Shown: one piece after another, positions 1-64,000 of the stretch | Layout of the letters: each line of letters begins with the position of its first letter | Position numbering within the stretch: the first letter of the stretch is position 1 | Assembly (NCBI GenBank): GCA_000531095.1 | Contig: HG799462.1 | Location: 933,551 to 997,550, forward strand | DNA length: 64,000 nucleotides | Origin: Gemmata massiliana | Lineage (GTDB): Bacteria > Planctomycetota > Planctomycetia > Gemmatales > Gemmataceae | Direction of reading: 5' to 3' | Translations under genes and position numbers: made by a program | The notes under the pieces: generated by a model | Database searches by the model: none | Told to the model about the DNA's origin: nothing | Seen by the model: only the letters and a program-made list of their open reading frames with translations

Positions 1-1
1 C

Positions 2-1900
2 TTCACGGCCGAGGTGGAACGGTCGCTGCGCGTCCTCGACGGCGCCGTCGGCGTGTTCTGCGCCAAGGGCGGGGTCGAGGTGCAGTCGGAGACGGTTTGG
101 CGCCAGGCCACCAAGTACAAGGTGCCCCGGCTCGCCTACGTGAACAAGCTCGACCGCATGGGCGCCAACTTCTGGGCGTGCGTCGAGCAGATGAAGACCA
201 AGCTCCACGCGAACCCGGTGGTGGTCACCATCCCGGCCGGGCAGGACAACGCGCTCGAGGGCATCATCGACCTGATCGAGATGAAGCTCATCACGCGCGA
301 CCTGAACGACAAGACGCACCAGAAGTTCTTCGAGACGGACGTCCCGGAGAAGTACCTGGAAGAGGCTCAGAAGCGCCGCGAGCAGATGCTCGACGGGGTG
401 TCCGCCGCGTCCGACGAGATTACGGAACTGATCCTCGAGGGCAAGGACGTTCCGGTGGACCTGATCCGCAAGGCGCTCCGCAAGGGGACGCTGGACGGGA
501 CGTTCACGCCGGTCCACTGCGGCAGCTCGAAGATGTTCCACGGCGTGCAGCACCTGCTGGACCTCGTGGTGGACTGTCTGCCGTCGCCGATCGACCGGCC
601 CCCGGTGGACGGGTTGCACCCGAAGACCAAGGACGCGCTCGTCCGCAAGCCGGACTCGAAGGAGCCGATGAGCGCGCTGGCGTTCAAGACGGTGGCCGAG
701 ACCAACGGCGACCTCGTGTACATCCGCGTGTACTCGGGCGAGATGAAGCCGGGCGAGTCGTACACGAACACCACCAACGGGAAGAAGGAGCGCATCGCGC
801 GGTTCTACCGCATGATGGGCGACAAGCGCATCGCGCTCGAGAAGGCCAGCCCGGGCGACATCGTCGCGGCGATGGGCCTGTCGGAAACGTACACGGGTAA
901 CACCCTGTCCGACCCCGACCAGCCGATCGCGCTCGAAGCGATCCAGTTCCCGAAGCCCGTGGTGTCGCAGGCGCTGTCGTTCAGCAAGACGCTGGACAGC
1001 GGCAAGGTGGGCGAGGCGCTCAACCGCCTCGTGCGCGACGACCCCACTTTGAAGACGCACACGGACGAGGAGACGAAGGACACGATCATCAGCGGGATGG
1101 GCGAGTTGCACCTGGAAATCAGCATCGAGAAACTGAAGCGCGCCGTCGGCGTGCCGCAGGAAGACACGAAGCTGATCACCCTGGGCAAGCCGCGCGTCGC
1201 GTACCGCCAGTGCCTGGCGCGGTCGGTGGACTTCGAGTACAAGTTCCAGAAGCAAACCGGTGGCCGCGGTAAGTTCGCCGTGATCGTGGTGAAGTACACC
1301 CCGCTCACCCCGGAACAGATCGCGGAGAAGGTCGCGGAGATCGAAGAGCTGAACGACCCGAAGGTGAAGCCGGACCCGAACAGCGTCTACTTCAAGAACA
1401 GCATCACCCAGGGGTCGATCGACAAGCAGTACATTCCGAGCGTGGAAGAGGGGCTCCGGGAAGGCGCGAAGAAGGGGTACAAGTACCCGTTCCCGTTCGT
1501 GGACCTGGAGTTCGACCTCCACTTCGGGAAGATGCACGACGTGGACTCGTCGCAGGACGCCTTCTACCTGTGCGCCCTCGAAGCGTTCCGCGAGGCCCAG
1601 GAGCGCGGCGGCATCGAACTGCGCGAGCCGGTCATGAAGGTGGTCGTGGTCTCCCCGAAGGAGTACCAGGGCCAGATCTCCGGGAACATCAGCAGCAAGC
1701 GCGGGCTGATCGAGGAAACGAGCGAGGACCGCGGCGTGGCCCAGGTCGTCGCGAAGGTGCCGCTGGCGAACCTGTTCGGGTACACCAACGACCTCCGCAG
1801 CGCGACGAAGGGGCAGGCGAGCTTCTCGATGGAGTTCAGCCACTACGCCTCGGTTCCGGTCGAACTGGCCGACATCCCGAAGCCCGACGCGAAGAAGTAA
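2..1900 (+). CDS. fusA: Elongation factor G, 3' portion (5' end outside window)
   Basis: This encodes the ribosomal translocase GTPase EF-G, which moves tRNA and mRNA during elongation. The open frame runs in from the window edge (FTAEVERSLRVLDGAV), so the P-loop and switch I are missing. The G4 motif NKLD (YVNKLDRMGAN) is visible, followed by domain II, domain III (SGMGELHLEIS) and domains IV-V (GRGKFAVIVV, then SGNISSKRG and LFGYTNDLRSATKGQASFSMEF). The 633 residues present fit a roughly 700-residue family. The GTG at position 14 is an internal Val codon, not the start. A strong terminator follows. Identity is certain; which EF-G paralogue it is cannot be told from this part. Confidence 0.97.
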   Translation, partial: FTAEVERSLRVLDGAVGVFCAKGGVEVQSETVWRQATKYKVPRLAYVNKLDRMGANFWACVEQMKTKLHANPVVVTIPAGQDNALEGIIDLIEMKLITRDLNDKTHQKFFETDVPEKYLEEAQKRREQMLDGVSAASDEITELILEGKDVPVDLIRKALRKGTLDGTFTPVHCGSSKMFHGVQHLLDLVVDCLPSPIDRPPVDGLHPKTKDALVRKPDSKEPMSALAFKTVAETNGDLVYIRVYSGEMKPGESYTNTTNGKKERIARFYRMMGDKRIALEKASPGDIVAAMGLSETYTGNTLSDPDQPIALEAIQFPKPVVSQALSFSKTLDSGKVGEALNRLVRDDPTLKTHTDEETKDTIISGMGELHLEISIEKLKRAVGVPQEDTKLITLGKPRVAYRQCLARSVDFEYKFQKQTGGRGKFAVIVVKYTPLTPEQIAEKVAEIEELNDPKVKPDPNSVYFKNSITQGSIDKQYIPSVEEGLREGAKKGYKYPFPFVDLEFDLHFGKMHDVDSSQDAFYLCALEAFREAQERGGIELREPVMKVVVVSPKEYQGQISGNISSKRGLIEETSEDRGVAQVVAKVPLANLFGYTNDLRSATKGQASFSMEFSHYASVPVELADIPKPDAKK

Positions 1901-1926
1901 CGTGCTGAGCACCCCGTGCTCAACCG

Positions 1927-1958
1927 AAACCGGGAGCCACATGGCTCCCGGTTTTTTC
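1927..1958 (+). terminator. Rho-independent terminator after fusA
   Basis: A perfect 10-bp stem (1929-1938 with 1943-1952, ACCGGGAGCC) closes a 4-nt ACAT loop and is followed by a run of six T. It lies 28 nt after the fusA stop, so it ends that transcript. Confidence 0.93.
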
Positions 1959-2007
1959 GTTTCAGTTCCCCGTTGCGATCGAACGGGCCGCTCCCTTGCC
2001 AGTAGTT

Positions 2008-2645
2008 TCAAGGCATTGCCGCGCGCGTGCGTGGGTACCGTGAGCGGATGCGTTGTGTGAGCCAGTCGAGCACCTCGACCAACGGGAGTTCGCGCACCCA
2101 CGCATTCGGGTTCCGGTTCCAGGCGCGGGCGATCCGGAGTGTCAAGCACACCCACACCTGGCGCAACAGCAGCGCCACCCTTCCAACAGCAACCGGTACT
2201 CGGGCCTGGTCCTTCTGCCGGTAGCTCGTTTCGATCCCGAACCGCTCCCGGTACCGGCGCCGTCCCAGCCGCGCGCGCGTCGCCTCGGACACCGCCCCCG
2301 GGTCGCCCCGACCCGAGAACGCATACACCCGCGCGTGCGATTCACCCGTGCGGTGCCCACACCAGCACCCGTGTGGGCACCGCCTTGCGGCTCTTCTCGG
2401 TCACCCATTCCATCGTGGCAATCGTGCCCGACGGGTGCGTGTCGCACGCGTTGCGCCGGTTCGTACATCGACCAACCGGGCCGTGCGTTGGTCGGAGCGT
2501 GGTTGGCACGAACGGCAGCACCAGGTCGAGTAACTGGGGGCCGGTGACGGACCCCTTGTAGTCGGTCCAACGAGGACCGTTCCAAGGTCCGGCGCGTCAC
2601 CGCGTGGACCGCTGCCGGGGTGATCGTAGAGTAACCGTGCCGCAT
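2008..2645 (-). pseudogene. Transposase remnant (DDE type), frameshifted
   Basis: The N-terminal part begins at ATG 2645 (MRHGYSTITPAAVHAVTRRT) and loses its frame within about 60 codons. A middle piece (MEWVTEKSRKAVPTRVLVWA) and a C-terminal piece (SHARVYAFSGRGDPG, then RYRERFGIETSYRQKDQAR) lie in other frames. The RFGIETSYRQ segment resembles the region around the last catalytic Glu of IS4/IS5-like DDE transposases. At least two frame changes and the short total length mean it cannot be active. It lies inside the inverted-repeat-bounded element. Confidence 0.75.
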
Positions 2646-2704
2646 GGGAGCGTCCCGTTCAAGTGCCTGAGAACCTTGAACTTAGGAGCTCCCATGCGGC
2701 ACGG
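2635..2704. repeat. Nested palindrome at the transposase start inside the IS
   Basis: The outer arms 2635-2651 and 2688-2704 are perfect 17-bp complements. Inside them GTTCAAG and CTTGAAC form a second stem. The outer arm covers the transposase ATG, so in RNA the start codon would be folded away, as expected for a device that limits transposase expression from read-through transcripts. Confidence 0.7.
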
Positions 2705-2826
2705 CCAAATCCCTTGAAACTACTGGCAAGGGAGCGGGAGACGCAGGGAAACAGAACGAGGTGAGGATTGCTGAGGGCGATTCGAGTCGGCACGGAGCTG
2801 AGATCCAGCGGCAGCGACGCACAAAT

Positions 2827-2859
2827 GCGACACGCCCGGCTCATGGCCGGGCGTGTCGC
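2827..2859 (-). terminator. Terminator hairpin downstream of the sigma factor gene
   Basis: Perfect 14-bp arms (2827-2840, 2846-2859; GCGACACGCCCGGC) enclose a 5-nt loop, 24 nt past the stop of the minus-strand sigma gene. On the minus strand an ATTTGT stretch follows. Confidence 0.8.
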
Positions 2860-2882
2860 GTTTACAGGCCGTTCGCACCGAG

Positions 2883-3659
2883 TCAGTTCGGGTTGAACTC
2901 GCCCTTGCGCTTCGCGAGATGGGCTTGCAGCCGGGCGACGATGCTCGAGTGCATCTGGCTCACGCGCGACTCGCTCAGGTTGAGCGTCGCCCCGATCTCC
3001 TTCATCGTCATCTCTTCGTAGTAGTAGAGGATGACGATGAGGCGCTCGTTGCGGTTGAGGCCGCGGGTCACGAGCTTCATCAGGTCGCGGTTCTGAAGGC
3101 GCCCGGTCGGGTCTTCGGCCTTCTTGTCTTCAAGGATGTCGATCTCGCGCACGTCCTTGTAGCTGTCCGTCTCGTACCACTTCTTGTTGAGGCTCACGAG
3201 GTTGACCGCGGTCGCCTCGCCCAGGTGCGAATCGAGCTGATCGAGCGGGATGCCGAGCTTCTCGGCGAGTTCTTCCGGCTTCGGCGGGCGCCCGAGGGCC
3301 GCTTCGAGTTGCTTGCGGCACGCCTCCATCTTGCTCGCCTTGCTGCGAACCAGGCGCGGCACCCAGTCCATCGTGCGCAATTCGTCGAGCATGGCCCCAC
3401 GAATCCGGGGCACGCAGTACGTCTCGAACTTCACGCCGCGGGTGAGGTCGAACGCATCAATAGCGTCCAACAGCCCGAACACGCCGGCACTAATAAGGTC
3501 GTCGAGTTCAACGCCGTCCGGCAGGCGGGACCAGATGCGTTCGGCGTTATATTTGACGAGAGACAGGTACCGCTCGACGAGCCGGTTACGCAGCTCGACG
3601 GTCGGGCGCTCGCGGTACTCCAGCCAAACGGCTTGGATGTCCGTCTCGGTTTGGGTCAC
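2883..3659 (-). CDS. FliA/WhiG-family RNA polymerase sigma factor
   Basis: This is an alternative sigma-28-type factor that directs RNA polymerase to a special promoter set. It has 258 residues, the normal size. Region 2 is clear (ELRNRLVERYLSLVKYNAER, DLISAGVFGLLDAIDAFD, then KFETYCVPRIRGAMLDELR), region 3 follows (RPPKPEELAEKLGI), and region 4 helix-turn-helix is at the end (MTMKEIGATLNLSESRVSQM). The GTG at 3659 was chosen because GGGAGG precedes it by about 7 nt; the frame stays open far upstream without family similarity. It is a single gene with its own terminator. Whether it serves motility or another regulon cannot be told here, since no flagellar gene is near. Confidence 0.93.
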   Translation of the reverse strand: MTQTETDIQAVWLEYRERPTVELRNRLVERYLSLVKYNAERIWSRLPDGVELDDLISAGVFGLLDAIDAFDLTRGVKFETYCVPRIRGAMLDELRTMDWVPRLVRSKASKMEACRKQLEAALGRPPKPEELAEKLGIPLDQLDSHLGEATAVNLVSLNKKWYETDSYKDVREIDILEDKKAEDPTGRLQNRDLMKLVTRGLNRNERLIVILYYYEEMTMKEIGATLNLSESRVSQMHSSIVARLQAHLAKRKGEFNPN

Positions 3660-4264
3660 GATCAATCCTCCCTGATGAGCGGCAAGTCGTTGGTCGCGCG
3701 GCCCGCACACCGGAGCGCCGTCCTTCAACAGGACGACACGTGCCCCGGAGTCCCCCGCACGGGCTAATCGGTCAGACGGCCGCGATCGGTCTTCCGGTTC
3801 GTCCGGCACTCGTACTCGGCGGCTTCCCCTGCGCGCCGAGTACGTGTTGTGCCGAAGATGCTCGGAACGCGGCCGTGCGATCGTCGCGATCGTCAACGGC
3901 TTGCCCATCCCCCGAAGCGCTGGAGCGGGTACACTCCGGCGCTTAAATGCACTATCGGCCACGGTCCGGTCGGCGGTGTAACGAAACCGCCGAATTCCGC
4001 GACCGACCCGAACCCCGCGCTCTACCCACTCGATGGAACCGCCGGCACCGGAACGCTCGGCGCGAACCGAGCCACCGGTGCCCCGGGAACACAACTCGCA
4101 ACCCGTTCCCCAACGGGCCTGCGGTCGCGGTGCTGGGCTGATGAAGCGGGAGTGGCTATGCCCGGGGACGGACCGGATGTGAAGGGGAAGATTTACAATT
4201 CGCGGCACTACTTACACGGCGGCTCTTGGCGTCGGTAAGATGTGCAAGACGGGTAGGGCGAAGA
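3660..4264. other. Gene-free stretch upstream of the sigma gene
   Basis: I see no gene I can support in these 605 bases. Open frames exist on both strands, as expected at this GC content, but lack ribosome sites and protein-like composition. The promoter of the minus-strand sigma gene should lie here. Confidence 0.5.
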
Positions 4265-4391
4265 CCTAACCCCCGGCCCCCTTCCCTAAGAAGGAAGGGG
4301 GGTGACGGGCGCGGCGGCCGCCGGATAAACCGTCCGCGAGAAGATGCTTGCTCCCCCTTCCTTCTTTAGGGAAGGGGGTTGGGGGGTTAGG
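4265..4391. repeat. MITE-like element A (ends CCTAACCCCC / GGGGGGTTAGG)
   Basis: A 127-bp element with inverted ends CCTAACCCCC and GGGGGGTTAGG. Near each end is a CCCCCTTCC/GGAAGGGGG stem, with a short unique core between. It ends 22 nt before the next gene's start. The same architecture recurs three times inside the pnkp locus (48118-48289, 48495-48554, 49160-49321). Confidence 0.8.
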
Positions 4392-4413
4392 TTTCTTCCA
4401 CACGGAGGGTGTC

Positions 4414-5472
4414 ATGAGCCAGGTGTTCGGATGGGCGCTCGGGGCGACTCTGGTCGCGGCGAGCGTGGGCGGCCCGATCTGGTGGCTGACGCGCTCCAGC
4501 GCGCCCGAACCGGACCGGGGCCAGATCCCGACGATGGACGACGCGCCCGATCCAAGCGACCCGCCGAAGAAGACCGAGTTCGGTACGGGCGCCGCGGAGA
4601 AGGGGATCGAGGTGCCGTTCGATTCCGATCGCGCTCTCAAGTACCTCAAACAGTTGTGCGACATCGGCCCCCGCATCAGTGACACCGAGGGGATGAAAAA
4701 ACAACAAGAGCTGATCGAGGCGCACTTCAAGAAACTCGGGGCTACCGTCACGCGCCAGGAGTTCAAGGCGAAGCAGCGGAGCCAGAAGAACCAGAACGAT
4801 TTCGTGAACCTCATCATCTCGTGGCACCCCGATAAGGCCAAGCGCGTCCTCCTCTCCACGCACTACGACACTCGTCCGATCGCCGATCAAGAAGCCAACC
4901 CCAAAAACTGGACCAAGCCGTTCGCGAGCGCCAACGACGGCACCAGCGGTGTCGCGTTCCTGATGGAACTGGGCCACCACATGAAGGATCTGAAGAGCGA
5001 GTACGGCGTGGACTTCGTCCTCTTCGACGGCGAGGAGTTCGTGTTCGAGACGGCCCAGTTCGGGGGCGGGGACCGGTACTTCATCGGGTCGGAACATTTT
5101 GCCGACGAGTACCTGAAGTCCAAGGACAAGCGGAAGTACAAGTACGATGCCGGCGTGCTGTTCGACCTGTTCGCTGGGAAGGACGCGGCCCTGAAGGTGG
5201 AACTGCACTCGTGGGACGCTGCTCGCGCGCTCGTGGACCAGATTTGGGGCGTGGCGAAGGCGGTCGGTGCGAAGTCGTTTAAATACGAAAAGGGGTACGA
5301 GGTGCAGGACGACCACCTCGCGCTCAACCGCGTCGGGATCCCCACCGTCGACGTGATCGATTTCGATTACCCCCACTGGCACAAACTGACCGACACTGCC
5401 GACAAGGTTTCCGGCGCACAACTGGCCGAGGTGTCGAAGGTCATCACGACATGGCTCCAGAAGATCAAGTAA
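4414..5472 (+). CDS. Membrane-anchored M28-family zinc peptidase / glutaminyl cyclase-like
   Basis: A 352-residue M28 metallohydrolase, closest in layout to glutaminyl-peptide cyclotransferases. Residues 1-25 form an N-terminal membrane anchor (FGWALGATLVAASVGG). The metal-site motifs are in the right order: LSTHYDTR, FASANDGTSGVAFLMELG (Asp ligand), VLFDGEEF (catalytic and ligand Glu) and PHWHKLTDTADKV (C-terminal His). It probably faces the periplasm and either releases N-terminal residues or cyclises N-terminal Gln. ATG 4414 is preceded by GGAGG at 4404-4408. It overlaps the next gene by 22 nt, so the two are translated together. Confidence 0.85.
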   Translation: MSQVFGWALGATLVAASVGGPIWWLTRSSAPEPDRGQIPTMDDAPDPSDPPKKTEFGTGAAEKGIEVPFDSDRALKYLKQLCDIGPRISDTEGMKKQQELIEAHFKKLGATVTRQEFKAKQRSQKNQNDFVNLIISWHPDKAKRVLLSTHYDTRPIADQEANPKNWTKPFASANDGTSGVAFLMELGHHMKDLKSEYGVDFVLFDGEEFVFETAQFGGGDRYFIGSEHFADEYLKSKDKRKYKYDAGVLFDLFAGKDAALKVELHSWDAARALVDQIWGVAKAVGAKSFKYEKGYEVQDDHLALNRVGIPTVDVIDFDYPHWHKLTDTADKVSGAQLAEVSKVITTWLQKIK

Positions 5473-6617
5473 GCGACCCCACCCCCAGCGCGCCCGGGGC
5501 CGACCGGCTCACAGCGCGCCGGGCCGACATCGACGCGAAGCAGGAACTCGTCTCCGGTGTGCTCGCCGAGATGGAGTGCGAGGCCGTGATCCTGCTGATG
5601 CCGGCGCACGTCTCCTGGTTCACGGCGGGGCTCAACGCGCGCGGACTGATCGCGGACTCCGAGCGCCCCGGCATCTTCACCAACGGCCGGCAGCGCTGGC
5701 TGCTGTGCTCGAACATCGACACGCAGCGCCTCTTCGACGAGGAACTGGACCAACTCGGGTTCCAACTCAAGGAATGGACCTGGGCCGGCGGGCGCTCCGA
5801 GCTGCTTTACAACATCACCGCGGGTCACACGGTCGCAGCGGACCGGCCGTTCCCGAACGTGCCGATGGCGAACGACCGATTGCGCCCGCTGTTGCGCGTC
5901 CTCTCGGCCTACGAGCAGGACCGGTACCGCGAATTGGGTCGCGCGGTCGCGCACGCGGTTGAGGCGACCGCGCGGACCGCTTCGCTCGGTGAAACGGAAG
6001 AGGAGATCGCGGGGCAACTCGGGCACCGGCTGCTCCACCGCGGGATCGAGCCGGCCGCGCTCAGCGTGATCGCCGACTCACGCGGGGAGAGATTCCGGCG
6101 CGCCGGGTTCACGTCCGCGCCCGCGACACGGACCTGCATCATCCAGGCGACCGGCCAGCGCGACGGGCTGTACGTCACCGTGGCACGCACGGTGAGTTTC
6201 GGTCCCCCTCCAGACGAATTCCGCAACGCACACGGCCTCGCAGTAAAACTGGCCGCGGTCTACCGCTCGTACACCGCTCCCGGGGCTACTGTTGCACCTG
6301 TCGCTGATGCGACCGGTATTGTCCTCGCGGACACGCCCTTCGAGTTCGATGTGCGCCTCAGCCAGCCGGGGTACGGTGCCGGGCGGTTCGCGGCCGAAGA
6401 GTTGCGGCGCGCCGGGCACGACGAACCGCTCTCGGCGGGGCAGGCGGTCGTGTGGCAGCCGCGTGTGGGGCCGGCTGCGAGCGTCGATACGGTGCTCGTC
6501 ACCGAGAGCGGGCACGAACCGATCACCCCGCCGAGTGACTGGCCCTTCAAGCGCGTGACCGTTCGTGGTGCGGCCCACGACATCCCGGATTTGTTCGTGC
6601 GCACGGATGCGAATTGA
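5451..6617 (+). CDS. M24 (creatinase/Xaa-Pro peptidase) homologue lacking metal ligands
   Basis: A 388-residue protein with the creatinase-like N-terminal domain (about residues 15-150) and a pita-bread C-terminal domain (LGRAVAHAVEATARTASLGETEEEIAGQL, split here by family knowledge into helix and following Glu-rich turn). Active M24 enzymes bind two metals with two Asp, one His and two Glu. Here the first Asp pair is replaced (DGLYVTVARTVSFG), the HGxG His position reads QPGYGAGR, and the first Glu of the C-terminal pair is not seen; only the last TESGHEPIT segment looks normal. It is therefore probably non-catalytic. Start ATG 5451 lies inside the preceding peptidase gene. Confidence 0.75.
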   Translation: MAPEDQVSDPTPSAPGADRLTARRADIDAKQELVSGVLAEMECEAVILLMPAHVSWFTAGLNARGLIADSERPGIFTNGRQRWLLCSNIDTQRLFDEELDQLGFQLKEWTWAGGRSELLYNITAGHTVAADRPFPNVPMANDRLRPLLRVLSAYEQDRYRELGRAVAHAVEATARTASLGETEEEIAGQLGHRLLHRGIEPAALSVIADSRGERFRRAGFTSAPATRTCIIQATGQRDGLYVTVARTVSFGPPPDEFRNAHGLAVKLAAVYRSYTAPGATVAPVADATGIVLADTPFEFDVRLSQPGYGAGRFAAEELRRAGHDEPLSAGQAVVWQPRVGPAASVDTVLVTESGHEPITPPSDWPFKRVTVRGAAHDIPDLFVRTDAN

Positions 6618-6690
6618 GCCCGGGTGCAGCCCGACCGGGGTTGAAACCCCGGGCTATTTCCGGTGACCCCTTATGGTCAGGGCTGTAAGG
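6618..6690. repeat. Dispersed repeat R3, copy 1
   Basis: It contains AGCCCGGG...CCCGGGCT arms enclosing CGGGGTTGAAACCCCG, then CTATTTCCGGTGACCCC and TGGTCAGGG. An inverted, diverged copy is at about 7615-7682. It directly follows the M24 gene and could also act as its terminator. Confidence 0.6.
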
Positions 6691-6699
6691 GTGGAATGA

Positions 6700-7380
6700 C
6701 TATCGTTTGCGTTTCTGGAGTAAACGGTGGGTCGAAACGTGTCCTCCGTTCTGGTACGGCTTCTTTGTGGGTGGAGGGTTTTTCGGCCCGCGCTTGGCTT
6801 TGCGATATCGTTTCGGATCGACGCGCGCGGCGATTGCCCGCAACAACTCCGCGAACGACTCCAGGGGCATCGCACCCAAGGGCTCCCACAACGGACCCGG
6901 CAAGGCGATGTTCATCCCCACCCAGGTGGTCCGAATTTCTTCCGTCAGGTAGTAACTCGACAACTCCGACACCGCTTCCGCACCATGCGCGCTCCGCACC
7001 GCGCCCTTGAGCAATGCCACCGCATTCGAGGCCAACAAACCCAAACAGAACGCGAACAGCGCGGCCGGCGGATAGGCCAACGTGTCGGGCTCGCAGTTGA
7101 GCGTCATCGCCAACTCGTAGAACCGATTCTCGATCAACCAGCGCTTCAAATACAACGCGGCCACACGGCACCCGTCGGCTGCGTCCGAGGGCACGTTCGT
7201 CAGCACGTGGATCTCGGTGTCACCGTCGCGCGTGGGTTGATCCAGAACCACGGTCACTCGGCGCACGCGCAACGTTCGATCCAGGTGGCGGAATTCGACC
7301 TCTTGCTCGTACCCCTGACCCGTCTCGCAACGCCCCAGGGCCCGACGCTCACCCCGAACCGGGACGTACTCCGGGCGGCA
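6700..7380 (-). pseudogene. IS4-family transposase, C-terminal part only
   Basis: About 226 residues of a DDE transposase remain, reading from 7380 downward (CRPEYVPVRGERRALGRCET onward) to the stop at 6700. The segment ALYLKRWLIENRFYELAM carries the last catalytic Glu in the Y-x2-RW-x-IE-x2-F context of IS4 transposases; the C-terminus is basic (KRGPKNPPPTKK). The open frame ends exactly where a lox-like sequence starts at 7381, so the first half of the gene is missing or lies elsewhere in the true genome. Confidence 0.8.
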
Positions 7381-7412
7381 TCGTATAACTACGTATAATG
7401 TATGCTATAGAA
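7381..7412. other. Damaged lox-like sequence, probable 454 paired-end linker remnant
   Basis: It starts TCGTATAACT, then ACGTATAATGTATGC, then TATAGAA. Compared with TCGT plus loxP it has one substitution (T to A), one missing C and a truncated right arm. The perfect version is at 56471-56508. It sits at the exact break of the IS4 transposase, as a chimeric join would. Confidence 0.85.
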
Positions 7413-7686
7413 CAGGCGCTCCAAAATGGTCCGAGCCAAGACGCACACCGGGGACGCTTTGAGGAACGGTTCAAATGCTGCGGGCACCACGACCGAACCT
7501 CCATCCGAGAGCATTACAACCGACCGCGAGTGGCTAACTTACGACGATCCGAATACCCTTACAGCCCTGCCCCTTCGGGGTCCAAAAACCGCACACGGTA
7601 TTTGCGTCCCAATGAGGCAAATGCCTTTGTGACCCCAAATGTGGTCACCGGGAATAGCCTGGGGTTTGAACCCGGGTGTGGATTGC
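7413..7686. other. Unassigned stretch after the linker, with R3 copy 2
   Basis: No convincing gene. A 68-codon frame from ATG 7426 has no recognisable domain. At about 7615-7682 lies an inverted, diverged copy of repeat R3 (its complement reads GGTTCAAACCCC, AGGCTATTCCCGGTGACC), so two R3 copies flank the transposase fragment in opposite orientation. Confidence 0.55.
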
Positions 7687-8532
7687 TTATTTCTTCGATT
7701 CGAGCGCGGCGGTGAAGAACTTCACGACCGGAGTCACGTCTTTCAGCCCGTGTGGGTGGTGGTCCTGACCCGGCTTCACGATTTGTTCGACCGACCCGCC
7801 GAGGGCCTTGTAGCGGTTGTAAAGCAGCTCCGAGTTCTCCACGTGCGGGACCGCCAGATCCTTGTCGCCGTACACGAGGAGTAGCGGGAGCTTGGCCTTC
7901 GCGACGGGAGCGAGGTTGTCTACCGGGTTCAGCTTGTACGCGATCGCCTCTTCGTCGTTCTTGAACTCGTAGGCGGCGAGCATCTTCTTCCACTCGGCTT
8001 CCGAACCAGACTTGCTCGCGCCGAGTTTCTTGAGCGCCCCGCCGGGCCAGCTCTTGAAGTCACACACGGCGTTGTCCAAATACACGGCCAGCGTCCGGTC
8101 CGGGTGCGCGGCGGCCCAGTTCATGCAATACAGCCCGCCGCGCGACAGCCCGATCAGCCCCGGTTTCGGGTGCATGCCGTAGTCCTTCACCATCGCGTCG
8201 TAAAACGCCTCCCACTTCTTCACCGCTTTAGGCGCGCCGAACAGATCGGGGACTTTCAGGTACGCGAGGTGCCACCCGGCCTTCACGAGCGCGACATCGG
8301 CGTCCGCGAACGCCCCGAAGAACTCCCCGCGCCACACCCACGGCCGACCCGGGAGCGCCTTCTCCGGCACCACGACCGTGGCTTCGAGTTCACCCACTTT
8401 GAAATCATGCTTGGGGAAGCCCTGCCACTTGGTCGCCGGGCCGGGAAACGGCTTTGGCTCCGCGGCGCGAGCGCCGAGCGGAAGGGCGCTCGTGAGAATC
8501 ACGGCCAGAACAACGGGAATGCGTGCGTTCAT
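7687..8532 (-). CDS. Secreted alpha/beta hydrolase
   Basis: A 281-residue exported hydrolase. A signal peptide is clear (MNARIPVVLAVILTSALPLG then ARA-AEP). The nucleophile elbow GLSRGG (G-x-S-x-G), the acid loop VYGDKDLAVP and the C-terminal catalytic His in GQDHHPHG make a full Ser-Asp-His triad of the prolyl-oligopeptidase/esterase type. ATG 8532 is the start just before the signal peptide. Substrate unknown; sequences of this kind in planctomycetes often accompany carbohydrate or ester degradation, which is inference only. It is divergent from msrB. Confidence 0.87.
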   Translation of the reverse strand: MNARIPVVLAVILTSALPLGARAAEPKPFPGPATKWQGFPKHDFKVGELEATVVVPEKALPGRPWVWRGEFFGAFADADVALVKAGWHLAYLKVPDLFGAPKAVKKWEAFYDAMVKDYGMHPKPGLIGLSRGGLYCMNWAAAHPDRTLAVYLDNAVCDFKSWPGGALKKLGASKSGSEAEWKKMLAAYEFKNDEEAIAYKLNPVDNLAPVAKAKLPLLLVYGDKDLAVPHVENSELLYNRYKALGGSVEQIVKPGQDHHPHGLKDVTPVVKFFTAALESKK

Positions 8533-8646
8533 GGTGTTACCGGAAGAGGAGCGAGTACCGCGGAATAGTTTACGTGCCGCCGACCCGACACGGAACGGGC
8601 GCGACCTGCGTAAGATGGGAGTGCCTATCCCGCGAGGACTTTTTAA

Positions 8647-9111
8647 ATGCCAACGAACGCCGAATCGCCGAACCAGCGCACGTCCGCGTCCGGGTACGAC
8701 CTGACTCCACCGAGTGCGGTCGAGCGCGAAGAACTGGCCGCGTCCCTCACGGCCGACGAGCGCCGGGTGATTCTGTACCAGGGCACGGAGGCGCCGTTCT
8801 GTGGCGGGCTGCTCGCCAACAAGGACGCCGGCGTTTACCACTGCCGGCTGTGCGACCTTCCGCTGTTCCGCTCGGCGACGAAGTTCGAGTCCGGGACGGG
8901 GTGGCCGAGCTTCTATGCGCCCTTCGACCCGGATCACGTCGCAGTTCACCGCGACACCAGCCACGGCATGGTTCGCGACGAAATCGTGTGCGCCCGGTGC
9001 GGCGGGCACCTCGGGCACGTGTTCCCGGACGGTCCCCGACCCACGGGTCTGCGGTACTGCCTCAACTCGGTTTCGCTGAAATTCGTTGTCGACGGTGACG
9101 CCCATGCCTGA
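8647..9111 (+). CDS. msrB: Peptide-methionine (R)-S-oxide reductase
   Basis: This reduces methionine-R-sulfoxide in proteins using thioredoxin. All family signatures are present in 154 residues: zinc Cys pairs CRLC (66, 69) and CARC (115, 118), the substrate pocket GTGWPSF (83-89), GGHLGHVF and the catalytic Cys138 in RYCLNSVSL. No signal peptide, so it is cytoplasmic. It overlaps the next gene by 8 nt, implying co-translation. Confidence 0.96.
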   Translation: MPTNAESPNQRTSASGYDLTPPSAVEREELAASLTADERRVILYQGTEAPFCGGLLANKDAGVYHCRLCDLPLFRSATKFESGTGWPSFYAPFDPDHVAVHRDTSHGMVRDEIVCARCGGHLGHVFPDGPRPTGLRYCLNSVSLKFVVDGDAHA

Positions 9112-10042
9112 GCTTGCTCCCTTCGCTCCCCGACGGGCGCTCGGCGGTACCGGGTTCGTCGCCACGGTTCTCGGGATCGGCGACCTGGCCGACCGCAACG
9201 TGCCGATCGAAACGTGTGTCGCGACCGCGTGCCGCGCTCTCGACGCGGGGCTGAACGTGATCGACACGGCCCCGAACTACGAAGACGGGTACTCGGAACA
9301 GATCGTCGGCCGGGCCGTGCGCGCCGTGCGCCGCGACGCGGTGTTCGTGATCGACAAAATCGACCACCACGACCGACCGGTCGGCCCGCAAATCGATGAG
9401 TCGCTGGGCCGGCTCCGGCTCGATTTCACCGACGCTTTCGTGTTCCACAACCTGTCGTCGCTCGAAGTCTTCAACCGCTTGTGCCAGCCCGGTGGCGGGT
9501 TCGACCAGATCGCGGACGCGGTGAAAAGCGGCAAGAGTCGGTTCCGCGGGATCTCGTCGCACAACCCGGACGTACTCCGGGCGGCACTCGAAGCGGGCGT
9601 GTGCGACGTCGTGATGTTCCCGCTCGGCCCGTTCGTGGATTCGCGATATGTGACCGAAACGCTACCGCTCGCGCGGGCACGCGGGGTCGGGACCGTGTGC
9701 TTCAAGACGTTCGGCGCGGGGAAGCTCGTCGGCGACACGACCGGGTACAACCAGCCGCTCAAGTCGCGCCCGCGGGGGAAGGTGTCGAGCGGGGGAACGG
9801 ACGACACCGAGGCCGTGTTACCCCGGCTGACCGTGGCCGAGTGCCTGCACTACACACTGACGCTCGACCCGGACGTGGCTCTGCTCGGCCTGAGTTACCC
9901 GAACGAACAGGACGCGGCCTTCGCCGCCGCCGGTTCCTTCCACCCGCTCACAGCCGACCAGATGAGCGACATTCAGCACCGCGCGAGGGACGCGCGCCGC
10001 GACAAGGGACCGTGCTGGTGGAACCCCAATCCCGAGATGTGA
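9104..10042 (+). CDS. Aldo/keto reductase
   Basis: A 312-residue NAD(P)H-dependent oxidoreductase of the AKR fold. The catalytic tetrad is visible: Asp and Tyr in DTAPNYEDGYSE, Lys in VIDKIDHH and His in AFVFHNL. The SSHNPDVLRAAL and ARARGVGTVCFKTFGAGKL segments match the beta6-beta7 cofactor region. The end KGPCWWNPNPEM is unusual. ATG 9104 was chosen because it lies in the msrB stop region with an 8-nt overlap. Pairing with msrB suggests a redox or oxidative-stress role, by inference. Confidence 0.88.
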   Translation: MPELAPFAPRRALGGTGFVATVLGIGDLADRNVPIETCVATACRALDAGLNVIDTAPNYEDGYSEQIVGRAVRAVRRDAVFVIDKIDHHDRPVGPQIDESLGRLRLDFTDAFVFHNLSSLEVFNRLCQPGGGFDQIADAVKSGKSRFRGISSHNPDVLRAALEAGVCDVVMFPLGPFVDSRYVTETLPLARARGVGTVCFKTFGAGKLVGDTTGYNQPLKSRPRGKVSSGGTDDTEAVLPRLTVAECLHYTLTLDPDVALLGLSYPNEQDAAFAAAGSFHPLTADQMSDIQHRARDARRDKGPCWWNPNPEM

Positions 10043-10505
10043 AACGGGTGGGCTGGAGAGCTTTCTGTCACGGGTTTCTGTGAGGCCGGGCTTGGATGCT
10101 GCGGCCTCGCAGAGCTTAACTGCTGAAAGGTAAACCTTTCGCACGATTCGAGTTCGAGCAGCCAAGTCGGTTACTGCACCTTCTGCGATCCTCTCTTCCG
10201 CGCCTTCATTGGGTGCTGCTTCGCCAAGAGCTAATGGCGTGAACAGCGCGCCCGAGGTCGGTGGAACGTCGTGATCTGATTCTAGTTAGCACCGATCATC
10301 CATTGTTTCAGTTCTGGGCTTGAACGCGCTCCCGGGTGGCAGAACGGCACGTGCCAGGGAACTGCTGCCCAGGTCGCGCTTGCGGCTATTGGAAAAATCG
10401 CACCGAATGAGATTGACCCGCCACGCCCAGCCCGTTACCCTACCCCTGGCTCATCGCCGTCTGGCACACAATCGCCAGACTCACAACTCCGGAAAACGCC
10501 AGAAT
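10043..10505. other. Intergenic region before the surface protein
   Basis: No gene seen. A GAGGCCG...CGGCCTC stem around 10080-10112 may end the msrB-AKR transcript. The remainder should carry the promoter of the next gene. Confidence 0.45.
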
Positions 10506-12072
10506 ATGTCGCTCACGATCCGCTCGCTCGCATCCCGTCTGCGCCAACGCCTCACCCAGATCACCCAGAAGAGCCCGGCCTCCCGAACCGCCCCGCGCCA
10601 CCGGGCGCGGCTCGGCCTCGATCAGTTCGAGGCCCGCGAGGTGCCCGCCGCGTTCACCTGGATGGGGTGGAACCAGGCGACCAACACGTTCAGCACCGAC
10701 GCACAGGTGGCGAACAACGGTGGCGGAGGCGCCGGACCCGGACCTGCCGGGGCCGGTCGTGACCGGCCCGGCGAACCGCCTGCCGGGTAACGGCGACGAC
10801 GTGACGATTCCGGGGGTCGGGGTCGTGGGACCGGGCGGGTCCGCGTACTACCCGGACTGCAACGGGCTGATCGTGGCCGGGGGCGGGGCGTTCCAGTCGC
10901 TCACGATCCTCAGCAACTACACGGGCACAGTCACCTTCGGCGGGGCGATCACGACGGGCGCGTACTCGCAGGGCGGCGGGGCCATTTCGCAGCCCTCCTC
11001 GGGCACCGACCTCACCGTCACCAGCACTTTCAACTGGTCCGGCGGGACGCTCAACAGTTCGACGAACCAAGCAATCGTCCACCTTCGTGGCGCAACCGGT
11101 ACAATTTCCCCGGGCGCGGGTAACGTAATCACAACCGGTAGCACATTGAGTTTTGAAAATAACGGAACAGTAGGAAGCACTGTGACTTTCAACCCCGGCG
11201 AAGTCGACTTCGCTGGGGGTACCGGTATTGACGTAAATGACCTATGTTCGGTAAACATGGCACCAAAGAAAACGGCTGAGATTCGATTTAAAACTACCGA
11301 CGGGAGGAACCCTAGCGACGGGAAGAATATAGTTTTGAAGAATGGCAGTACCTATCGGATTTTTGGCGAAAACGATTTCCCTGCCACTGGCGAACCGACG
11401 CTTGCGGAGGCGATTAGCGATATTCCGATGGTTATGAATACGGGTTCCAAATTCACTATTGAAGCTGCTGCTTCCGCACGCTTTGAGAAAAAATCGGCTG
11501 GCTACCAGCTAGACGCTACTAAATTTGGTTCAATCCTTCAATTCGGCGGATTGCTGTCTATTGAGAGCGGTTCAGAGTTGTCTGTAGAAAAGGGCGTGCA
11601 GATGCTCGGCGGAACACTTCAGACAACGGCCCACGCAACGCTCGCTGCGGCAAAGCAGGTCGGGGCAATTTGGGGCAGTCTACGTATTGACTCGATCACT
11701 AATGGCCCAGCAATCCAGATTCTAATCAATGCAGGAAGTACACCGCACAAGCGTGGATATCTTTCTGTTTCTGGTGATGTCAAATTGAATGCGGGTACAT
11801 ACAAGCCAAATGTCGATGCGTCCGATAGTTCAAATGTTGACGCATGGATTGTGTTGGGAAGTGTTACGATCGGGAGTGCCGCAAAAATTGCTCCCGTAAC
11901 TCAAAATTTCAATAGTGCAGCAGGTCTTCCCGCTAACTACCGGGCCAAGGTTTTTGTTGCTAACGGTGGTATTACTGGAATCCCCGCAGTCGAAAGCACT
12001 CAGCCGAGTTATCAGTTGTTCGTTCTTCAACCTGGCGGGAACGAACGAGATCTGGCACTCGGGCCGAATTAG
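10506..12072 (+). CDS. Large secreted/surface protein, one frameshift at about 10719
   Basis: The N-terminus carries the planctomycete surface-protein leader: a basic stretch, RLGLDQFEAREVPAAFTW, then a repeat-rich body. The frame is broken near 10719: 10506-10790 reads ...QVANNGGGG, while 10720-12072 reads VAEAPDPDLPGPVVTG then LPGNGDDVTIPG. Removing one G of the GG at 10719-10720 joins them into QVANNVAEAPDPD. The rest (about 425 residues) is rich in T, G, S and N with beta-solenoid character (SLTILSNYTGTVTFGGAITT). From about 11100 onward base composition becomes markedly AT-richer. Function unknown; likely a cell-surface beta-helix protein. The frameshift may be a sequencing error. Confidence 0.72.
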
Positions 12073-12090
12073 TAGTTGAGATGTTCTTTC

Positions 12091-12136
12091 AATTCCAGCG
12101 ACGAACTAGCATTCTCACTAGTTCGTCGCTGGAATT
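12091..12136 (+). terminator. Long hairpin terminator after the surface protein
   Basis: Perfect 19-bp arms (12091-12109, 12118-12136; AATTCCAGCGACGAACTAG) around an 8-nt loop, 18 nt past the stop. The 3' side is AT-rich without a long T run. Confidence 0.8.
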
Positions 12137-12215
12137 ATATAGGTATACACAGGTGCTGTGAGTTAACGTATTCGTTAGGTAATGACTATTTAAGTTGCTA
12201 ACACCAGAGGGATCT

Positions 12216-12821
12216 ATGACCTTACAAATAGCGGTAATGATCGCAATGGCCCTATCCCACGATGGTGTCGTAGCACACGCTGCCGGTCAAAGCTTTGCTC
12301 CAAAAGGAAAAGACGACCAAAAACCTCGCGTCGGTAGCGCTGAGGTGGTTTTGGGAGGAATCGTAACTTCCGTGCGTCAAGACGCTATCACAGTCTCACC
12401 GGGCAATAGCGCAGAGACTAAAATCAAATTCAATGATCGTGGCCAGGTTATTGCGCAGGCAGTGAATCTCTCGCCACCGCGTCCCCCCATAACCTTAAAA
12501 TTGAGTAAGACGCTCTCCTCAGGCGAATACTCAATGCAAGCTGGAATAGCTGGCTCTTACCGCATCAAAGATGTTAAGGTTGGAGATCAGGTGGTCTTAA
12601 GTATTTCCCACGTAAATAAGGAGGTCACTTGCACTACAATTTGCATTCAACGACGCCCCGGGGGGAAGGTTCCACCGGCTCCTGGAGACTCTTCTCGTAA
12701 CCCCCACCCTTGGCATGAACGGTGCAATGCCTTACAGGATCTTGAGCTAAAGGGATCGCCTTTCCCTGAGAAGAAACACGCAAAAACAGATCCCGACATC
12801 CTCGTCTTGCCGTGCCAATAA
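12216..12821 (+). CDS. Small secreted RRPGG-motif protein, paralogue 1
   Basis: A 201-residue protein with a short hydrophobic N-terminus (LQIAVMIAMALSHDGVVAHA), likely a signal peptide. The body has a small beta-domain (LGGIVTSVRQDAITVSP, YRIKDVKVGDQVVLSIS) ending in a conserved CTTICIQRRPGGKVPPAPGD. The same last motif occurs in the next three genes, so they form a tandem family. ATG 12216 follows AGAGG. Codon use is AT-richer than the neighbours. I do not recognise a known domain. Confidence 0.78.
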   Translation: MTLQIAVMIAMALSHDGVVAHAAGQSFAPKGKDDQKPRVGSAEVVLGGIVTSVRQDAITVSPGNSAETKIKFNDRGQVIAQAVNLSPPRPPITLKLSKTLSSGEYSMQAGIAGSYRIKDVKVGDQVVLSISHVNKEVTCTTICIQRRPGGKVPPAPGDSSRNPHPWHERCNALQDLELKGSPFPEKKHAKTDPDILVLPCQ

Positions 12822-13038
12822 CCCTAAATCGAAACACCCCATTGGCTCTCTTGTGTCTCCGTAATTATCTCCCTTCGCTTTTTTCTACCATTTCCCCTTC
12901 GGGCACTTTTCGGTCCCGAGGGGAGCTTCGCTTCGAGCAGACACCCGCATACCTCCGGCATCCTTTTCGGCGCCTTGCACTTGCAGTGTTGCCCGTTACG
13001 TTTGCCCCGCGTCGGCAGTCTATAGTCACGGAGTTGCT
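12822..13038. other. Spacer with a repeated leader segment
   Basis: It holds GAGGGGAGCTTCGCTTCGAG followed by CAGACACCCGCAT at 12918-12950. A similar segment (GAGGGGGAACTTCGCTTC, then CCGCAGACACTCGCAC) lies at 13626-13659, after the next gene. The spacers were thus duplicated together with the genes. Confidence 0.55.
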
Positions 13039-13593
13039 ATGCTTCTGGTGCTTCTGGCGTGCTGCTGCCAACTGACGACGTGTGCCGCGGAGCCGGAGCC
13101 GCGGTCCGGGCGCTCGCTGAGCGACGAGCGGTTCGGGCCGCTCGACAGCATCACCCTCCTCCACGAGGAATACTACCTCAGCGTGGGCGAGGTCTTTAAC
13201 GGGAAAGTCATAGCCAAGACCGAGGACACGATCACGATCCAGAAGTGGCGTTCCGTGGCGCGCGTGTTCCGGGTCTCCCCGACTCTCACGTCCGACCGCA
13301 TCCCGTTGGAGTCCCGTCGTCTGGGGACTGGCCACCGTTTGAGCCACATCCGCATCGGGGATATGGTTGGATTCGACGTAGCCCGCGCGAGGGACGGGTA
13401 CGTGATCGTGAGTTTTGGGATCTACAGGCGTCCCGGGGGTAAAATCCCCGAAGCCGAGGACGATCATCTCCCAGCTAAGTCCCGGCTCCACAATCGCTGT
13501 ATGTCAGAACAGATCGTTGAAGAAGTGCTCGTGCCGAAACTGTTGCCCTTCATGGTCACCCGGTTCCTCCATTACGGCGCGCCTCGTCCGTGA
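13039..13593 (+). CDS. Small secreted RRPGG-motif protein, paralogue 2
   Basis: A 184-residue protein. The N-terminus MLLVLLACCCQLTTCAAEPE is a signal peptide with a possible lipobox Cys. The body repeats the family pattern: VGEVFNGKVIAKTEDTITIQ, then HIRIGDMVGFDV, then IYRRPGGKIPEAEDD. GC content is much higher than in paralogue 1, although the layout is the same. No enzyme motif seen. Confidence 0.78.
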   Translation: MLLVLLACCCQLTTCAAEPEPRSGRSLSDERFGPLDSITLLHEEYYLSVGEVFNGKVIAKTEDTITIQKWRSVARVFRVSPTLTSDRIPLESRRLGTGHRLSHIRIGDMVGFDVARARDGYVIVSFGIYRRPGGKIPEAEDDHLPAKSRLHNRCMSEQIVEEVLVPKLLPFMVTRFLHYGAPRP

Positions 13594-13732
13594 TCCCCTT
13601 CTCCCCTCGGAACGGAATCGTGTCTGAGGGGGAACTTCGCTTCCCGCAGACACTCGCACGCTGAGCGCACCTCACGCAAACTGAAGCGCCTGGCGGGGTC
13701 ACCGTTGATAAAATTGGTGACACGGGGTAATA

Positions 13733-13756
13733 ATATTAAATTTATCAATTTAATAT
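13733..13756 (+). promoter_or_regulatory. AT-rich palindrome just upstream of paralogue 3
   Basis: Arms ATATTAAAT (13733-13741) and ATTTAATAT (13748-13756) surround TTATCA, ending 9 nt before the start codon. In this GC-rich genome such a site is a good candidate for a promoter or operator; no purine-rich ribosome site is seen there. Confidence 0.45.
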
Positions 13757-13765
13757 AGAAATATC

Positions 13766-14509
13766 ATGGCAATCACCACATACGCGCCAGTGATCTTGGC
13801 AATAGGCTTACTGACAACTGACAGCCACATTGCTCAACAGCGACGAGAAGCGCCAACAAAACAAGAAGATCCGTGGGACTCGGGACCGCCACCAAATCCA
13901 AAAGAGCCGGCCTCTTGGACTTTTACAGATCGACAGACCTCGGGATTCGTGGAAGCCGTCAATGCCCAAAGTATTACGCTCCACTGGCCGGAACGTCGCG
14001 TGCTCAAGCTCCGATACGATCCAAAAACCGGACAGCAACTCTCTTGCACGGAGGAGCGGTTTGCAGCAGTGCCTGGAAAACAATTCGCTCTTGACGCAAC
14101 TTTAGCAAAGGGCGAGTACCTGAACACCGGCTCGCCAGATGACACTTATCGCATTAGAGATGTGAAACTCGGCGATCGAGTCCTCATCACTTTCGATCGT
14201 CGAAATGGAATTAACACCTGCAAAACCATTCGCATTACGAGACGGCCGGGTGGTGATGTGCCGCCGGCCCCGGGTGAAAAGCCGACCGCATTTCACAAGC
14301 ATCATGAACAAGCGAATGCCGACCAACAGTGGGAAGAGAATCGGCTCCCGTACCCGCGTAAATACTGGCCGAGCTATCTCGGGCAAGACGGCAACTTCTA
14401 CGCAACCCCCTACCCGAGCGACTCGAAAGTGATTGTCGCCGTTCCTCCGATCGCGCCGCCCCCAAGAGAGATCAAACCCGCTGTTGTGCCAGACGTGCGG
14501 CAGCGATAA
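13766..14509 (+). CDS. Small secreted RRPGG-motif protein, paralogue 3
   Basis: A 247-residue protein, the longest of the four. The N-terminal hydrophobic stretch (TTYAPVILAIGLLTTDSHIA) is a probable signal peptide. Core: TSGFVEAVNAQSITLHW, YRIRDVKLGDRVLITFD, CKTIRITRRPGGDVPPAPGE. It has an extra Pro/Tyr-rich C-terminal tail (LPYPRKYWPSYLGQDGNFYA and AVPPIAPPPRE) absent from the others. No known domain. Confidence 0.78.
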   Translation: MAITTYAPVILAIGLLTTDSHIAQQRREAPTKQEDPWDSGPPPNPKEPASWTFTDRQTSGFVEAVNAQSITLHWPERRVLKLRYDPKTGQQLSCTEERFAAVPGKQFALDATLAKGEYLNTGSPDDTYRIRDVKLGDRVLITFDRRNGINTCKTIRITRRPGGDVPPAPGEKPTAFHKHHEQANADQQWEENRLPYPRKYWPSYLGQDGNFYATPYPSDSKVIVAVPPIAPPPREIKPAVVPDVRQR

Positions 14510-14592
14510 AGGCGATCATAGACGTTAGTGCCTCAGTTTGCCGTCGCGTGATCTCGCCTTAACCGTTACCACCTCCCTCGGGAGATGATTGA

Positions 14593-15210
14593 ATGTCACG
14601 TACTAGACTTGTCAGCGTATTGTTCTGGTCTCTCGCTGCCCTGGCAGGGGCAACCGCTAACGCGCCGCCCCCTGAGATGGCTCCGGTTAAGGCCAAGCCT
14701 GAGGAAGTGCCTTCTACCTACAAAGGCATCGTGGTCGCCGTGACGGATAAAACGGTCACAATCAAACCATCGGGAGATGTCACGATCACCAAAAGTCGTA
14801 TCGGCGAAGGTGGCAAAAAAGAGGTTGTCTGGGTGTACACTCAGGACAATACAAAGCCGCCGCAAGCGTTCGTTTTCAGCGACGCGGCACTCTGGGCCAA
14901 CGGGACGCTCCCCTTCGCCAACCGAGCCGGGAAACCCGCCCTGGCGGTTAACTCGAACAGTCGCCTTCACAAGATCTCCGACCTCTGCCTTGGCGACCTT
15001 GTTGAGATCACCTGCGGCGATGTCGGGGGAACGGTCTACTGCAACGAGATTGCGATCATCCGCCGCCCGGGTGGACAGGTGCCCCCAACCATTGGCGACG
15101 ACACGTTGCCGGTGGCGGACCGCGTGTGCACCCAGCGCAACGCCGCACAAGCGAGAGAGGAACAGATCGTGCGGCACCTGTCGCGTCTGATGTCCCCGTT
15201 CTTCCCGTAA
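14593..15210 (+). CDS. Small secreted RRPGG-motif protein, paralogue 4
   Basis: A 205-residue protein with a good signal peptide (RLVSVLFWSLAALAGATANA). Core: YKGIVVAVTDKTVTIKPSG, HKISDLCLGDLVEITCGD, CNEIAIIRRPGGQVPPTIGD. The conserved Cys before the RRPGG motif is shared with paralogues 1 and 3. The GGGAG at 14579-14583 precedes the ATG by 9 nt. Function unknown. Confidence 0.8.
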   Translation: MSRTRLVSVLFWSLAALAGATANAPPPEMAPVKAKPEEVPSTYKGIVVAVTDKTVTIKPSGDVTITKSRIGEGGKKEVVWVYTQDNTKPPQAFVFSDAALWANGTLPFANRAGKPALAVNSNSRLHKISDLCLGDLVEITCGDVGGTVYCNEIAIIRRPGGQVPPTIGDDTLPVADRVCTQRNAAQAREEQIVRHLSRLMSPFFP

Positions 15211-15295
15211 CAGTCACACGGCTCCGGTGCTAATTTGAGCGCCGGGGCCGCGTAACTGTCTTCCTTTCGCCACTTCACTCGCGGGCCGATTCGCC

Positions 15296-15780
15296 TCACA
15301 ACGTCGGGCCGGTGTCGTCGGGGAGCATGATCTTGCGGATCAGCTTGATCGGCAGCCCGCCCTGGCGCACGAACTCGTCGTGGAACGTTTGTAAGCGGAA
15401 GTCCGCGCCCTTCGCCTTCTTGTAGTCGTCGCGCAACTTGTAGATCTGGAGCTTGCCCAGCGTGTAGTAGAGGTACGTCGGGTTGTACGACCCGCGGCGC
15501 GCCTCCTGGAACGCGGTTTCCGGCTCGATGTACCCCTGCTCCACGAAGAACTTCTTCCCCTGCTCTACGGTCCAGCCCTCCGTGTGCAGCTTGATCCCGA
15601 CGATGTACCGGCAGTCGCGCAGTAGCGCCTCGTTCAGTTGGGCGAGCCGCACTTTCGGGTCGCCGTCGCCGTACCCCTCCTCCACGATCATCTGCTCCGC
15701 GTAGTGCGCCCACCCCTCGACGTTCGTGCCGCACGTGTACAGCTTCCGCACCTTCGTCGGGTACTGCTTCGCGTAGAGCT
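15296..15780 (-). pseudogene. DUF885 protein, 3' fragment (left of prophage)
   Basis: This is the C-terminal 160 residues of a DUF885-family protein: LYAKQYPTKVRKLYTCGTN, EGWAHYAEQMIVEEGYGD, then EARRGSYNPTYLYYTLGKLQ. It starts abruptly at 15780, preceded on the minus strand by an in-frame TAG from phage DNA. The other 427 codons are at 36522-37802. Joining 36524 to the core GCT (15778-15780) gives an unbroken frame ...LQFLYWMELYAKQYP. The fragment has no start of its own and lacks the HEAFPGH motif, so it is presumably inactive while the prophage is in place. Confidence 0.93.
15778..15780. other. attL core (GCT)
   Basis: GCT is the only sequence shared at both host-prophage junctions (with 36521-36523). 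A 3-bp overlap is what a serine integrase with its short crossover leaves. Confidence 0.75.
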
Positions 15781-15830
15781 ACTAGTGGGAGCAGGGTGCC
15801 CGACATCCGACGGACCGTCGTGATCCGGTA

Positions 15831-16220
15831 CTAGAGTTCAAAGTGGTCCAGCCCCGGCACGTCCTCCTTGAACTCGCCCAAGAACCCGAATTGGTCTTTG
15901 ATGTAGTTTGCCACGTCCTCGGGGGTTTCGCCGTCGCCGATCATGAACGTGCGGGTGAGTGGCTGCTCGGCCCCGCTTCCATACGCCCGGGTGGTCGTGA
16001 CGCTGATGGAGACGGCCCCGGTAGTGACCACCATCACGTGAGGCTGGCGAGGCTGCGCCACAGGCATGCGATCGTCGAAGAAAATTTCGATGCCCGGATC
16101 ACCGTCGCCGATGTGGAAGGGATCTAAGAAGAGCTCCGAGCTCTTGATTCGGTGCGCGTTGTTCGAGAGCAGCCAGCACCACAGTTGCCAGCAGTACAGA
16201 TGCTTCAGTCCCGGTTTCAT
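15831..16220 (-). CDS. Phage hypothetical protein at the left end
   Basis: A 129-residue protein, last gene of the leftward structural block, so possibly distal tail or lysis-related. Visible features are an N-terminal Trp/Leu-rich patch (LYCWQLWCWLLSNNAH), a middle beta-rich part (VMVVTTGAVSISVTTTRAYG) and an acidic C-terminus. No family recognised. Its TAG stop overlaps, as the palindrome CTAG, with the TAG that would end the integrase in the free phage. Confidence 0.7.
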   Translation of the reverse strand: MKPGLKHLYCWQLWCWLLSNNAHRIKSSELFLDPFHIGDGDPGIEIFFDDRMPVAQPRQPHVMVVTTGAVSISVTTTRAYGSGAEQPLTRTFMIGDGETPEDVANYIKDQFGFLGEFKEDVPGLDHFEL

Positions 16221-16268
16221 GTCGGCCTCACACGGGGAACCCCATCATCCCCGCGTGAGGCCGACATA

Positions 16269-17141
16269 TCAAGAGAGTCCCACCACGATTCCGCCCTTGA
16301 TCGTCATCGTCTTATCCACCCCACTCACCTTGACGGTGCAGGTGGCGTCGATGCCGTCGTAGGTGGTGGTCAAGGAGCCGTCAAAACGGGCGATCGCGTA
16401 GCGCTGCGTCCAGGCGGAGAACCCACCGCCAGTGCCGTACAGCGTGAAGCGACCGTTGTAGATGGTCAGCGCCTGCAGCTCCGAGAGGTAATTTCGGAGC
16501 TGCAGGGTCACACCGCCCACATGACTCAAAGACAAGTTCGGCCCGCTGCTACCGGACCCGCCGGCGTTGATGGCCGCCCAGTCCGTGAGTAGTGTCCCCG
16601 TCAGGATGTCATTAAAGCTGACACGGCAGAAACCGGTCCCCAATTCGGCGATAGACATGCCGTTCTGGCTAGTGGTGACGTGCTGTATCGACTGGCCGGT
16701 GGTGATGGTGTAATAGTTGTTGTCCTTGATGAGCTTCCCCGTGGTCCCGTCGAAGATCGCGATGGCCCGGTCCCTGGCCGAAGCCGGCCCCACAACGTCC
16801 CCGCTCCCGCCGCCCGGCGAGACGAAGACGTAGTAGTTGCCCACCGGCGTGGCCTCAACGATCGTCCCCACCGCCACCGAGGTCTTGCCGTTCAGCTCGT
16901 AAGCGGGCCGGTCCCCGGTCGCGGTCCCGCCGGAAGCGCCCACGACACCGTCAAGGTTGGTGCCAAAGGCCGGGATGTTCCCGGTGTTGACCTGCTTCCA
17001 CGAGTACCGGTTGGTACCAGACGCCTGCCCCGTGATGCGGATGTACAGGCGCTGCGGGGTGTAGTCCGTGATCTCGATGAACCCGTTCGGGTCCACCTGC
17101 CCCTGTACGAAACCAGAACCGCCGAGTGAGGGAGGCATCAT
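16269..17141 (-). CDS. Phage structural protein, probable tail tip or fibre
   Basis: A 290-residue protein rich in Gly, Thr, Ser and aromatic residues with beta-strand periodicity (GFIEITDYTPQRLYIRITGQ, GGGFSAWTQRYAIARFDGS), as in tail-tip and receptor-binding proteins. It starts at TAATGATG overlapping the stop of the preceding gene, and ends 48 nt before the last phage gene. Placement downstream of the tape measure supports a distal tail role. No specific family recognised. Confidence 0.72.
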   Translation of the reverse strand: MMPPSLGGSGFVQGQVDPNGFIEITDYTPQRLYIRITGQASGTNRYSWKQVNTGNIPAFGTNLDGVVGASGGTATGDRPAYELNGKTSVAVGTIVEATPVGNYYVFVSPGGGSGDVVGPASARDRAIAIFDGTTGKLIKDNNYYTITTGQSIQHVTTSQNGMSIAELGTGFCRVSFNDILTGTLLTDWAAINAGGSGSSGPNLSLSHVGGVTLQLRNYLSELQALTIYNGRFTLYGTGGGFSAWTQRYAIARFDGSLTTTYDGIDATCTVKVSGVDKTMTIKGGIVVGLS

Positions 17142-18225
17142 TAGTATGAACTCGCACGGTACTGGAATAGGTCGTTAAAATCCCCCGAGGAGTAGGGGCG
17201 GACGCCGTTGGTGGTGCCGTCGGAACTGACCTCAACCACGGCGCCGGTCGACGTGAGGTACTTGTTTCCAAACCGATCGAACAAATAATTTTGAAAATAG
17301 TAGACCACGTCATGACCTCGTCGCCGACCACGTCGTAGTAGCGGTGCGAGTCGTCGAAGCCGATGTACATCAACTGGCCGGCGTCGAACGCGAACCCCTT
17401 CGGGTCCACACTGTCAAACACCGCGTCGTTGACCTTGCCGACCAGCGAATCCCGCGCGTAGACGGTGGTGAGCGGGTCGCGGACCTTTGGATTGATGCTG
17501 GGCGGCCACAGCGGGGTGGTACCCGGGATGGGGTACGCCGCGGGCGGCGGCCAGCCGACCGGCACGCGAACCCACGTGTACGCCACGTCCGCATAGGTGA
17601 CAGTTTTAAACAGTGAGGCCCCGGGGATGACCGGCGTGCCCGCTGTGATGGCCCGGAAGCTGTTCGACGGGTCGCCGACGGGCAGCGGTTGGGCCTTCGC
17701 CGAGACCCGTCGCTGGCGGATCACGTACCGGAGCAGTTCCCGCGCTGAGTTGACGGAGGAGGTTCCCGTGGTCCGGGCCATCAGGTCCGTGACCTCGGCC
17801 TCGGTCCGGATTGAGTATGGGAAAGTCCGGAACACGGTGCGGTACCGCATCCAGTCCGGCTGCGGCCACTTGTTGATGGCGTCACAGAAGGGACCGCCCA
17901 GGCGCTTCCCGCCGGTATCCGCCAGCTCGAAGTCCGAGCACCACATCTTCCGGCGGTCCCCGTACTGCAGGGGTTCCGGGGCGTACCGCTGCAGGTAGAG
18001 CTTGCCGCCGGTGTACACGACGCCGACCTCGCCCGCCATCTCCCGCAGCCAGATGTCGTTCTCGACGGAGCGGCAGCGGGCAACGAACGAGGACGAGCCC
18101 TCACCGTTGGACCACACCTCCTGGACGGTATCCCAGAGAATCTCGTAGGGCATCCGGGACCGCGCCGTGTATGGCAATAGGTCCAGGTTCTCACGGGTCA
18201 CCACGTCGCCGACCGGAAACGCCAT
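17142..18225 (-). CDS. Phage distal-tail protein, frameshifted near 17308
   Basis: About 361 residues if repaired. ATG 18225 overlaps the tape-measure stop (TAATG). The long frame is natural down to YYDVVGDEVMT and then turns into low-quality sequence. In another frame the natural continuation VVYYFQNYLFDRFGNKYLTS, then TGAVVEVSSDG ... FQYRASSY, runs to a stop at 17142, overlapping the next start. A one-base change near 17305-17312 explains it. Content (Trp/Tyr-rich, WLREMAGEVGVVYTGGKLYL) and position fit a distal tail or baseplate hub protein. Confidence 0.72.
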
Positions 18226-19343
18226 TACCACGCCCTCCCGCGTTCGGGGACGGTGGGCTTAACAAGCTCGACCGAACCGCCGGAAACGGCCTTCAGAATC
18301 GCGCCAAGCACTTCCAGGATCTTGTCGACGTAAGCCGCCAGCGGCCCACCATCGGGGGTGCCGGCGGACGACACCACCATCACACTTTCCTGAATCCGCT
18401 TGCGGATGTCCTCGAGGCCCACCTCCTGCGGCAAGAACTGCGGCGGGGGCTCACGCCGAGCGGCCGGGCCGGACTTCTGCCCGCTGGCCGCCTCGCCCCA
18501 CCGTCGGGCAGCATCAGGCCCGGGGATCTCGGTCTTGGCAGCATCGCGGAACTTCTTGGCCGCGATTCCGAACCCCGTGGCGTCGGCCGCTTCACCGAGG
18601 CCGTTTAGAATGTGTGTGGCTACCGGGTCCATGATCCGGGCCAGCGAGAGCCCGGTTGCGCCGAACGCGGCACCCGCCACGCTCCCGCCCCGGGCTCGGA
18701 TGGCGCTGTAGTAGTCCGTGATGCCGGCCCCGCCGAGCGCCCCCGCTGTGGCGCCGGCCGCGGCCCCACCCGGCCCGCCGAGCCGCCAGCCCGCCAGGGC
18801 GCCGATCCCGGCACCGGCAAGTATGGAGCCCGTTCCGCCGGCCCCGCCGCCGAGCATGTGCCCCGCGAACCCACCGACGAGGGCGCCGCCGGGGCCGCCG
18901 AGGGCGTAGCCGCCGAGTACCCCCAGGGAGGTGTACATTAACCGGTTCTGCTGGTCCCCGCTGATGCGGGACAGGGCGCTCGTGAGGCGATTGGCGCCGT
19001 AGGTGAGCGCCTGGACGACGGGTGTGAATACGGCGGCGAGTTGCCCCGCCAGCCGGTCCATAGCGAAGTCGAACTGTGCTTTTACGCCGGTGCCGGAGAA
19101 GCCCCGGGAGGCCAGTCCCGCACCCGCGCCGGCCAGCCCGACGGCGACACGCCCGAGGCCCGTCTCGAGCCTCCGGAAGCCGTCCGTGAGTATCTTGTCG
19201 GTCCGGGAGGGGGCGTCCTTCTTCGGCCCCGGCGGGCCGCCCGGCTTGCCGCCCGCATTCATACGGGTCTTCAACAAGATGGCTTCGAGCTGGGTGCAAG
19301 CCAAGTTGCTGAAATACTCGATGCTGCGTGCTGGGGCCGTCAT
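18225..19343 (-). CDS. Short tape-measure-like protein
   Basis: A 372-residue protein in the tape-measure position, directly after the G/GT chaperone genes and overlapping them by 4 nt. Residues about 60-120 are helical (FRRLETGLGRVAVGLAGAGA, FDFAMDRLAGQLAAVFTPVV). The middle is a Gly/Ala-rich hydrophobic region typical of tape measures (LGGYALGGPGGALVGGFAGH). The C-terminal helix (DIRKRIQESVMVV, VDKILEVLGAILKAV) would trimerise. At about 1.5 angstrom per residue it predicts a tail near 55 nm, short for a siphovirus. Confidence 0.8.
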   Translation of the reverse strand: MTAPARSIEYFSNLACTQLEAILLKTRMNAGGKPGGPPGPKKDAPSRTDKILTDGFRRLETGLGRVAVGLAGAGAGLASRGFSGTGVKAQFDFAMDRLAGQLAAVFTPVVQALTYGANRLTSALSRISGDQQNRLMYTSLGVLGGYALGGPGGALVGGFAGHMLGGGAGGTGSILAGAGIGALAGWRLGGPGGAAAGATAGALGGAGITDYYSAIRARGGSVAGAAFGATGLSLARIMDPVATHILNGLGEAADATGFGIAAKKFRDAAKTEIPGPDAARRWGEAASGQKSGPAARREPPPQFLPQEVGLEDIRKRIQESVMVVSSAGTPDGGPLAAYVDKILEVLGAILKAVSGGSVELVKPTVPERGRAW

Positions 19344-20019
19344 TGTTTACCCGGTGCGAGATCGTTGAGGGACTTCACCTTCGGTAGGCCCTTCGCCACC
19401 CGTTCCTTGTTGACCTGATCCAGCACTTCGTTGGTGCTGACCTGCACCTCGTCGGCGGTGAATACTGCGAGGAGATCCTCCCAGGACATCGCCAACAACT
19501 GCTGCGGGGTCCAGTGGTACTCCTTCGCGGCGTACTTCACGATCTTCTTCCAGGGGAGGGCCTCCGGCCCGATCAGGAGCCGGTGCCAGTCGGCCCATCG
19601 TCTTTTTTTGCTGCGTCCTCCTCCTGCAACGGGAGGAGCGCGTTCTCCAGGCGGTCCAGCACGGTCCACCGACCGTCCCTCCGGATGATCTCCTGGGCCT
19701 GCACCAGGGTGAACGCGGGGGTGCTCTTGTGGATGTGGTAGTACAGCCGCTGGGCCAGCCCTTCCTCGGTCGCGTACTGCTCCTGCTCGAATTCCAGTGT
19801 GGGCATCGACCCGCCCCCGCTCCCGAGCTGGACGGCCTGGCGGATGGCCACCTCGAGCACGGCGGCGGGCACTTTACCTGCCAATGCCGTGACGTATTCC
19901 AGGGGGGACGGTAGGGCCTTCCGGGCCTGCTCCCGCATCATGTGGGCTACCTGGCAGCGGTCCTCCACCGTGGGCGTGGGGATCGGGAAGGAGCCGAGGC
20001 TGGTTTCGAGGATTCGCAT
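19340..20019 (-). CDS. Tail assembly chaperone GT (frameshift product)
   Basis: This is the long form made by a -1 ribosomal slip on A7 at 19603-19609 near the end of the G frame. Frame 0 reads ...EEDAAKKDDGPTGTGS-stop; the -1 frame continues AKKRRWADWHRLLIGPEALP and on to the stop at 19340, adding about 88 residues (YHWTPQQLLAMSWEDLLAVF). The order G/GT followed by the tape measure is the hallmark of long-tailed phages, in which GT recruits tail-tube subunits onto the tape measure. The extension overlaps the tape-measure start by 4 nt. Confidence 0.85.
19573..20019 (-). CDS. Tail assembly chaperone G (unshifted product)
   Basis: A 148-residue protein read without frameshift (MRILETSLGSFPIPTPTVED onward). 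It is helical (MREQARKALPSPLEYVTALA, LRQAVQLG-type repeats) and acidic at the C-terminus. ATG 20019 overlaps the stop of the tail tube gene (TAATG), which fixes this start. The slippery A7 lies about 10 codons before its end. Confidence 0.83.
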   Translation of the reverse strand: MRILETSLGSFPIPTPTVEDRCQVAHMMREQARKALPSPLEYVTALAGKVPAAVLEVAIRQAVQLGSGGGSMPTLEFEQEQYATEEGLAQRLYYHIHKSTPAFTLVQAQEIIRRDGRWTVLDRLENALLPLQEEDAAKKDDGPTGTGS

Positions 20020-20381
20020 TAGTCGTGGGTTCCACCCTTGAGCTGAAACCGGAAACGCTGGACGTCGGTGGCCACTTCGCGCGTCCACTCGATATTGCCG
20101 ACCAGGGCACCGGCGACCGAGATGGTGCCCCCGGTGGTGCCGTTGTAAACCGTGCAGGAGACCTTGTTGCCCGGGATGAACCCGCAGGACTGGGGCGTGT
20201 TGGACGGGTCAACCGGGCCGCTCACGTCCACCATGTTGGACGGGATAATAGCGTCGTAGTTCACAGCGCTGTGGCCGCTGTGCGTGTTCTCCACGTCGCG
20301 GAAACCGGAGCTGCTTGTGACCACCGAGCAATGCAACGTGGACCCGCCGATTACGATCTTGCTTCCAGCTGAGCTAGCCAT
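20019..20381 (-). CDS. Major tail (tube) protein
   Basis: A 120-residue beta-rich protein (SKIVIGGSTLHCSVVTSSSG, TGGTISVAGALVGNIEWTRE) immediately upstream of the G/GT chaperones, where the tail tube gene sits in siphophages. The size is at the small end for the family. ATG 20381 overlaps the previous stop (TAATG). Assigned by position and composition. Confidence 0.7.
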   Translation of the reverse strand: MASSAGSKIVIGGSTLHCSVVTSSSGFRDVENTHSGHSAVNYDAIIPSNMVDVSGPVDPSNTPQSCGFIPGNKVSCTVYNGTTGGTISVAGALVGNIEWTREVATDVQRFRFQLKGGTHD

Positions 20382-20941
20382 TATTGCTTCACCCCTGCAA
20401 TGAGGAGGGAGTAGTAGATGTCGTCGTCGCCCGTCCCCTCGGAGAGCGGGTTGGTAATCACAAGCACCTTCTCTGTGGGCGTGATCTCCCAGCCACCGAT
20501 GGGGCGGTCCTTGAGGATGTAAGTGAAGCAATCCTCGGAGGCGGTCGCGTCGCGGAACCAGAGCGGGGCCGCGTCCGTCTCGCCCTGCGGCCCGAAGATG
20601 ACGCTCTTCTTGCCGTCCGGGGACTGGATCACGAACATCACCTTCTTGACCCTGGCGAACCCGAAGGTGTTGCCCTCGTAGTCCCGCAGGTCGGTCAGGT
20701 CGATGACGTGGCTCTCGCCCTTGGGCAGGTACACCGTGACGCTCCCGGCGTTGCTCGTCGTCTCCTCGTCCCGCGCGATCCACAGCACGTCAATCTGGTT
20801 GTCGCCGGTGCCGAACGAGTACGTCACGTCCATCGTGGGCCACGGGCTGGCGCCGATGCTGTACAGCTGCTGGGTACTCGTGAGGCTGTTGGCCGCACGC
20901 CCACTCCCACTAATCCGCAGCTCGCTCGTGATCGAGTCCAT
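20381..20941 (-). CDS. Phage tail protein of unknown role
   Basis: A 186-residue beta-rich protein (TYSFGTGDNQIDVLWIARDE, FARVKKVMFVIQSPDGKKSV). It lies between the tail terminator candidate and the tube gene, and overlaps the latter's start. Layout suggests a virion or tail-assembly protein. No family recognised; it could instead be the tube subunit and the following 120-residue protein a decoration. Confidence 0.62.
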   Translation of the reverse strand: MDSITSELRISGSGRAANSLTSTQQLYSIGASPWPTMDVTYSFGTGDNQIDVLWIARDEETTSNAGSVTVYLPKGESHVIDLTDLRDYEGNTFGFARVKKVMFVIQSPDGKKSVIFGPQGETDAAPLWFRDATASEDCFTYILKDRPIGGWEITPTEKVLVITNPLSEGTGDDDIYYSLLIAGVKQ

Positions 20942-21388
20942 TTACGCCACGTTGTTGAGACCCAGGGCCAGCAGCTCGACCTCCAGGGTCGCGACCAGGA
21001 CGTCCTGGCCCTCGCGGAGATCCGCTTCGTAGTCTGTGCCCGTATCTTTGACGTAGGAGTGGAGTACCGCCTCCCCGCTGTTCCGCAACGCGGCGACGAC
21101 GGGGGCGGTGGTCGGCCCGACGGCCAGTGCCGCGTGCAGGCCCTTGAGCACGTCAATGATGGAGGGGGCGTACCCGGAGCAGTACGCCGCCGCGGTCACG
21201 CGCCAATACTGGTGGTACTTCGGGCCAGAGTCGTACAGCGTGTCCGTCGGCGTGGCCGTGAAGATCACGTAGGGGTACGCTTCCGGGGCGTCCGGCCCGC
21301 GGTCCGGGAACGCTTTCCCGGAGGCGAAGACGGCCTGGGCCTCCAGGGCCTCCCGCACCACCTTGTGGATGTCCTCGGGCAGGATCAT
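20942..21388 (-). CDS. Tail terminator / tail completion-like protein
   Basis: A 148-residue protein with the layout of DUF3168-type tail completion proteins: an N-terminal helix (EDIHKVVREALEAQAVFASG), a central strand region around APEAYPYVIFTATP and a helix IIDVLKGLHAALA. Position between connector genes and tail tube agrees. Overlaps the previous gene by 4 nt. Confidence 0.62.
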   Translation of the reverse strand: MILPEDIHKVVREALEAQAVFASGKAFPDRGPDAPEAYPYVIFTATPTDTLYDSGPKYHQYWRVTAAAYCSGYAPSIIDVLKGLHAALAVGPTTAPVVAALRNSGEAVLHSYVKDTGTDYEADLREGQDVLVATLEVELLALGLNNVA

Positions 21389-22263
21389 GGCACCCTCCGG
21401 AGAGCCAGCTTCATGCTTTCGTCGATGCGGTCCGGGTCGCTGCTCCCGACGATCGTGTAGTCGGCCAGCGTGCCCGTGTGGTCGTCCGGGTCCCAGGCCG
21501 ACAGCACGTCGTGCGGGCGGACCGAGACCGACGTGGAGAGGATCGCCACGAAATCCTCCGGCGTGACCAACCGCCCGAACAGGGCCTGCGTGGACGTGTC
21601 GGCCGGTTGGATGTGGCAGTCCAGGTCCGCGATGACCTCGTAGGGGCTCCCCGGGACTGCTCGGCCGGCCGCGTCCCGCGTCACGCCGGGCCGGGTGATG
21701 TCACATTTCCAGGCCAGCGTCGTCTCCAGTTCGAGCTTGCGGCAGACGCACCGGTAGCAGGTCTGCCAGCCGATGTCCTCGACCTCGAGGACGGTGTACC
21801 GCGTCGGGTCCGTCTCGGTGTCCGCCGGGATGTCCTCGATCTGGTCCCCGGGCTTCGGGGCGGGGACGTTCTGCATGAGGGGGCGGGGGAGGTTCCAGAC
21901 GACCTCGCTGCCGTTGTAGACGCCGTTCGACCGTGCCACTTCCTTGCGGCCGATCTTGAGTTTGAGGGCGGCGCCGTCCGGGGAGGTGAGCAGGTAGTCG
22001 GTGTACGCCCCGAACTCGGTGCGGGAGCGGAGGAGGCAGTCCTCCTTGTTGTCCCAAAGTGCCCAGTCCGCGCTGATGTCGATGCGGGCGGTGCCCGCCG
22101 TGGGCGTCGGCGGCGGGGACGGCGGGCACTCGAAGGTGCCGACCAAGCTGCCGTTGGCGTACACCACGCCGTCCACCACGTCCCCCTCGGCCGGGTAGTC
22201 GGCGGGGGCGGCGGACGGGATGAACAGCCCGTGGCTGGCCACGGCCCTGGCTCTTGTGCTCAT
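21385..22263 (-). CDS. Phage head-tail region protein, unknown
   Basis: A 292-residue protein. The middle contains CYRCVCRKLELETTLAWKCD, a four-Cys cluster that may bind metal, within a beta-rich context (KLKIGRKEVARSNGVYNGSE). The C-terminal part (DVLSAWDPDDHTGTLADYTI) resembles connector or stopper-type beta domains, which is inference. It overlaps both neighbours by 4 nt. Confidence 0.6.
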   Translation of the reverse strand: MSTRARAVASHGLFIPSAAPADYPAEGDVVDGVVYANGSLVGTFECPPSPPPTPTAGTARIDISADWALWDNKEDCLLRSRTEFGAYTDYLLTSPDGAALKLKIGRKEVARSNGVYNGSEVVWNLPRPLMQNVPAPKPGDQIEDIPADTETDPTRYTVLEVEDIGWQTCYRCVCRKLELETTLAWKCDITRPGVTRDAAGRAVPGSPYEVIADLDCHIQPADTSTQALFGRLVTPEDFVAILSTSVSVRPHDVLSAWDPDDHTGTLADYTIVGSSDPDRIDESMKLALRRVP

Positions 22264-23120
22264 GGTCCCGCCGTGGTTCGGTTGCCGTCCGCGTCGATGG
22301 TCTGTGTCGTGCCGTCCGACAGGATCAGGGTGTCACCCGAGGCGGTCAGGGAGTCGTACACGGCTCGGCGGCACTGGACGACCGAGGCGTTATCCGGCTC
22401 GGTGTTGCGGACGTAGCTCCCGCTCCCGTGGTCGCTCGTGACGGCGGCGGCCACGGCAGCCACGAGGGCGGCCCCGCTGCCGGTGCTGATGTCCACGGGG
22501 TTCGTGACCGTACCGACGGTCCCGCTGTCAACGATTACGTGCTGGTTTGCTGCCAGGGCGTACCCGGTCTTGTCGTTGTTGGTGCTCACGGTCACGCCGG
22601 CCGTGACGCTGGCCACACTGCCCGCCACGTTCCCGCCGACGTTCCCTGTGACGCTCCCGACGCTCCCGGCGACGTTGCCCCCCACATTCCCTGTCACGCT
22701 GCCCACGGCACCGGTCACCGACGCGACGCTCCCGCCGACGTTGCCGGAGACGCTCGCAACCGCCCCGCCCGCATAGGTCGAGATGGCCGTCGTTCCGAAC
22801 AGCACGTCGTACACGTTGGCGGCCAGCACCACGCACTCAACCCGGATCGCCAGGGCCGTGGCCACCTTGCAATAGATCACCAGCGGCCCGATCGTCGCTG
22901 TGTCCGTTGCGTCCAGGACGCAGTAATACACGCCGTTCGCGATGTGTGTGGCCCCGCCGCTGTTCTTGTTCGCCAGCGTGGTGGCCCCGTTCACCCACAG
23001 CTTGATATCGGTGTTCGCGATCGTCAGGCCCGTCATCGCCGTGTCCCCGTCGGTGGAGGACACGAAATACCCCAGGGGGAGTTCCTGGCTGGCGGTCGAC
23101 TGCTTGAGGTAGATCGGCAT
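22260..23120 (-). CDS. Phage virion protein with G-S-V collagen-like repeats
   Basis: A 286-residue protein. Residues 1-120 form a beta-domain (VNGATTLANKNSGGATHIAN, GVYYCVLDATDTATIGPLVI). Residues about 118-165 are a run of SVTGNVGG / NVAGSV units, typical of trimeric appendage proteins. The C-terminal end (SLTASGDTLILSDGTTQTID) is a short beta-domain. Such proteins usually decorate the head or form fibres. Confidence 0.68.
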   Translation of the reverse strand: MPIYLKQSTASQELPLGYFVSSTDGDTAMTGLTIANTDIKLWVNGATTLANKNSGGATHIANGVYYCVLDATDTATIGPLVIYCKVATALAIRVECVVLAANVYDVLFGTTAISTYAGGAVASVSGNVGGSVASVTGAVGSVTGNVGGNVAGSVGSVTGNVGGNVAGSVASVTAGVTVSTNNDKTGYALAANQHVIVDSGTVGTVTNPVDISTGSGAALVAAVAAAVTSDHGSGSYVRNTEPDNASVVQCRRAVYDSLTASGDTLILSDGTTQTIDADGNRTTAGP

Positions 23121-23809
23121 CAGCTCATCCCCTGCATCGTCCGGTGGTGCATGACCCGCGGAACCACCGACACCGTCACCGCAGCCTTGAGGCTGGCGAA
23201 CTGGACAATCCAGTTGAAACTCGATGTCCAGCTAAACGGGCAGTCGTAGTTGCCCGTTGAGGACACGATGCGGTACTCGCCGAGCGACGCCCTAGCGGTC
23301 CCGGAAGGTACGATGGTCGTGTATCCGGAGCCCGCGGTCGCCCCGCCCGACGAGCCGGTCAGCGCGAAATGCGCGATCAACAACTCGTCGGCCTGGGTCG
23401 TCGTCACCGTGCCCGTTATGTTGCCGCTGGTCCCCGCTGTTGCGCTCTGCGCCGTCGTGGACTGGTCCAGGGCGCTACTGGTCGCCACCCCGGAGAACTC
23501 GGAGACCCACCCGTGGATCGTGTCCGAGCTCGAATTCAGTGTCAACGTGACGGTCGTCGCGCCACCCGTGTTCACCACCCCGAGCCACAGGTAGGCCCGG
23601 AGGTTGACCGACCCCGACGAATGGTCCGTCGGCCCGATGAGTGTCGTGAACGTCACCCCCGTGGCGGACGGGGCCAGCGTGAGAGCCTCGTTTGCGATCC
23701 GCCCCGCGACGACGATCACATTCCCCGCGGTGAGCGCGGACGCGGTGATACTCAGGCTCGAGCCGAAGCCCGTGGCGTTGCTCACGTTCTGAACGTTCGC
23801 GATCGCCAT
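23120..23809 (-). CDS. Phage virion protein, Ig-like/beta-sandwich
   Basis: A 229-residue Thr/Ser/Gly-rich protein (SLSITASALTAGNVIVVAGR, TLTLNSSSDTIHGWVSEFSG) that reads as a beta-sandwich. ATG 23809 overlaps the stop of the upstream gene (ATGA). Probably a capsid or tail decoration protein; no family recognised. Confidence 0.63.
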   Translation of the reverse strand: MAIANVQNVSNATGFGSSLSITASALTAGNVIVVAGRIANEALTLAPSATGVTFTTLIGPTDHSSGSVNLRAYLWLGVVNTGGATTVTLTLNSSSDTIHGWVSEFSGVATSSALDQSTTAQSATAGTSGNITGTVTTTQADELLIAHFALTGSSGGATAGSGYTTIVPSGTARASLGEYRIVSSTGNYDCPFSWTSSFNWIVQFASLKAAVTVSVVPRVMHHRTMQGMS

Positions 23810-24102
23810 CACTCGCCCGCGATGAAGTAGTTGTTGATGGCGGCCTCGACGGCCCCCTGGAGCTGGCCGTCGGTGATCCCGGACCCGTCCGTGAGGAAGT
23901 TTGGCTCGGAGAGCAGGTACCAGCTCACCTGCTCGCCCACGGTGGCGGGGGTGCGGATGGCCTCCCGTGCCCAGGCCAGTTGCGGGTCCGTGGGGGTGCC
24001 CCCGAGGAGGTAGGTGGCGTACTTGGCGACCGCCGAGGAGCACCGGGCCTGCATCGTGGCGGACCGGATGACGGCGATCTGGTCAGTAAGGTTCAGGGCC
24101 AT
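23809..24102 (-). CDS. Small phage head-completion candidate
   Basis: A 97-residue protein (MALNLTDQIAVIRSATMQAR, LLGGTPTDPQLAWAREAIRT). Helical, just after the capsid gene, so a head-tail connector is plausible. Start and stop both overlap neighbours by 1-4 nt. Confidence 0.6.
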   Translation of the reverse strand: MALNLTDQIAVIRSATMQARCSSAVAKYATYLLGGTPTDPQLAWAREAIRTPATVGEQVSWYLLSEPNFLTDGSGITDGQLQGAVEAAINNYFIAGE

Positions 24103-24314
24103 CACAGCACCATCTTGGTTGACACGATGTAAGGGGACTGACCGTTCACCGCCTTGGACAGCTCCGTGATCATCCGCTGCAGCGACTCCCGCCACTCGTT
24201 CCGGGACACGGTCTGGCCGTCCTTCGTGTAGGACGGCTGCGGGTTGGCCGCGTCCGCGGCGAGGGCCGCGGCGTACCCGGCGATCGTGGCGTTCAGGTGG
24301 TCGGCAACGGTCAC
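24102..24314 (-). CDS. Small phage protein after the capsid gene
   Basis: A 70-residue helical protein (VADHLNATIAGYAAALAADA, RNEWRESLQRMITELSKAVN). It lies 3 nt after the capsid gene and overlaps the following gene. Possibly a head-closure helper; unknown. Confidence 0.58.
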   Translation of the reverse strand: MTVADHLNATIAGYAAALAADAANPQPSYTKDGQTVSRNEWRESLQRMITELSKAVNGQSPYIVSTKMVL

Positions 24315-24317
24315 GGC

Positions 24318-25580
24318 TTACTCCTTGGTGCCGCGGTAGACGTAGCGCGGTTCCTTGGTGAACGGAACCCCGTGCTCCCGGGCCACCCAGATCCCGACGA
24401 TGTCCCGGCGGACGTCCTCGGACGACAACGGGGCCGAATTGACCTGGAAGGGGATGATCTGGCGGTACCGGAACGCACGCCTGAAGTCGCCCAGGTACCA
24501 CCGGGCCGGTGCGTTGGTAGTGGACACGGAAGCCGCAATCAGCCGGTTGTACCAGATGCGGGACGCGACGATGAGTTCCACCGGGCGCACCAAACTCTGG
24601 CCCGTCTGGGTCAGCGTGTTACCCGAGTTGCTGGACTGCCGCACCCATTCCGGGTACAGGATCGACTTGGTCTTCATCTCCCGCTGCGGCATGATGAGAA
24701 TCTGCGGCGCCGGGACCGTGATTTCCCACCCAGTCCCCGGGTCCGTGTTCCCCTCCAGGATCTGGTAGCCCGCGTCGATCGACGAGTAATCCGTAAGCTC
24801 GTTGGTGGAGCCGTTCACGTAGTCGTTGGGTTGTGCCCCCGCCGACGTTTGGTACGTGTTGGCCGTCGCCCCGTCCCGGCTGTACGTGTTGGTGATCCCC
24901 AGCACAGTATCGGCTTGCCGCAGCTCCTTCTGGCGGGCCACCGCGGTCCCGGCGTTCTTGCAGGACGATTCCAGCAAGTCGGTGCGGTCATAGATGAACG
25001 TCTTCTCGTTGATCTGGATGACGTTCCCGTAGCGCTGGTTGTCCGGCACCTCGATGTAGGTCTCTTTCAGGCCCACGGTCGGGTACGGCTCGTGGTCGAG
25101 CAGGTCGCCCGACACGCCCCCGTCGTTCATGACGCCGATCATCTTCCCGCCGTTCACCCGCTCCTGCTTCACCTCCATCAGCTTGTCGCCGATGAACTCG
25201 GGGGCGGTGTACGCCTCCATCGTGAGGGCGTCGACGAGGCCGGCGATGGTGTCGTTGAACGCGCTGATGCGACTGAAGTGGCTGGGGAGGACCGTAGCCC
25301 CCTCAGCCTCGTCCAGCCGGCCGAACTGCTCCCGCAGGGCGAGCGCCGCGCGCACGTCGGACCCGCCGAAGCCCCGGCCCAGGAACGCCATCGCGACCTC
25401 GCGGACGTCCAGGTTCTGGGGGTTGACCATCCGGTCGGACCGGTTCAGGGTGGGGCAACCGTTGTCGTCCTCCCCGATCCCGAACATCTCCCGGAGTTGG
25501 GCGCGGTACCCGACGGCACCCCGCCCCTCGTTCACGTTCTGCTCCCACAGCTTGCGGAGCTTGTCGCCCAGGTATGCCAT
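24318..25580 (-). CDS. Major capsid protein
   Basis: A 420-residue protein, the largest virion subunit, in the capsid position after the protease/scaffold and decoration genes. It has a helical N-terminal arm (MAYLGDKLRKLWEQNVNEG, AALALREQFGRLDEAEGATV) and beta-rich P- and E-loop-like segments (GNVIQINEKTFIYDRTDLLE, RKELR-type helix). The C-terminal RAFRYRQIIPFQVNSAPLSS and EPRYVYRGTKE segments fit the HK97 A-domain. Assigned by position, size and style. Confidence 0.78.
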   Translation of the reverse strand: MAYLGDKLRKLWEQNVNEGRGAVGYRAQLREMFGIGEDDNGCPTLNRSDRMVNPQNLDVREVAMAFLGRGFGGSDVRAALALREQFGRLDEAEGATVLPSHFSRISAFNDTIAGLVDALTMEAYTAPEFIGDKLMEVKQERVNGGKMIGVMNDGGVSGDLLDHEPYPTVGLKETYIEVPDNQRYGNVIQINEKTFIYDRTDLLESSCKNAGTAVARQKELRQADTVLGITNTYSRDGATANTYQTSAGAQPNDYVNGSTNELTDYSSIDAGYQILEGNTDPGTGWEITVPAPQILIMPQREMKTKSILYPEWVRQSSNSGNTLTQTGQSLVRPVELIVASRIWYNRLIAASVSTTNAPARWYLGDFRRAFRYRQIIPFQVNSAPLSSEDVRRDIVGIWVAREHGVPFTKEPRYVYRGTKE

Positions 25581-25623
25581 CGGTGTATCCCTTGTAACGG
25601 TGTTTGTTGGTAGGTGGGGTGGG

Positions 25624-26121
25624 TTACGCCATCGCCTGCGGGCCGGCTTGGGTCGTGCCCAGGGTGGATGCGAGCTCGAAGTAGAGCTGCGTGGCGCCGA
25701 CCTCGGCCCGGCGGCTCAACCGGCCGAACGCCAGGTTGGCGGTGGCGACGATCTCGACCGCCTGGTCCGCGACCGCGTCCGCGCCGCCGGTGCCCGTCCC
25801 GGCCGGGCCGACGTAGGCCCCGATGTCCGAGGCCGAGCCCAGGGCCGTGCACGGGTAAACGAACTCGCCCCGCGTCGCCACCAGGATGTCCCGGGTGTCG
25901 GCGGCGAGCTTGGCGTCGAGGGCCACGCCGATGAACACGTCGTGGGCCGCTTCCTGGTTCTGGGCCTTGGTGCCCGAGTCCGCCAGGGTCGAGATGGGGC
26001 TGGCCTTGGAGGACACCATCGCGACGAAGTCGCCGGCGTAGATGGCGGTGGCCACGGTCCCGGCCACGCGCTTGGCGCGGGCGTCACCACTGATGAGTCG
26101 GCCGACGTTGTTGTAAGGCAT
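25624..26121 (-). CDS. Capsid decoration protein (DUF2190-like)
   Basis: A 165-residue beta-rich protein (GTVATAIYAGDFVAMVSSKA, FIGVALDAKLAADTRDILVA, TRGEFVYPCTALGS). The pattern GDFV...GVALD...GEFVYP is typical of DUF2190 decoration proteins. It sits between the protease/scaffold and the capsid genes. Confidence 0.72.
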   Translation of the reverse strand: MPYNNVGRLISGDARAKRVAGTVATAIYAGDFVAMVSSKASPISTLADSGTKAQNQEAAHDVFIGVALDAKLAADTRDILVATRGEFVYPCTALGSASDIGAYVGPAGTGTGGADAVADQAVEIVATANLAFGRLSRRAEVGATQLYFELASTLGTTQAGPQAMA

Positions 26122-26154
26122 GTCAGGGGCTCCTTGCTGAGCGGGTAGGGTTGG

Positions 26155-27027
26155 TTACTTGGCCAGGAGCCACTTCTTCAGGGCTGCCTTGTCCTTCGGC
26201 GGGGCATCCACCGGGGCGGCCTGGGCCTGCTCGGTGAGCGGCATGGAAGCGCCCGCCTGGGCCGTGACGTACTTCCGGGGCTTGGCCATAGCCGCCACGG
26301 TCTTGGTCAGGTTGGCGATCTGCTCCTGGAGCGCCGCCACCGTGGGGTCGGTCTGCTCCTTGGCGGGCTCGTCCTTCTTCTCCCCATCCTGGGGAGGGGT
26401 GTTGATTTCTTCCTGCTTCTCAAGGATGAGCTTGATCTTGGCCGCCTTGCCCGCGGTATCCAGGGCGGTATCCTGCAGGACGGCGAGGACCGCCTGGCTG
26501 AACGCATCGGACATCGCCTGGTCGCTGACGGAGGGTTCCGCGGCGGGGGCGGCGTCCTCCTGCTCCTTCAGGGACGTGGCCGTGGCCGGGTCGGACACGA
26601 GGTCCACGGACTGGACGCGATCGATCTTGGTAACCACGAGGATGTCCTCTTTCATGTGCGACTGGCCGTGGGCCGAGTGGGACAGACCGAAGAAATTGAG
26701 ACCGCGGGCCAGGTCCTCCTTAATCATCGCCGTGACCTGGGCCTGGGACTCCAGGTACACCAGGTCGCCCCGCAGTTCCTTCCGCTGGGCGTCGAACCGG
26801 ACGTTCTTGAGACGGCCGAAGCGCTCCTGGGCCGAACGGTGCTTGTCGGCGCTGTGGTTGACGTAGACCGCCTTGCCCTCGTACAGGCTCACCGCACCCT
26901 GCATGGCCTGCTCGGTGTAGAGCCGCTTGTTCTTGGACCGCTGGCCCAGGATCTTCACGTCGGCGATCACCCCAGCGGCCGGCGCCTGGGCGGACTCCCA
27001 GAGGGTGGTTTCGATGAGCTGCGGCAT
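26155..27027 (-). CDS. Prohead protease fused to scaffold
   Basis: A 290-residue two-domain protein. The N-terminal domain (residues 1-150) holds AVYVNHSADKHRS and GLNFFGLSHSAHGQ, consistent with a His/Ser prohead protease, then DRVQSVDLVSDPATA. The C-terminal half is charged, helical and coiled (ALDTAGKAAKIKLILEKQEE, VAALQEQIANLTKTVAAMAK), as expected of a scaffold that is later digested. It overlaps the portal stop by 1 nt. Confidence 0.75.
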   Translation of the reverse strand: MPQLIETTLWESAQAPAAGVIADVKILGQRSKNKRLYTEQAMQGAVSLYEGKAVYVNHSADKHRSAQERFGRLKNVRFDAQRKELRGDLVYLESQAQVTAMIKEDLARGLNFFGLSHSAHGQSHMKEDILVVTKIDRVQSVDLVSDPATATSLKEQEDAAPAAEPSVSDQAMSDAFSQAVLAVLQDTALDTAGKAAKIKLILEKQEEINTPPQDGEKKDEPAKEQTDPTVAALQEQIANLTKTVAAMAKPRKYVTAQAGASMPLTEQAQAAPVDAPPKDKAALKKWLLAK

Positions 27028-28511
27028 CAGGCTCTCCCGGCGTCACGCTGCATCAGTCCGGCAGCGGTCTGTGGTTGCTTGGCGGCGGCAGGCGAGGAGG
27101 GGACGACCGGTTCCGGCGGCAGCTCCGCAAAGTTCGCCTGCTCCTTGTCCCAGTCCAGGCCCTCCTCGGCCGCGATCGTCTGGGGACTCTTAATCTTTGC
27201 CAGACGGAGCACTTCGTTACGCTGGGTCTCGTCCAGCATGTTGCGGACTACCGGCGAGGTGTAGTTCACGTGCAGGTCGACCCGCTCCAGCACGTCGTCC
27301 GGGACGTCGTCCCGGCCCTGCTCGGCGGCGATCTCGATGACGGCAGTGAGCACGTCATCGACGTACTCCGCCACCACTCCCTGCTCGCCCTCAACGAGCT
27401 TGATGAACGGGCTCTCGGCCGTGAGGGAGGAAGCGTAGCTGGACGCGGTGGAGTCGCCCGAGATGAGCCAGTACGGGCACTCCAGTGCGGCCGACGTGGC
27501 CTCCAGTGAGAGCTTGACGGAGACCGCTGCCGCGTCCGCGTTCGGCGACGGGGGCGGCGGTTGGTATTCCAGGCCCTCCGGGATGTCCTGGACCGTGCCC
27601 GGCTCAATCTGCTGGTACGTGACTTCACGGGAGCCGTTCGGCGTGGTCACCGTGTAAGAGCCGGAAGCGTTCGCCGACTGCAACGATTGAATGGCGCCGA
27701 CGGGGGCCTGGGCGTGCTGGCGGACGTAGGCGATGCTCGCCCGGACCTTCTCGCCCTCACGGCTGGCGTGGCGCAGCTTCTGCCCGCCCTGCAGCTCGTC
27801 GATGCACGCGGTCAGCGCGGGAAGGCCCCGCTTCTGATTCAGGTTGGAGCCGCGCTTGAGGTGGAAAATGAACTGCGCCGGAACCTGCCGCTCGCTGTTG
27901 GTGCCGTAGTCCCGGACGTTGTACCGCACCGGCTTGCCCGGCCGGTCGGGGTCGGTCAGGATGCCCCAGGACCACGGCCCCTCGTAGGACTGCCCCTCCG
28001 GGGGGACCACCTGGTCCGGCTCGATGAACTTGAGGGCCGTGACCCCGTCGTCCATCGGCGTGAGCTGGATGAAGCACTCGCCATCCGTGAGGTACCGGCG
28101 GTAGATCTCGCGTTCGACAATCTTCCAGTGGCAGGCCCGTTTGAATTCCTCGAGTAGCGCCGTGATGACCTTGGCCAGGCGCTTCGGGGCTTCCTTGTCC
28201 GGGTCCGCGGACTGGACCTCCTGGCAGGAGCCCGCCCCAACGACGTAGCGGCCCATCCCGTTGATGCCGCCCGAAGCGTTCGGGTTCCGCTCGTACAGGT
28301 AGCGGGAGACGTGGCGGACGCGGTTGAGCTCCTGCAGCGTCCGGACCGTCTGCAGCTTGTCCCGGTACAGCTCCGGACCCCAGACCGGGGTGAGGGGCCT
28401 GCCGTTCCAGGTGTTCAGCTCGTAGTCGGAGACGGGGGTGCCATAGATGTCCTGGGTGGACGCCTCTTGTAGGCCGCCGAACCAGCTCCGTAGCTTGCCC
28501 CAGATCGACAT
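27027..28511 (-). CDS. Portal protein (lambda-type)
   Basis: A 494-residue portal, which forms the DNA entry ring. Typical stretches are ARYLYERN-like VSRYLYERNPNASGGINGMG, FKRACHWKIVEREIYRRYLT, DGECFIQL, FIEPDQV, QFIFHLKRGSNLNQKRGLPA and the helical LSLEATSAALECPYWLISGD. The C-terminal tail is Pro/Ala-rich. I prefer ATG 28511 (MSIWGKLRSWFGG), which has GGGAG about 9 nt before and lies after the TerL stop. ATG 28538 (MHLNREPEYMSIW) is possible, but its DNA duplicates an internal TerL stretch. Confidence 0.88.
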   Translation of the reverse strand: MSIWGKLRSWFGGLQEASTQDIYGTPVSDYELNTWNGRPLTPVWGPELYRDKLQTVRTLQELNRVRHVSRYLYERNPNASGGINGMGRYVVGAGSCQEVQSADPDKEAPKRLAKVITALLEEFKRACHWKIVEREIYRRYLTDGECFIQLTPMDDGVTALKFIEPDQVVPPEGQSYEGPWSWGILTDPDRPGKPVRYNVRDYGTNSERQVPAQFIFHLKRGSNLNQKRGLPALTACIDELQGGQKLRHASREGEKVRASIAYVRQHAQAPVGAIQSLQSANASGSYTVTTPNGSREVTYQQIEPGTVQDIPEGLEYQPPPPSPNADAAAVSVKLSLEATSAALECPYWLISGDSTASSYASSLTAESPFIKLVEGEQGVVAEYVDDVLTAVIEIAAEQGRDDVPDDVLERVDLHVNYTSPVVRNMLDETQRNEVLRLAKIKSPQTIAAEEGLDWDKEQANFAELPPEPVVPSSPAAAKQPQTAAGLMQRDAGRA

Positions 28512-28528
28512 GTACTCCGGCTCCCGGT

Positions 28529-29998
28529 TCAGGTGCATAGTATCTTTGCCTCTGGTGGGCGCTTCTGGCCGGTGAGGAGTAAATTCAGGGCCTGGGTCGC
28601 CATCTCCACGGCATCCGGGCCGTCGTCGTGGGCACCGTTCGGCAGTTCCTTCATCTGCTGCAGCGTGAGCTTGTTGCCCACCGTCTGCCCGAGGAAGTGC
28701 AACCGCTTCTGCGCCAACAGCGGCCCCAGGGAGACCTGGATGCGAGCGTGCTTGGACTGGTCGGAGGGGGTGGTGTGCAGGTCGATGGGCACGTCCAGGC
28801 CCTCGGCACGCAGCCGCTCCTGGATGGCAAGCCCGACGGCCTCCTGGAACTGGTTCGACTCCACGATGAGGCGGGCGTAGGGCCGGCCCTCCCGCTTGGC
28901 CTGCCCGACGATCGCCACCGCCCGAGCGTACAGCGACGGGAGCGGCTCCCGGTTCAGGTGCATGGTCCCATAGAGGTGGCGATCGGCGAGCAGCGTGAGG
29001 TCGCAGAACGCCCCGTAGTCGCCGGCCTTGCCCGACTTGGACTTGCTGGGGTCGAGCGACAGGACGCGGAACTGCTGCGGGTTCCGCTCGTGAATGGGCA
29101 GCTCGTCGCACCACACCCAGGGGCCGAAATACTCGTCGGGGAACGCACGGAGCGTGGAATCGCCCGTCGGCTGGCACTGGTACAGCGCGTCCCAGATGTG
29201 GGACTGGCCCCGTAGCTCGTAGGCCCGCCGCTTGTCCTCGTACCACTCCTGGCTGTACTTGGACGTGAACAGGCCCTCCCCGGGAGAACGACCCACGAGG
29301 TCGTTCTCCTCGGCGAGCGCCGGGAACCGCACCACGAGCCACTCCTCGGGCTCCGTCGCCAGGAGCCGGCCGCACAGGTCGTCCGGGTGCCAGGGGGTGT
29401 TGATGATGGCCGTGAAACCGTCCGGCGTGAGCCGGGTCTCAACAGCAGCGTTGTACGTCGCCCACACCTTGTCACGGATGACGATCGATCCAGAATCCTC
29501 CGAGCCCTTGAACGGGTCGTCGATGATGATCCCGGTGGCGTCCCGGCCGGTCACGCTGCCCTGGATGCTGGCGCTGATGACGTGGCCGCCTGCGGTGGTC
29601 TTCCAGTAGTGCTTGGCCTGCGAGTCGCTGCGGATCTGCAACCGCCCGGTCGGGTCCAGCGAGCCGCCGAACTCCTTGATGTAGTCCCGGGCGATGCTCC
29701 CGTGGCCCGACGCCAGCTCCGCCGAGTAGGACAGCAGGATCAGCTTATTGGCCGGGTTCTGGTTGAGCACCACGCACGGGAACAGGCGGCTGGTGATGAG
29801 GCTCTTGGCGTGCTGGGGCGGCGTGAGCGCCATCATCTTGCGGCACCGCTCACCCGCCCTGGGGTGGCCCGGGGGGAACCGGAGCTGCTTCGCCGCCAGC
29901 AGGACCAGTTGGCGCTGCAGGTAGTGGTGGAACGGCGCCCAGCGGTACGTGGGGTGGGTCAACCTGGCCAGCGCGAGGGGCGTGAGAATGGGTTGCAC
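28529..29998 (-). CDS. Terminase large subunit
   Basis: The packaging motor: an N-terminal ATPase (Walker A TPPQHAKS at residues 59-66; Walker B GIIIDD near 156-161) and a C-terminal RNase H-like nuclease (RVLSLDPSKSKSGKAGD, RLIVESNQ, HDDGPDAVEMA). The length of 489 residues is normal. The start at 29998 overlaps the upstream gene by 149 nt; a later start is unlikely because LTHPTYRWAPFHHYLQRQLV fits the family's N-terminus. Confidence 0.93.
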   Translation of the reverse strand: MQPILTPLALARLTHPTYRWAPFHHYLQRQLVLLAAKQLRFPPGHPRAGERCRKMMALTPPQHAKSLITSRLFPCVVLNQNPANKLILLSYSAELASGHGSIARDYIKEFGGSLDPTGRLQIRSDSQAKHYWKTTAGGHVISASIQGSVTGRDATGIIIDDPFKGSEDSGSIVIRDKVWATYNAAVETRLTPDGFTAIINTPWHPDDLCGRLLATEPEEWLVVRFPALAEENDLVGRSPGEGLFTSKYSQEWYEDKRRAYELRGQSHIWDALYQCQPTGDSTLRAFPDEYFGPWVWCDELPIHERNPQQFRVLSLDPSKSKSGKAGDYGAFCDLTLLADRHLYGTMHLNREPLPSLYARAVAIVGQAKREGRPYARLIVESNQFQEAVGLAIQERLRAEGLDVPIDLHTTPSDQSKHARIQVSLGPLLAQKRLHFLGQTVGNKLTLQQMKELPNGAHDDGPDAVEMATQALNLLLTGQKRPPEAKILCT

Positions 29999-30500
29999 TG
30001 ATGGCCTCGTCGAGCTGCAGGGCGGCCTCGAGGACGTGCGGGTCCGTCAGGTCCTGCTCCTGAACGTGGAGGGGCGGGGTAATGACCTGGCGGGCCAGTT
30101 CCAGTTTCTGGATTTCCAGGTTGGTCTTGAGCTGGCTGTTGGCGGCCTGTACTAAACGCGCGTAGACTTCCGCCGCACGCTGGGCGTACCGCGGATCAAC
30201 AAGCGGGTTCAGAGCCTGGGCTGCCAGGACGTCCAGAAGCTCCGTCCGGAACGCGGGGAGCTGCACGGAGGGCCAACCGCCCGAAACGGCGCGGGAGACC
30301 AGGGACAGCGTCTCCTCGCGGTCCCGCGGGGCACCGGAGGCAAGAGAGGACAGGACAGGGGAAGGGCTCGGCTGTTCGTCGCGTGCCCGCTGCCGGGCGT
30401 TCTTCGCCCGTTTGCGGCACACGTAATCACAGAACTTCTGACCGGTGTACTGAGCCGAGTAGACCTTCCCGCATTGGAGGCAGGTCGGTTGGGTACTCAT
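29850..30500 (-). CDS. Zinc-finger protein, candidate terminase small subunit
   Basis: A 216-residue protein directly upstream of TerL. The N-terminus has a Cys4-like zinc finger (CLQCGKVYSAQYTGQKFCDY, then VCRKRAK). A central helical part follows (RYAQRAAEVYARLVQAANSQ, LKTNLEIQKLELARQVI). The last 50 residues, which overlap TerL in another frame, are Pro/Ala-rich low complexity and may be dispensable. Position suggests DNA recognition for packaging; the fold is not certain. Confidence 0.65.
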   Translation of the reverse strand: MSTQPTCLQCGKVYSAQYTGQKFCDYVCRKRAKNARQRARDEQPSPSPVLSSLASGAPRDREETLSLVSRAVSGGWPSVQLPAFRTELLDVLAAQALNPLVDPRYAQRAAEVYARLVQAANSQLKTNLEIQKLELARQVITPPLHVQEQDLTDPHVLEAALQLDEAISATHSHAPRAGQVDPPHVPLGAVPPLPAAPTGPAGGEAAPVPPGPPQGG

Positions 30501-30518
30501 GCCGTAGCTTTGCCAGGA

Positions 30519-30740
30519 CTAATCCCGGTACACCAAGCGCTGCAGGTCGGTCGCTATCAACCGCTCGTACTGCTGCAACTCCTCGTTGGCCTGAGCCAGC
30601 TCCTCGGCACGCTCCTGTTCGTCGCCGAGGAAGGCATAACGGGCGTAATGCTCGGCGCGGTGGGCGGCCAGCAGGAGTTCACGGTGGCGCCGGATGACAC
30701 CACGGATGCGGGACAGGAGTTTGTCTTGTTCTGGTCTCAT
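30519..30740 (-). CDS. Small coiled-coil phage protein
   Basis: A 73-residue, highly charged helical protein (LSRIRGVIRRHRELLLAAHR, DEQERAEELAQANEELQQYE). It overlaps the next upstream gene by 4 nt. Unknown role. Confidence 0.62.
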   Translation of the reverse strand: MRPEQDKLLSRIRGVIRRHRELLLAAHRAEHYARYAFLGDEQERAEELAQANEELQQYERLIATDLQRLVYRD

Positions 30741-30997
30741 AACTCAGATTTGAGGTAGTGGTCTATCTGCTCGAACAGGTCGGGGGCTTCCCAGTGCAGG
30801 GTGGCACAGACACCAAACAGCACCTGCCCCAACTGCTGGTCGTAGTGGTTGGCGAACACCTCTATCCCGCCTGCGGCGGGACAGGAATCGAAGATCAGGC
30901 AGGGGAAACTGGCTGTCCCATTTATAAGTAGACGCTCGACTATCTCTTCAGGTGTGGCCTGGCGCTGGTAGGCGAGGACTTGTTCCACGACACTCAC
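30737..30997 (-). CDS. Small phage protein of unknown function
   Basis: An 86-residue acidic protein (MSVVEQVLAYQRQATPEEIV, HYDQQLGQVLFGVCATLHWE). It lies 9 nt after the replication gene and overlaps the following gene by 4 nt, so it belongs to the same transcript. No family recognised. Confidence 0.6.
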   Translation of the reverse strand: MSVVEQVLAYQRQATPEEIVERLLINGTASFPCLIFDSCPAAGGIEVFANHYDQQLGQVLFGVCATLHWEAPDLFEQIDHYLKSEL

Positions 30998-31006
30998 GGG
31001 GGTCTC

Positions 31007-32197
31007 CTACAGGGGTTGGCCAGCGGCTTGCCGGGCAGCGATCAGGCTGGTGCGGTACTCTGCGACGCTGTACTCGATGTCCTCCGGGGACATCCAGGGT
31101 GACTGGCGTTTGACCCACTCCCGTTGCTGCGCACACAGGTTGTCGACGCTGCGGTACGTCGGGTCGGCAGGCGGGACTTCCAGGACGGTGTCGTCCGCGT
31201 CGGGGATGGCCAGCGAGTCGCACAGTTCTTCTGCACGCTTCCTGGTTGGTGATGTGTACTGGCTTGCTTCGCCGCCACAGGCGGCGAGCGGCAGGCGGTG
31301 GATGATCTCTCTCTTCAGGCGGTCACGGCCGGCGGTTGCCAGCCAACCCCAGGAGAGGGCCTTGATGCCGAGGAACTCACGTGAGTTGATGGCAGCGGCC
31401 ACCAGGGGAGGTGTGGGTTTGACCTGTTTCTCCTTCTGGATCTCAGTGAATAGGCCGGCGAGCCGGCACGCTGCCAGTTCAGGGGAGATCTTCAGTCCCC
31501 AGGTGAAGGGGTTGTGGTTTTGGACTGGGTTGTTGAGGTGGAGTTCGACCTCCCCAAGTAGTTGGCTTATCCACTCTATCTTTATGAGTCCTGGGACGAT
31601 TCCTATTCTTACTGAGATCTCAGGTGAACGGGTGTTGTTTATGACGCCCCCCCTCTCCCTGTCGTTAGACAGTCCCGACCCCAACCCCGCTTCGGGGTTG
31701 GGTGGGACGTTCTTTGAACGGTTAAGGGGGGTTCTGTGTGTCTTCGGAGACACTCGGAGCGGGGTGTCTTCTGTGACACCAACGGGTGTCTTCTGTGACA
31801 CCGGGTTCGTGTCTTCCGAGACACGCGGAGTCGCCTCGCCTTGGTGTCTTCGGAGACACTCGGAGTGCGGGTTCGTGTCTTCGGAGACACTCGGAGTGGC
31901 GTGTTGCAGTGCTTCGAGGCCCTGCAGGTTGATCGAGTAGCGGGTCGAGTGGTTGTGGCGGTACTCGGTGCGAAGCACACCGAGCTGCCGGAGTTGTTCC
32001 ACCAGCCGCTTCACCTGGCGATTTTGTGGGTCGGCAAAACCGCAGTCGCGGGCCAGTGTGGACTGCAGTGGCCAAGCCCACTCGTTTCGCCCCTGGTAGT
32101 CGTTCAGGAGCCAGAGCAGGCCCTTCTGTTGCAGTGTGAGACCGGACGCGGTGCGGATGAGGTTGAAGCGCTGGATTTGGATCGGGAGGTCTGTCAT
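31007..32197 (-). CDS. Phage replication initiator-like protein with in-gene origin
   Basis: A 396-residue protein. Residues about 15-90 form a winged helix (LTLQQKGLLWLLNDYQGRNE, STLARDCGFADPQNRQVKRL, VEQLRQLGVLRTEYR), as in phage replisome organisers. Residues about 102-155 are low-complexity, with repeats such as VSEDTNP, VSQKTPV and VTEDTPL encoded by six palindromic 16-bp iterons. The C-terminal part (ITPEEV-like WMSPEDIEYSVAEYRTSLIA) is helical. Layout resembles lambda O, where the origin lies inside the initiator gene. ATG 32197 is the first start inside the domain. Confidence 0.75.
   Translation of the reverse strand: MTDLPIQIQRFNLIRTASGLTLQQKGLLWLLNDYQGRNEWAWPLQSTLARDCGFADPQNRQVKRLVEQLRQLGVLRTEYRHNHSTRYSINLQGLEALQHATPSVSEDTNPHSECLRRHQGEATPRVSEDTNPVSQKTPVGVTEDTPLRVSPKTHRTPLNRSKNVPPNPEAGLGSGLSNDRERGGVINNTRSPEISVRIGIVPGLIKIEWISQLLGEVELHLNNPVQNHNPFTWGLKISPELAACRLAGLFTEIQKEKQVKPTPPLVAAAINSREFLGIKALSWGWLATAGRDRLKREIIHRLPLAACGGEASQYTSPTRKRAEELCDSLAIPDADDTVLEVPPADPTYRSVDNLCAQQREWVKRQSPWMSPEDIEYSVAEYRTSLIAARQAAGQPL
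31738..31890. repeat. Six palindromic iterons (candidate replication origin)
   Basis: Six copies of GTGTCTTCGGAGACAC or close variants start at 31738, 31764, 31786, 31809, 31844 and 31875; units 2 and 3 read GTGTCTTCTGTGACAC and unit 4 GTGTCTTCCGAGACAC. Each can form a 6-bp hairpin with a 4-nt loop. Starts are 22-35 nt apart. All lie inside the replication initiator gene. Confidence 0.8.
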
Positions 32198-32201
32198 TGG
32201 T

Positions 32202-32280
32202 GCTCTCGGTTGAACACCGGAACCCCGACGCGGGTCAAAGGCCACCACAGCCTACCGTGTCGGGGTTCCGGATCGAGAGC
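32202..32280. repeat. Two-part hairpin upstream of the replication gene
   Basis: Arms GCTCTCG (32202-32208) with CGAGAGC (32274-32280), and CCGGAACCCCGAC (32217-32229) with its complement at 32259-32271. In the 5' leader of the replication gene, so it could be a terminator or attenuator for early transcription. Confidence 0.6.
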
Positions 32281-32418
32281 AAGCACGCCTACAATACGAC
32301 CGACAGTCTTACTTTGATTTGTTGGTGGTGAAGCGGGTGGTGGCCGCCGTTACCTGCTTAGCTCTCGACGTATCTTTGCCCGGGGAGGTGGTGGCTCCTC
32401 GTGCTCCCCTCAAATACA

Positions 32419-32455
32419 TCGCGACCCAGCAGAGAGGATTACTGCTGGGTCGCGA
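32419..32455 (-). terminator. Strong hairpin between early and replication genes
   Basis: Perfect 14-bp arms (TCGCGACCCAGCAG, 32419-32432 and 32442-32455) and a 9-nt loop. A smaller CCGCGGG/CCCGCGG hairpin (32472-32497) follows. Neither has a T run. They lie in a 331-nt gap where I see no gene. Confidence 0.6.
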
Positions 32456-32528
32456 CGCTGGAGTGATGCTTCCGCGGGGATCTCACGGGTCCCGCGGTAA
32501 CTTGCTACTTACCTTTGCCCGGTGCCGG

Positions 32529-33062
32529 TCACTCGTCCATCGCGTCGGCGACCTGCTGCACTTCTTCCGCAGTGGTGCCGGTCGGCGGCGCTGCCTTGGT
32601 TGTTTTGGCCCGCTTGGGGCGCGGCGGGGCGGGCATCGTTGCGAGCTCGGGGAGCGCCCCTAGCGCGGCAAGAAGGGCCTGTTCCGACCCCTGGCCGAGC
32701 CGCGTGGCAACGGCCGCTGCTGTGTGGCCCAAGTCCACGAGGCGCCTAAGCGCCCTGGCCGCATTCTCCACGCAGCACGGATAACTGCTGCCCCACGCCG
32801 GCGAACGGTACAAACCCAAACCATCCTTAGATCTCCCTTGGCCCAAGTAAGTGGGAATGGTGCTCTGCTTGTGCAGATAAGCCTCAGCCAGTGCGGGGTT
32901 TACACCGCGGCACGACTCGGCGTTGATAGCAGGCCGGACCGGGTCGAGGCACATGATGAGGACCGCCAAGGCCACTTCCTCGGCCAACTGCGGACCTGGC
33001 ATGCACTGTCCCGAACGGGACACGGGCGGTCCGGGAGGGACGTTCATAAAGTTGAAACCCAT
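32529..33062 (-). CDS. Phage early protein, unknown
   Basis: A 177-residue protein: an N-terminal part with several Cys (SRSGQCMPGPQLAEEVALAV, LIMCLDPVRPAINAESCRGV), a helical middle (CCVENAARALRRLVDLGHTA) and a basic, Pro-rich hinge (MPAPPRPKRAKTTKAAPP) before an acidic end. It starts right after the 33064-33360 gene. I do not recognise it; it may bind DNA. Confidence 0.65.
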   Translation of the reverse strand: MGFNFMNVPPGPPVSRSGQCMPGPQLAEEVALAVLIMCLDPVRPAINAESCRGVNPALAEAYLHKQSTIPTYLGQGRSKDGLGLYRSPAWGSSYPCCVENAARALRRLVDLGHTAAAVATRLGQGSEQALLAALGALPELATMPAPPRPKRAKTTKAAPPTGTTAEEVQQVADAMDE

Positions 33063-33063
33063 T

Positions 33064-33360
33064 TCACAACCACCTTTCTGGGAAGCCCGGGACGATGCCG
33101 CCGAGACACTCGGCGACGCCCGCCTCGAATGCTGGATCAGCCATCTCAAATCGCCGGGCTGGCGCGGCAAGCGGGACACAGGTGCTGAGAGTTAATGTGA
33201 CGGCGCCATCGTCGCAAACCGTTATGGCGCCGGTCACTCCGATCGGGGCTAGCCCGAGCCACGGGCCACGAACCCAAGGGGACCAACTGAGGGCCGCGTG
33301 TGGGTGGAGCTGTTTGAGGGCCTGCTCGAGGCGGTGCTTCACGAAATCGACGGGGTTCAC
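33064..33360 (-). CDS. Phage early protein, unknown
   Basis: A 98-residue protein starting at GTG 33360, which overlaps the previous stop as GTGA. Content: VNPVDFVKHRLEQALKQLHP, then WSPWVRGPWLGLAPIGVTGA, VTLTLSTCVPLAAP. No family recognised. Confidence 0.58.
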   Translation of the reverse strand: MNPVDFVKHRLEQALKQLHPHAALSWSPWVRGPWLGLAPIGVTGAITVCDDGAVTLTLSTCVPLAAPARRFEMADPAFEAGVAECLGGIVPGFPERWL

Positions 33361-33554
33361 TTCACGTCCTCCCCGCGGAACGATGCGGGGAAGTCGGCCG
33401 GGTGGCCCACCTTCACAAGTTGTGACGCGATCACGTCCGTGGGCAGGCCCTGCGGCAGGGCGGCGAGCGTGCGGGCGTTTCCGGCCTCGATCGCCGCGAG
33501 CATCGCCTCGCGGGAGTAGCGGGTGGCGGTTGGGACGGTGGTTTCGACGTGCAT
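33357..33554 (-). CDS. First leftward early phage protein
   Basis: A 65-residue protein (MHVETTVPTATRYSREAMLA, AIEAGNARTLAALPQGLPTD). ATG 33554 is preceded by AGGAGG 6 nt upstream, the best ribosome site in the phage, which fixes the start over an ATG 36 nt earlier. As the first gene from the divergent control region it could be regulatory, but no helix-turn-helix is obvious. Confidence 0.68.
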   Translation of the reverse strand: MHVETTVPTATRYSREAMLAAIEAGNARTLAALPQGLPTDVIASQLVKVGHPADFPASFRGEDVK

Positions 33555-33881
33555 GCGATCCTCCTGTTTCGGTCGTGCCGGCTGCGACATGCGACCGGCT
33601 CACGTCAGGAATAATCGCTCGTGAATTACCAAAAGTCAAGGCGTTAATTTTCCGCAAGTTGTTTTGCTGTAATGACTTGCGTTGAGGGGTGGGGGGAGAC
33701 TTAGGGGGTCCGGGGCGGGACCGACCGGCGCCGGGGGCCGGGGGATGTCGAACTGTGCTACTCAGTTTTACTCTCGGTTTCACACGGTAAAAGATTTGTG
33801 CAACTATACTTGTGGGGAATTATTCCCCTCGATAAAATAACGAAGGTGGTAAGAATAATTCCCCCAAGTGAGGTTAGACAG
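33555..33881. promoter_or_regulatory. Divergent phage control region with operator-like repeat
   Basis: This AT-richer gap separates leftward and rightward phage genes. Inverted sites CTTGTGGGGAATTATTC (33809-33825) and GAATAATTCCCCCAAG (33853-33868) differ by one inserted T and are 27 nt apart; each holds a near-palindrome GGGGAATTATTCCCC or part of it. The second ends just before the GAGG ribosome site (33870-33873) of the first rightward gene. Good candidate repressor operators. Confidence 0.65.
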
Positions 33882-34046
33882 ATGATCGAGATCACGGTGG
33901 ACGCGGACGATGGGCGGACGGTGACGATCGACGTGGAACTGCACCCCTCTGCAGACCCAGCCGCGGTGAAGCGGGAACTGGTCAGGGCCATCGCGGAGGC
34001 GATCGGGAAGCACGACGCGGTCAAGGACATCACCTACGCCCGCTAA
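33882..34046 (+). CDS. Small rightward phage protein
   Basis: A 54-residue protein (MIEITVDADDGRTVTIDVEL, ELVRAIAEAIGKHDAVKDIT), strand-helix layout. ATG 33882 follows GAGG and the operator-like repeat. Possibly a small regulator or excision factor by position; no signature. Confidence 0.6.
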   Translation: MIEITVDADDGRTVTIDVELHPSADPAAVKRELVRAIAEAIGKHDAVKDITYAR

Positions 34047-34111
34047 CAATCCGCCGGGCCGCACCGGGCTGGTGCGGCCCCTCCCCCAATCAACAAACCG
34101 GAGTGAGACAA

Positions 34112-34378
34112 ATGTGGACCGCGACGATCGACGATCCCGACACTGGACTGGCCGAAGTGCTCGCCACGGGCAGCACGCCCGAGGAGGCGGTGGCCCGCCT
34201 CGACGCCGCGACAATCGACGGCGAGTCGAACGACGAGGGCCTGACAATATGGACCGACGGTAGAAGCGGAAAGCGGTACGTGGTCCCAGCAGACCTTGAA
34301 TACCCGATAATCGGCAGAGTGTACAACATCAACGAAGAATTCGCGATGTTCACCACGGACGAAGAGGAGGCCGAGTAA
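34112..34378 (+). CDS. Small rightward phage protein
   Basis: An 88-residue acidic protein (MWTATIDDPDTGLAEVLATG, LEYPIIGRVYNINEEFAMFT). ATG 34112 has GGAG 8 nt before; a GTG at 34103 would overlap that site. Stop overlaps the next start (TAATGG). Acidic small proteins here may mimic DNA; that is speculation. Confidence 0.6.
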   Translation: MWTATIDDPDTGLAEVLATGSTPEEAVARLDAATIDGESNDEGLTIWTDGRSGKRYVVPADLEYPIIGRVYNINEEFAMFTTDEEEAE

Positions 34379-34683
34379 TGGCCCGCCCACGCAAGAAGAA
34401 GGCCACGGAAGCCGCCCCCGAACGCTCCCCGCAGGAAGCGGCACTGTGCGAGAAATACCCACTCGTGAACATCGTCCCGGGTTCGTGGCGAGCACCGGGC
34501 GGCAGGGACGGGTGGGGCACGAAGGCGACGGTGGTCACGCTCTGCCCCTGTTCCGAAGCGGAGGGCAAGGACGTAACGACGGTGCGGGCCACGAGCGACC
34601 TGTTCCAGGTCGGCTCCCTCTGCCAGGTGTGCAGCAAGGCCCGGAGCAAGAACAAGGCGGCGAAGCGGAAAGAAGCCAAGTAA
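34378..34683 (+). CDS. Small basic Cys-containing phage protein
   Basis: A 101-residue protein with basic ends (MARPRKKKATEAAPERSP; KARSKNKAAKRKEAK) and Cys pairs (TLCPCSEAEG, SLCQVCSKARS) that look like a small zinc ribbon. Likely nucleic-acid binding. It precedes the integrase by 55 nt. Confidence 0.62.
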   Translation: MARPRKKKATEAAPERSPQEAALCEKYPLVNIVPGSWRAPGGRDGWGTKATVVTLCPCSEAEGKDVTTVRATSDLFQVGSLCQVCSKARSKNKAAKRKEAK

Positions 34684-34693
34684 CCCCCACCCA

Positions 34694-34720
34694 CGGGGCA
34701 CGCTACAATGGCGTGCCCCG
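34694..34720 (+). promoter_or_regulatory. Hairpin with TACAAT in its loop before the integrase
   Basis: Perfect 10-bp arms CGGGGCACGC (34694-34703, 34711-34720) with loop TACAATG, 18 nt before the integrase GTG. It may be a terminator for the upstream gene, and the loop fits a -10 box, so it may also set integrase transcription. Confidence 0.5.
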
Positions 34721-34738
34721 CCTCTATCGGAGCCCACC

Positions 34739-36577
34739 GTGCACACCGTCGTGATCTACTGCCGGGCCTCGTCGAGCGAGCAGACCGTCAGCTGCGGGGA
34801 CCAGCTCAAAGCACTCAAGGCCGAAGCCAAGAAGAAGGGCTACAAGGTACTGCGGGACTACATCGACGACGGCCTCTCCGGGTCCAAGCAGATCGAGAAG
34901 CGGGTAGCTTTCCACCAGATGATAGAGGACTCCTCGGCGAGAGAGTTCACGCACATCCTGGTGTACGACTCGAGCCGCTTCGGTCGGCTCGACGCCCTCG
35001 CCGCCGCCCAGCACAAGCTGACACTGCGGAAGAACGGGGTGCAGGGCCTCATCTCTCTGGGGGAGGGGGAGCTGCTGTGGACCAGCTCGATGGGGCGGAT
35101 GATGGACGCCCTCACCTCAGAAGCCAACCACGAGACCGCACTCAAGATCAGCCGGGCATCCATCCGGGGGAGGGTCGAACAGCTCCTCGAACGCAAGGTC
35201 TACCCGCACGGCCAGATACCCTACGGCTATGCCAAGGTCTACCGCGGCGACGGCCAGGAGATAAGATTGGGGCGGGACGCCCGGTTCCACAAGCCCCGCC
35301 ACTGGACCCGCGAGTTGGTGGTTGATGAGGCCGAGGTCGCGGTGGTGAAGAGGATATTCGCCCTCTACACGGGTAAGGCCCAATCTATCCGCCAGATCAC
35401 CGCCACACTCAACGCGGAGCAGGCCCCCTCCTGGGACAAGAACGGGTGGTCCTGGAACTCCGTAAGCAAGGTCCTCACGTCGAAAGCCTATCTCGGCTAC
35501 GGGATGATCCACGGCAGCAAGAAGGTGTGCAAGGAGGCCCACAACCGGTGCGAGACAATCGAGGTTCCCGGCGTCCTCCCGGCCGTCGTCGACCAGGATA
35601 CCTTCGAGCTGGCCCAGCGGCTGCATTCCAGGTCCACCATCTCCCGGTTCCGCTCGGACAAGGATAACCGGACCCTATCCGGGATAGTCCGCTGCGGCCA
35701 CTGTGGATACGCCCTCGTGAGCAAGCAACGCAAGAGGGAGGGACGGGCCGGCGGCGTGTTCTACTCGTGCGTGGGTGGGCTCAAATATTCGACCGGCTGC
35801 CCGCAGTACCAAGCCTACGAATCCGACCTGCTGCCGAGCATCATCAAGGAATTAGTGAAGGCAGTCGACGCGGAGGTGCTGGCCCAACTCGCACCCAGGG
35901 AAGAGGCACCCGCCGCGGACGACCCGAGTGCGGGACTGGCCAAGCAAGTCGAGAAGCTCCGGGAGCAGGTCCGGCGGGCCACGCTGAGGGCTGCCGCGGC
36001 GGACGACGACATGCTGGCCGAGTATGACGAAGCGGCCCGTGAGCTGAAGGGGCAGTTGAGGGCCGCGGAGGAGCGGCTCCGCGTGACCAAGCACGTGCAG
36101 CAGGAGGGTGGCCCCGCGCTGTGGACGGAGTGGTGGCGGGAGGTCCGCCCAGACGTGATCGGTGCGGCGAACGATCCCGCACTGGCCACCGAACTAACGG
36201 AGGCCATCTTCCGTGAGTACCCGGCCCTGCGGAGCGTCCCGACCGGTGGGACCGTCACGGAGTACCTCGCGCGAGCCCGGGAGACGCTGTCCCGGCTCGC
36301 CAAGGACGGCAACACGGACCCGCTGGCCACGCTCCTCCCGGACCTGCTCGGGGAGCGGACGACGGGCACGGTGGTGGACAGCAACACGCTGAAAGCGACG
36401 CTGCGGCGGATGGGGTGCGAGGTGAGTGTGTGGTGGCGGACCGCAGAGCGGAAACGGAGAAATGAGCCGTTACACGTGCTGGACAAGGCGAAGCTGGTGA
36501 TTAGCTGGTCTGGGCACTCTGCTCCATCCAGTAGAGGAACTGGAGATAGTGCCCGGGGAACGCTTCGTGGATCGTGA
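34739..36577 (+). CDS. Large serine recombinase (phage integrase)
   Basis: A 612-residue integrase. Resolvase domain (1-150) with Y7-x-R9-x-S11 (IYCRASSSEQ), DDGLSGSKQIEKR and YDSSRFGRLD. Recombinase domain (about 165-290; GQIPYGYAKVYR, ILYTGKAQSIRQI-like IFALYTGKAQSIRQITATLN). Zinc ribbon CGHCG near 319 with later Cys (YSCVGG, TGCPQ). Coiled coil about 390-450 (LAKQVEKLREQVRRATLRAA). GTG 34739 is the start. The core GCT (36521-36523) is codon 595, so the last 17 residues are encoded by host DNA; in the excised circle the tail would be TSGSRVPDIRRTVVIRY. Confidence 0.95.
   Translation: MHTVVIYCRASSSEQTVSCGDQLKALKAEAKKKGYKVLRDYIDDGLSGSKQIEKRVAFHQMIEDSSAREFTHILVYDSSRFGRLDALAAAQHKLTLRKNGVQGLISLGEGELLWTSSMGRMMDALTSEANHETALKISRASIRGRVEQLLERKVYPHGQIPYGYAKVYRGDGQEIRLGRDARFHKPRHWTRELVVDEAEVAVVKRIFALYTGKAQSIRQITATLNAEQAPSWDKNGWSWNSVSKVLTSKAYLGYGMIHGSKKVCKEAHNRCETIEVPGVLPAVVDQDTFELAQRLHSRSTISRFRSDKDNRTLSGIVRCGHCGYALVSKQRKREGRAGGVFYSCVGGLKYSTGCPQYQAYESDLLPSIIKELVKAVDAEVLAQLAPREEAPAADDPSAGLAKQVEKLREQVRRATLRAAAADDDMLAEYDEAARELKGQLRAAEERLRVTKHVQQEGGPALWTEWWREVRPDVIGAANDPALATELTEAIFREYPALRSVPTGGTVTEYLARARETLSRLAKDGNTDPLATLLPDLLGERTTGTVVDSNTLKATLRRMGCEVSVWWRTAERKRRNEPLHVLDKAKLVISWSGHSAPSSRGTGDSARGTLRGS
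36521..36523. other. attR core (GCT)
   Basis: It is shared with 15778-15780. In the circular form, GGGCACTCTGCT (36512-36523) and AGCAGGGTGCCC (15790-15801) would be 9 nt apart and match as inverted repeats at 11 of 12 positions, as arms of an attP. Confidence 0.75.
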
Positions 36578-37802
36578 TGATGTCCATCCCCGTTTTGTTG
36601 AACTGCCGCATGTGCTCGACCTTCCGGCGCGCCTCCCATTCCGTTTCCGGCGGGGTCACGTAGTAGAACGCCTCGGTCGCCTTCGTCTCATACGCGCCCG
36701 GCGTGTCCATCGACGCGAACCCGCCGGTGCGCATGAACGCGGGCGTTTCCGCGATCGTCGGCCGCACTTCCGACGGTACGGTCACGATCTTCTTGTCGAC
36801 AAGGAACTTCCGGGTGCGCTCGATGGTCCCGCGCGTCGCGCCCACGAGGTCTTCCGGCTTCGGGTGGCCCTCGTTCAGCGTCGCGAGCACTTCGGCGGGC
36901 GTCCGCTTCGGGTCGATCTTCTTCGCGGTGGCAACGAACGCTTCCTGATCGCGCTTGAGGTTGGCTTCGCCGATGGCGAGCAGCTTGTCGAGCGGAGCGT
37001 CGAGCATCTCCTCGGTTTCGAGTTTCTTCACGAACGCATCGGCCCCGATCGCGTACTTCCCCTTCGATTTCGGCAGCAGTTCCGTTTCGATCCACTTTGC
37101 CGCGCCCTCGAACGCTTCGATTACAGGCTTGTTGGCGGCCTCGAACTCGGCGAACAGTTTCTTGTCTTTGCCCGCGGCATCTTTGGCCCACGCGGGCAGA
37201 TCATTGCGGAAGAAACTCACCGAACCCTTCGCCACGATGAGACCCAGGTCGGTGAACTCCTTCGGCGGGTTCTCCACGTTCGTTTTCATCGCACCGAGCA
37301 GTTGCGGAGCGGCTTTCAGGCGCCCGATCACTGCTTTGAGCCGGTCCGCGGGCGGGGCGAACGACCGCTTCATCAGCATGTCGATCCCCTCGGCCGGTTT
37401 GCCCAGGTACACAACCGGGTTCCGCTTCCAGTCGCGCACGGTTTCGAGTTCCAGCAACTCGGCGCGAATCGCGTGGTCGAGCGTTTCCGCGTCGATCGCT
37501 TCGTCGTCGGCCAGTTTCCCGGCGCGAAGAGTTTTCAGGCGCTCGTGGAGCTTCTTGAGCACATCAGCGCGGTGGGTAATGTTCGGGGCGCTCAGGTCGG
37601 CCAGTTTCTCATCGAAGTCGTGGATGCCCGCGTAGGTCGCTTGGTTCGGCTCCCACGCGAAGAGCGCGGCATAGTAGTCGTCCACGAACGCTGCGAACCC
37701 GGCCGGCGCGGGCGTATCGGCGGCGACGGGTTGCGGGCGCGAAATCCCGATAAGCGCGACGAGAAGTAAACCGGCTAGAGCCGGGAAGCGGAGTGCAGTC
37801 AC
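36521..37802 (-). pseudogene. DUF885 protein, 5' fragment (right of prophage)
   Basis: It codes for the first 427 residues: a signal peptide from GTG 37802 (VTALRFPALAGLLLVALIGI; GGAG 6 nt upstream), then DUF885 (DDYYAALFAWEPNQATYAGI, ALTHPKPEDL-type GHPKPEDLVGATRGTIER) up to the conserved TIHEAFPGHYLQFLYWM. The frame then runs nine codons into phage DNA and stops at 36501. The HEAFPGH motif resembles a metallopeptidase site. The missing 160 residues are at 15299-15780. Confidence 0.93.
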
Positions 37803-37985
37803 GAGTTGCTCCGGGCTGGGAACGTCTGCGGAGAGGCTGAAGTGAGAATACGCCCGGTGGGAGTGGCGCCGCAACTGATATTCGCGCCGACTTTGTTTCG
37901 CGTGAAATCGAGCGAACTGGGGATCAGTGATTTCTGTAGCCGGGCTCCGTGAAGTGGAGGTATTCGCTGCGTGGTTTGTGTGCTT

Positions 37986-38051
37986 GTTTGGTGGCACAGG
38001 CCTCTGGCCTGTGTGAGCGCCTCCACAGGCCAGAGGCCTGTGCCACCAAAC
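37986..38051. repeat. Perfect 28-bp-arm palindrome (GGCACAGGCCTCTGGCC)
   Basis: Arms 37986-38013 and 38024-38051 are perfect complements around a 10-nt loop. It lies 42 nt past the stop of the last ABC permease gene, so it can end that transcript; the sequence looks like a dispersed repeat unit. Confidence 0.75.
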
Positions 38052-38093
38052 CAAAGACCAAGCACATCAATTCAACGCTCTCATTCGGCTGGT

Positions 38094-38882
38094 TTACAGG
38101 CGCCGGAGCAGACGCGCCGTGATCCACATGCCCGTCAGCGTGAACAGAACGGTCACGCACGATGCCGCGGCAAGGAGCGGCGTGTCCTTGTCGCGTGCTT
38201 CTGGCCAGAGGGCCGCGGGGAGCGTGCGCGCACGCGGCGTTCCCAGGAAGACGGCGAACGTGAACTCGTTTACCGACAAAATGAACGCGATGATGGCCCC
38301 CGCCAGGACCGCGGGAGCGATGAGCGGCAGCGTCACGCGGCGGAACGCGGTCCACGGTCCTGCGCCCAGTCCGCGTGCAGCGCGTTCCAGGTCGGGGTCG
38401 GCGTCGGCCAGTGCGTTACGCAGCAGCAGAAATACAACGGGCAGGCTGACGAGACTGTGCGCAGCGGCGAGCGAGTAAGCCCGACCCTGCAAGCCGGCGA
38501 GCATCACGAGCGGTAACAGCCCCATCGCCAGCACCACCGCGGGCACAAACATTGGCAGCATGACCGCACCGCTGAGGAGGTTTCGACCGCGGAAGTGGAA
38601 CCGCGTGACCGCGACCGCCAACCCCAACCCGCCGACGAGCGACCCCGCGACCGAGATCACTGCGACTTCGGCCGAAGTCTGAAGCGCCCGAGTCCATTTC
38701 GTGGAGCTGAAGAACTCGCGGTACCACCGGACCGACCATTCTTCAGTCGGCGGTTCCAGTAATTCGCTCGGCGCGAACGACATCCACACCGCACACACAA
38801 ACGGTGCGGCGAGTGCGAGAAGTGTGAACCCTCCGAGCACGCGACCGAGGAGCCAGATTGAGGAGGAGACGCGGTTAAGCAC
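38094..38882 (-). CDS. ABC transporter permease (PotC/FbpB-like)
   Basis: A 262-residue inner-membrane permease with six predicted helices (LLGRVLGGFTLLALAAPFVC, VVLAMGLLPLVMLAG) and the EAA-type ATPase-contact loop ERAARGLGAGPWTAFRRVTL. Together with the upstream permease it forms the heterodimer of an importer for iron(III), polyamine or similar. It overlaps the upstream gene by 8 nt. Confidence 0.9.
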   Translation of the reverse strand: MLNRVSSSIWLLGRVLGGFTLLALAAPFVCAVWMSFAPSELLEPPTEEWSVRWYREFFSSTKWTRALQTSAEVAVISVAGSLVGGLGLAVAVTRFHFRGRNLLSGAVMLPMFVPAVVLAMGLLPLVMLAGLQGRAYSLAAAHSLVSLPVVFLLLRNALADADPDLERAARGLGAGPWTAFRRVTLPLIAPAVLAGAIIAFILSVNEFTFAVFLGTPRARTLPAALWPEARDKDTPLLAAASCVTVLFTLTGMWITARLLRRL

Positions 38883-39753
38883 GTGCCTCTCCTATCCGGC
38901 ATAACGCACGTGCGGGTCGCGAGTAGAGCGCGACGCACACGGCCACCGTCACAAGGCTCAGCACTGCTGTTGCCGCGGCCCGCGGCCAGTCACCGTAACC
39001 CAGGCTGTCTTTCTGCACTTTCACCGCGAGCGTCGCCTGTTCCGGCCCCCCGAGCAAAAGCGGACCGACGAACGCGCCCAGCGCCCAAATCAGGCACAAC
39101 TGCCCCGCAATGGCGACACCGGGCAGAGACAGCGGCAGCGTCACGCGGCGGAACGCGGTCCACGGCCCCGCTCCCAGTCCGCGTGCGGCCGCGGTCAGTG
39201 TTGGGTCGATGCGGTCGAGGGCGGGTACCAACACGAGCACCGCATAGGGCATGATGAGGTACGTCTCCGCCACCAGCACGCCGAACAGGTTGTGTGTGAG
39301 CAGAATTGGCTCGGACGTCAGCCCCAACGCGAGAAGCACGCGATTCACGGGACCGGTGTTCCCGAGCAGCAGGTTCACCCCGTAAAGCACGACGAACACG
39401 TTCGTCAGTTTCGGGAGGATCACCGCGCCGAGTGCGAGGGCTTTCGCGCGCTGAGGGAGCGAGTGAATAAACAGCGCGAGCGGGTAGCCGATGGCCACAC
39501 TCAGCGCCGCAACTGCGACTCCCAGAATGATTGTGAACGCAACGATTCCCCGGCCGTATCGCTCGCCGAGGAGTTCGGAGTAGGCGCTGAGCGTCCACGA
39601 ATCGGGACGGTAGAAACCCGTCCCTCCCGTGCTCTCGTAGAGGCTCGTGCGGAGGAGAATGAGAACTGGTCCCGCAAAGAGCGCGAGGAGCAGAATCAGT
39701 GCGGGGGCCGCGAGCAACCACGGCACGACCGAGCGAGTGGAGTGCGGCGTCAC
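38875..39753 (-). CDS. ABC transporter permease (PotB-like)
   Basis: A 292-residue permease with six helices (PWLLAAPALILLLALFAGPV, VAVAALSVAIGYPLALFI) and the EAA loop AAARGLGAGPWTAFRRVTLP, nearly the same as in its partner. Start is GTG 39753, overlapping the substrate-binding gene's TGA (GTGA). Confidence 0.9.
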   Translation of the reverse strand: MTPHSTRSVVPWLLAAPALILLLALFAGPVLILLRTSLYESTGGTGFYRPDSWTLSAYSELLGERYGRGIVAFTIILGVAVAALSVAIGYPLALFIHSLPQRAKALALGAVILPKLTNVFVVLYGVNLLLGNTGPVNRVLLALGLTSEPILLTHNLFGVLVAETYLIMPYAVLVLVPALDRIDPTLTAAARGLGAGPWTAFRRVTLPLSLPGVAIAGQLCLIWALGAFVGPLLLGGPEQATLAVKVQKDSLGYGDWPRAAATAVLSLVTVAVCVALYSRPARALCRIGEARA

Positions 39754-40877
39754 GACTTCCGCAGGATCTCCTGCTCCCACGTCTTCTTGATCTGGTCCCA
39801 GTCCTTGAAGTACGCCTCGTAGGGGAAGTACTTCATCGTGCGGAACTGCTCGTCGGTCGAGGGGTACGTTTGTGCCCACACCGCGTTTTCTTTCGCGACC
39901 TCGCGCGCGGCCTCGACGTGCGACGTACCCGCGCCGCGCTCGGCCATCGCCGCTTGCACGTCCTTGGTGAGCAAGAAATCGATGGCGGCTTCGGCCAGGT
40001 CTGCGTTCGGGGTATCGGCCGGGATCACCCACATGAGCTGCACGAACGCGCGGTCGGCTTCGGGCGTCGTGAACCCGACTGTGTCGATTTTGTCTTTCGG
40101 CATTTGCAGCATCGTCACGCTGTGGGCGTTCCCCGCGGCGAAGTTGCCTTGCAACAGATCCTGCAACATTTTCGGGCCGGTCGGCCACCAGAACCGCACG
40201 CGGTCGCGCTCGCGCTTGGCGAAGTCGAGCACGCTACCGATGTCGTCGGTGAGCATCTGGTGCGCGGTGCCGGGCTTCTTGTCCGCGGCGGCCTTCATAC
40301 ACGCGAACGTGTAGAGCGACATGTAGAACCACTCGTACAGCGCGATTTTGCCTCGCAAGTCGTCGCGCATCAGGTCACCCCAACCGGCCAGGGGGCGGGC
40401 CGCCTGTTTGCGGTTCCAGGCGAGCGTCATCGCGGATTCGTGGAACGTGACGCCGTACCGCTCCTTCGCCACCCAGTTATCGAGTGCCCCGGGCGCGAGT
40501 GCCTTGTGGTTCGGCACCTTGTTGAAGTCGATTTGGCGGAACATCCCGCTCTTGATCGCCGGGTACCCCTGCGTCGCGTCGGTCAGTACGAGGTCGAACG
40601 CGGGCTGGCCCTTGGGGGACGTTTTCAGTTTGGCGATCGAGTCTTCCCAGCCGGGATCGAGCACCACCGTCGCGCCGGTTTTGGCTTCAAATGGCTTGGC
40701 GAACAGATCCTCGAAGATTTTGTCCAATCCCGAGTACACGAAGACCGTGAGGGTGCGCCCGCTGAGGTCGCTCCCGCGGGGTGTGGGGCTCGAACACCCG
40801 CCGAGTAGCCCGCCCGCGCCGAGCGCTGCGCCCACAGTTTTCAAGAACCCGCGCCGGTTCACATCGTGACTGTTCAT
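39750..40877 (-). CDS. ABC transporter substrate-binding lipoprotein
   Basis: A 375-residue periplasmic binding protein. The N-terminus has both a Tat-like motif (NRRGFLKTVG) and a lipobox (LLGGCSS), so the mature protein is membrane-anchored. LTVFVYSGLDKIFEDLFAKP and FDLVLTDATQGYPAIKSG match the iron(III)/thiamine/polyamine-binding cluster. It is first in the operon SBP-permease-permease. No ATPase gene is in the window, so a remote one is needed. Confidence 0.9.
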   Translation of the reverse strand: MNSHDVNRRGFLKTVGAALGAGGLLGGCSSPTPRGSDLSGRTLTVFVYSGLDKIFEDLFAKPFEAKTGATVVLDPGWEDSIAKLKTSPKGQPAFDLVLTDATQGYPAIKSGMFRQIDFNKVPNHKALAPGALDNWVAKERYGVTFHESAMTLAWNRKQAARPLAGWGDLMRDDLRGKIALYEWFYMSLYTFACMKAAADKKPGTAHQMLTDDIGSVLDFAKRERDRVRFWWPTGPKMLQDLLQGNFAAGNAHSVTMLQMPKDKIDTVGFTTPEADRAFVQLMWVIPADTPNADLAEAAIDFLLTKDVQAAMAERGAGTSHVEAAREVAKENAVWAQTYPSTDEQFRTMKYFPYEAYFKDWDQIKKTWEQEILRKS

Positions 40878-41515
40878 AGTGCGTCAGTTTATCAACCGTA
40901 CCTTCGGCAACAAGCAACTGCGCACGTACCGAGTGCGGCGGGCATTGTGGATAGTGGCTTTTTGTCCAAATTGGGTATTGTGTTCTTTTGTTTACCATGT
41001 TAGGATTGCGGGTGCAGGTAGCGGTGGGCTTACACCCGCTCGTTGGCGATTGCGGTTCACCCAAGTTCTTGGCGAACGACCGGTGTCAGCCGGCTGGTGA
41101 GGTGCCGCCCGTTGCCATCAGACTCGGGCGAACAGTCGGTGGCATCTAGGAAAGATAACAACGTGTACATGGAGTAATTGTGACAACATCTTGCTGCCAA
41201 TGAGTTTGAGATGATTCGTGGAGGGCCGTGTAGGGCCGGAAATGTTAGCAAATGTTAGCCACAGACGGGGCCGGCTTCGGGCACGAAACGCCGAAAGAGA
41301 AGAGTTTTGACAAGATTCACAGGATCAACCGGATCAAGAACAGATTGCGAATGCCACACTCCGCCACAGGATGAGATGAACTGTCAGTGCAATCCTGTTA
41401 ACCCTGTCAAAACGTTTGGGCATTCGCAGTTTGTGACCGCGGTCACTCTTGACGCGGTTCGACCCGAAAACCGAGACTACAAGTACACACTGCCGATTCG
41501 TTGAGGGACGTCCGG
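40878..41515. other. Intergenic region with an inverted repeat
   Basis: No gene seen in 638 bases. GTTTTGACAAGATTCACAGG (from 41304) and AATCCTGTTAACCCTGTCAA (from 41391) form imperfect inverted arms about 22 nt long and 66 nt apart, the look of a dispersed planctomycete repeat. The divergent promoters of the ABC operon and the sugar-transferase gene should be here. Confidence 0.5.
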
Positions 41516-42805
41516 ATGCGCATCTGCCTCTTCGAGGATCGCCGCGCCGCGGACCTGTACCCACTCACATTCACGCGACCCGCGTCTCATTTGCTCTGCG
41601 GGTTAACGACACTCGGCGCGAAGCAGGCTCGCTACTGCAGTGCGAACGTCGTCGGGCACCTGTGCCGCCCCGTGCTCGCCGAATGGCTCCGCGCACGCGA
41701 GCACGCCCCGGTCAACGATCCGACCTGGCTCCGTGCCGGACCCACAATTCTCGTGAATGGGCGCTGGCTCGCGCCGCATGTGGCACCTTCCGCCCTTCAG
41801 AACTGGCTCGCCGACGGGCCGTTTATCGGCACTGCGAACGGGGAGATCGCGTTCGCCGCGCTCGACCAGCGCCGACTTCAGGCGGTTTCGCCGGCCACGG
41901 TAGAAGACTGCCTGCGTGACTGGGCGCAGTCGCTCCCGTGCCACAAGGTGGGCGGAACGCTGATTCGCTATTCGTGGGAGCTGATCGAGCACAACGGCGC
42001 CGAGATCGCGCGCGACTTCGAGGTCGCGTGCGACCCGACCGAGGCCGAGGATAACTTTGCCGGCGTCACGCTCATCGGCCCCGGAGACAGGCTGTTCATT
42101 CACCCGACCGCGCGACTCGACCCGCACGTCATCGCCGACACGACCAACGGGCCGGTCGTGATCGGTGAGGGCGCGGTGGTGGCCGCGTTCACGCGCCTCG
42201 AAGGACCGTGTGGGATCGGCCCGCACACGCACGTCCGCAACGCACAGATCCGCGCCGGAACGAGTGTCGGGCCGCACTGCCGCGTGGGTGGCGAGGTCGA
42301 GGCGAGTATCGTGCTCGGCTACACGAACAAATCGCACGACGGCTACCTGGGGCACAGCGTCATTGGCGAATGGGTGGACATCGCGGCCGGTGTGGTCGCG
42401 GCCGATCAGCGGCGCGATTTCGGGCCGATTAGCGTGCCGGTGAACGGCGTCGAGGTGCTCACGAACCGCACAAAGGTGGGAAGCGTGATCGGCGACCACG
42501 CGAAAATCGGTGCGGGCGCGTTACTCAACTGTGGGTCGTCGATCGGCGCGTTCGCTCAAGTGCTGCCGACCGGCACACTCGCGCCGCGTGAAGTACCGGC
42601 ATTCCACGAAGTGGGACCGGATGGGTTGAAGCCGCTCGACGTGACTCAATTGCTTGCCGTAGCAGAGACGGTAGTGCGCGAACGTGGGGACGAGCCGGTT
42701 CCGCAACTCAGTGCCCTGTACCGCGCGCTGGCAGGGGTACCAGAGCCTACCCCCGAGGTCGCGCCGCCCACGCTACCCGCACTCACGCTCCGAAAGAGCG
42801 CGTAA
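41516..42805 (+). CDS. GlmU-like sugar nucleotidyltransferase with hexapeptide repeats
   Basis: A 429-residue protein. The N-terminal half resembles the NTP_transf_4 family (ICLFEDRRAADLYPLTFTRP, LLCGLTTLGAKQ). The C-terminal half is a left-handed beta-helix of hexapeptide repeats (GPVVIGEGAVVAAFTRLEGP, IGPHTHVRNAQIRAGTSVGP, then HDGYLGHSVIGEWVDIAAGV). It probably makes a nucleotide-activated sugar for envelope glycans. ATG 41516 has GAGGG 8 nt upstream. Confidence 0.85.
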   Translation: MRICLFEDRRAADLYPLTFTRPASHLLCGLTTLGAKQARYCSANVVGHLCRPVLAEWLRAREHAPVNDPTWLRAGPTILVNGRWLAPHVAPSALQNWLADGPFIGTANGEIAFAALDQRRLQAVSPATVEDCLRDWAQSLPCHKVGGTLIRYSWELIEHNGAEIARDFEVACDPTEAEDNFAGVTLIGPGDRLFIHPTARLDPHVIADTTNGPVVIGEGAVVAAFTRLEGPCGIGPHTHVRNAQIRAGTSVGPHCRVGGEVEASIVLGYTNKSHDGYLGHSVIGEWVDIAAGVVAADQRRDFGPISVPVNGVEVLTNRTKVGSVIGDHAKIGAGALLNCGSSIGAFAQVLPTGTLAPREVPAFHEVGPDGLKPLDVTQLLAVAETVVRERGDEPVPQLSALYRALAGVPEPTPEVAPPTLPALTLRKSA

Positions 42806-42840
42806 CTCGTGTGCGGGCGCGCGTTAGCTGGTTGTGAAGG

Positions 42841-43317
42841 CTACTTCTTGTCTGGGCCTTTGCTCATACCCGCGACAGTGGCGCGGGTCGCGCGGATGCG
42901 GTCGAGCAGGTTCTGCTTGGCGATGCTGGCTGGGTCGAGCGAGGTGACGCCCGAAGACGGTGGCGTTTTGGCGTCGAGCGCGAGCTTGGCCGCGTCCGCC
43001 TTGTCTTCTTGCGTTTCGCCCTTCGAGAGTCGGTCCTCGGCGTCCACGTAGCCGGTTTCGCCGTACATCTGTTTCAGTTCGCCGAGGCGCACGACGCGCT
43101 CGAGTCGGACGTACCCGATTTCCTCGTAGGGCACGAAGAACGCACGGCCCTCGTCCGTTGTGCCGCCCTCGCGCCCGCGGAACACGAGGTACGTCGGCTC
43201 GAACCGGACGACCGAGTCCACTGAGAGCACGAACTGGTTGCGGAGGACCAGATTCACCTGTGGGTGCGAGGTTTCTGGAATCCGTTTGAATAATTCCACA
43301 CAATCTTCGCGACGCAT
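42841..43317 (-). CDS. Conserved hypothetical protein
   Basis: A 158-residue soluble protein. It has a beta-rich N-terminal half (HPQVNLVLRNQFVLSVDSVV, YLVFRGREGGTTDEGRAFFV, PYEEIGYVRLERVV) and a helical C-terminus (EDKADAAKLALDAK). No known family recognised, but the composition is that of a real protein. Monocistronic or first of a minus-strand group with the next gene. Confidence 0.68.
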   Translation of the reverse strand: MRREDCVELFKRIPETSHPQVNLVLRNQFVLSVDSVVRFEPTYLVFRGREGGTTDEGRAFFVPYEEIGYVRLERVVRLGELKQMYGETGYVDAEDRLSKGETQEDKADAAKLALDAKTPPSSGVTSLDPASIAKQNLLDRIRATRATVAGMSKGPDKK

Positions 43318-43365
43318 GCACTCTCCGGTTCGGGCGACCGACCGGTGAGTACCGGCCGGAACTGG

Positions 43366-44070
43366 TTAGGTCCGCGTGACTTCGAGGCTCACCGGCGGGC
43401 GCGTGAGTTTGCGGTAGAGCCACACCTGGGACGCGCCCGCGGCGACACCACCAACGGCGCACACCCCGCGCCAGCTCATCCACCCGAGCAGGTGTTCGAG
43501 CGGCGATTTCGGGAGCGACATGCCGTCCGGTAAGGACAGGCGAGCGGCGGCGCGGGCCGAGGCCATGTCTTCAAACACGCTGAGCGTGAGCGCGAGTGCG
43601 GCTGTTGCGGCGAGCACCCCGGCCAGCATCACCAGTGGTCCGCGTGCTAGGCTCCAGGCGTCGCGCTGGTATGGTTGGAGCTTGTGCCCGTCGCCGAGCC
43701 GGCGCCAGAGTTTCGTGAAACACAGGTCCGCGGCTTCGGGGCTGGCGAACACGACCGTCAGCCGGCTCGTGCCCAGGCCGTTCACGTATTCGACAACGAG
43801 CGAGTTCGTGAGCAGATCGAGTTTCAGGTTCTGGACCGCGACCAGCTCCACGACCACCGCGAGCGGGCCGAGCAGCTCTTCGAGATTCCCCCCGGCCCCG
43901 ATCGCGGCGAGCAGTTCCGCCTTCGGCGCCCCGGTGGGCGGTGCCACGTAGAGCCGATCGAACGTGAGAACGACCAGCGAGTGCGACTTCACTTCCGGGT
44001 GGACCCACACGCGCCGGCGTGAGGCGCCGGGGAGGGTCGTGTCGAGTGTGATCGCGTTCGCTGCGCGCAT
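43366..44070 (-). CDS. Membrane protein of unknown function
   Basis: A 234-residue protein: a soluble beta-rich part of about 140 residues (RRRVWVHPEVKSHSLVVLTF, LKLDLLTNSLVVEYVNGLGT) followed by two membrane helices (LVMLAGVLAATAALALTLSV; VCAVGGVAAGASQVWLY). ATG 44070 was preferred, but no ribosome site is clear and a GTG near 44117 is an alternative. Confidence 0.62.
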   Translation of the reverse strand: MRAANAITLDTTLPGASRRRVWVHPEVKSHSLVVLTFDRLYVAPPTGAPKAELLAAIGAGGNLEELLGPLAVVVELVAVQNLKLDLLTNSLVVEYVNGLGTSRLTVVFASPEAADLCFTKLWRRLGDGHKLQPYQRDAWSLARGPLVMLAGVLAATAALALTLSVFEDMASARAAARLSLPDGMSLPKSPLEHLLGWMSWRGVCAVGGVAAGASQVWLYRKLTRPPVSLEVTRT

Positions 44071-44178
44071 GGAGCCGGGGGTCGAGTGAACGAACGGGAT
44101 CGCGGACGATCCCACCTGTAATCGGTAGCACGCGGAGGGGGGGCGGTCAAATGCCGCGAAGGGTGAGGTGAGGTGAGG

Positions 44179-44295
44179 TGAATTGAGATGAAGGGGTGAG
44201 AGTGTGAGCGGGTGAAGGGGTGACAAAAACCGAAATACGTTTCCGTCTTTTCACCCCTTCACCCGCTCACACTCTCACCCCTTCATCTCAATTCA
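44179..44295. repeat. Perfect 45-bp-arm palindrome at the ECF sigma stop
   Basis: Arms 44179-44223 and 44251-44295 are perfect complements of 45 nt with a 27-nt loop. The arm is a purine-rich GGGGTGAGAGTGTGAG-type repeat of GTGA units. The right arm includes the TGA stop of the ECF sigma gene. Confidence 0.85.
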
Positions 44296-44928
44296 CTCTG
44301 CTTGCAATTCCGGGAAAACTGCGGGGGAGAGTTTCGCGGTGACGAGGTGGTCGTGGAGGCGCTTTTTCGCCTGGAACTTGAGGTTCGCGATGTCCTGTTC
44401 GGTGCGCTTCAGGCGCGCGGCGACCTCGGCGTTCCCCCACCCCTTCACGTACAGGAGTTCGAGGGCCATCACCTTCGCCCATTCGCCCTTCAGTTGGAAG
44501 TCGCGCACGAGATCACGGAGCGCCTGACCGAGTGCGTCTTCTTCGCGCTCGCGCTGTTCCGCGCTGCGGGCTAGAGTGGACGCCCCCCGCTGCCGGTCGT
44601 CGGGCGCCTGACCCATCGCCTCGTCTTCGGTGTCGGTGCCGCTCTGATAACGGAGCCGACCCATCTTCCGCAACTGGTCCGTGACCTTGTGCGCCGCGAT
44701 GGTGAACAGCCACGTCTGGAGGTCGCGCTTGTCGTCGTAGTTAACGAGGCTGTTGCTGAACCCGATGAACGTCTCCTGCACCACGTCCTCGACCGAGGCG
44801 TGGTCCTTGAGCCGGCGGCGCACGTAGGCCGTGAGCCGGCCGCGGTACCGCTTGTCCAGTTCCGCCCATGCGGTCTGGTCGTTCTTCCGCACGCGGTTGA
44901 TGAGCAGCCGATCGGATTCGGTGGTCAT
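44293..44928 (-). CDS. ECF-type RNA polymerase sigma factor
   Basis: A 211-residue sigma factor with region 2 (WAELDKRYRGRLTAYVRRRL, SVEDVVQETFIGFSNSLVNY, RDLQTWLFTIAAHKVTDQLR) and region 4 (LELLYVKGWGNAEVAARLKR, TEQDIANLKFQAKKRLHDHL). It sits three genes from a Ser/Thr kinase on the same strand, an arrangement known for planctomycete ECF groups; the kinase may control it. ATG 44928 fits domain borders. Confidence 0.9.
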   Translation of the reverse strand: MTTESDRLLINRVRKNDQTAWAELDKRYRGRLTAYVRRRLKDHASVEDVVQETFIGFSNSLVNYDDKRDLQTWLFTIAAHKVTDQLRKMGRLRYQSGTDTEDEAMGQAPDDRQRGASTLARSAEQREREEDALGQALRDLVRDFQLKGEWAKVMALELLYVKGWGNAEVAARLKRTEQDIANLKFQAKKRLHDHLVTAKLSPAVFPELQAE

Positions 44929-44959
44929 GGTGCCCGGAAAGTTACGGTGCGCGAATGAA

Positions 44960-45829
44960 TCAGACGAAGAGAACGGCCGCTGCCGCCCCGCCCGCGAGGA
45001 TCGCTGCCCCCAGAGCCAGCCAGCTCGTGAGGTAGCCGCGGGTCCACTCGTCGGCGCGGAGGAACAGGAAGCCCGTGAGCGCGATCGCCATGAACACGCC
45101 GACGAGCCGTACCCCCGCCCCAACGCGCTCCTGGGCGCGTAACTCGCGCACCTGCTCCGCGGTCACTTCCACATCGTACTCGACGTAGACCAAGTTATCA
45201 GACTCGGACGCGCCCGCCTTGATGAGTAACTCGATTTCCTCCGAGTCGGGCTTGCGTACCGTGCGGCTGTCTTTACGAAGGAACTCGGTTCGCACTTCGT
45301 TAACAGAAATCTTGTGGCGCACGGGCGGGTCGAGTTCGCCGAGCTTCTTCTCGATCAGCTCGCGGGCCGCGGTCAGGGCGTCTTCTTCTGCTTCGGCTTC
45401 GGTGGCGTATGCCAAAACACTCACGACGCGCTCGCGAACCGCGAGCGCTCCACCACCAGGGTGCGCTCGCGATATCGGAGCGGGTGGCCCTTTCACGACC
45501 GGTTCCGGCGGTGTCGGTGGGGGCACAGGAGTGCCACTCTTGGGCGGTGCCGGTTTGGGGCCACCCCGGTGGATCTGCCCGTCCTCGAAGGTGACAACCC
45601 CGAATAACGAAACACCGCGTTTGACCGCGAGGTCGGGCATCGCCTTCGCTTGCGAACTAGCCCCGCCGTTCACGCCGTTGAGCGCGAGGGCTTCGGCCTC
45701 TTTGCGGGCTTTTTCGGCTTTGCTCCCGGTCGCCCCCCCGGGGACCGGACCGGACCTGGCACACGCGCCCAGCGCGAAGCACAGCCCGACCACCGACAGT
45801 CGAAGGATGTTCCGCGCCGTGCTGTTCAT
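44960..45829 (-). CDS. Lipoprotein with two C-terminal membrane helices
   Basis: A 289-residue protein: lipobox signal (RLSVVGLCFALGACARSG), a Pro-rich linker (KPAPPKSGTPVPPPTPPEPV), a helical domain (YATEAEAEEDALTAARELIE), a beta segment and two hydrophobic helices (LVGVFMAIALTGFLFL; WLALGAAILAGGAAAAVLFV). ATG 45829 has GGAG close by. Unknown function; it lies between sigma and kinase genes and may sense envelope state. Confidence 0.72.
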   Translation of the reverse strand: MNSTARNILRLSVVGLCFALGACARSGPVPGGATGSKAEKARKEAEALALNGVNGGASSQAKAMPDLAVKRGVSLFGVVTFEDGQIHRGGPKPAPPKSGTPVPPPTPPEPVVKGPPAPISRAHPGGGALAVRERVVSVLAYATEAEAEEDALTAARELIEKKLGELDPPVRHKISVNEVRTEFLRKDSRTVRKPDSEEIELLIKAGASESDNLVYVEYDVEVTAEQVRELRAQERVGAGVRLVGVFMAIALTGFLFLRADEWTRGYLTSWLALGAAILAGGAAAAVLFV

Positions 45830-45901
45830 GCCGCTCTCCTCGGTTCTGATACCCGCTACCGACAGTGCGTGTTTCGTCGCCCGGCGAAACACGAGCCGAA
45901 A

Positions 45902-47518
45902 CTACGCGCGCGCCGACTTCAACGGCGGACCGGCCCACGGACTCGCGACCTGGGCCGCGATGGTCGCGATCACCAGCACGGATATGCCGAGCATCGCCGG
46001 GGTGGATTCGCTCGTCGGCCACAAGAACAGGAAGATACTGCCCCAGAACGCGATGGCTATGATCGGGATGAACCGCACGCGCTCGCGCCGATTACGGTTC
46101 GTGGTCGTCCACCAGCGCGACACTGCAACAGTGACACCGAAGTAGACCAGATATTTCATTCCGGTCCCGAACGTGTCCTGACTCAATCGGTGATTGAATG
46201 CCACGATGTCGCGGCTGGAGGCGTTCGCGGTGCCGGTCGGGAGCGCCCAACCGTCGAGCCAGAACGCCATCGCGCCGATACACAGGCCAACAACCAGTTG
46301 AATCGCGCGCCGGCCCCACGGGTTGTTTTCGCTCCGCTTCGGCAGCCGGCCAATGGCCATGACCGACCACGCGAGCACGGTCGAGAGCACGAACACGCGC
46401 CCGAGCAGCGACCAGGGCACCGACCCCTGGAACACCGCCCACGGCGCGGTACACGCGGCCGTAATCAGCGGCGTCAGCGCGAACCCACCGGCCAGTTCGG
46501 TGAGCCGGTCGCGGGCGGTCTGTGTGAGCGGACCCGAGGGTAACTGCTTTTCTTTCGTGCGCGTGTCGCGCGGTACCGGGAACGCGACCGGGCGCACCGC
46601 GTCCGACGGCACATCGAGCGGCGGGGCCGGTATCGGCAGCGGAGGGGGAACCGGGCGCGCTCGCGGGAGTGTGGGCGTCAGCGACGCGGCCGTAGACATT
46701 TCCGGGTCGCGCCGCCCGCCGGCGAACATCTCTTCGACCGCCCGCGCGAGTTCGGCCGCGGTCGAGAACCGCTTCGCCGGGTCTTTTTCGAGCGCCCGAC
46801 CGAGCACCTCGCGGTACGGGACCGGCAGTTTCGTGAGGTCCGGCGTTTCGGTGATGTGCTTGATGAGCACTTCGTAAGGTGTCTCGCCGTTGAACGGGCG
46901 GAGGCCGGTAATCATCTCGTAAAGGATGATGCCGCACGCATAAATGTCGATGGACGCGGTGTAGTTCCCGTTCTTGATCTCGGGCGCCATGTAGTACGGC
47001 GTACCGACCCCGCGGCTCAGGTCGCTGCCCTCGCTGCCGCTGATGCGCCGGGACAGCCCGTAGTCGCCGATCTTCAGGTGCCCGTGCTCGATGAAGATGT
47101 TGCCGGGCTTCAGGTCGCGGTGAACGACGCCCTGGTTGTGCAGGTAGCCGACCCCGCGGCACAGGGCCGCGAACCACTCGCGGATGACCTGCGTGGGCAG
47201 CCCGGTAGGGTGCTTGTTGATGACGTGAGCGAGCGACTCGCCGAACACGTACTCCATCACGACCCACTGGTCGCTGCGGGAGTCGACTCGGAGGTCGAAC
47301 AGGTGAACGAGGTTGGGGTGCTTCAGGTTGATGCAATGGGCCACGCCACGCAGCTCGGCGTCGGTGTGCCCGCGCGTGAGCAGCTTGAGCGCGACCTCTT
47401 TGCCCCCGTCGCTCACGGCGAAATACACTTCGCCGAACGCGCCCTGGCCGACGCCCCGCTTGAGGGTGAACCCGTCGAGCGGGCGCTGCCCGGACCGGTA
47501 TGTGAACTTCATCGCCAT
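45902..47518 (-). CDS. Ser/Thr protein kinase with C-terminal membrane domain
   Basis: A 538-residue kinase. G-loop GVGQGAFGEV (22-31), Lys45 (VALKLL), catalytic loop HRDLKPGN (133-140), DYG in place of DFG (152-154) and APE motif (YYMAPEI). After the kinase come a Pro-rich linker (ARPVPPPLPIPAPPL) and several membrane helices (about 350-530). Starts at ATG 47518. Cytoplasmic kinase anchored by its C-terminus; likely part of the neighbouring ECF sigma circuit. Confidence 0.93.
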   Translation of the reverse strand: MAMKFTYRSGQRPLDGFTLKRGVGQGAFGEVYFAVSDGGKEVALKLLTRGHTDAELRGVAHCINLKHPNLVHLFDLRVDSRSDQWVVMEYVFGESLAHVINKHPTGLPTQVIREWFAALCRGVGYLHNQGVVHRDLKPGNIFIEHGHLKIGDYGLSRRISGSEGSDLSRGVGTPYYMAPEIKNGNYTASIDIYACGIILYEMITGLRPFNGETPYEVLIKHITETPDLTKLPVPYREVLGRALEKDPAKRFSTAAELARAVEEMFAGGRRDPEMSTAASLTPTLPRARPVPPPLPIPAPPLDVPSDAVRPVAFPVPRDTRTKEKQLPSGPLTQTARDRLTELAGGFALTPLITAACTAPWAVFQGSVPWSLLGRVFVLSTVLAWSVMAIGRLPKRSENNPWGRRAIQLVVGLCIGAMAFWLDGWALPTGTANASSRDIVAFNHRLSQDTFGTGMKYLVYFGVTVAVSRWWTTTNRNRRERVRFIPIIAIAFWGSIFLFLWPTSESTPAMLGISVLVIATIAAQVASPWAGPPLKSARA

Positions 47519-48117
47519 CGCGGACCCCTGCGGATCGGGTACACGGCCCCTCTCATTTAGGTTAATTCGCCCCGTATGGGCGGATCTTGAGGGAAAAACC
47601 GACTCCGACCGAAGTAGGGGCATTATAACGGGTTCGCGAAAGATGTGGGGACCGTTATTGATCCGATGTTCACGGGCGCGGTGGAAGGTCCGCCGCGCCC
47701 GTGTGATCTCACAACCGCGGGTCGATGGGTTCGCTTTCCAGTGCCAGAACCGCGAACACACATTCGTGGACTTCGCGCAGCGGGGCGCTACGGGCGAAGC
47801 GTTCCAATCCTTCGAGACCCAGACCGAACTCGCGCGCGGCGAGCCCGCGTTTCGCCCCGACCGCCCGATGCTTCAGTCGCGAGAGGTGCTCCGCGGCGAG
47901 GTAATCTGGCCCGTAGATGATTCGCAGGTACTCGCGCCCGCGGACCTTCAGAGCCGGTTGCACAAAGAACCGCCGGCCCTTCGTCAGCACTTCGAGCGGT
48001 TTGACCACCATGCCCTCATCGCCCGCGTTCGTGAGATCGAGCCACCACTGCGTCGCGGACTCGACTTCGCCCGCGTCCGCGAGATCGACCACGCGATACG
48101 GCGTCGCGTGGAGAATA

Positions 48118-48289
48118 CCTACCCCGTCCCCCTCGCTCCTTGTGAGGGGGAACCCCCTATGGGTTCCCCCTGCAACCCCCTCCTGCCAGGGAAGGGGGAG
48201 AAAGAATTGTCGGTCGACGCAGCCCCACTCACAGCGGGATCATGTGCCTGCTCCCCCTTCCCTTCAGGGAGGGGGGATGGGGGGGTAGG
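48118..48289. repeat. MITE-like element B inside the pnkp ligase region
   Basis: A 172-bp element with ends CCTACCCCGTCCCCC and GGGGGGGTAGG, two GC-rich stems and a unique core of about 50 bp (GTCGGTCGACGCAGCC). It lies between LAELCA and ILHATPYRVVDLA of the ligase, where the family needs only a few residues. Confidence 0.8.
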
Positions 48290-48494
48290 TCTTGCACACA
48301 ACTCCGCGAGGGTGCGCATGTGCCAGTCGTGGGTGCGATCGAAATAGAGTTTGCCCTCGGTCGCGAGCAGGAAGAACGGTGCGAACTTCAAGTCCGTGAC
48401 CGAGTTCACCGACCAACAATAACGCCGGTACGACGCGACGAATCGCTCCACGGCTTCCGCTTTGGCGCCAAAGCGGGCCGTAAGTGCGGCTCGA

Positions 48495-48554
48495 CCTAAC
48501 CCCCAACCCCTTTAATCCCCTCTCCGCTTAGGGGAGGGGTTGGGGAGGGGTCTG
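48495..48554. repeat. MITE-like element C inside the pnkp ligase region
   Basis: A shorter, 60-bp version: CCTAACCCCCAACCCC ... CCCCTCTCCGCTTAGGGG ... GGGGAGGGGTCTG. It sits between LAEVNKLLAN and GRAALTARFGAKAEAV and adds a TAG in frame. Confidence 0.78.
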
Positions 48555-49159
48555 CCGTGTTCGCCAGGAGTTTGTTCACTTCGGCCAGTGCAGCCGTCGC
48601 CGCGCTGCCGGTGGCGGCGTACTGGCGGCGCAACAGTTCCTGTGCCTTGGCCGACCACGGCATCAGTTCGCCGTCGAGAGCCACCCAATCCGTATTGAAC
48701 TTCGTCCACCAGTCGGCGGCCGTGAGCGCGTCGCGTACCAGCGCGAGGAACGCACTTTCGGTCGCGGTGTCGTCGAAGAACCGCCGACCGGTTCGCGTGT
48801 AGACGATACCGCTCTCGTTGTTCACACCGAAGCGCCGGGTAGCCGCGATTTCGTTCTTGCACACGATGACGACGGCACGCGAACCCATGTGCTTCTGTTC
48901 GCACACCACGCGCTCCGCGCCCTCCTGCTTGTAGTACCGGAAGGCTTCCGCCGGGTGCTCCAGGAAGTCGGGTAGCGCCGACGCCTCGCACGGCGACATC
49001 GTCGGCGGGAGGTAAATCAGCCACCGCGGATCAGCCGCGAACCGGGACATCACTTCCAGCGCTGCTGCCGCGTTCTCCTCGCGGATCGTGATCTTCCCCG
49101 CGAACCGCGTTTCGATGTTGCGCCGACCAATCACGTCGGCGATGTCAAGGTCGGAGGAA

Positions 49160-49321
49160 CCTACCCCCCCGTCCCCCTCCCTGAAGTTGGTTCTGTCTGC
49201 AACCCCTGCAAACCCCTCCCCCCAGGGAAGAGGGGCATAATTCCGGCGATTGGAGCGCGCTTGTCTGTGCATTTGGTTCGGTCCCCCCTTCCTTCCCAGG
49301 GAAGGGGGTTAGGGGGTTAGG
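49160..49321. repeat. MITE-like element D between phosphatase and ligase of pnkp
   Basis: A 162-bp element with ends CCTACCCCCCCGTCCCCC and GGGGGTTAGGGGGTTAGG. It separates the phosphatase end (ESKRPLG) from the ligase start (SSDLDIADVIGRR), and the two are in different frames across it. Confidence 0.8.
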
Positions 49322-50599
49322 TTCCCCCAACGGGCGCTTCGATTCCGCGTACTGTTTCTCTGCGGGCACGCTCACCAGCTCTTGTTCCGGGTAGCGCAGC
49401 GCGGTCAGCGCGCCGCCGAACACGCACCCCGTATCGATGCAGATGCACCGGTTCTCCCATGCGGGCGTGAGAACCGGTGTGTGGCCGTAAACGACGTTCG
49501 CGCGGGCGCGGTAGTTCGCGGCCCAGTTCAATCGCACGGGCAAACCGAATTCGTCGCTCTCGCCGGTCGTGTCGCCGTAGATCGCGAACGCGCGCACCTT
49601 CCCCGAAACGCGCCCGTGCATGTCCGCGGTCAGCCCCGCGTGCGCGACGACGAGGCGCCCGCCGTCCAGAACCAAGTGCGACGGGAGCTTCGCGATGAAC
49701 TCCTGCACTCGGGTACGCAGTTCCGGCGGTTCCTTCTCGAATTGCTCCACCGATTGCGCGAGCCCGTGGTTCTGCTTCACCTTGTCGGGCGTCTTCATCC
49801 ACCGGAGCAGCTTGTCTTCGTGGTTGCCCAGCACGCAGAACGCGATCCCGCGCTGTACCGCGTCCATCACGAGGCGGTACACGCCCGGCGTGTCCGGCCC
49901 GCGGTCGCACAAGTCGCCCACGAAGACGAGTCGGCGCCCCTCCGGGGGCATAACTCGTCAGCCGTCTTCGCACGAAGTTATAGCGAAACCGAGTTTCGTG
50001 AGCAGCGCGAGTAGCTCATTCAAGCATCCGTGGACGTCGCCGATGATGTCGAACGGCCCGCGCTCGTCCCGCTTGTTGACGGGGAGCCGGTAGCGCTCGA
50101 ACGTGGCCGCGGCGACCTCCTCTTCGCTGTTCAGCACGTACACACGCCGGATACCTTCGTCTTCGAGTCGGGCCAGCGAGCGCCGGAGGTCTTCCGCGTG
50201 GCGCTGGGTGACGTGCGGCCCGAACGGGCGCTCCACCGCGCGCTGCTGGTTCCGCGCGTGGCACACGTCCGCGCTGAAGTTGAACGCCACCGCGGTCATC
50301 TGGACGTGGTACTTCCGCGCCATCTCCAGGAGCGGCTTGCGCGATTCGGGGCGCACGTTGGTCGCGTCGATCACGGTGAGCTTCCCGCGCGCGAGTCGCT
50401 TCGCGCAGATCAGGTGCAGCACCTCGAACGCATCGTCCGACGCGGCCTGGTTCATCTCGTCGTCGCTGAGCAGCCCGCGGAAGAAGTCGGAGGAGAGGAT
50501 TTCCGTCGGCTTGAAGTGCTTGCGCGCGAACGTGGACTTGCCGGAACCCGACGGGCCGACCATCAACACGAGCGCGAATTCCGGGATGCGAATCGTCAT

Positions 50600-51024
50600 G
50601 AGCGAAGGGATCTCCTCAATCCGGCCCGCGCCGGCGGCCCTCCCCATCGAAGTTCGGGGGAAGACGGATAGACCCGCTACCCGCTGCTCGGGTTCGCGGG
50701 CAATTCAGACGCCGTCAAAGCACGCGGACGGTTCGCTCCAGCCGCGTGATGACATGTTCTACACAACCGTTAACGGGTCTAAACGGCACGTAAACCGCCA
50801 GAACGGACTGTTCACAAAGTCGTACTCGCGACGCTCCCGTCGCAGTATCCGCTAAAGCCTTGTTGCCGCGAGCGTTGTGTCGCTCGACAGCGCGCGAAAC
50901 GTGCCCGCAATACCGCTGGCACCGGGTGTGCTAATCAGCAGGACGCACCGAACCATTTCAGGTTCAACTGTCGGTATCAACCGGCCCCTCAACCGGTTAC
51001 CGAGACACCAGGAGTTTCAGTCTA
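50600..51024. other. Divergent intergenic region
   Basis: No gene seen in 425 bases. It should hold the promoters of pnkp and of the PEP-CTERM protein gene. No Hen1-like frame is present. Confidence 0.5.
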
Positions 51025-51804
51025 ATGTCGTCCCGTTCTGTTCGCCCCATTCGGTCGCTCGCGATCGCGGGGCTGATGCTACTCGCATCGGCCGGCAGCG
51101 CCCGCGCCGACCTCATCAGTTTCACCGGCGGCGGGTCCGCCACGCACCCCAGCTCGTACTCGGGATCGATTGAGGTCAAGAACCAAACGACCACCTCGGC
51201 CGTGATCGAAGTGAAGCTGACGAACACCAGCACCAACGCCTTTAATTCCAGTGCCGCGAGCGGTTTCATCACCGGGTTCGCGTTCAACAACCCGGGCACC
51301 GCGGCGAAGGGCAATATCACCGGCGTGACCTCGTTCTCGGCTTCGTACAACCCGGCCACGGGGCAATCGTTCCAGTTGGTCAACGCGACCCCGTCCTCGA
51401 ACCTGAACCTCGGCAGCCTCTTCGGGAAGTTCGACTTCGCGGCCTCGGTCGGCTCGACGCTGCACACGAGCGGGACCGCGTCGAACGGGCTGTCGGTCGG
51501 CGAAACGGGGACGTTCACGTTCGTGGTGAGCGGCACCAACCTGACGAACCTGACCGCCGCGAACCTGCTGTCGGAACTCAGCACGGGCGGCAGCCAGGAC
51601 ACGCCGTTCGTGGTCCGGTTCCGCGGGTACAACACCCCGAAACTGCCCTACGGCGGCGACGGCGACAAGGTGCCGCTGGGCTCGATCACGACCCCGCCCT
51701 GCCCGCCGAACGGCGTGCCGGCCCCGCCGGGGCTGGTGCTCGCCGGTATGGGCGCCGGGTGCCTGATGCTGGGGCGCCTCCGCCGGAAGCCGGCGCTGGC
51801 GTAA
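51025..51804 (+). CDS. PEP-CTERM-type exported protein
   Basis: A 259-residue secreted protein with a signal peptide (SLAIAGLMLLASAGSARA), a beta-rich Ser/Thr/Asn body (SIEVKNQTTTSAVIEVKLTN) and a C-terminal sorting tail: GVPAPPGLVLAGMGAGCL followed by the basic RLRRKPALA. The VPAP motif, helix and Arg cluster match PEP-CTERM signals, cleaved by an exosortase. The role of the mature protein is unknown. Confidence 0.85.
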   Translation: MSSRSVRPIRSLAIAGLMLLASAGSARADLISFTGGGSATHPSSYSGSIEVKNQTTTSAVIEVKLTNTSTNAFNSSAASGFITGFAFNNPGTAAKGNITGVTSFSASYNPATGQSFQLVNATPSSNLNLGSLFGKFDFAASVGSTLHTSGTASNGLSVGETGTFTFVVSGTNLTNLTAANLLSELSTGGSQDTPFVVRFRGYNTPKLPYGGDGDKVPLGSITTPPCPPNGVPAPPGLVLAGMGAGCLMLGRLRRKPALA

Positions 51805-51847
51805 ATCGCGAAAACTTTTGACCCCGGCGCCCGTCGCTCCGCGCCCG

Positions 51848-51882
51848 AAACCCCGCGATACACGGACCGTGTCGCGGGGTTT
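51848..51882 (+). terminator. Terminator after the PEP-CTERM gene
   Basis: Stem AAACCCCGCGA (51848-51858) with TCGCGGGGTTT (51872-51882), with an inner ACACGG/CCGTGT pairing, then TTCTGTTTTT. Confidence 0.88.
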
Positions 51883-51971
51883 TCTGTTTTTGAAGCCCGC
51901 CGAACGGCGTGGCCGTCCGCGTGCGCGGCGCTAATAATAGCCCCCACAAGAACCGCAGAAGTGGGGTATTT

Positions 51972-53381
51972 ATGAGCGACACGATCAACATTGCACTCAT
52001 CGGCTGCGGCACCGTCGGTGGGGGCGTGGCGCGCGTGCTGCTCGCGAACGCGGACCGCGTGACCCAGCGCGCCGGCCGGCCGATCGCGCTGCGCCGGGTG
52101 GTCGTGCGCGACCCGGCGAAGGCGCGCGACGCGCTCATCCCGCGCGAGATCGTTTCCACCGACATCGACGCGGCGATTCACGACCCGAACATTCATATCG
52201 TCGTCGAGCTGATCGGCGGAACGGGGCTCGCGAAGAAGGTCGTTCTCGATGCGCTTGCGGCCGGCAAGCACGTCGTCACCGCGAACAAGGCACTCTTGGC
52301 CGATGCCGGCGCGGAAGTGTTCGAGGCCGCGCGCCGGGCCGACCGCACGGTGTGCTTTGAGGCGGCCGTGGCCGGTGGGGTGCCTGTAATTCGGGCGCTG
52401 GGTGAAAGTCTCGCCGCCAATCAGGTCACTGCAATCCAGGCGATTCTGAACGGCACGTCGAACTTCATTCTGACGTCCATGACCGAGCACAACATGAGCT
52501 ACGCCGCCGCACTTGCGGAGGCACAGCGGCTCGGCTACGCGGAGGCCGATCCGACGCTGGACGTGGACGGCAGCGACGCGGCCCACAAGCTCGCGATCCT
52601 GGCGCAGATTTCGTTCGGGGTGGCCGCGAAGCCGCACGAGATCGCCCGCCAGGGCATCGACACCATCGACGCGATGGACATTCGGTTCGCGAACGAACTC
52701 GGCTACACGATCAAGTTGCTCGCGGAAGCATGGACCAGTGAAGAAACGCGCACCGGCGATCGCGGGGCGCGGAACAGTGGCGGGATCGACACAACTCTAT
52801 CCGGGTCCGGCATCCACCCGGCCCCCGCGCCCCGGCGGACGGTCGAGAAAGCGGTCGCGCTTCACGTTGCTCCGGTGCTGCTGCGTCACACGGATCTGCT
52901 GGCGCAGGTCCGCGGGGCGTACAACGCGGTGCTGGTGTACGGCGACGTGGTGGGTGAGACGCTGTACCAGGGGCCGGGTGCGGGCCAGATGCCGACCGCG
53001 AGTTCAGTGGTCGCGGACCTCATCGATTTGGGCGTGGGGCGGGCACAGCGGACGTTCGCGGCGGCGAAGTTGTGGAGCCGCGAGGGGCGCGGGTTCACGG
53101 TGGAACCACCGGAACGAGTGCGGAGCCGGTTCTATCTGCGGTTGCAGGTCGCGGACAAGCCCGGCGTGCTGGCCGACATCACGCGCATCCTGGCCGACGA
53201 AGAAATCAGCATTTCGAGCCTGGTTCAGCACGAAGCCCAAGAAGACGGCGCGAGCAGCCCGGTCCCGCTCGTGATCGTGACCCACTACGCCGCGACCGGC
53301 CGGTTCCGGCGCGCCCTGGAACGCATCAACAAGCTCGGCACGATCGCCGCCCCCGCCGTGTTCTTCAGCATGGGGGATTGA
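51972..53381 (+). CDS. hom: Homoserine dehydrogenase with ACT domain
   Basis: It converts aspartate semialdehyde to homoserine for threonine and methionine synthesis. The NAD-binding motif IALIGCGTVGGGVA, the substrate motif NGTSNFIL and catalytic Asp/Lys segments (YAEADPTLDVDGSDAAHKLA) are intact. The C-terminal ACT domain (LRLQVADKPGVLADITRILA) suggests threonine feedback. Length is 469 residues. A roughly 38-residue insert (about 255-292, TSEETRTGDRGARNSGG onward) lies in the catalytic domain. ATG 51972. Confidence 0.95.
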   Translation: MSDTINIALIGCGTVGGGVARVLLANADRVTQRAGRPIALRRVVVRDPAKARDALIPREIVSTDIDAAIHDPNIHIVVELIGGTGLAKKVVLDALAAGKHVVTANKALLADAGAEVFEAARRADRTVCFEAAVAGGVPVIRALGESLAANQVTAIQAILNGTSNFILTSMTEHNMSYAAALAEAQRLGYAEADPTLDVDGSDAAHKLAILAQISFGVAAKPHEIARQGIDTIDAMDIRFANELGYTIKLLAEAWTSEETRTGDRGARNSGGIDTTLSGSGIHPAPAPRRTVEKAVALHVAPVLLRHTDLLAQVRGAYNAVLVYGDVVGETLYQGPGAGQMPTASSVVADLIDLGVGRAQRTFAAAKLWSREGRGFTVEPPERVRSRFYLRLQVADKPGVLADITRILADEEISISSLVQHEAQEDGASSPVPLVIVTHYAATGRFRRALERINKLGTIAAPAVFFSMGD

Positions 53382-53586
53382 GATGCCTATCGAATCTTGT
53401 GGGTTGGTCTCCCTGAGTTGGGCAGGGCTCACCGAACTTTGACCTACGAGATGCGATTATAGAACCGCGAGTAACTCGTGCTGTAATTCTGAAATATCAG
53501 CACGAGCCTTCTTAGCTTGTTTCGCGCTGGCATCGTGGGCACAATTCAAGTGATTTTGTGCCTCCGTACTAATACTCAAGTAACTC

Positions 53587-54471
53587 ATGTCCACACCTGC
53601 CCGGCGTGGCTTCTCGCTTCGCATCTTCCTCCCTGATGGTACTCCCGACGGACTTCGCACAGTCGAGAAGTCGAACTGGGTCGGCCGCGCAGTGGTTTGT
53701 CCTCGCTCGCGCTTCAAAGATGCGAAAGGGCGTCCCGATTTTGACAAAACGGGCGTATATGTGTTGATTGGCCCGTCGGAGGAGAGCGATCTTCCGACGG
53801 TTTACGTTGGAGAGGGAGACCCCGTACTCGGTCGGCTAGAGCGCCACTTTGCAAATAAGGATTTTTGGACCTCGTTTGTTCTATTCATCAGCAAAGACGA
53901 TAATCTGAATAAGGCTCACGTCCAGTACCTCGAAGCGCGACTTTGTGCGCTTGCTCGCGAGGCCAATCGCTGCATTCTTGATAACGGCAACGATCCACAA
54001 GCGCCTTCACTTTCGGAACCCGACGTCGCTGAGGTCGAAGGATTTCTTGACGAAATGCTGCTCATTTACCCGCTGTTGGGTATCACCGCGTTCGAGAAAC
54101 CACAGCCGACACAATCCGTAGCGAGGCGATATTACCTGCGCGCGCGAGGAATCGAGGCTGAAGGTTACGAGGCTCCGAACGGGTTCGTGGTACTGGCCGG
54201 ATCAGAGGTAGCGAAGGATTTCGTTCCATCGGCGCACCGATACTTACAGACTCTGCGAGCTGCCCTTTTGGAACGTGGGGTAATCGCACAGAATGGCGAC
54301 AGATTCCGATTTACCCAGGCATACACATTTGATTCGCCTTCAACTGCTGCGGGTGTGCTCCTCGGTCGATCTGCAAACGGGCGCGTCGAGTGGAAGGATG
54401 CAGAGGGGCGCACCTTGAAAGACAACCAAACGGCGGCCGTCGACACAACCGATAGTGAAGGGAGTGATTAA
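53587..54471 (+). CDS. GIY-YIG nuclease-family protein with DUF4357
   Basis: A 294-residue protein. A GIY-YIG-like core is seen as GVYVLIGPSEESDLPTVYVG then EGDPVLGRLERHF, with the family's Glu in the YLEARLCALAREAN helix. The C-terminus (GRVEWKDAEGRTLKDNQ) matches DUF4357. Probably acts on DNA, perhaps in defence or repair. Codon use is AT-richer than neighbours, so it may be acquired. Confidence 0.8.
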   Translation: MSTPARRGFSLRIFLPDGTPDGLRTVEKSNWVGRAVVCPRSRFKDAKGRPDFDKTGVYVLIGPSEESDLPTVYVGEGDPVLGRLERHFANKDFWTSFVLFISKDDNLNKAHVQYLEARLCALAREANRCILDNGNDPQAPSLSEPDVAEVEGFLDEMLLIYPLLGITAFEKPQPTQSVARRYYLRARGIEAEGYEAPNGFVVLAGSEVAKDFVPSAHRYLQTLRAALLERGVIAQNGDRFRFTQAYTFDSPSTAAGVLLGRSANGRVEWKDAEGRTLKDNQTAAVDTTDSEGSD

Positions 54472-54633
54472 GGGTCCGTGCCTTGCTTGATCGGTCGTTC
54501 AGAATTTTCGCCCGCTGGTCACTTTGCACTACTCTGGCCATAAGAAGGACCACGCAGCCCCTCCCACTCGTTCGCGGTTGCGTCGTTTGACACGTCTCGC
54601 TATCTTCCCGCGTCGCCGGGATTGAGGTAGCGA

Positions 54634-56078
54634 ATGAACAGGTGGGCGGATCACTGGCTGGTGGCGTGGGTGCTGGCGTGCGCCGCGTTCGCGTTTGCGG
54701 CGGTCAGCGCGCGCCCGTTCGCGTCGTCCTGGAACGACGGCAGCCGACTCGCGTCGGTGGAATCGCTCGTCGAACGCAACACGTTCTGCATTGATGAGAG
54801 CGCGTTTCTGAACCCGCCCGCGGAACTCTTTGCGCGCGGTACCCCGGCCTACGATCCCGACAACGCGCTCGCTCAACGCGGGACGCTCGACAAGCTTCGT
54901 ATCGACGGGCGCTACTACTCCGACAAGCCGCCGCTCGTGAGCGTTCCGCTCGCGGTCGCGTACCGCGGGTTGATGCAGCTCGGGCTGCCCGCGCCGAGCC
55001 AAAGGCCCGATGTGTTCGCGCACGTGGTGTGCCTGCTGCTGAGCGGCGTAGGGTTCGCGGTCGCGGTGGGGTGCATGTGGAGCCTCGGTACCCGCATCGG
55101 GCTTTCACCGGGCTGGCGCTTCGCGTGGCTGGCCGCGTTCGCACTGACGACCGTACTTCCGGCGTACACGCGGAGCGCGAACAATCACATCGCCCAACTC
55201 GGAGCAGTGGCGGCAATCTGTGTACTGCTGTGTCGGATTGCGGATCGGGCCGCGGTGGGGCGAACGGCGTGGGCGCCGCTCGTGGCCGCGGGGTTCATTA
55301 CGGGGTTCGCGTACAACCTGGATTTCGGCGTCGGTCCGCCGCTCGTGCCAGTCGTGCTGGTGATCGTCGCCATACGCACTCGGCGCGTGCTTCCCGTACT
55401 GGTGTGCGGTGCTGCTATGCTGCCCTGTGTGGTGACGGGCCACGCGATCAATTACGCGATCGGCGGCGACTGGCTCCGCCCGCTGAACATGCACCCCGAG
55501 TATCTGAACTGGCCCGGTAGCCCGTTCGAGACGACCATGACCGGCGTCGTGCGCCCGCGCCCGCTCGCACAGCTCGCGTATACGTTCGATTTGCTCTTCG
55601 GCAAGAAAGGGTTCCTCACGCACAACCCGCCGCTGTTGCTCGCGCTGACCGCGGGCGCGCTGGTGCTGTGGCGCCGAGGAACGACGCACCGCACGGAACT
55701 GCTCGGGCTGATCGCGTGGTGCGCGATGGGTTGGGCGATGTACGGCGTGCTCTCGAAGAATCACGGTGGCGGGTGCGTGACCGTTCGGTGGTTCGTGCCG
55801 TTCCTCGCTCCGGGGTTCTGGCTCCTCGCGAAGATCATCCGAGAACGGACCGAGTTTCGGCGCGACTTCGTTGTTCTGGCCGCGTGGGGGGGGCGCTCGC
55901 GGTGAGTGCGTGGATCGTCGGCCCCTGGTGGGCGCGCGTGGTGCCGCTCTACTGGTGGGTGTTCGGTGGCTCGCTCGTGTCGTGGGCGGCGATTCGTTGG
56001 CACGCAGCACGAACCCAATCGTCGCTAGCGCTGGTGCTTCCCACACCGAGCGAAGTGCCCGGCACGCGGGCAGCCTAA
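54634..56078 (+). CDS. Multi-spanning membrane protein, frameshift at a G8 tract
   Basis: A roughly 481-residue protein with about ten helices (WLVAWVLACAAFAFAAVSA, FAWLAAFALTTVLPAY, LVPVVLVIVAIRTRRVLPVL), in the style of glycosyltransferase-like or DUF2029 membrane proteins. The frame stops at 55905 just after the G8 run 55886-55893. With one more G it would continue AWGGALAVSAWIVGPWWARV to 56078, a convincing final helix. This looks like a homopolymer error. Confidence 0.75.
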
Positions 56079-56145
56079 ACCGGCCGGGGCGAGCGTATAC
56101 TGGGATATGTAAGCGGTGTCGGCTCGTTCCCACCCGAAAGGCGTC

Positions 56146-57565
56146 ATGGCCAAAGCTTCACAGCCCCCGGCCGAACCGACGGTCACGTTCTGGGGGGCTG
56201 CGCGAACCGTAACCGGTTCGATGCACCAACTCACGACCGGCAGCAAAACGATCCTGCTCGATTGCGGACTGTTCCAGGGCAAGCGGTCCGAGAGCTACCT
56301 TCGCAACCGCGACTTCCCGTTTCGCACGCGCGACATCGACGCGGTGATCCTCAGTCACGCGCACGTGGATCACTGTGGCAACCTGCCGAACCTCGTGCGC
56401 CGCGGGTTCGCCGGGCCGATTTACTGCACGCCGGCCACTCGCGCGCTCGCCGCGGTTATGCTCGGCGATCTCGTATAACTTCGTATAATGTATGCTATAC
56501 GAAGTTATGCACGAGTGCGCGAGGCACGAGCCGAAGATCACCCCGCTGTTCGACGCACGCGACGTGTTCCGCACGCTGACCAAGATGCAGGCGGTACGGT
56601 ACGGCGAACGGTTCACGCTGAGCAAGGGAATCGAAGTCACGTTCGCGGACGCCGGGCACCTGCTCGGTTCGGCCACGGTTCACCTGCGTCTTGAAGGGCC
56701 GAACGGGGAACGGCGGGTCACGTTCACGGGCGACGTGGGTCGGCCGGGGCTGCCCATTCTGCGCGACCCGGAACCGATCCCCGCGTGCGACCTGCTCATC
56801 AGCGAGAGCACCTACGGCGGGCACACGCACGAACACGTGGACGAAACCGCCGACAAACTGGGCGAAGTGGTGCGCCGGACAATCGAGCGCGGTGGGCGCG
56901 TCATTATTCCGGCGTTCGCGGTGGGTCGTACCCAGACAGTGGTGTACTTCCTTCACCAGCTCATTTCGAGCGGCAAACTGCCGCCCATCCCGATATTCGT
57001 GGACAGCCCGATGGCGAACCGGGCGACCGAAGTGTTTCGCGCGCACACCGAGTGCTTCGACGAAGAAACGCTCGCGCTCCTCAACGTACACCCGGACCTG
57101 TTCGGCGAGAAGCACGTGCGGTACGTCGAAACTGTAAACGAGAGCGTGAAGCTGAACCGGCGCGAGGGGCCGTGCGTGGTGATCTCGGCCAGTGGTATGT
57201 GCGAGGCCGGGCGCATTTTGCACCACCTGAAGCACGGACTCGGCGACCCGCGCAACACGATCCTCATCGCCGGCTACCAGGCCGCGGACACGCTCGGTCG
57301 GCGCCTGGTCGAGAAGCGCCCGGAGGTCCGCGTGCTGGGGCGGCCGTGTCCGGTGAAGGCCGAGGTCGTGGTGCTGAACGGGCTATCCAGCCACGCCGAC
57401 CACGGCGACATGCTGCGGATGCTCGGCCCACTGGCCTCCACCACGTCGCGCGTGCGCCTCGTTCACGGGGAACCCGAACGAGCAACGAAACTGGTGGACG
57501 GACTCAAGGAGATTGGATTCGCCGACGTCAGCATCCCCGAACGAGGTGAGACGGTGGCGGTGTGA
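56146..57565 (+). CDS. Beta-CASP metallo-beta-lactamase-fold RNA-processing hydrolase, interrupted by loxP
   Basis: A YSH1/RNase J-like metallo-hydrolase. Motifs: SHAHVDHCG (HxHxDH), [21 protein letters not shown], the beta-CASP parts [29 protein letters not shown] and [10 protein letters not shown]. The frame is broken at about 56471 (LGDLV-stop) by loxP; it resumes in another frame from about 56511 ([20 protein letters not shown]). The lost bit normally reads DSA-x-IQEED. ATG 56146. The gene is surely whole in the organism. Confidence 0.9.
56471..56508. other. Perfect loxP site (TCGT + 34 bp), probable 454 linker
   Basis: The 34 bases 56475-56508 are an exact loxP: 13-bp arm ATAACTTCGTATA, spacer ATGTATGC, arm TATACGAAGTTAT. 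The leading TCGT (56471-56474) matches the start of the loxP-based 454 Titanium paired-end linker. It breaks a conserved gene and is not expected in natural bacteria. Confidence 0.95.
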
Positions 57566-57656
57566 GGTGCGTAAGCGAGAGTGGCCACAAAAAGGCACAA
57601 AGAGCACAAAAAGAAGGCAGAGAACCGGGGACAAATCAAACGCAGGGATGTAGTTT

Positions 57657-57900
57657 TAAGCCCCGGTAGGGGCGGCAGCGTGTAGCCAGGGGTGGAGCAA
57701 CGCGCAACCCCTGGTGAGCTTCCACAAACCCTTGGCGGGGTGTGCCCGGAGGCAGAGGCGGGTCGTTGGGCTTCGTGATCGTTGGATTTGTGCGGCGGTT
57801 GGATTGAGCAGGCAGCGGGCGCTGAGTTTTGTGGGAGTCCGCCAGGGGTTGCGCTAGCGCTCCACCCCTGGCTACATGCTGCCGCCCCTATCGGGGCTTA
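57657..57900. repeat. Dispersed repeat R2, copy 1
   Basis: A 244-bp element with inverted ends TAAGCCCCGGTAGGGGCGGC ... GGCGGCAGC-like CGCCCCTATCGGGGCTTA. Each half holds TAGCCAGGGGTGGAGC and its complement GCTCCACCCCTGGCTA. A shorter copy is at 60843-61012. Confidence 0.85.
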
Positions 57901-57959
57901 AAAAATACCTGATTTTTGCTTCTGACTGATCTGCGTTATCCGCGTCATTTGCGATTTTT

Positions 57960-58322
57960 TTACTCTTCCAGCTCTTTCAACTCTTTCACTTCATCCCGAC
58001 AGTTCGGCATTTCGATGCGGCAGCAGCCGAGGTTCAGGGCGTCCTTCGGGATGCCGGCGTTCACCGCGTCTTCCAGTACGCCCGGGCGCAGCGAGTACAG
58101 CACGAACCGGCCCTGTTTCTTCCCGCGAATCAGGCCCGCGTTCCGCAGCACGCCCAGGTGGTGCGAGACGTTCACGACGTTCTTCAGCTTGAGCATGTCC
58201 GCGATCGCGGTCACGTTCTGCGGGCCGTCGGCCAGGAAGCGGACGATTTTCAACCGCTCCGGCGCGGCCAGTGCAGAGAGTAACCGCGCGCAGCGCTGCG
58301 GTTCGAGCGGATCTTTGGCCAC
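57960..58322 (-). CDS. ArsR-family transcriptional regulator
   Basis: A 120-residue winged-helix repressor: CARLLSALAAPERLKIVRFL, NVTAIADMLKLKNVVNVSHH, LGVLRNAGLIRGKKQGRFVL. The Cys-rich end (LGCCRIEMPNC) may sense a metal or redox change. GTG 58322 was chosen because GGAGG lies 10 nt upstream; a GTG at 58358 is the alternative. Confidence 0.87.
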   Translation of the reverse strand: MAKDPLEPQRCARLLSALAAPERLKIVRFLADGPQNVTAIADMLKLKNVVNVSHHLGVLRNAGLIRGKKQGRFVLYSLRPGVLEDAVNAGIPKDALNLGCCRIEMPNCRDEVKELKELEE

Positions 58323-58402
58323 GAGCGGCACACCTCCGGCGGGACGCGAGAAGCACACACCGGATTTTACATCATTTATGCGATTCGGCGAAGGTCAGCC
58401 CG

Positions 58403-59461
58403 TTATCGCTTTTCGGCCACGCGGAACAGCTCTACCGTACCATCGGCCGCGCCCTTCGCCATGTACCGGCCGTCCGGGGTGAAGGCCAGGCGCGTCGCGG
58501 GGCTGCCGGGTATTTCCCACTCGCGGAACTGCGCACCCGTGCGGAAGCTCCAGTTGCGCACGCGGAGGTCGTCGCCGACGCTCACGAGCGTATCCGCTTC
58601 CCGCGAAATCACTAGCGCGCGAACCGCCCCCGCGTGACCCTTCAGTTCGGCGCGCACGTTCGGTTTGATCGCGGTCAGATCCCAGAGCCGAATCAGCCCG
58701 TCCTGGCTCGCGGTCGCCAGTGTTTTGCCGTCGGGCGAGTAGGTCAGTGCGTTGACTTCACCCCCGTGAGACAGCACGGCTCGTTCCGTCGAACGGATTC
58801 GGCTAAGGGTCCACAACCGGATGGTCGTGTCGCGTGACGCGGTTGCTGCGCCCATCCCATCGGGTGAAAACGCGACCGCTCGGACCGGTTGTGTGTGGCC
58901 CAACAACAGAGCGCGAGCTTCGCTCGTTGATCCGCGTGTTGGTTCCCAGATACGCAGCGTGCGGTCTTCGCCCGCGCCCGCGACTTGCTTCCCATCAGGC
59001 GAGAAATTCAGAGCGTCAACGGCCCCGCGTGCGCCGCGGAGCGTACCGGCTTCCTGTGGAGCCTTATCGGACACGTCGTAGAGCCAAACGAAGCCGTTCA
59101 ACGACCCGGAACCGACCGCCAGCGTGCGGCTGTTCGGCGCGAACGTGAGTGCGTGGAGCTTGTCGCCGGATTTCTGTAAGACGGAACGCTCGCTGGGCTT
59201 ACTACTAGCGATGTCCCAGATGCGGGCGGTCCCGTCGCTACTCGCCGACGCCAGCAAACACCGGTCGGGCGAGAACGCGAGAGAAATGATTTCCGCGGTG
59301 TGCCCCTTCAGGCGCGCGATCTGCTTGGCGGGGGTGGAGATCAGCGCTGCTTTGTTGGTTAAAGTTTGTGCGTCCACGCGATCGGTCCCCGGCGGGTCTG
59401 GTTCCAAGTACAGGAACTCTAATACACAACCCGCCGGGACGCGCGCGTTCGCTCGAAACAT
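58403..59461 (-). CDS. WD40-repeat beta-propeller protein
   Basis: A 352-residue protein with seven WD40 repeats, e.g. LKGHTAEIISLAFSPDRCLL, LLGHTQPVRAVAFSPDG and LKGHAGAVRALVISREAD, which is a full propeller. No signal peptide or kinase domain is attached, so it is a scaffold for partners that cannot be named. Start ATG 59461 is uncertain. Confidence 0.86.
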   Translation of the reverse strand: MFRANARVPAGCVLEFLYLEPDPPGTDRVDAQTLTNKAALISTPAKQIARLKGHTAEIISLAFSPDRCLLASASSDGTARIWDIASSKPSERSVLQKSGDKLHALTFAPNSRTLAVGSGSLNGFVWLYDVSDKAPQEAGTLRGARGAVDALNFSPDGKQVAGAGEDRTLRIWEPTRGSTSEARALLLGHTQPVRAVAFSPDGMGAATASRDTTIRLWTLSRIRSTERAVLSHGGEVNALTYSPDGKTLATASQDGLIRLWDLTAIKPNVRAELKGHAGAVRALVISREADTLVSVGDDLRVRNWSFRTGAQFREWEIPGSPATRLAFTPDGRYMAKGAADGTVELFRVAEKR

Positions 59462-59607
59462 CGCCCAGTGGCAGCATTTAGCCGAGACGCGACGCGGCCC
59501 GAAAGTGATACTCTGATAGTGGACCCTCTGGCGCGAAGTTCCCGCAATTTGGTGCCCGGGCATGAAGTTTTGCGCTGTCAACGTGATCGCCTACGAACGG
59601 AGTTCCC

Positions 59608-60774
59608 ATGACGCACGATGTGTTCGGCAAGCTGCGGTTCCGGGACGCCGACGAGTCGTGGGCCGGGTCCGCAGCGCTCGCGCGGTTCGCGACCATTGGC
59701 GTGATGCCGGAACCGGCGCCGCTGACCGAAGAAGAAGCCGTGCGGATGGCGGCCGACATGAACGCGGCCCTGGAGAACATCAAGGCCCAGATGCGCGAGC
59801 GGTTCGGCGATCAAGCTGATAAGGCGTTCGCGGAGATTGATCGCGAGGCTGAAGAAGAGGCCGAAGCGGAAGCGACCGAGGAGCCGGACCCGCGGGACGC
59901 GGAGCGCGAAAAGCGGCGCGCCGTCCGGCGCGAAAAGCGCGCGGCGCTACTGGCGAAGGGCCGGTTCCCGTTCCGAATCGCCGGACCGAGCGGGACCGAG
60001 CCGTCGCCGAAACAAGAAGCTGCGTTCCGGTTCCTTGTGGAGAACGAATCGGCCGTCTTCGATGCCGTGTGCGAACAGGTGTGGCAATCGTTCCGCAGCG
60101 CGTTCGAGCAGGAAGAATGGCGGTTGGTTGCTGGGGTGAAGCCCGCTGCCAGTCTTGCAGAGTTACAGGGGCGGTTCGCGGTTCCGCGTGTCGACATCAC
60201 GTATGAGGCCCGCGGCGGCTTCGCGCACCTCGCGTTCCTGATCGAGTCCGACTGGCAGGACGAGCACGGCCTTGTGGTCGTGTACTCGCCGGACGAACGA
60301 GCCGCACATTGGACCTCTTGGGAGGGGCTGTACGACCTGCTCGAATCGGACGAACCCGAGGGCGACGCGGACGAGTACGTCCCCACGCCGCACGACCTGC
60401 TGCTCGAAGCGATCCTTACGGGCGATGAGGAGCGAGCACGTGAACTAGAAGCGGCCGGCGCGAAAATCAATGAGTTAGGGCCGGACGAGTACCCGCCGCT
60501 GTGGATCTCGGTCGACCAGATCGAAGTCGAGGAAGTGCGCCGGTTGCTGGCTCACGGCGCCGACCCGACCCTCTCGAACCCGGACGAGCGGAGCACCCCG
60601 TTGCGGCACGCGAAGCGCATGTACCGCGACATGGGATTCTCCCCGTCGAAGAACCAGGACCAATTGTTGAACGACATGTTCGCGATGATCCGCGAAACCG
60701 CCGGCGACAAATTCAACGACCTCAAGGTCCGACTGGAAGAGATCATCCACTTGCTCGAAGCCGCTCAGGTTTGA
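59608..60774 (+). CDS. Ankyrin-repeat protein with DUF6985-like domain
   Basis: A 388-residue protein. N-terminal domain with FGKLRFRDADESWAGSAAL, a Glu/Arg coiled coil (REAEEEAEAEATEEPDPRD), then a domain QEAAFRFLVENESAVFDAVC as in DUF6985-type proteins, and C-terminal ankyrin-like repeats (LLLEAILTGDEERARELEAA; VRRLLAHGADPTLSNPDE). Such proteins are often immunity or regulatory factors, which is inference here. Confidence 0.72.
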   Translation: MTHDVFGKLRFRDADESWAGSAALARFATIGVMPEPAPLTEEEAVRMAADMNAALENIKAQMRERFGDQADKAFAEIDREAEEEAEAEATEEPDPRDAEREKRRAVRREKRAALLAKGRFPFRIAGPSGTEPSPKQEAAFRFLVENESAVFDAVCEQVWQSFRSAFEQEEWRLVAGVKPAASLAELQGRFAVPRVDITYEARGGFAHLAFLIESDWQDEHGLVVVYSPDERAAHWTSWEGLYDLLESDEPEGDADEYVPTPHDLLLEAILTGDEERARELEAAGAKINELGPDEYPPLWISVDQIEVEEVRRLLAHGADPTLSNPDERSTPLRHAKRMYRDMGFSPSKNQDQLLNDMFAMIRETAGDKFNDLKVRLEEIIHLLEAAQV

Positions 60775-60842
60775 GCGACTGGAAGCCTTGTTGCAGGTCG
60801 AAAATCAAAGTACACGGGTCGTGTAGTCTTCGGCGTCCGGGA

Positions 60843-61012
60843 TAGCCCCGGTAGGGGCTGAGGCGAGTAGCCAGGGGTGAAGCGCTAGCGCAACCCCTGG
60901 TGGGCTGGAGCCCACGACGAAGGACGTAACACCACCTGGGGTGCGCGGGAATCCGCCAGGGGTTTCGCGTTGCTCCACCCCTGGCTACACGCCTACGCCC
61001 CTACCGGGGCTA
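60843..61012. repeat. Dispersed repeat R2, copy 2
   Basis: 170 bp with ends TAGCCCCGGTAGGGGCTGAG and CGCCCCTACCGGGGCTA, and inner TAGCCAGGGGTGAAGCGCTA with the opposing TGCTCCACCCCTGGCTACA. Same layout as 57657-57900. Confidence 0.85.
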
Positions 61013-61066
61013 ACTTGGCTGGAGAGTCGCCTTCGACTTTCCGACTTTCGACCTGCGACAAGATTC

Positions 61067-62302
61067 TCACAACTGCTTGCCTGCGAGCCAACCGGTGCTC
61101 CACGCGGACTGGAAGTTGTAGCCGCCGATCCATCCGTCGAGGTCGAGCACTTCGCCAGCAAAGTACAGCCCCAGTGCCCGTTTGCTTTGCATCGTGCGCG
61201 AGTCCACTTCGTCGAGACTCACGCCACCGGCCGTCACTTCAGCCTTCTCGAAGCCCAACGTCCCGCGGAGTGGGAGCCGCAATCGTTTAGCCGCGGCGAC
61301 GAGCGCGAGTCGGTCGGGTTTCGCCAGCGCCGCGGCCTTTCGATCGACCGCCATCCCGCACAGCACGAGTAACTGATCCGCCAATCGCCGCGGTAGCTTT
61401 TCTGCCAGTATCACCGCGAGTTGCTTCTTGCCCGAAGCCAAAGATTCTGCACGCAGGAACTCGTCGAATGCCTGTTCTGTTTCCAGGGGCAGAAAATCCG
61501 CTTCGAGGATGAGGGACGACGGTTTCGCGTGCCCGCTCACGGCGCGGCTCACATCGAGTGGGGCGGGGCCGGTCAGTCCGAAGTGGGCGAACAGCACCGA
61601 TCCGCGGCGCTGGCTGAGTGCTTTCCCCTGTTCGGGTATCACTTTCAGGTTCACGTCGGGAATCGTGATCCCGCGAAGTTCGCCGACCCACGCCGGTTGC
61701 ACGGTGAGCGGCACGAGCGCGGGGCGCGTTGGCACGATCGTGTGGCCGAACTTCATGGCGATCGCGTAGCCGTCGCCGGTGGTGCCGCACCCCGGATACG
61801 ATTTCCCGCCCGTTGTGACGAGCACACGCTCCGCCGTGAGCACGCGCGTCACCGTGGACACGCGGAACCCGCCCTCGGGGTGCGGGTCGATGTCTTTTAC
61901 GGGTTCCGTGAGCGCGAGCGTTGCACCGCTGCGGGCGAGGCGCTTCATCAGCGCTTCGAGCACGTCAACCGCGCGATCGCTGACCGGGAACACTTTGCCG
62001 GTGTCTTCGACCTTCGTCGCGACCCCTTCGTTGTTAAAGAGTGTGACGATTTCTCGCGGACCGATCGCCGCGAGCGCGGAGTGGAGGAACTTCCCGTTAG
62101 TGCCGAACGCTTCCACGATGCCGCGTGCGTCGCAGTCGTGCGTGATGTTGCACCGCGTGCCGCCGGACATGAGGATCTTCACGCCGGGTTTCTTGCCCTT
62201 CTCCAGAAGGAGCACCTTGCGCCCGCGCTCGGCCGCGTGAATCGCAGCCATCAGCCCGGCAGCCCCGGCACCCACGATAATCGCGTCGAAATCGAAGCCC
62301 AT
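61067..62302 (-). CDS. YhiN/HI0933-family flavoprotein
   Basis: A 411-residue FAD-dependent oxidoreductase. Dinucleotide-binding motif IIVGAGAAGLMAAIHAAE; family motifs GKKPGVKILMSGGTRCNIT, TTGGKSYPGCGTTGDGY, FAHFGLTGPAPLDVSR, and the C-terminal GLYFAGEVLDLDGWIGGYNF. Substrate unknown. ATG 62302. Confidence 0.93.
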   Translation of the reverse strand: MGFDFDAIIVGAGAAGLMAAIHAAERGRKVLLLEKGKKPGVKILMSGGTRCNITHDCDARGIVEAFGTNGKFLHSALAAIGPREIVTLFNNEGVATKVEDTGKVFPVSDRAVDVLEALMKRLARSGATLALTEPVKDIDPHPEGGFRVSTVTRVLTAERVLVTTGGKSYPGCGTTGDGYAIAMKFGHTIVPTRPALVPLTVQPAWVGELRGITIPDVNLKVIPEQGKALSQRRGSVLFAHFGLTGPAPLDVSRAVSGHAKPSSLILEADFLPLETEQAFDEFLRAESLASGKKQLAVILAEKLPRRLADQLLVLCGMAVDRKAAALAKPDRLALVAAAKRLRLPLRGTLGFEKAEVTAGGVSLDEVDSRTMQSKRALGLYFAGEVLDLDGWIGGYNFQSAWSTGWLAGKQL

Positions 62303-62599
62303 GACTGATATACCCTGCCGATCGGCCCGAAGCATGCAACTCACGTTGGGTTGGCTCAGCGGACATCTTACCGGTCACAGAGAGTACGCTCGACATGGAA
62401 GGTTGGTATGGGGGCTGGTACGGTGGTATTGGTGGGGACGATCAGGGCCTTCGATAGTGAACTTTCTGTCGGGCCGGAACAATCGGAAAAGCTCGCTCCC
62501 GGCGGAAGCGACTGAGCAGGAGTTCTCACTCCCGTGGTTCGTCCCAAGCACCGATAATGATCGAGCCCGACTTGTTGACCGAACGCAAAGGAACGTGGG

Positions 62600-63946
62600 A
62601 TGCCCGCACGCAGGTTTACCGTGCTCTCGTTGTTTTCTGGGGGCATGGGCCTTGACTTGGGGCTTGAGCAGACCGACCGCTTCCGGTTGCTTGCCTGTGC
62701 GGAAGTCGTCCCAGCCTTCTGCAACACCATCCGCCACAACCGGGACGCGGGTCGGATCGGGGATAAGAAGCTCAAAGTCTACGAAGGCGACATCCGCGAG
62801 TTGAAGGCCGATCAACTACTTTCGGACTTGGGCATCGAGCAGGGGGGGCTTGACCTGCTCGTTGGCGGGCCGCCGTGCCAGTCTTTCAGCACCACGGGCA
62901 AGCGGGCCACGGTCCAAGACCCACGTGGAACCCTGCTCTGGCAATTCCTCCGGTTCGTTCAAGAACTTCGCCCCAAGATGTTCCTGATGGAGAACGTTCG
63001 GGGCCTCATGTCGGCCGCCCTTCGCCACCGGGCCATCAAGGACCGACCCGACAAGGGTGGGATGCCTCTTGAAGCTGATGAACAACCCGGTTCGGTCATC
63101 AGCCGGTTTCTATTGGACCTGCGCTACTCGTACCGACTGGACTGCTTCGAGGTCAACGCCGTCAACTACGGTGCCCCACAGCTTCGGGAGCGGGCCATCT
63201 TCATCGGTAACCGCTTCAACCGACTGGTAGAGTTCCCGGAACCGACGCACGGCAACGAGCCGCCAGCCGCGCAACCGCGGAGCTTGTTCGATGAAGAAGA
63301 GCGTACCCCGCTCCTGCCCTTCCGCACGCTTGGTGACGCCATCCAAGGCTTGAAGGAAGCGAACCCGGTTGTCATGGACTTCAGCCCGCGGAAGAAGAAG
63401 TACCTTGAGATGATTCCCCCGGGGAGCAACTGGCGTTCGCTGCCGGAAGCCGTGGCGAAGGAAGCAATGGGGAAAGCGTTTTTCGCCAAGGGGGGGCGTT
63501 CCGGCTGGTGGCGTCGGCTGACATTCGACCTCCCGTCCCCGACAATCTTGACCTTGCCCAATCACGCGGGAACCGCCCTTTGTCACCCGACGGAGACGCG
63601 AGCATTGACCCTGCGTGAATGCGCCCGCGTTCAAGAGTTCCCGGACGAATGGGAATTCTGCGGGCGGACACAGGAACAGTACACGCAGGTCGGAAACGCG
63701 GTTCCGGTGCGGTTGGGGCAGGTATGCGGACACGTACTCGCCCGGGAGCTTGAAGCCATCTACCGGAACGGATTGAAACCAGAACTGGGAGAGCACCAGC
63801 CCTGCCGGATTGTCTACGTTAAGTCACACATCCGCACGCGCCAATGGTTTAAGGCCGGTCAAACATTCCTCTGGAAAGACGGCGAGGAAGACGGCAACCC
63901 GACCTACGGCCCCGCGAAAACGAAACGCAAAGTCCGCGAAGTTTGA
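62600..63946 (+). CDS. DNA (cytosine-5) methyltransferase
   Basis: A 448-residue C5-methyltransferase: motif I LFSGGMGLDLG (11-21), motif IV GGPPCQSF with Cys93, motif VI ENVRG (131-135), motif VIII QLRERAIFIGN, motif IX/X RECARVQEFP and QVGNAVP. The target-recognition region lies about 225-325. C-terminal extension (KSHIRTRQWFKAGQTFLWKD). Followed by another gene 25 nt on; possibly a restriction-modification pair. Confidence 0.93.
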   Translation: MPARRFTVLSLFSGGMGLDLGLEQTDRFRLLACAEVVPAFCNTIRHNRDAGRIGDKKLKVYEGDIRELKADQLLSDLGIEQGGLDLLVGGPPCQSFSTTGKRATVQDPRGTLLWQFLRFVQELRPKMFLMENVRGLMSAALRHRAIKDRPDKGGMPLEADEQPGSVISRFLLDLRYSYRLDCFEVNAVNYGAPQLRERAIFIGNRFNRLVEFPEPTHGNEPPAAQPRSLFDEEERTPLLPFRTLGDAIQGLKEANPVVMDFSPRKKKYLEMIPPGSNWRSLPEAVAKEAMGKAFFAKGGRSGWWRRLTFDLPSPTILTLPNHAGTALCHPTETRALTLRECARVQEFPDEWEFCGRTQEQYTQVGNAVPVRLGQVCGHVLARELEAIYRNGLKPELGEHQPCRIVYVKSHIRTRQWFKAGQTFLWKDGEEDGNPTYGPAKTKRKVREV

Positions 63947-63971
63947 GAACCAAACACCGTAGGGTGGAACG

Positions 63972-64000
63972 ATGGCAAAGAGCAAGAAGCCCAAGAAGCC
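63972..64000 (+). CDS. Start of a gene running out of the window
   Basis: Only nine codons are present (MAKSKKPKK), with a weak GGTGG before the ATG. The short gap to the methyltransferase makes a cognate restriction enzyme or accessory protein plausible. Confidence 0.5.

Follow-up and report, generated by a model that had tools for sequence, protein, structure and literature searches.

Six palindromic repeats within a planctomycete prophage initiator gene as a probable lambda-type intragenic origin

What do six near-identical 16-bp palindromes do inside a gene for a phage replication protein? The window, by which we mean the whole 64,000-nucleotide stretch of planctomycete DNA analysed here, contains such a cluster at 31738-31890, and an initial annotation proposed it as a candidate origin within an initiator gene. 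The cluster is confirmed, and the proposed reading remains the best one. With high probability, the gene encodes the initiator of replication for a tailed-phage prophage, and the six repeats are its iterons (Table 1). With the same high probability, we infer that the repeats are a lambda-type intragenic origin that is bound by the gene's own product. We favour this reading because the protein has initiator homology, the units occupy all codon frames, gene and repeats were replaced jointly in relatives, and the architecture recurs in other phages; a survey of the phylum and a viral scan based on DNA alone agree with it.

Table 1 Features of the candidate origin and the initiator gene, in positions of the window.
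Feature	Positions	Strand	Remarks
Replication initiator gene	31007..32197	-	396 aa, ATG start, stop codon 31007-31009; HTH_36 and phrog_270 matches
Winged helix-turn-helix domain (residues 19-73), presumed to bind the iterons	31979..32143	-	Pfam range and AlphaFold model
Iteron 1 (gene sense)	31875..31890	-	codon frame 1
Iteron 2	31844..31859	-	codon frame 2
Iteron 3	31809..31824	-	codon frame 1
Iteron 4	31786..31801	-	codon frame 0
Iteron 5	31764..31779	-	codon frame 1
Iteron 6	31738..31753	-	codon frame 0
Perfect hairpin 1, 9-bp arms, 3' of iterons (gene sense)	31681..31701	.	L010 counterpart, equal distance from G-tract
Hairpin 2, 5-bp arms, 4-nt loop	31659..31672	.	counterparts at -18 in L009 and L010
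G-tract, coding strand, part of GAGAGGGGGGG	31647..31653	-	same tract in L010, similar tract in L009
AT-rich stretch, candidate unwinding element	31510..31659	.	GC 0.43-0.52 in 60-bp windows

The N-terminus of the protein matches Pfam family HTH_36 (E 2.8e-6; 27.4 bits against a curated cut-off of 25), which is the sole Pfam family found up to E 1; Phage_rep_O (PF04492), the lambda O family, gave no match. In PHROG, the protein matches the replication initiation protein family phrog_270 (E 4.9e-13) and the O-like families phrog_391 (8.7e-10) and phrog_345 (1.2e-8). An AlphaFold model of residues 1-101, based on an alignment of 22 sequences, has a helix-helix-helix-strand-strand topology and a mean pLDDT of 90.1, making it a confident winged helix, and its recognition helix has an arginine, R64, that at least 90% of those 22 sequences share. 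The top Foldseek matches of this model are winged helices of the MarR/Fur/CodY type, mostly regulators (best E 2.9e-3). The full-length model was poor (mean pLDDT 44.9) and was set aside. The prophage neighbours of the gene include a terminase (28529-29998, phrog_38), a portal protein (27027-28532, phrog_21) and a serine integrase (34739-36577, phrog_95). Pfam and PHROG searches recognised no helicase or loader of the P or DnaC type beside the initiator: 30519-30997 and 32529-33179 are without a usable family match. Two further inverted repeats lie near the gene. One, at 32217-32271, is just upstream of the start codon (17-nt arms, 94% complementary, 21 nt apart) and is possibly an operator or a leader hairpin; the other, at 32419-32455 in the gap separating the initiator gene from the neighbouring one, has perfect 14-bp arms around a 9-nt loop.

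All six repeats conform to the dyad GTGTC-N6-GACAC and fall within residues 103-154, past the winged helix. Perfect 6-bp arms are present in four units and 5-bp arms in the other two. The repeat centres are asymmetric, and because the central TTC is constant on the + strand, the six units have a single orientation. They are spaced by 26, 22, 23, 35 and 31 bp, so two of the five intervals (31 and 35) are wide. The six copies compare with 0.0013 expected by chance in the gene, and no further copy occurs in the 64 kb window. When the codons of the gene were permuted 2000 times, no version exceeded two exact copies of a single dyad, and a search of the rest of the window for further families of at least three exact dyads within 200 bp returned none. 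With two mismatches allowed, the 9.27 Mb host genome has the 16-mer at these six positions and at two isolated single sites, with no second cluster, and we therefore rejected mobile palindromes scattered over the host as an explanation.

Selection could in principle have acted on a repetitive protein linker, leaving the DNA symmetry as a by-product. The repeats do encode a low-complexity linker, but the units are read as VSEDT, CLRRH, VSQKT, VTEDT and VSPKT, in all three codon frames, and selection on a peptide does not explain near-identity over 16 bp in three frames. For the window gene this placement led us to reject the peptide linker, which we hold to be extremely unlikely; because six near-identical 16-bp units stand in all three frames, selection must have acted on the DNA, with the linker as the by-product. 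The SEDT/SQKT linker noted in the initial annotation is accurate to the extent that such peptides are encoded in two frames, whereas one copy reads CLRRH and the linker is not a conserved feature. Symmetry could also serve in RNA, as hairpins acting on the initiator mRNA: every unit can fold into one, and stronger ones are present at 31659-31701. However, two of the six units have arms of only 5 bp, and 14 of the 25 arrays found in the survey described below have no dyad consensus, many repeat families being direct rather than palindromic. Rfam gave no match near its thresholds, on which basis an RNA element was rejected; we assign it virtually no weight.

An intragenic origin of this general kind is already known from lambda. 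In lambda ori, which lies in gene O, and in the Stx-phage origins, the repeats stand within the initiator gene, past its N-terminal DNA-binding region. According to published work (PMC7466680, PMC6022878), every lambda iteron consists of inverted halves and binds two O proteins, an AT-rich region adjoins the array, and Stx-phage origins have six iterons. The self-palindromic nature of the units had been offered as a contrast with lambda, which is wrong, because each lambda iteron is itself an inverted repeat. The lambda record has four annotated iterons (39034-39118) with spacings of 20/24/23 in frames 0,2,2,1, followed directly by 40 bp with a GC content of 0.23 and an A excess of 0.53. The window shares with lambda ori placement in several codon frames and an AT-rich tract on the 3' side; three of its five spacings (22, 23 and 26 bp) are close to the 20-24 bp, or about two helical turns, of lambda. 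It differs in its unrelated repeat sequence, in a protein of another winged-helix subfamily, which matches HTH_36 and PHROG 270 rather than PF04492, in its two wider gaps, in an AT-rich stretch that is displaced and set off by two hairpins, and in that no P-type loader was recognised. SPP1 oriL in gene 38 likewise has direct repeats and an AT-rich element within the initiator gene (PMC6316719); SPP1 differs in having another origin, oriR, and gp39 as its known loader, and here neither is seen. In PLE RepA of a Vibrio satellite, the DNA-binding domain and the origin vary as a module, as proposed here, but the protein is of the RepA_N type and the origin is intergenic (PMC8263062). Searches of literature listings and abstracts gave neither a description of intragenic origins from planctomycete prophages nor one of an iteron class with GTGTC. 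Weigel and Seitz's 2006 Bacteriophage replication modules may cover the general rule.

Close relatives of the gene carry arrays of their own. Of 149 genomes searched, nine, counting the one that holds the window, reached E 0.01 or better, and L009 and L010 are the only other loci among them that align across most of the initiator protein. L009 has four copies of GGACACRGAAGWCC (spacing 23/22/26) and L010 six copies of GTGAA-N5-TTCAC, one with a mismatch (spacing 21-44), both at the same place as the window repeats. The initial annotation had suggested comparing iteron spacing in relatives and had named absence of the repeats from close relatives with a conserved protein linker as a result that would speak against it; the relatives instead have arrays in the same position, with similar spacing and different words. 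GC skew, which it had also suggested, shows no turn at the repeats, its signal being uninformative. In a further locus, L011, the winged helix alone matches, and the repeats are of a third version.

The L009 and L010 genomes belong to two genera and share one site (loci L018 and L019), where the DNA on the downstream side reaches 93.1% identity across 2.2 kb and 91.0% across 7.2 kb. Shorter upstream pieces are 95.8% identical over 168 bp and, adjoining the gene, 81.4% over 172 bp. Because these flanks are 91-93% identical yet only a 55-bp match is found inside the initiator gene, the alignments indicate that initiator and repeats were exchanged together between the two genomes. The winged helix of the window protein is 51% identical to that of L009 versus 32% to that of L010, while its C-terminal domain is 39% identical to L010 versus 30% to L009; this hints at mosaicism within the initiator gene, as judged from three sequences. 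Scanning viral and genome contigs by alignment gave nothing beyond the contig of the window itself and a relative that was already known: L017, L021 and L143 are one IMG/VR contig, the window's own prophage, with L017 100% identical over 7351 bases. Searches of named phages by tblastn with three initiators, L142 and L144 gave no match.

We surveyed initiator loci across the phylum, starting from 392 genomes (phrog_270 match in 189, HTH_36 match in 162) and adding L009 and L010. Forty-seven distinct loci were picked by hand, with duplicate entries for one place dropped; two were too short, leaving 45 that were tested. A significant direct-repeat array lies within 360 bp past the winged helix in 25/45, and none was significant in 20/45. 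Control stretches at the two locus ends were positive in 3/45 and 1/43, two of these four positives coming from one locus. If the four positives with repeats known beforehand are excluded (the window, L009, L010 and L011/L038), the rate is 21/41; two positives, L042 and L069, resemble simple-sequence runs. Copies stand in more than one codon frame in 21 of the 25 arrays. In L026, L027, L029 and L069 every copy is in one codon frame, and in these genes a selected linker gains some support. A dyad consensus is present in 11/25 and lacking in 14/25, and spacings of 21-24 bp make up 50 of 97. Over the first 40 bp past the last repeat, GC content declines by 0.088 (s.e. 0.016), a drop unmatched elsewhere in the ±400 bp profile. 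Tandem repeats just past the winged helix are thus a candidate origin marker in 25/45 surveyed initiator genes, and phage origins, and possibly initiator specificity, may therefore be readable from sequence alone. One surveyed gene, L080, carries fourteen repeat copies with a near-regular 17/17/23-bp rhythm.

The repeats can also be used without reference to any protein. A scan of IMG/VR for tandem GTGTC-N6-GACAC returned at least 120 stretches from at least 80 loci. Among the matches listed, ORFs of 100 aa and longer cover the cluster in 65/80 loci, at a median residue of 106, and in 15/80 no such ORF does; the longest covering ORF was taken, so the frame may be wrong in some. Of these ORFs, which form 33 clusters at 70% identity, 54/65 match phrog_270 and 50/65 match HTH_36 at E 0.01. 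Again among the matches listed, copies occupy more than one codon frame in 47/65, 98 of 130 spacings are 22-25 bp, and the 40 bp past the last copy show a GC drop of 0.100 (s.e. 0.009) and an A excess of 0.24; the row at -240 of this GC profile is an edge artefact. A letter-reversed control pattern of equal composition found 0 loci in the same scan. Palindromy of these loci is not independent evidence, because the pattern selected them; their location in initiator genes is. A narrower scan for two close copies of GTGTC-N3-GAAGACAC returned the window's own contig and L142 (IMG/VR 3300033067_001781), whose five copies stand in frames 0,1,0,1,2 at intervals of 22-23 bp. L142 shares this iteron class with the window, in an O-family gene (Phage_rep_O, PF04492, E 2e-7), but the body of the protein is different and a DnaB gene (9.7e-97) lies directly downstream.

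These data bear on whether the sites might serve some other DNA-binding protein, for instance a host factor or one that acts in partition or packaging. Tandem palindromes are typical of centromere-like sites too. Against this, the repeat sequence changes with the initiator, tandem copies lie in initiator genes in 54/80 viral loci among the matches listed, and similarity of the repeat words is weakly correlated with that of the winged helices (23 loci; Mantel r 0.18, p 0.014), beyond what permutation gives. We consider another protein very unlikely.

Past the iterons, the lowest-GC 100-bp segment starts at 31542 (GC 0.45, within the lowest 0.9% of 25600-34700). In 40-bp blocks counted from the last iteron, GC is 0.53 and 0.68 in the first two and reaches its minimum of 0.40 at +120 to +160, so that the AT-rich stretch is displaced by ~80 bp from the last iteron. 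An origin could work here as follows. The N-terminal winged helix would bind each palindrome as a dimer, with a monomer on each GTGTC half-site, about one helical turn apart, and the array with initiator bound would form an O-some-like complex. Opening of the AT-rich stretch, which lies downstream in the gene, would follow, and a replicative helicase would then be loaded, possibly via the C-terminal domain. Binding, unwinding, helicase loading and origin use are all predicted steps, and initiator and origin would move as one cassette.

The repeats might instead be initiator sites mainly for control (autoregulation, incompatibility or replication shut-off), with the true origin elsewhere in the phage. 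Iterons in many replicons are known to have a control role as well, and the inverted repeat at 32217-32271 could be an operator. But the repeats are in mid-gene rather than at a promoter, and the 3' AT-rich stretch recurs in both the survey and the viral set, which makes a mainly regulatory array unlikely.

In our judgement, a candidate origin for a planctomycete prophage could be turned into a small replicon for organisms in which genetic tools are few. The general kind is known; its breadth and the recovery of initiators from DNA alone are the more interesting part. More speculatively, and doubtfully in our view, GTGTC-N6-GACAC may represent an origin-specificity class common to many otherwise unrelated phages, with HTH_36- and lambda-O-type initiators, in a mobile initiator-origin cassette that here would include a fixed-spacing hairpin-hairpin-G-tract element acting in opening or priming.

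This element (31647-31701) is a lead only, because it was found after the fact and in three genes. The two hairpins of L010 resemble those of the window gene in size and lie at the same distances from the G-tract, -48 and -18, and L009 has hairpin 2 only; across the three genes the tracts stand in codon frames 1, 2 and 2. Runs of six or more G are not enriched in initiator tails (8 in 22443 bp versus 33 in 112036 bp outside). The G-tract is present in 4/65 ORF-borne loci among the viral-scan matches listed, and a scan for AGAGAGGGGGGGAT gave 58 loci, three of them with a hairpin nearby. The window gene is without a start codon past the tract, whereas in L010 (2053-2067) GGAGAGGGGGGG is followed by an in-frame ATG, which could be an internal translation start yielding a C-terminal product.

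Follow-up and report, generated by a model that had tools for sequence, protein, structure and literature searches.

The locus described here raises the question of what becomes of a large serine integrase when integration of its own phage exchanges the end of its gene. Serine integrases are standard genome-engineering tools, and the choice of direction is a central question about them, to which the usual answer is a separate directionality factor (RDF). In the window, by which we mean the whole stretch of 64,000 nucleotides that was analysed, a prophage of 20,758 bp interrupts a DUF885 gene in a planctomycete that is, by its gene content, of Gemmata type. Based on the comparisons below, it is very probable that in this prophage the 3' end of the integrase gene, int, contains the whole attP in frame, and that a conserved native tail is swapped for a host-encoded one upon integration. 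The main features are as follows.

15779 to 36536, no strand: prophage, with portal (27027-29375), capsid (24318-25580) and replication initiator (31007-32248)
36531 to 38054, minus strand: DUF885, N-terminal part, ending in PGHYLQFLY at the junction (Pfam PF05960, 1.8e-50)
15296 to 15778, minus strand: DUF885, C-terminal part, beginning at the junction with AKQYPTKVRKLY (Pfam PF05960, 2e-43)
34739 to 36577, plus strand: prophage form of int, a large serine recombinase of 612 aa with a GTG start, ending in PSSR followed by GTGDSARGTLRGS
15831 to 16220, minus strand: last ORF of the phage, which in the circle converges on int and has a stop codon that overlaps the one of free-form int (CTAG)

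The int product has the Pfam domains Resolvase (1.5e-17), Recombinase (3.6e-16) and Zn_ribbon_recom (9.9e-9), all above the curated cut-offs, and the occurrence of the Resolvase catalytic domain, the Recombinase domain and the zinc ribbon in one long protein is characteristic of a large serine recombinase. An ORF of 101 aa (34378-34683) immediately precedes int. A single-sequence structure model had a mean pLDDT of 39.7 and is unusable as a whole; enzymes of this class have a coiled-coil after the zinc ribbon, and in this otherwise poor model helices at 396-456 have a pLDDT of about 73-90.

To read the two ends of int, the position of the crossover has to be known. In the preliminary description the crossover was placed at a common GCT core (15778-15780 and 36521-36523), with 36523 joined to 15781. 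This join lies 15 bp off, since it leaves 15 extra bases (TGGATGGAGCTCTAC) in the host gene that are found in no relative; the host gene joined at GCT would read QFLYWMELYAKQYP, with five residues present in no relative, and it was rejected. An alternative AGCT core (15777-15780 and 36502-36505) leaves extra codons in DUF885 and was likewise rejected against the empty sites. These are provided by the genomes of two close relatives, G008 and G012, where DUF885 is uninterrupted and reads PGHYLQFLYAKQYP or PGHYLQFLYAKLYP. From the BLAST overlap of both window halves on the relatives' DUF885 the common core is GTAGAG, at 15773-15778 and 36531-36536; in G008, the DUF885 of which is about 95% identical in DNA, the same six bases (L003:1510-1515) align to both positions. 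When the two DUF885 halves are rejoined at GTAGAG, one uninterrupted in-frame gene results. The GCT core had in its favour three bases in common and an open frame, but it gives no symmetric attP and the empty sites of both relatives refute it, so that we consider it practically impossible as the true crossover.

With the ends rejoined at GTAGAG, attP is a 48 bp imperfect palindrome, GGGCACTCTGCTCCATCCAGTAGA/GCTACTAGTGGGAGCAGGGTGCCC, centred on the dinucleotide AG (15777-15778, equivalent to 36535-36536) and symmetric at 19 of 25 positions, a score reached at only 3 of 63,950 window positions. About the same AG dinucleotide attB is symmetric at 14 of 25 positions, a score reached at 202 of the 63,950. 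Both sites are thus short imperfect palindromes with a common central dinucleotide, as is characteristic of large serine recombinases, with cleavage predicted at AG. The excised circle would carry the junction CCATCCAGTAGAG^CTACTAGTGGG. The attP join was not found in the own assembly or in viral contigs, an exact search of the viral contigs for attP or the attL arm gave no match, and no excised-circle sequence was present in the data searched. The parts of the sites and the two int ends are listed below.

36512 to 36536, plus strand: P half of attP, now in attR and inside int, with arm GGGCACTCTGCTCC (36512-36525), core GTAGAG (36531-36536) and centre between 36535 and 36536
15773 to 15801, plus strand: attL core and P' half of attP, with core GTAGAG (15773-15778) and arm GGAGCAGGGTGCCC (15788-15801)
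15779 to 15834, plus strand: displaced 3' end of int, encoding the free-form tail ATSGSRVPDIRRTVVIRY and TAG, with the first codon, GCT, taking its G from the core
36537 to 36577, plus strand: host DNA, antisense to DUF885, supplying the prophage-form tail GTGDSARGTLRGS and a stop

That the int frame of 612 aa crosses the right junction into host DNA, and that the joined phage ends keep it open as far as the TAG at 15832-15834, had both been noted earlier, and translation confirmed them. The circular gene has 617 codons and ends in HSAPSSR followed by ATSGSRVPDIRRTVVIRY, while the prophage gene has 612 and ends in HSAPSSR followed by GTGDSARGTLRGS. Integration therefore exchanges 18 phage-encoded residues for 13 host-encoded ones, codon 599 being the last phage-only codon in the prophage gene, and 599 of the 617 codons together with every recognised domain stay together. 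The earlier figure of 17 host codons after codon 595 has to be replaced by these 13 host-dependent residues. The 17-residue free-form tail proposed with it is a correct suffix, preceded by PSSRA in a free protein of 617 rather than 612 aa; the error was 15 bases, a multiple of three, and thus the frame survived and the earlier tail was kept as a suffix. The core, the dyads and the open frame support the earlier proposal that attP lies inside int, and the two alternative frames that can be read support the expectation that the C-terminus of the integrase should differ between the free and the integrated phage.

As regards the host, a search of this genome for a second close copy of the disrupted DUF885 gene found none, and the prophage thus seems to leave the host without DUF885. 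It is also noted that four neighbouring ORFs (12195-12821, 13039-13593, 13766-14509 and 14593-15210, within 12195-15210) have a common motif, RRPGG.[IV]P, and are possibly a lineage-specific duplicated family.

Next we consider which of the two forms of int is the native one. The nearest homologue of int, with 39% identity, comes from a Gemmata genome, G013. There, on contig C4, a 16.5-kb element interrupts a radical-SAM gene at CFFCWYVL/TRGL, with the core TGGTACGTC and no dyad at the centre of its attB. Its int ends in QARNGTS in the prophage and, when rebuilt, in QARN followed by GTSLQKVFSIRREVTLRIA. Aligned on the att centre, the free tail of G013, NGTSLQKVFSIRREVTLRIA, is identical to that of the window at 8 of 18 residues without gaps (fixed-register shuffle, p 3e-5 to 5e-5), and the IRR motif begins 27 nt from the att centre in both. 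The codons of the tails differ (CGA CGG against AGA CGC), with 24 of 54 nucleotides identical. A relic attL of 140 bp in G012, another Gemmata, encodes ATSVNRVAEIRRTVAVRF, which is identical to the window tail at 11 of 18 residues. The preliminary description had suggested searching relatives for the free-form tail, and related tails were indeed found in G013, in the G012 relic and in a further genome, G304; their conservation supports its claim that the circular form is the native gene. That the free form is native is concluded because the tail is conserved in G013 and the G012 relic and because, in all six elements described below, the att centre lies on a codon boundary with the frame open. 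The CTAG at 15831-15834, formed with the stop of the opposing ORF as had been described, was dropped as a proof of the native form, G013 being without it.

The G012 relic (L020:8367-8506, equivalent to C1:3018366-3018505) consists of 83 bp of DUF885 and the P' arm of a related phage, and lies about 520 bp downstream of an intact DUF885 gene, so that the scar is kept beside a whole gene. Note also that the window itself has at 10187-10285 an older, decayed attL-like scar, 76% identical to the G012 relic. It lies at the edge of about 5 kb (10052-15293) in which the window departs from G008, the same genes being only 1.4 kb apart there. The decayed scar suggests that this attB has been used more than once.

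For comparison, five homologous elements were rebuilt in the same way as that of the window; they come from other planctomycetes and occupy three genes other than DUF885. The set of six thus comprises the window, G013, G304, G546, G689 and G081, the last four of which came from a profile search for homologues. The host gene rejoins in frame in each of these four: a radical-SAM gene, which by eye from its motifs we take to be PA0069-like, in G304 (7.8 kb; int S/ITVRQNMPPVRVNVVVTGEEYRK), G546 (8.3 kb; int S/IRPIHSVIDSDCLPFK) and G689 (25.3 kb; int N/VLERQPLTVKIDRVFKG and stop), and a nucleotidyltransferase-like gene in G081 (24.9 kb; int Q/MIQPHCLTLSFKENYSIVH and stop). Each of the six has its att centre at an int codon boundary (phase 0), with the int frame remaining open across it; if the phase were random, simple arithmetic gives a probability of 0.004 for five phases matching the first by chance. 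Among the weaker homologues dyad symmetry is modest, at 11-14 of 22-25. It is also found that int ends inside a host gene fragment in G090, G093, G631 and G347, which gives, at attR, ten of ten elements examined. As attL partners only intact paralogues were found for G090 and G093, and for G347, the target of which we take, again by eye from motifs, to be ComM-like, none was found within 60 kb. The att site inside int is, as far as these genomes can be read, a property of an integrase clade.

The tails themselves are conserved in part of this clade. Free tails are 17-19 residues long in four of the six elements, and the similarity of the tails of the window, G013 and G304 was reached by 0 of 20,000 shuffles. 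The sum-of-pairs similarity over all six has a p of 0.0036, against 0.033 for a control made with the host-encoded tails, and for G546, G689 and G081 a likeness of the tails is not clear. When viral contigs, phage records and genome contigs were searched for close relatives of int, only weak matches to large serine recombinases came up, and a profile search of the viral contigs gave only such recombinases at no more than 29% identity. As a further observation, the 7.8-kb element of G304 (L078-L080, C4) carries another intact PA0069-like radical-SAM copy as apparent cargo, which perhaps replaces the gene broken by the element.

What can be read directly from the sequence is the site, the frame, the two alternative proteins, the arrangement conserved in the clade and the tail conserved in part of it. 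Based on these, the following pathway can be proposed. In the circular phage, int would encode 617 residues including the conserved C-terminal segment, in which IRRTVVIRY, probably a short beta strand, would start 27 nt beyond the crossover. Upon recombination with an attB in the host DUF885, int would be cut at codon 599/600; the conserved segment would stay behind at the other end of the prophage, int would receive the 13-residue host-encoded tail, and excision would rebuild the native int. Presumably both integrase proteins are made, and the free-phage enzyme would use the conserved tail, for example in favouring attP x attB or in stabilising the protein, so that integration would change the behaviour of the enzyme. 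The conserved tails would speak for some function, and since distant relatives of the integrase have the same arrangement, several of them with the same lost tail, the swap may matter for the entry or the exit of the virus.

What the swap does can be explained in several ways. It is quite possible, though somewhat short of an even chance, that attP simply lies in a dispensable 3' end of int, so that enzyme and site move together as a compact module and the swap has no regulatory effect. This would be in line with the finding that phiC31 integrase can do without its last 21 residues (PMC5737554), which at the same time speaks against a control of direction by the extreme C-terminus, and with the self-contained-module argument made for archaeal integrases (PMC8371274). 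Phages with a 76-78% identical capsid protein occur in two Gemmata-type genomes, one apparently the window's own (L135-L138), and no member of the window's integrase family occurs in the stretches examined, which is consistent with module exchange. Against a dispensable end stands that the free tail is kept at the amino-acid level between integrases of 39% identity, with 44% DNA identity and synonymous codon differences.

That conservation, together with the loss of the tail in every element examined, is what would be expected if the conserved tail limited the free enzyme to attP x attB while the tail-less prophage form were better at, or freed for, attL x attR. A directionality switch had been raised as a possibility in the preliminary description. 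Precedents exist in Mx8, where the changed 3' end alters the behaviour of the integrase (PMC6070905), and in a serine integrase whose direction can be switched by a polypeptide fused to its C-terminus (PMC5737554). However, serine integrases otherwise recombine attP x attB without host factors and rely on a separate RDF for the reversal, the replacement tails have nothing in common and the conservation fades in G546, G689 and G081. Such a switch is rather doubtful. A little less likely still is that the native tail is needed for activity or stability, in which case integration would disable the resident integrase and lock the prophage until another source of native enzyme arrives. This would account for the tail conservation and would resemble the archaeal suicidal integrases (PMC8371274), but the loss amounts to no more than 18 residues beyond the recognisable domains, and the catalytic and DNA-binding domains are whole. 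We give an equally low chance to the broadest form of the idea, namely that planctomycete large serine recombinases of this clade carry a self-encoded state sensor, in which a conserved C-terminal strand, encoded past the crossover, is present only in enzyme made from the circle and missing from that made by the integrated element, sets the direction and partly or wholly replaces a separate directionality factor.

Whichever of these holds, since in this natural clade a conserved part of the enzyme is swapped by integration itself, it can be tested directly whether direction may be encoded in the extreme C-terminus. A rule for annotation also follows: the apparent end of int in such a prophage is false, being encoded by the host, and the real one lies at the opposite side of the element.

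Finally, we compare the arrangement with known systems. In the integration-dependent immunity of mycobacteriophage BPs, attP lies inside the repressor gene and integration changes the C-terminus of the repressor; both cases have attP in a coding gene whose C-terminus is changed, with the difference that the gene is the repressor in BPs and the integrase here. No serine integrase with attP inside int was found in the open papers searched, and the one described here is a variant of a principle for which the tyrosine integrase of Mx8 is the precedent. In domain order, and in the size, arms and approximately 20-bp spacer of attP, it resembles phiC31, Bxb1, TP901-1 and phiJoe, the attP of serine integrases being about 45-50 bp with inverted repeats flanking such a spacer (PMC5311408); by contrast, in these canonical systems attP normally adjoins int (18 bp upstream in phiJoe) whereas here it lies inside. 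The archaeal suicidal integrases (SSV1, pTN3 and pT26-2) likewise have the recombination site inside the integrase gene, but there integration breaks the gene of a tyrosine recombinase into two fragments without activity (PMC8371274), whereas here every recognisable domain is kept intact and the change is confined to the tail. There is also a likeness to Mx8, in which attP lies inside int and an altered integrase, with changed behaviour, is reported for the lysogen, and to Mx9, which follows a similar principle (PMC6070905). As in these, attP lies within the int reading frame and int obtains a new 3' end upon integration. The present system is nevertheless Mx8-like in its working and not a member of that type, because the enzyme has serine recombinase domains. 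It differs from Mx8 further in that the exchange involves no more than 18 residues and that elements inserted at different targets retain the arrangement.
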